A stretch of DNA of 12,167 bases from Alphaproteobacteria bacterium (GTDB lineage: Bacteria > Pseudomonadota > Alphaproteobacteria > Rhizobiales > Xanthobacteraceae): contig VAZH01000105.1 in NCBI GenBank assembly GCA_005884465.1, forward strand, positions 1-12,167, written 5' to 3'. The notes under the pieces were generated by a model. It was not told the origin of the DNA. It did not search any database and worked only from the letters and a program-made list of their open reading frames with translations. The position numbers and the translations under genes are program-made. This document shows, piece by piece, positions 1 through 12,167 of this stretch (position 1 is its first letter; every line of letters starts with the position of its first letter).

Positions 1-188
1 GAGCCGACCTTCTCGCGCCAGGCCTCATCGACATAGACATGACATGTCGCGCAGGCACAGGCGCCGCCGCATTCGGCTTCGATGCCCGGAATGGCGTTGC
101 GGATCGCGGCTTCCATCACGGTCGCGCCGTTCTCGACATCAATGGTGCGGGTTTCGCCGGTATGGTCGACAAAGCTGATTTTGGCCAT
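1..188 (-). CDS. [2Fe-2S] ferredoxin, adrenodoxin type (partial, C-terminus outside window)
   Basis: This is the N-terminal 62 residues of a small electron-transfer protein read leftward from the ATG at 186-188; the rest lies beyond the left edge. The translation begins [20 protein letters not shown] and contains [12 protein letters not shown]. That gives the C-x5-C-x2-C spacing which supplies three of the four cysteine ligands of the [2Fe-2S] cluster in adrenodoxin/putidaredoxin-type ferredoxins. The fourth cysteine should lie in the missing part. Such ferredoxins serve cytochrome P450s, ring-hydroxylating enzymes or iron-sulfur biogenesis, and the partner cannot be told from here. The only visible neighbour is the Hpt gene upstream, separated by 279 bp with two inverted repeats, so they need not be co-transcribed. 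The start has only a weak ribosome-binding site, but the N-terminus fits the family. The family is clear; the specific role is unknown. Confidence 0.9.
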
Positions 189-261
189 GTTTACTCGTGC
201 TGCCGGATAAGGAGGTCCGGGCTGTCCTATAACGGGTCGATCCGCTCCGCGCTAGTGCGGG

Positions 262-317
262 GGATTTGACATTCGCATCAGCATATCCGGCGAGTCCTCC
301 ATGCGAATGTCAAATCC
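262..317. repeat. 17-bp perfect inverted repeat A (22-nt loop)
   Basis: The arms at 262-278 (GGATTTGACATTCGCAT) and 301-317 are perfect reverse complements, separated by 22 nt. They lie between the 3' end of the Hpt gene and the 5' end of the ferredoxin gene. No T-run follows on either strand, so this is not a classic intrinsic terminator. It could be a mobile-type intergenic palindrome, an RNA hairpin or a regulator site. It resembles repeat B at 358-411: 12 of the 17 arm positions are identical. Confidence 0.85.
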
Positions 318-357
318 AAAAACCGCACCAGGAACTAAAATTTGCTGGATGGCCTTT

Positions 358-411
358 CGGTTCTAACGTTCGCAAAGAGCCCGGCGCGCCGGAGTGCGAA
401 CGTTAGAACCG
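358..411. repeat. 17-bp perfect inverted repeat B (20-nt loop)
   Basis: The arms at 358-374 (CGGTTCTAACGTTCGCA) and 395-411 are perfect reverse complements around a 20-nt loop. The loop itself contains a 12-bp palindrome, CCGGCGCGCCGG, at 381-392. Aligned with repeat A, the arms share the pattern GGWTYTRACRTTCGCA, so the two look like diverged members of one family. The element sits about 57 bp beyond the Hpt stop codon and could affect the 3' end of that transcript. No T-run follows it. Confidence 0.85.
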
Positions 412-467
412 GGGCACTAGCGGTCGAAGCGAAACCTGCAGCGCGCTTTGCGTTTTGATGGGCGAGA

Positions 468-845
468 TCAGGACTGGCGCAAGATCGCATCGATTGCGAT
501 GCGCGCCTGCACGATCGCCTCGTTGAGGTCGCTGAGCGCCTCGGACGGATCGTGGCCGTTCAGTACTGCGGCTTCCAGTTGGCCGGCGGCATCGGCAACG
601 CCGGATGCGCCGATTGCGCGTGCCGAACCCTTCAGCGTATGCGCCAGCGCACCCGCGTCAGCAAGCGAGGCGGCGAGACTGCCGATCAGGCTGGCCGCCT
701 GGGCCGAAAACATCGTCAGCACCTCGCGCTCAAGCCCGGCGTCGCCAAGGGTCATGCGTTGGAGATGGTCCATGTCGATCGGACCGTCATCGGGAGCGAG
801 CGGCGGCGATGGCATCCAGGCAATCCGTTCCAGATGAAGCGGCAT
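468..845 (-). CDS. Hpt-domain (histidine phosphotransfer) protein
   Basis: This small phosphotransfer protein of about 125 residues is read leftward from the ATG at 843-845. Its core HTLKGSARAIG matches the Hpt active-site helix (HxLKGSA), with the phosphorylatable histidine at about residue 69. Flanking segments are alanine- and leucine-rich and helical, as expected for a four-helix Hpt bundle. No kinase or receiver domain is attached, so it should relay phosphate between a separate hybrid kinase and a response regulator in the cytoplasm. An alternative start at 813-815 would remove ten residues. Upstream, GGGAG lies 13 nt before the first ATG and CGGA 8 nt before the second, so neither start is decisive. 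The reading frame stays open to 974, but that extension would cover the TTAACCAT site at 909-916 and looks non-coding. The gene is divergent from the large polar protein. The partner proteins are unknown. Confidence 0.82.
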   Translation of the reverse strand: MPLHLERIAWMPSPPLAPDDGPIDMDHLQRMTLGDAGLEREVLTMFSAQAASLIGSLAASLADAGALAHTLKGSARAIGASGVADAAGQLEAAVLNGHDPSEALSDLNEAIVQARIAIDAILRQS

Positions 846-908
846 GCGATAACCAATTCTCCCGCCCGACCGATCCGGCAGTGAATTTTCCGGCAGCCAA
901 TCACGGAA

Positions 909-916
909 ATGGTTAA
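909..916 (-). promoter_or_regulatory. CtrA-type half-site (TTAACCAT) upstream of the Hpt gene
   Basis: On the minus strand these bases read TTAACCAT, the half-site form of the CtrA box known from Caulobacter and other alphaproteobacteria. It lies about 64 bp upstream of the proposed Hpt start, a plausible distance for promoter control. An 8-bp match can occur by chance, so this is suggestive only. Confidence 0.4.
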
Positions 917-1030
917 CGGAACGTTTGGGTAGCGGCCGCAAGATCGCCTTGTTTTTGGCGAAAAGTAGCCTCAATTGATCGGCTCCAACGAGAATTTTGA
1001 GGAACCGTAAGGCCTTATGGCGCTGGGCTG

Positions 1031-1055
1031 TTAACGATGATTAAGATTGTATTAA
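1031..1055 (+). promoter_or_regulatory. Clustered CtrA-type site (TTAA-N7-TTAA with a third TTAA)
   Basis: TTAA occurs at 1031-1034, 1041-1044 and 1052-1055. The second and third are exactly 7 nt apart, matching the TTAA-N7-TTAA core of the full CtrA binding site; the first and second are 6 nt apart. The cluster is about 180 bp upstream of the large pole-protein start and about 190 bp upstream of the Hpt start. CtrA is the master cell-cycle regulator in alphaproteobacteria. Which promoter it would act on, and whether by activation or repression, is unknown. Confidence 0.5.
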
Positions 1056-1236
1056 TCGCAGCCATTTCATTCGCACCGCTCAACCAATAGGATGTTTCGA
1101 GACGCGGCGGACAAGCCGATGGGAGCGTCGCGGTTTCGCGACCGGCGTGGGGCATGAGATCGGCTTCGGGCGTGCGGGGGCGTTCGCGCGATAATCTCCG
1201 GGATGCGTAAAAGTAACACGAGGGCTCAGACTGAAC

Positions 1237-4200
1237 ATGGCGAACAATCCCAAGAAGGTCAAAGACCCTACCGAAGTCGCGCTTTCTGCCATTCAGGAAG
1301 CCTTGAACATCAGCGACGGGGCAGCGGCCGACAGCGCGCGGAGTTCAGTCCATAGCGATGCCGCGCCGACAAACGCATCTTCCACATCTTCCGCATCGAC
1401 CCCGGCCTACAACGAGAGCGCATTCGATAGCCGGCCAAACGAGGATCGGCCGACCTTCGAGCCCATCGAGGAGCCGCGCCCGACCCGCCGCGCCGCCAAC
1501 GACGACCGCGAAACCATCGGCCAGATCCTGCAGGCCATTCAGAAGGGCCGGCCCGCCCGCAATGTCTATACGCTTGCCACAATCTTCGCCGGGGTCTGGC
1601 TTGTCGGCGCCGGACTGCTGACCGTCAGCTTTCTGCCCTCGTTACAGGCGGCGATTGGTCAGGGCAGCGGCGGCACGCTGGTGTTGGCGGGCCTGGCGGC
1701 ATTGTTCTTTGCCCCGGTACTGCTCTTTTATTTCCTGGCGAGCCTTTCCTGGCGCGGCCAGGAATTACGCATGATCGCGCAGTCGATGGCGCAGGTCGCG
1801 ATCCGCTTTTCGGAACCTGAGGGCGCGGCAAGCGATTCAATGGTGACCGTTGGTCAGGCGATCCGGCGCGAGGTCGCGGCCATGGGCGACGGCGTCGAAC
1901 GCGCCATTGCACGCGCCGGCGAACTCGAAACTCTGGTTGCCAATGAAGTCGCCGCGCTTGAGCGCGCTTACAGCGACAACGAGGTGCGAATCCGCGCTTT
2001 GCTGCAGGATATCGCGCATCAGCGCGACAATCTGGTCGGCCAGGCCGAGCAGGTTCGTAGCGCCATCTCCGGCGTGCAGATCGACCTGCGCCACGATATC
2101 GCGCTGATCTCGGATGCGATCGCCTCCCGCGTCGACGAGGTCGCAAAGAGCATCACCGGTGCGCTGGAAGAACGCGGCGCCCACATCACAAGTGCGCTCA
2201 GCAATGCCGGCGACAACATGATCCTCGCGCTCGGGGAGCGCGGCGGCGACCTGCTTGACCGTCTCGAGGAAGCCAGCGCCGAAACCACGCGCGCGGTGCT
2301 CGACGCCAGCGAGCGCCTCACCAGCAGCCTCAACTTCAAGACCGGACACGTACATGACGAGTTCGCCGAGCTGGCCGACCGCGTCCACGAGGTGCTGAAC
2401 GAGCGGATCGACCGCATCACCGGCGAATTCGAGCAGCGCTCATCCACCATCGTCGACGGTATTTCCGACCGGACCGAACAGGTTCATGACTCGCTGAAGA
2501 ATTCCAGCGACTCGCTGCTGCTGGAACTTGAGCTGCGCAGTGGCGATCTGGTCAGCAAGATCGATGAAGCCGGCAACCGCCTGGCGACCCAAATCATCAC
2601 CTCCGGCGACAAGGCCAGCGATGCGCTGGACGTAACCGTGAACTCGCTGGTGGCGAAGGTCATCAGCCAGACCGAGACCGCGCACGATACGCTCTCCTTG
2701 CAGATGAGCGCGTTCGATGAACTGGTGAAGAACCAGGGCACCGAACTTGCGGAAAAATTCGCGCGCGACAGCGGCACGCTCGGTGCCATCATTACCCGCC
2801 ACATCTCGGAATTCGACCGCACCGTCAAAACCTTTGGCGGCGAGATCGTCGATCGCATGGGGCAGCGCACCGAGCATATCGCGGAAACCTTGAAGACCTA
2901 TGTCGACACCTTCGACACCCGCTTGACTTCGAATGGCGGCGAAATCACCGCTTCGCTGGACCAGCGGCTGCTGCAATTCGAGACCACACTCGGCACCCGC
3001 GTCGCCAATCTCGATACCTCGCTCGACAGCAAGATCAAATCCTTCGATGCATCCATCGACGGCCGTCTCAAATCGCTCGAACAGACCTTCGATACGCGGG
3101 CGAAGTCGGTGACCGAAACCATCGACGGCCGCCTTGGCTCGCTGGCCTCGTCCCTGACCGATGGTGCCGCGCAGGCGATCCAATCGATCGACTCGCGCCT
3201 GACCCACCTTACCTCCTCGCTGACCGATGGCACCGCACAGGCGATCGAAGCCGTCGACCGGCGCATCTCCAGCGTGACCCAGACCATCGACGGCCGCAGC
3301 GCCTACCTGACCGACACCATTACGGCCCGGTTCCAGGAAATCCACCAGGGCATCGAAAGCAGGGTCGGCGCGGTCGCCAACGACATCGATGTGCGAGTTG
3401 CACAATTCGAAGACCTGCTGGGTTCGCGTATCGAAGCCGTGGCGGGTCGCATCGAGAGCAGCGGGCGGCAAGCCAGTGAAGGTCTCATGGCACGCGCCGA
3501 AGAACTTTCGCTTGGGATCAAGTCCCACGTTGAAGATGCGGAGCGCTCGCTGACCAACCTCGTGGTGAACACCAGCGAGACCATTCAGACCGGCGCACGC
3601 GCCGCGCAGCAATCGCTGCTTTCGGTTTCCTCCGATGTCGGCGCGCAGCTGAAGCTGACCTCGGCGGAGGTCGAACGCACCCTCACCGCCGTCGGCAGCG
3701 GTGCGGCGGACTCGATTGTGAGCAGCGCCCGCGATGCGCAGTCCATGCTGGTGACGGCCTCCGGCGATGCCGCCAACCAGGTCAAATTGCTGTCGGCCGA
3801 CGTCGAACGAACGCTTTCCGCCGCCGGTACCGCGACCGCCGCGTCGATCCTCTCTGGCGCGCGCGAAGTGCAGACCACGCTGGTCACCGCTTCCTCGGAT
3901 GCCGCCAACCACGTCAAGACATTGGCGGCCGACGTTGAACAAACGCTCTCCGCCGCCGGGACCGCAGCCGCCGCGTCAATTCTCTCCGGCGCTCGTGAAG
4001 TCCAGTCCACGCTCGTCACCGCGTCCGCGGATGCTGCCAACCATGTCAAGTCGCTGGCGACCGATGTCGAACGGTCGCTGTCCATCGCAGGGACTTCCAC
4101 CGCCGAATCGATTGTCGCTGGTGCGCGCGAGGCTCAAGGCACGCTCGTCACCGCATCTTCAGACGCCGCCAACCACGTCAAGTCGCTGGCGGTCGATGTC

Positions 4201-6357
4201 GAACGTACATTGACGGCGGTCGGGGCCGACACTGCCGCCTCGGTCCTGAACAGCGCGCGCGAGGCGCAAAATGCGCTCAATGCGACGTCCGCCGACGCTG
4301 CCAGCCAGATCAAGGCGATCTCCGCGGATATCGAGCGGTCGCTCAGCACAGTCACCGCAAGCACCACGGATCATATCCAGAGCAGCGCGCTTAATGCGCA
4401 GAGCGTGCTGGTGGCCGCCTCCAACGAAGTCAGTTCGCAGGTCAAGTCGACCTCCGCAGAAATCGAACGCGCGGTTCTCGCCGCCAGCGGTGCTTTCGGT
4501 TCCACCATGACCGGCAAGACCGACGAAATCGTCACTTACGTGCAACAGCAGACCGATCGTCTGGCGCAGATGATCGACGGCAAGCGCGGATCGCTGGTGG
4601 AGGCGATCAGCGCCAAGACCAATCAACTCACGGTCGATATCGACCGCGTCACGTCGGATGCCCTGAAGTCGATCGAGAACCGGGGACAAACCTTCTCGCA
4701 GTCGGTGTTGAGCACCGGGTCCGACGTCGCGCGGACGATCACATCGGCGGGCGAATTGGCCACAGGTGCCGTCGGCAAGTCGCTGAAGGACCTGGAGCAG
4801 GCGTCGCGAGCGGCGATCGACCAGTCACGCCAGGTGTCAGTCGCCGCCGTCACCGAAATGCAGGAAACCAGCAAGATCCTGCGAACCGACACGGTCGCGC
4901 TGTTCGAACGCTTGCGCGAAGGCAATATCCTGTTGCAGGAAGTGCTGACCGGCGCCCACGACAATCTCAATTCGCTGGAGCGCGCCCTGGTCACGCGCGT
5001 GGCCGACTTCGTGTCAGCCATGAATGACGTCACCTCGCGCAACGGCGTCGCCAGCCAGACGCTGCAAAACCAGTTGAATATCTTCAACACGACAACCAGC
5101 AAGGCGCTCGAGGATCTCGGCTCGCTTTCCGGCCAGTTCGAGACCCATGGCAAGGCGCTGGTCGATGCCGCGGTTCTGGTCGAGCAAAGCAACCGCAACA
5201 CCACCGCCTCGATTTCCGAACGCAAGTCGGCGCTGGAGTCGCTGGTCACCACGATTGATCTGCGCACCGCCGATCTCGATCAGCGATTGTCGCGGTTCAC
5301 CGGCCTGCTCGACGAATCGCTGGCGGCCGCGGAAGAGCGCGCCCGCGATATCGCACGCGTGGTGGCGGAAACCGCCGGCGCGGGTTCTGCCGCGATCAGC
5401 CGGCAGTTCGAGGCCGTTCGCTCCACCGCCGAAGAGGAACGCCGCCTGACCGCCGAGGCGATGACCGAAATCTACCAGCAGAGCACGCAGGAAGCGGATG
5501 CGATGTTCACGCAGTCTGCGGAAAGGTTCGCGAACATGGTGGCGAGCATGAAGCAGATGGCTGCCGAAATGCACAACGAACTCGAGGCCACCCGCAACGA
5601 GCTTCGCCGCGGCGTGCTGGAAATGCCGCAGGAGGCCGCCGAGAGCACCGCGCAGATGCGGAAAGTGATCGTCGACCAGATCGAGGCCTTGGCGGAACTG
5701 AACCGCATCGTCGCCCATCACGGCCGCGGGCTCGACGTCGTGAGCGAGGGCCGCTCGAACTCGCATCGCGAGGAAGAGCCGATGATGGTCGCCGCCGGCG
5801 GGCGCAGTGCACCACGCATGCGCGACGGCGGCAGCGCCTCGAACCTGCCGCCGCCGGACCTGGGCGGGCCTTCCTCGCGCCGCACCGAAGCGCCGCCGGT
5901 TTCCCCCGCGAGCGCTGATCAAGGGCGCGATGGATGGCTTTCCGACCTGTTGAACCGCACCGATGCCGGCGCCGGCAACCGTGACGTCCAGCGTGGCCGC
6001 CCGCAGCAGGCGGGCGGCGGCAACCCGCTGGAGTCGCTTTCGCTCGACATCGGCCGCCTGATGGATCGCAATCTCGCCGCCGAGATGTGGGATCGCTATC
6101 AGCGCGGCGAGAGCAAGGCTTTCTCCAAGCGGCTCTACACGCCGGCCGGCCAGAAGGCCTTCGATGAAGTCGCCCGCAAATATCGCGCCGACCGCAATTT
6201 CAAGCAGACCGTCGACCGCTACATCGTCGAGTTCGAGCGCCTGCTCGACGAGGTCGCGCGCGACGAAGGCGGGGCTGCTGCGCTTCGTGGCCACCTGATC
6301 TCGGAGACCGGCCTCGTCTATACCCTGCTCGCCCACGCGGCGGGACGGTTAGGGTAA
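1237..6357 (+). CDS. Growth pole ring protein GPR/RgsE-like giant coiled-coil membrane protein
   Basis: This 1706-residue protein has a disordered, polar N-terminus (1-105), two hydrophobic segments (about 111-133 and 147-171), a very long helical coiled-coil rod (about 200-1500), a Pro/Gly/Ser-rich linker (about 1500-1580) and a compact conserved C-terminal domain (about 1590-1706, including EMWDRYQRGE and FKQTVDRYIVEFERLLDE). Basic residues before the first and after the second hydrophobic segment suggest that both ends and the rod are cytoplasmic. I find no cysteine, and tryptophan occurs only next to the membrane segments and near the C-terminus. The rod carries 22- and 44-residue repeats of apolipoprotein-like, 11-residue-based periodicity. 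This architecture matches GPR of Agrobacterium (about 2100 residues) and RgsE of Sinorhizobium, which form a ring at the growing pole and are needed for unipolar growth. Such genes are often labelled kinesin-like or ATPase, but I see no Walker motif. The assignment rests on architecture recalled from the family and is not an alignment. Confidence 0.75.
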   Translation: MANNPKKVKDPTEVALSAIQEALNISDGAAADSARSSVHSDAAPTNASSTSSASTPAYNESAFDSRPNEDRPTFEPIEEPRPTRRAANDDRETIGQILQAIQKGRPARNVYTLATIFAGVWLVGAGLLTVSFLPSLQAAIGQGSGGTLVLAGLAALFFAPVLLFYFLASLSWRGQELRMIAQSMAQVAIRFSEPEGAASDSMVTVGQAIRREVAAMGDGVERAIARAGELETLVANEVAALERAYSDNEVRIRALLQDIAHQRDNLVGQAEQVRSAISGVQIDLRHDIALISDAIASRVDEVAKSITGALEERGAHITSALSNAGDNMILALGERGGDLLDRLEEASAETTRAVLDASERLTSSLNFKTGHVHDEFAELADRVHEVLNERIDRITGEFEQRSSTIVDGISDRTEQVHDSLKNSSDSLLLELELRSGDLVSKIDEAGNRLATQIITSGDKASDALDVTVNSLVAKVISQTETAHDTLSLQMSAFDELVKNQGTELAEKFARDSGTLGAIITRHISEFDRTVKTFGGEIVDRMGQRTEHIAETLKTYVDTFDTRLTSNGGEITASLDQRLLQFETTLGTRVANLDTSLDSKIKSFDASIDGRLKSLEQTFDTRAKSVTETIDGRLGSLASSLTDGAAQAIQSIDSRLTHLTSSLTDGTAQAIEAVDRRISSVTQTIDGRSAYLTDTITARFQEIHQGIESRVGAVANDIDVRVAQFEDLLGSRIEAVAGRIESSGRQASEGLMARAEELSLGIKSHVEDAERSLTNLVVNTSETIQTGARAAQQSLLSVSSDVGAQLKLTSAEVERTLTAVGSGAADSIVSSARDAQSMLVTASGDAANQVKLLSADVERTLSAAGTATAASILSGAREVQTTLVTASSDAANHVKTLAADVEQTLSAAGTAAAASILSGAREVQSTLVTASADAANHVKSLATDVERSLSIAGTSTAESIVAGAREAQGTLVTASSDAANHVKSLAVDVERTLTAVGADTAASVLNSAREAQNALNATSADAASQIKAISADIERSLSTVTASTTDHIQSSALNAQSVLVAASNEVSSQVKSTSAEIERAVLAASGAFGSTMTGKTDEIVTYVQQQTDRLAQMIDGKRGSLVEAISAKTNQLTVDIDRVTSDALKSIENRGQTFSQSVLSTGSDVARTITSAGELATGAVGKSLKDLEQASRAAIDQSRQVSVAAVTEMQETSKILRTDTVALFERLREGNILLQEVLTGAHDNLNSLERALVTRVADFVSAMNDVTSRNGVASQTLQNQLNIFNTTTSKALEDLGSLSGQFETHGKALVDAAVLVEQSNRNTTASISERKSALESLVTTIDLRTADLDQRLSRFTGLLDESLAAAEERARDIARVVAETAGAGSAAISRQFEAVRSTAEEERRLTAEAMTEIYQQSTQEADAMFTQSAERFANMVASMKQMAAEMHNELEATRNELRRGVLEMPQEAAESTAQMRKVIVDQIEALAELNRIVAHHGRGLDVVSEGRSNSHREEEPMMVAAGGRSAPRMRDGGSASNLPPPDLGGPSSRRTEAPPVSPASADQGRDGWLSDLLNRTDAGAGNRDVQRGRPQQAGGGNPLESLSLDIGRLMDRNLAAEMWDRYQRGESKAFSKRLYTPAGQKAFDEVARKYRADRNFKQTVDRYIVEFERLLDEVARDEGGAAALRGHLISETGLVYTLLAHAAGRLG
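3142..3273 (+). repeat. Two tandem 66-bp (22-residue) repeats inside the rod
   Basis: Two in-frame copies of 66 bp, 3142-3207 and 3208-3273, encode LASSLTDGAAQAIQSIDSRL-type 22-residue units that share SSLTDGxAQAI. Around them TIDGR recurs with related spacing. Twenty-two residues is two 11-residue turns, as in apolipoprotein-like amphipathic helices, so this is a local duplication within the rod. Confidence 0.85.
3532..4455 (+). repeat. Seven tandem 132-bp (44-residue) coiled-coil repeats
   Basis: In-frame units start at 3532, 3664, 3796, 3928, 4060, 4192 and 4324, exactly 132 bp apart, and an eighth begins at 4456 and decays. They correspond to residues 766-1073. The consensus core is ADVERTLSAAGT, then ASILSGAREVQ, then TLVTASSDAANHVKSLA. 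The units starting at 3796, 3928 and 4060 are most alike, and the outer units are more diverged. Forty-four residues equals four 11-residue periods, so copy number can change without breaking the helical phase. Confidence 0.92.
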
Positions 6358-6377
6358 GCTTCATCTGAGCGCACAAG

Positions 6378-6407
6378 AAAAACGGAGGCAGCGATGCCTC
6401 CGTTTTT
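6378..6407. terminator. Bidirectional intrinsic terminator
   Basis: A perfect 13-bp stem (6378-6390 with 6395-6407) closes a GCGA tetraloop of the stable GNRA class. The GC core is flanked by five A on the left and five T on the right, so it presents a T-run to transcription from either side. It lies 20 bp after the pole-protein stop and about 36 bp after the mlaD stop, between converging genes, and should end both transcripts. Confidence 0.92.
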
Positions 6408-6443
6408 GTCTTGGGGGTTCGCAACCGGCGTGTGATCGAAACG

Positions 6444-7316
6444 CTACTGCCGCTTCCTCTCGGCCGCCGCCGCGGGGCCGGGCTTCGGAGGTTCCGCCGG
6501 CGTGCTGGCGTTGGCCGGGCCGAACAAGAGCCGCGTCGGGTTGCGGTCGAGATTGTTCACCGCGCGACTGATGTCGCCGAGCGTGCGGCGGCCGTCAGCT
6601 ATCAAAAGACCCGATCGCTTGTCGAAATCCTCCGCCAGTTCGCGGATCGACTTCACTGCCTGGAACAGCTCGCCGCCCTCCTTGCCGCCGGCCAGCGTGT
6701 TCAGGCCCAGCATGAGGTTGTCGGCCTTGCCCATCACGCCGTCGACTTTAAGCATGACGCTGTCGATCTTCTCGGAATTGCGCGCCAGCGACGTGGTGAA
6801 GGTCTCCAGGTTATGCAGCGAGTTCTTCACCGCCTCCTGATTGTCGGCGACCACCCTGTTGATGTTCTGCAGCGTGCCGCGGATTGCCTCGGTGACGTCC
6901 TGCAGCGCGTTGGGATCGGCCGTCAGCGTGGGGACCCCGTCCTCATCCAGCGGAACCGACGGCGCGGCCTCCTCGCCGCCCTTCAGCGATATCGCTGCGA
7001 CTCCGGTCAGCCCCTGAAATTCGAGCCCGACGAGGGTGTCTTTGCGAAGCGGAGCGTTATTCTCGACCATGGCGAGTGCGACGACACGACGCGGGTTGTC
7101 GAGTTTTACCGAGATCACCTCACCTACCCGGATACCGTTGAAGTTGACGCTGCCGCCGTTGCGCAGGCCGGCCGCGGGCCCTTCGAACACAATACGCAAG
7201 GGGCTGCGCGCCTTGGTGGTGTGGAGGGACTGGAACCACAGCACAAAGCCGAACGCCGCGGCAATCACCGCCAGCGTGAACGATCCGATCAGGACGAAGT
7301 TCGCCCGCGTTTCCAT
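6444..7316 (-). CDS. mlaD: MlaD-type MCE-domain phospholipid-binding protein
   Basis: This is the substrate-binding subunit of an Mla-type ABC transporter, 290 residues long. One N-terminal membrane anchor (about 7-28) is followed by an MCE domain (about 38-115) with family patterns such as GGSVNFNGIRVGEV and EFQGLTGVAAISLKGG. A helical tail (about 135-260) then ends in a Pro/Ala-rich stretch. MCE proteins form hexameric rings in the periplasm on the inner membrane and pass phospholipids between the membranes. I chose the ATG at 7314-7316 because GGGAG lies 7 nt upstream and METRANFVLIG is a typical MlaD start; a longer open frame to 7352 has no such support. It is the last gene of the minus-strand mlaE-mlaF-mlaD set, 138 bp after mlaF, and ends at the shared terminator. 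No PqiC-like lipoprotein gene follows here. Confidence 0.93.
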   Translation of the reverse strand: METRANFVLIGSFTLAVIAAAFGFVLWFQSLHTTKARSPLRIVFEGPAAGLRNGGSVNFNGIRVGEVISVKLDNPRRVVALAMVENNAPLRKDTLVGLEFQGLTGVAAISLKGGEEAAPSVPLDEDGVPTLTADPNALQDVTEAIRGTLQNINRVVADNQEAVKNSLHNLETFTTSLARNSEKIDSVMLKVDGVMGKADNLMLGLNTLAGGKEGGELFQAVKSIRELAEDFDKRSGLLIADGRRTLGDISRAVNNLDRNPTRLLFGPANASTPAEPPKPGPAAAAERKRQ

Positions 7317-7323
7317 CAACCAA

Positions 7324-7328
7324 CTCCC
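7324..7328 (-). promoter_or_regulatory. Ribosome-binding site of mlaD
   Basis: On the minus strand this reads GGGAG, 7 nt upstream of the ATG at 7314-7316. It is the best ribosome-binding site nearby and decides the mlaD start against the longer open frame. Confidence 0.8.
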
Positions 7329-7380
7329 ATACCAGGCCAGTGAATTCAGCACGCTGAATCAGAGCCGTCATTTATCCCCA

Positions 7381-7454
7381 TGCTTTGGGCACGATCTTTT
7401 CCGAAAACCGGTATGCACTTTGCGCTAACGCGGCCCTCGGGTCGGAATCGTGCT
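7381..7454. repeat. REP-like rhizobial intergenic palindromic element
   Basis: The outer arms GCACGAT (7389-7395) and ATCGTGC (7447-7453) are exact reverse complements. Inside lies TTTTCCGAAAACCGGT at 7397-7412, itself partly palindromic. From memory, TGCTTTGGGCACGATCTTTT followed by CCGAAAACCGGT is a very common intergenic repeat in Bradyrhizobium and other rhizobia. It fills half of the 138-bp gap between mlaF and mlaD and touches the mlaF stop codon, so it would fold in the operon mRNA. It could influence mRNA stability or the relative level of mlaD. Confidence 0.8.
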
Positions 7455-8225
7455 CTAGCCCATGACAGCGCGGGCACGCTTGCCGTGGAAATAGGCCCTC
7501 AACCAGGGGTGCTCCGAGGCCTGCATGTCGGTCATCGATCCTGCTGCAATGATTTTCCCGTTCCCCAAAACGGCGATGCGGTCACAAGCGGTATAGAGGC
7601 TGTCCAGATCGTGGGTTACCATGAAAACGGTCAGCCCCAAAGTGCGCTGCAGGGTCCTGACCAGCTCGTCAAAGTCCCCGGCCCCAATGGGATCGAGGCC
7701 TGAGGTCGGCTCATCGAGGAACACCAGTTCCGGATCGAGCGCGAGCGCGCGCGCCAGCGCCACCCGCTTGATCATGCCGCCGGAGAGTTCCGAGGGAAAA
7801 CGGTCGGCGACCTCGGGGCGCAATCCCACCATGCCGAGCTTTGCCACCGTGATCTCGTCGAGCAGTCGCTGCGACACATTCAGGTATTCCCGCACCGGAA
7901 ACTGGATGTTCTGCCGCACGGTCAGGGAGGAAAACAGCGCGCCCTGCTGGAACAGGATTCCCCAACGACGCTCGACGCCGCGCCGCGCCGCGGCATCCGC
8001 GGCGTCAAGGTCAATCCCGAAAACCTCGATGCGTCCGCTGACCTTGGGGACAAGACCGATGATGGTGCGCGTCAACACCGACTTGCCCGCGCCGGAAGGA
8101 CCGACGAAGCCAAGGATTTCGCCGCGCTTCACGTCGAGATCGAGCCCGTCCAGAACCTTGGTGGTGCCGAACTGCACCGAGATATCGCGAACCCGGATAA
8201 TGGCGTTTTGCATCTCGGGGGCCAT
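7455..8225 (-). CDS. mlaF: MlaF-type ABC transporter ATPase
   Basis: This 256-residue cytoplasmic ATPase powers the Mla phospholipid transporter. All nucleotide-binding motifs are present: Walker A GPSGAGKS (42-49), Q-loop at about Q93/Q94 (LFQQGALF), signature LSGGM (147-151), Walker B ELVFLDEP (166-173) with catalytic E172, D-loop SGLDP, and H-loop histidine H205 (VTHD). LSGGM and the LFQQGALFSSLTVRQN segment are typical of the MlaF/Ttg2A branch. The start at 8223-8225 (MAPEMQNAII) lies only 2 nt beyond the mlaE stop, so translation is probably coupled. The same frame stays open for hundreds of codons upstream, but that part runs through mlaE in another frame and is a shadow. A REP-like palindrome abuts the stop codon. 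Confidence in the family is very high. Confidence 0.96.
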   Translation of the reverse strand: MAPEMQNAIIRVRDISVQFGTTKVLDGLDLDVKRGEILGFVGPSGAGKSVLTRTIIGLVPKVSGRIEVFGIDLDAADAAARRGVERRWGILFQQGALFSSLTVRQNIQFPVREYLNVSQRLLDEITVAKLGMVGLRPEVADRFPSELSGGMIKRVALARALALDPELVFLDEPTSGLDPIGAGDFDELVRTLQRTLGLTVFMVTHDLDSLYTACDRIAVLGNGKIIAAGSMTDMQASEHPWLRAYFHGKRARAVMG

Positions 8226-8227
8226 CG

Positions 8228-9361
8228 TCACATTCCGATCGAGGCGAAAAAGATCGCAAACACGCCGTCCATCACGATGACGAAGAAGATCCCCTTCACC
8301 ACCGACGACGTGGTGTGCTGTCCGAGGGATTCGGCGCTGCCCTGCACGGCGAGCCCCTCGACGCATGCGACGATCCCGATCACGGCTGCCATCACCGGCG
8401 CCTTGATGATGCCGACGGTGAAGTGATCGATCGAGATCGCATCGCGCAGCCGGAGCAGGAACGCTTCCGGATCGACGCCGCCGTAGAGCCACGCCACCAG
8501 CCCGCCGCCATAGAGCGCCGCCATGGCGCCGAGAAAGGCCAGGATTGGCAGCGCGATGATCAGTGCCAGCATCCGCGGCAGGATCAGAACCTCGATCGGG
8601 TCGAAACCCATGGTGCGCAGCGCGTCGATCTCCTCGCGCATTTTCATCGAGCCGAGTTCGGCGGTGTAGGCGCTGCCGGAGCGCCCCGCCACCATGATCG
8701 CCACCAGCAGCACGCCGATCTCGCGCAGCACCAGCACGCCCAGCATGTCGACAACGAAGATATCCGCACCGAATTTGCGGAAATGGAAGATGCCCTGCTG
8801 CGAGATGATGCAGCCGATCAGAAACGTGATCAGCACAACGATCGGCACCGCGCGCCAGCACACCTGCTCGAGATGATGCACGGTCGACGTCAGACGGAAG
8901 CCCCTGGGGTGAATCATCACCCTGCCGCTCGCCGCGAGCACGGCGCCGAGCATGTCGATCAGTCCGACGATGGTTGCGCTGATGCCGACCATGCTTCGGC
9001 CGACCTGATCCAGCATTCCGGTAATCGTTACTGATTGGGTGTCGGAAGCGGGCGCGGCTTTCACCCTGCGCACCTCGTCGACCAGGCTTGAATAGTTGGC
9101 CGAAAGCCCGGCGATCTTCGCCTCGATGCCGCCCTGGGTCAGGCTGCGGCGAAGCCGTTCGATCAACCAGGCCCCGAAGGTATCGAGCTTCGAGACCTGC
9201 GATACATCGATAAAGATGTTCGGCCGGCTTCCGGTCAGCTTTTCGGCGTCGGCAACGATCTGCTCGAGCAGCGGCGCAAAGCGGGCGGTCCACGGACCCG
9301 CTGCGCACAGCGCAAGCCCATTGCCCTGTACCATCCGCTCCAATGTCGGATCACCTCTCAC
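8228..9361 (-). CDS. mlaE: MlaE-type permease with fused N-terminal STAS (MlaB-like) domain
   Basis: This is a 377-residue inner-membrane permease of the Mla lipid transporter. Residues about 14-108 form a STAS domain like MlaB, with IDVSQVSKLDTFGAWLIERL at 51-70; D60-T61 sits at the usual STAS loop position. Residues about 125-377 are the MlaE permease, with several hydrophobic helices and the family hallmark at 227-255 (GRSGSAYTAELG, then MKMREEIDALRTMGFDP). In E. coli MlaB and MlaE are separate proteins, so here the regulatory subunit is built in. The start is GTG at 9359-9361, supported by GGAG 8 nt upstream; the next in-frame ATG (residue 10) has no such support. It is the first gene of the set and is divergent from the epimerase gene across a 143-bp gap. 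MlaA and MlaC are not in the window. Confidence 0.95.
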   Translation of the reverse strand: MRGDPTLERMVQGNGLALCAAGPWTARFAPLLEQIVADAEKLTGSRPNIFIDVSQVSKLDTFGAWLIERLRRSLTQGGIEAKIAGLSANYSSLVDEVRRVKAAPASDTQSVTITGMLDQVGRSMVGISATIVGLIDMLGAVLAASGRVMIHPRGFRLTSTVHHLEQVCWRAVPIVVLITFLIGCIISQQGIFHFRKFGADIFVVDMLGVLVLREIGVLLVAIMVAGRSGSAYTAELGSMKMREEIDALRTMGFDPIEVLILPRMLALIIALPILAFLGAMAALYGGGLVAWLYGGVDPEAFLLRLRDAISIDHFTVGIIKAPVMAAVIGIVACVEGLAVQGSAESLGQHTTSSVVKGIFFVIVMDGVFAIFFASIGM

Positions 9362-9369
9362 GATGCCAA

Positions 9370-9373
9370 CTCC
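9370..9373 (-). promoter_or_regulatory. Ribosome-binding site supporting the GTG start of mlaE
   Basis: The minus strand reads GGAG here, 8 nt upstream of GTG at 9359-9361. This supports the non-ATG start. Confidence 0.75.
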
Positions 9374-9504
9374 AGTGCCGATTCTCCGCTATTGATGGAA
9401 AAGCAAGACCCAACTCACCGCCCTTGCTTGTGGAACGCGCCCCTAACCAGCCATACTTGGTTGCGCCGGGCAAGCCGGCGATTCCGGAATTGCCAGATTT
9501 TAAA

Positions 9505-10500
9505 ATGACTTCCAGCCAATCCTCAACGCTATCAGCGAGAATCGAGCGCTGGCCGATCGCAGGCAGCTTCACGATCAGCCGCGGCGCCAAGACCGAAGCG
9601 GTCACCGTGGTGGCGGAAGTCCGCCGTGGCGGCCGTACCGGGCGCGGGGAATGCGTCCCCTACCCGCGCTATAGCGAGAGCCCGGAAGCGACCTTGGCCG
9701 CCCTTCAGGCGATGCGGGAACCCTTATCCCGCGGGCTCGACAGGGAGGCCCTGCAGACCGCGATGCCTCCAGGTGCCGCCCGCAACGCGCTGGATTGCGC
9801 ATTGCTGGACCTCGAAGCCAAGACGCGTGGTCAGCGCGTCTGGGACCTGCTCGGGCGTCCGGCGCCCGGCGCTTGCGTCACCGCCTACACGATTTCGCTT
9901 GCGTCGCCCGAGACGATGGCGGCGGCGACCGCCCAAGTCGCGCATCGGCCGCTACTCAAGATCAAGCTTGGCGGCCATGGCGACGGCGAGCGGATCGCGG
10001 CGGTACGCAAGGCCGCGCCTCGATCCGAACTCATCGTCGACGCGAATGAGGCATGGACATCAGGCAATCTCGAGCAAAATCTCGCGGCATGCGCGAAAGC
10101 CGGCGTCACGCTGGTCGAGCAGCCGCTTCCCGCCGGTCAGGATGAGGCGCTGGCGCGCATCGCGAGGCCGCTTGCCGTCTGTGCGGACGAAAGCGTGCAC
10201 GATCGCTCTTCGCTGGATGCGCTGCGCGCACGCTATGACGCCGTCAATATCAAGCTCGACAAGACAGGCGGGCTGACGGAGGCACTGGCGACGGCCGACG
10301 TAGCGCGCGCCTTGGGATTTCAAATCATGGTCGGCTGCATGGTCGCGACCTCGCTGGCGATGGCGCCCGCGATGTTGCTGGCGCGCGAGGCCCGCTTCGT
10401 CGATCTCGATGGCCCTCTGTTGCTGGCGCGCGACCGCGATGGCGGCTTGCGCTACGACGGCAGCCTGGTTTATCCCCCGGACGCCGCGCTGTGGGGTTGA
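9505..10500 (+). CDS. Dipeptide epimerase (L-Ala-D/L-Glu epimerase family, enolase superfamily)
   Basis: This 331-residue cytoplasmic enzyme belongs to the muconate-lactonizing subgroup of the enolase superfamily. The acid/base lysines are visible as KIK (152-154) and NIK (K250). The magnesium ligands fit VDANEAW (D179), VEQPLP (E205) and CADES (D228). A DLD motif at 300-302 matches the DxD signature of dipeptide epimerases, which bind the dipeptide amino group. The classic member converts L-Ala-D-Glu from murein breakdown to L-Ala-L-Glu for recycling. A related enzyme (DgcA) instead racemises N-acetyl-D-glutamate, but its usual partner DgcN is not visible here. I chose the ATG at 9505 because homology begins there (ARIERWPIAGSFTISRGAKT). 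The open frame runs back to 9343, inside divergent mlaE, and that part looks non-coding. The ribosome-binding site is poor. The 3' end overlaps the converging MFS gene by 31 bp. Confidence 0.9.
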   Translation: MTSSQSSTLSARIERWPIAGSFTISRGAKTEAVTVVAEVRRGGRTGRGECVPYPRYSESPEATLAALQAMREPLSRGLDREALQTAMPPGAARNALDCALLDLEAKTRGQRVWDLLGRPAPGACVTAYTISLASPETMAAATAQVAHRPLLKIKLGGHGDGERIAAVRKAAPRSELIVDANEAWTSGNLEQNLAACAKAGVTLVEQPLPAGQDEALARIARPLAVCADESVHDRSSLDALRARYDAVNIKLDKTGGLTEALATADVARALGFQIMVGCMVATSLAMAPAMLLAREARFVDLDGPLLLARDRDGGLRYDGSLVYPPDAALWG

Positions 10501-11669
10501 TCCGCCAATCGATGTCGTGCGAGCCACATCACGACAGCGCCTGACAGCGCCATCGCAGCCATCAAGTAATAGACGCCCTGCCCGTAGCGCGCGAAGACTA
10601 CGCCAGACAAAATCGAGGCGCTGCTGGCGACGATGCCGCTGCAGGCCGCGAGATAACCCTGCCCCCTTGCCATCACATGGAAAGGCACGTTGCGCACCAG
10701 CAGGCCCATGGTGCCGACCTGGGTCAGTCCGAACGACAGTCCATGCGCCAGTTGAACCACGGATAGCACCGCGACCGGAGGTTCCTGCGCCGTGATCAGC
10801 CAGCGCGCAACTGCGCTGAGCGCACCAATCACGACCAGCACGGCGTATGGCCGGGTAAACCGCGGCGACAGCGCAAACAGCACGATCTCGGCAAGCACGC
10901 CGAGCGACCACAGCCCGGCAATGGTGAGCCCGCCTAGGCCGGATTGCTTCCAGACAATGGAGGCGAAGATGTAATAGGCGGCGTGGCTGCCCTGGATCAG
11001 CGCCGATGCCAGGATGATGGCGAGGAAGCCGGGGTCACGGAGCAACGCGCCCGCGCCGCGCTGCATCACGTCAGCCTTTTTTAGACCATCGATCGGCCTG
11101 AGCCCAAGACTTGCCAATGCGCTGAGCCCGGCCACCGCCGCGATCACCCAAATCAGGTGTTCGGGCGCGATCACATCGACCAGCAGTCCGCACGCCAGTG
11201 CGCCCACCACGAATGCGGCCGAGCCCCATAGCCGCAACGGCCCGTAGTTGAGACCGTAATGCGACACGCCTCGCAACGCATAGGCGTCCGTCAGTGGCGC
11301 CATCGGCGTCCACAGGCAGCAGGTAGCGGCGAAGGCCACAAACACCAGAACTGCCTGATGCTGGGTGCCGACAACCGTCAATCCCAGTGCCGTCGCGAAC
11401 GCCGTGATGATGATGGCGTTGCGCAACGACTGCCGCCGTTCGGCCAGACCGGTCACGAAGGGGAGCACCGTAAAGCGGGTGACGGCGGGCACCGCCGTGA
11501 TGATCCCGATCCAGGACGCCTCGATCCCGACCGCCTTCAGCCAGACCGGGAAGAACGGCAAATAGGCACCGAGCAATCCGAATATGGCGCCGTAAAACAG
11601 CGCCAGCCTCGTCGCGAATCGCCTGGACGCCGCTTGAGATGCGATGGGGATTTGTGATTCGCTCGGCAT
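10470..11669 (-). CDS. MFS transporter, phenylpropionate permease (HcaT-like) type
   Basis: This 399-residue inner-membrane permease has about twelve hydrophobic helices, the first around LALFYGAIFGLLGAYLPFFP near residues 25-45. That N-terminus, with an aromatic- and proline-rich first helix followed by VWLKAVGI, is typical of the MFS_1-like/PPP branch, which includes HcaT and LacY-like symporters. Other useful segments are LPFVTGLAERR in the loop after helix 2 and YGLNYGPLRLWGSAAFVVG in mid-protein. The substrate cannot be named from sequence. Start: ATG at 11667-11669; the preceding codon is TTG, which is less likely. No strong ribosome-binding site is seen. The stop lies 31 bp inside the 3' end of the converging epimerase gene. 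On the other side a 77-bp gap separates it from a divergent gene, so the two share a short promoter region. Confidence 0.88.
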   Translation of the reverse strand: MPSESQIPIASQAASRRFATRLALFYGAIFGLLGAYLPFFPVWLKAVGIEASWIGIITAVPAVTRFTVLPFVTGLAERRQSLRNAIIITAFATALGLTVVGTQHQAVLVFVAFAATCCLWTPMAPLTDAYALRGVSHYGLNYGPLRLWGSAAFVVGALACGLLVDVIAPEHLIWVIAAVAGLSALASLGLRPIDGLKKADVMQRGAGALLRDPGFLAIILASALIQGSHAAYYIFASIVWKQSGLGGLTIAGLWSLGVLAEIVLFALSPRFTRPYAVLVVIGALSAVARWLITAQEPPVAVLSVVQLAHGLSFGLTQVGTMGLLVRNVPFHVMARGQGYLAACSGIVASSASILSGVVFARYGQGVYYLMAAMALSGAVVMWLARHRLADQPHSAASGG

Positions 11670-11746
11670 CAATTCAATTGCGATTCGCTTGATATCGTGA
11701 TGATCGTTAGCGTAACGCGCGATGATTTGCGCGGATTGAGTTTACG
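11670..11746. promoter_or_regulatory. Short divergent promoter region between the MFS gene and the last gene
   Basis: This 77-bp AT-richer gap must hold the start signals of two divergent genes. It contains a small palindrome, CAATTCAATTG at 11670-11680, directly against the MFS start, and recurrent GCGATTCGC- and GCGATGATT-like words. I see no clear -35/-10 pair or regulator consensus. Confidence 0.35.
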
Positions 11747-12167
11747 ATGGCCGACGAAGCATTTGCCCTATCGCCGATTTCCGCTCGCGCGAGCTTGCCG
11801 CGCGAGGAGGATTATGAGGCGATCCGCGAAGCCTTCATGGAGACCTCGCGGGGCCGCTGGTTTCTCGGCGAATATGCCAAGCGCAACCGCAATGCCGATA
11901 CCCGCATGGTGCTCGATGCGGTGGCGCGGATCGAGGAAAGCCTTGCCGCCCAGAGACAGCCCGTCCCCGAAAGCGGGCTCGCGGAGGCGTTGGCCGCCAT
12001 CAGGCGCGCGCTCGAAGAGGCCAGAGCCGCCGCATCCGCCGCGCTCGACAGCCTTGCGCTGGAGGAAAATCTGGCGCCGGTCCGCAAGGGCGCCCGGGTT
12101 ATCAGGGAAATCGCATGGCGCTTGCGGGAAATCGGCGCCGACGGCCGGATTTGCGATTTGATCGATT
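11747..12167 (+). CDS. Conserved alphaproteobacterial protein of unknown function (partial, C-terminus outside window)
   Basis: The first 140 codons of a gene run off the right edge. The translation starts MADEAFALSPISARASLPRE and continues with EEDYEAIREAFMETSRGRWFL, then EYAKRNRNADTRMVLDAVARIEE. An Ala/Glu-rich helical stretch follows (about 78-108), then VIREIAWRLREIGADGRICDLID (118-140). The GRWFL-x-EYAxRNRNADT segment and the IxEIAWxLRE segment recur in a family I recall from Rhizobiales, usually annotated hypothetical. Some relatives, as I remember them, end with a CheZ-like QDxTGQR segment, which would lie outside this window; that is a guess. The protein appears soluble and helical, with no signal peptide or membrane segment. 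Third-position GC fits a real gene, and the overlapping plus-strand frame beginning at 11697 is a shadow. It is divergent from the MFS gene. Confidence 0.75.
   Translation, partial: MADEAFALSPISARASLPREEDYEAIREAFMETSRGRWFLGEYAKRNRNADTRMVLDAVARIEESLAAQRQPVPESGLAEALAAIRRALEEARAAASAALDSLALEENLAPVRKGARVIREIAWRLREIGADGRICDLID

Follow-up and report, generated by a model that had tools for sequence, protein, structure and literature searches.

A probable GPR/RgsE ortholog with a hendecad-register rod in a Bradyrhizobium-like member of the Rhizobiales

The question raised by the locus

In Rhizobiales that lack MreB, GPR/RgsE has been named as a scaffold candidate for the confinement of wall growth to a single pole (PMC8546619). 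The locus considered here lies in a window of 12,167 nucleotides (the whole stretch of DNA that was analysed), taken from a draft genome of 3.83 Mb that is 70.9% complete. The gene at 1237-6357 had been read in a first-pass annotation as a likely member of this family. Is the gene an ortholog of GPR/RgsE or a long coiled coil that merely resembles one, and what do its rod, its neighbours and its relatives say about its role?

Layout of the gene and its protein

The features of the window are collected in Table 1. The two N-terminal hydrophobic segments, the linker ahead of the C-terminal domain and the conserved C-terminal domain proposed in the first-pass annotation could each be placed on the protein. 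The linker contains 11.4% proline and 14% glycine, and the last 113 residues are conserved in a 62-sequence alignment and all-helical in a structural model (pLDDT 85). Between residues 341 and 1420, a stretch of 1080 residues, there is not a single proline.

Table 1. Features of the window (coordinates in nucleotides of the window; residues are those of the window protein)
Feature	Position	Strand	Remarks
Partial 2Fe-2S ferredoxin gene, truncated at the window boundary	3..251	-	66% identical over 62 aa to the Agrobacterium gpr neighbour
Divergent single-domain Hpt phosphotransfer gene	468..974	-	AHTLKG motif
gpr/rgsE-family gene	1237..6357	+	1706 aa, ATG start, stop codon included
First membrane helix, residues 115-133	1579..1635	+	Hydropathy
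Second membrane helix, residues 149-167	1681..1737	+	Hydropathy
Conserved juxtamembrane region, residues 173-279	1753..2073	+	59% identical to Agrobacterium GPR
Unbroken hendecad rod, residues 255-1179	1999..4773	+	85 consecutive 11-residue units, I/L/M/F/V at the same place
Tandem repeat inside the rod, 132 bp = 44 aa = four hendecads	3725..4205	+	3.6 copies
Remainder of the helical region, residues 1180-1505	4774..5751	+	Hendecad register lost or shifted, partly heptad-like
Pro/Gly-rich linker, residues 1506-1593	5752..6015	+	Composition
C-terminal all-helical domain, residues 1594-1706	6016..6354	+	No match in the Pfam copy scanned
mlaD-like gene, convergent neighbour	6444..7352	-
mlaF-like ATPase gene	7455..8261	-
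mlaE-like permease gene	8228..9361	-	Weak N-terminal STAS-like match
dgcA-like (N-acetyl-D-Glu racemase) gene	9343..10500	+	Family match begins at residue 64

The best homologs that carry names come from Bradyrhizobium and Pseudolabrys. Such genes were said to be usually labelled hypothetical or kinesin-like; both labels do occur, the second (as kinesin-like or Kinesin) on homologs from Liberibacter and Bartonella, but the labels are mixed, with lipoprotein, apolipoprotein and 'negative regulator of septation ring formation' also among them. Matches to the gpr/rgsE family fall at one place in the source genome, and since that genome is 70.9% complete, the absence of paralogs, like that of MreB (see below), is weak by itself.

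Probable identity as a GPR/RgsE ortholog

Five proteins served as references: those of Agrobacterium arsenijevicii (2115 aa), A. tumefaciens BIN17 (2120 aa) and Agrobacterium genomosp. 13 (2116 aa), which stand in for strain C58, and those of A. vitis CG78 (2254 aa) and Sinorhizobium meliloti 4H41 (2094 aa). The published lengths are 2,115 aa for GPR (Atu1348) and 2,089 aa for RgsE (SMc00190), with a mutual identity of 42% (PMC7327166). The S. meliloti and A. tumefaciens references are 41% identical, and they and the other two proteins of 2115-2120 aa fit the published GPR and RgsE.

Alignment of the two ends of the window protein carries the assignment. Residues 173-279 are 56-59% identical to the five references (E 2e-37 or better; 59% over 107 aa and E about 5e-39 for Agrobacterium, 56% for S. 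meliloti), and the C-terminal domain, aligned from 1597 to 1704-1706, is 50-52% identical (E about 1e-35; 51% over 109 aa for Agrobacterium, 52% for S. meliloti). The rod is far less similar, at only 20-26% identity (about 23-26% for Agrobacterium GPR) with E values of 1e-6 to 2e-9, while shuffled and reversed controls gave a best E of 0.001. The likeness thus lies mainly outside the rod. GPR also shares with the window protein two N-terminal membrane segments and a proline-rich region before the C terminus (residues 1890-2000 in GPR; both features of GPR are described in PMC8262873), and RgsE is alike in the same respects. The window protein is shorter than either relative, as had been pointed out for GPR.

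Could this likeness be one of composition only, between GPR and a generic coiled-coil or motor-associated protein of the ZorA, SMC or kinesin-like kind? A weak NCBIfam match to ZorA and the kinesin labels on relatives point that way, but the ZorA score is 19.4 bits against a cut-off of 190, the homology extends to both ends beyond the coiled coil, and the gene order is shared (see below). Because of the homology at both ends and the synteny we reject this explanation, to which we would assign virtually no probability; on the sequence comparisons it is already refuted, unless both conserved ends were acquired separately. Matches to SpiroCoCo and LA_3659 fell far below their cut-offs, and a weak match to fvmYukDl_N in the Pfam scan of the window protein was likewise below its own. 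Among the curated families scanned there was no better match than GPR/RgsE; of the two outcomes that would have spoken against the first-pass reading, a likeness confined to the coiled coil or a better-fitting family, neither was seen.

The whole protein matches the apolipoprotein family PF01442 of Pfam above its cut-off (167.3 bits, cut-off 90), as do the references from Agrobacterium (175.2 bits) and S. meliloti (259 bits). The eukaryotic apolipoproteins A1, A4 and E, which are matched by the same profile, have an amphipathic periodicity of 11 and 22 residues. The profile probably follows this rhythm, and the likeness is likely one of shared periodicity, not of shared descent. Scored stretch by stretch in the source genome, PF01442 stays below its cut-off, and it is not specific, giving sub-cut-off signals in 7 of 14 control genomes; descent from an apolipoprotein is unsupported. 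The window protein differs from apolipoproteins in being membrane-anchored, in its 1080 residues without proline breaks, and in being much longer than their 250-400 aa or so (PMC8262873).

We conclude that the gene is very probably a GPR/RgsE ortholog in a Bradyrhizobium-like member of the Rhizobiales, with a putative scaffold role at the growing pole. The lineage had been called little studied. That holds insofar as a literature search found no paper on GPR/RgsE in Bradyrhizobium and no localisation or mutant in the lineage of the window, but the family itself has been reported in all Rhizobiales families (PMC7327166), and therefore it is only the lineage that is little studied.

A rod in strict hendecad register

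The rod had been described as some 1300 residues long with 11-residue-based repeats. The repeats are real, and stronger than that description conveys. The hydrophobic period of the rod is 3.664 residues, that is 11/3, and none of 500 shuffles was as strong at this period; the heptad period is at noise across 341-1420 taken whole, and the identity autocorrelation of the rod peaks at lags of 44, 88, 132, 22 and 66. From residue 255 to 1179, each position whose number equals 2 modulo 11 holds I, L, M, F or V, 85 times in a row, where the longest such run in 30 shuffles was 7. However, not all of the roughly 1300 residues are hendecad, because beyond about 1180 the register is gone and heptad character is more marked in windows between 1216 and 1358; the hydrophobic phase is constant from about 281 to 1193 and then shifts. 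So strict a register suggests one rigid rod, which would measure about 139 nm if residues 255-1179 form one straight helix at 0.15 nm per residue.

The run of consecutive hendecads differs between relatives, from 61 in S. meliloti (residues 284-944) and 64 in Agrobacterium (263-956) to 85 in the window protein and 106 in a genome of the same genus (G032). Among close relatives the rod changes length in hendecads, often by the 44-residue unit. In a sample made up of the 37 best-matching homologs (P0001-P0037), all of them close relatives, 85 of the 86 net rod indels of at least 5 residues relative to the window protein are multiples of 11, as are 37 of 38 distinct rod indel events, and the copy number of the 132-bp (44 aa) repeat differs between homologs. 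When distant relatives were included, in a cruder length test on every fetched protein longer than 1300 aa that showed both anchor motifs, 50 of 76 differences in rod length were multiples of 11 (about 7 expected by chance). A strict 11-step rule is thus unsupported in distant relatives, although 24 of the remaining 26 differences leave a remainder of 8 or 4 on division by 11, which looks like the inheritance of single changes out of step. The 11-residue steps may be the reason why the window protein is shorter than GPR, and the pattern suggests that the phase of the rod, more than its length, is under selection.

Among the matches listed in a literature search, no paper joined hendecads with GPR or with the Rhizobiales. 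PMC8262873 depicts GPR with apolipoprotein-like domains and 21-residue coiled-coil regions, rather than hendecads.

A common Hpt gene upstream

The gene order ferredoxin-Hpt-gpr is common to the window, A. tumefaciens and S. meliloti, both of which have the divergent Hpt and the ferredoxin gene upstream, so that comparison of the neighbourhoods bears out the assignment. In one Agrobacterium locus (L183) the Hpt gene, at 8156-8524 on the minus strand, likewise stands back to back with gpr. Across 109 loci with at least 2.5 kb of upstream sequence, a count that excludes the window (1.2 kb, both genes present), a divergent Hpt was found in 101 and the ferredoxin in 107. This sample is dominated by Rhizobiaceae-type loci, in which both genes are present in 90 of 90; the 19 loci from other families have Hpt in 11 (it is missing in 8) and ferredoxin in 17. 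Thirteen further members of the order from other families, nine of them MreB-bearing, contain the divergent Hpt in 12 cases and the ferredoxin in all 13. Outside the order, a strong divergent Hpt lies upstream in 4 of 7 loci of one set and 1 of 20 (L299) of another, in addition to a weak divergent one at locus L284.

The histidine of the HxLKG motif (AHTLKG in the window), which we take to be the phospho-acceptor, is kept in 114 of 122 aligned Hpt copies. That the back-to-back pair has been kept over such depth suggests a functional link between Hpt and gpr. The literature search returned no description of the gpr-adjacent Hpt as a phosphorelay partner, and no paper in the literature searched mentions the tags numerically next to Atu1348 or SMc00190, which are the candidate tags for the Hpt genes. 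Rhizobium etli has an essential hybrid kinase, RdsA, whose gene does not lie near any Hpt gene (PMC9022086); that the gpr-adjacent Hpt might serve RdsA would be a guess.

Lipid-transport genes downstream

While the upstream genes are the same, those downstream of gpr differ between the window and Agrobacterium or S. meliloti. In the window, a lipid transporter and a racemase/epimerase gene (6444-10500) adjoin the gene for the putative growth scaffold. Of 101 loci with sufficient flank, 45 have convergent mlaD-mlaF-mlaE genes downstream of gpr, and dgcA comes next in 32 of them. In Agrobacterium and S. meliloti the 9 kb examined beside gpr contain no mla gene, and with 45 of 101 loci a universal partnership of mlaDFE with gpr is unsupported. 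The STAS match of the mlaE-like permease (22.0 bits against a cut-off of 22.6) looks as if MlaB were fused to it, and the true start of the dgcA-like gene is probably internal, because the family match begins well inside the reading frame. A gene for a class A penicillin-binding protein occurs near gpr in three of the 112 sequences searched, all Agrobacterium (L179, L183 and L185); in L183 it spans 19988-22435 on the minus strand, about 4.6 kb downstream.

These neighbours bring in another possible function. A period of 11/3 is also that of helices that lie on membranes, and the rod might be such an amphipathic structure, comparable to an apolipoprotein or a lipid-droplet coat, that works with the adjoining Mla transporter. 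The PF01442 match, the period itself and the convergent mlaDFE genes all fit this proposal, and a role in lipid metabolism has been proposed for GPR (PMC8262873). Nevertheless, the 1080 residues without proline, the acidic character of the rod (net charge -32 over 341-900 and -20 over 901-1420) and the absence of mla near gpr in Agrobacterium and S. meliloti speak against it, and we find a membrane-lipid protein of this kind quite improbable as the main explanation. It would be compatible with a scaffold role.

The C-terminal domain and the distribution of the family

The alignment of the C-terminal domain comprises 62 sequences: the window protein, L183, L143 and 59 of 87 references. At E 0.1, no Pfam family matched more than two of its members, and comparison of the modelled domain with the PDB gave no clear relative. 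Many homologs of the gene are annotated with a newer Pfam family, PF28217, which did not appear in the Pfam scans used here.

All 120 genomes of the order that were scanned, the source genome among them, were matched by a profile built from nine homologs. A second profile, made from seven further relatives, found a match in 99 of the 101 genomes of family f22, taken for Rhizobiaceae from the names of its relatives; the two without a match are G184 and G232, and six strongly reduced genomes of the family (G142, G174, G202, G213, G215 and G231, 1.1-1.5 Mb) keep the match. Among 140 alphaproteobacterial genomes counted as outside the order (all but three rows, marked as own or same order), 51 have a match, in most cases to the C-terminal domain; 69 matchless genomes are unlisted, and loci were fetched for 34 of the 51 with a match.

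Proteins with the domain outside the order reach 2418 aa. In the first set of 14 (L248-L261), the domain ends no more than 10 residues from the C terminus, and nine have two membrane segments, as do 17 of the 20 in the other set (L282-L301); 33 of these 34 lack a long hendecad run. Runs of at least 12 hendecads occur in 73 of 77 rows of the order against 1 of 34 outside it; the minimum of 7 in L168 perhaps reflects an antisense ORF, as the longest ORF was taken. In these sequences the layout of two membrane segments and a C-terminal domain extends to other alphaproteobacterial orders, mostly without the 11-residue rod.

Rod length and MreB

True MreB, scoring 367-485 bits, is present in 17 of the 120 genomes of the order. 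PF06723 at E 1e-20 found none in the source genome, in two members of its genus or in one of its family (G032, G103 and G072), and across the source genome and 18 others of the genus the best MreB score is 62.5 bits (67.6 summed over the frame). All 17 MreB-bearing members (G001, G010, G016, G023, G028, G029, G034, G035 and G036 among them) nevertheless have a GPR-family match. Its length is 815-1498 aa in the 16 measurable cases, against 845-2940 aa in the 99 MreB-less genomes measured. Proteins of at least 1500 aa are found in none of the 16 and in 76 of the 99; when families are counted instead of genomes, the figures are 0 of 9 and 27 of 37. These lengths run from stop to stop and are hence somewhat too long; 4 of 119 genomes (G022, G045, G055 and G081) were dropped from the count with the gene split over contigs or frames, and G117, G033 and G063 are without the C-terminal domain in the same frame.

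Is a long rod, then, a mark of MreB loss? In a tree of 74 rows made by a quick method, long rods fall in one large clade (SH-aLRT 87) and one smaller branch. Of the independent pairs in this tree, one agrees with the association between length and MreB, none opposes it and six show no difference, and MreB has been lost without lengthening in, for example, G002, G008, G027 and G049. The tree leaves out L040, L054, L061, L222, L233, the outgroups L250-L256 and rows without a match to each of the two domains, and it scores the MreB-untested rows of f22 as MreB-less and G138 (partial MreB match, 103 bits) as MreB-bearing. Although the plain counts are strong, rod length as a mark of MreB loss is thus confounded by descent, and the tree lends it no independent support; the relation between length and MreB is largely a matter of shared descent, a pattern and not a cause. 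The same caveat holds for the hendecad runs in MreB-tested genomes, which are 14-57 units long in MreB-bearing (n=12) and 5-151 in MreB-less members (n=51).

According to PMC7327166, the MreB-bearing Rhizobiales examined there are without Rgs homologs, under a size filter for RgsE of 50% either way. With the reservation that the order used here is a database grouping that may not equal the Rhizobiales of that study, the short homologs found where MreB is present call for an amendment, as far as RgsE is concerned, of the published idea of mutual exclusion between MreB and Rgs proteins.

A polar landmark or a growth scaffold?

Orthologs of the window protein are membrane-anchored, cytoplasmic, new-pole proteins required for normal rod shape, and Agrobacterium GPR is needed to confine wall synthesis (PMC8262873, PMC7327166, PMC9938171). 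GPR and RgsE sit at the growing pole, and cells that have lost them are misshapen (PMC7327166, PMC8262873); Brucella RgsE also localises to the pole (PMC9938171). Further traits by which the GPR/RgsE family is recognised are a polar ring or focus during growth, a hexameric form, and interaction with TolQ, RgsA and RgsS. By analogy with these orthologs, the window protein would be anchored in the inner membrane of the new pole, would extend its rod into the cytoplasm, would assemble into a ring-like scaffold, and might there gather the machinery for peptidoglycan and membrane synthesis in a lineage without detected MreB.

An ortholog by descent could, on the other hand, serve chiefly as a landmark that positions the chromosome, the flagellum or division, in the manner of TipN, and not as a growth scaffold. 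By published description, TipN of Caulobacter crescentus is a membrane protein of the new pole whose coiled coil is large and cytoplasmic (PMC4460556), though at 882 aa (PMC13170164) it is much smaller than the window protein; GPR has been called similar (PMC8546619) or analogous (PMC13170164) to TipN, and a different role for distant RgsE homologs has been raised (PMC7327166). The relatives outside the order that have the C-terminal domain, many with two membrane segments, and the short form retained in MreB-bearing members are likewise in keeping with a landmark. The window protein, however, shares its long hendecad rod with the proteins that act as growth scaffolds, falls in the tree among the long-rod rows (on a branch with SH-aLRT 87 that is not starred) and comes from a lineage in which MreB was not detected. 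For this protein a landmark function therefore seems unlikely to us.

A wider model would place the growth scaffold and the landmark in one family. GPR/RgsE may be the Rhizobiales branch of a class-wide alphaproteobacterial family of polar scaffolds (two membrane segments, a coiled coil and the C-terminal domain), with TipN as the Caulobacter member. This branch, coupled to a dedicated Hpt, would have gained a hendecad rod that varies in 11-residue quanta and serves as a phase-locked ruler of the growth zone, the longest rods within the order occurring only in MreB-less lineages. We put this model forward tentatively, with rather less than even confidence.

Implications

The window protein very probably belongs to the already known GPR/RgsE family, and what the analysis adds is the phase-locked rod, the pairing with Hpt and the occurrence of the C-terminal domain beyond the order. 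The gpr-adjacent Hpt is a possible phosphorelay partner of the growth scaffold. The 11-residue register, the 11-step length changes in close relatives and the common Hpt neighbour give testable handles on polar growth.
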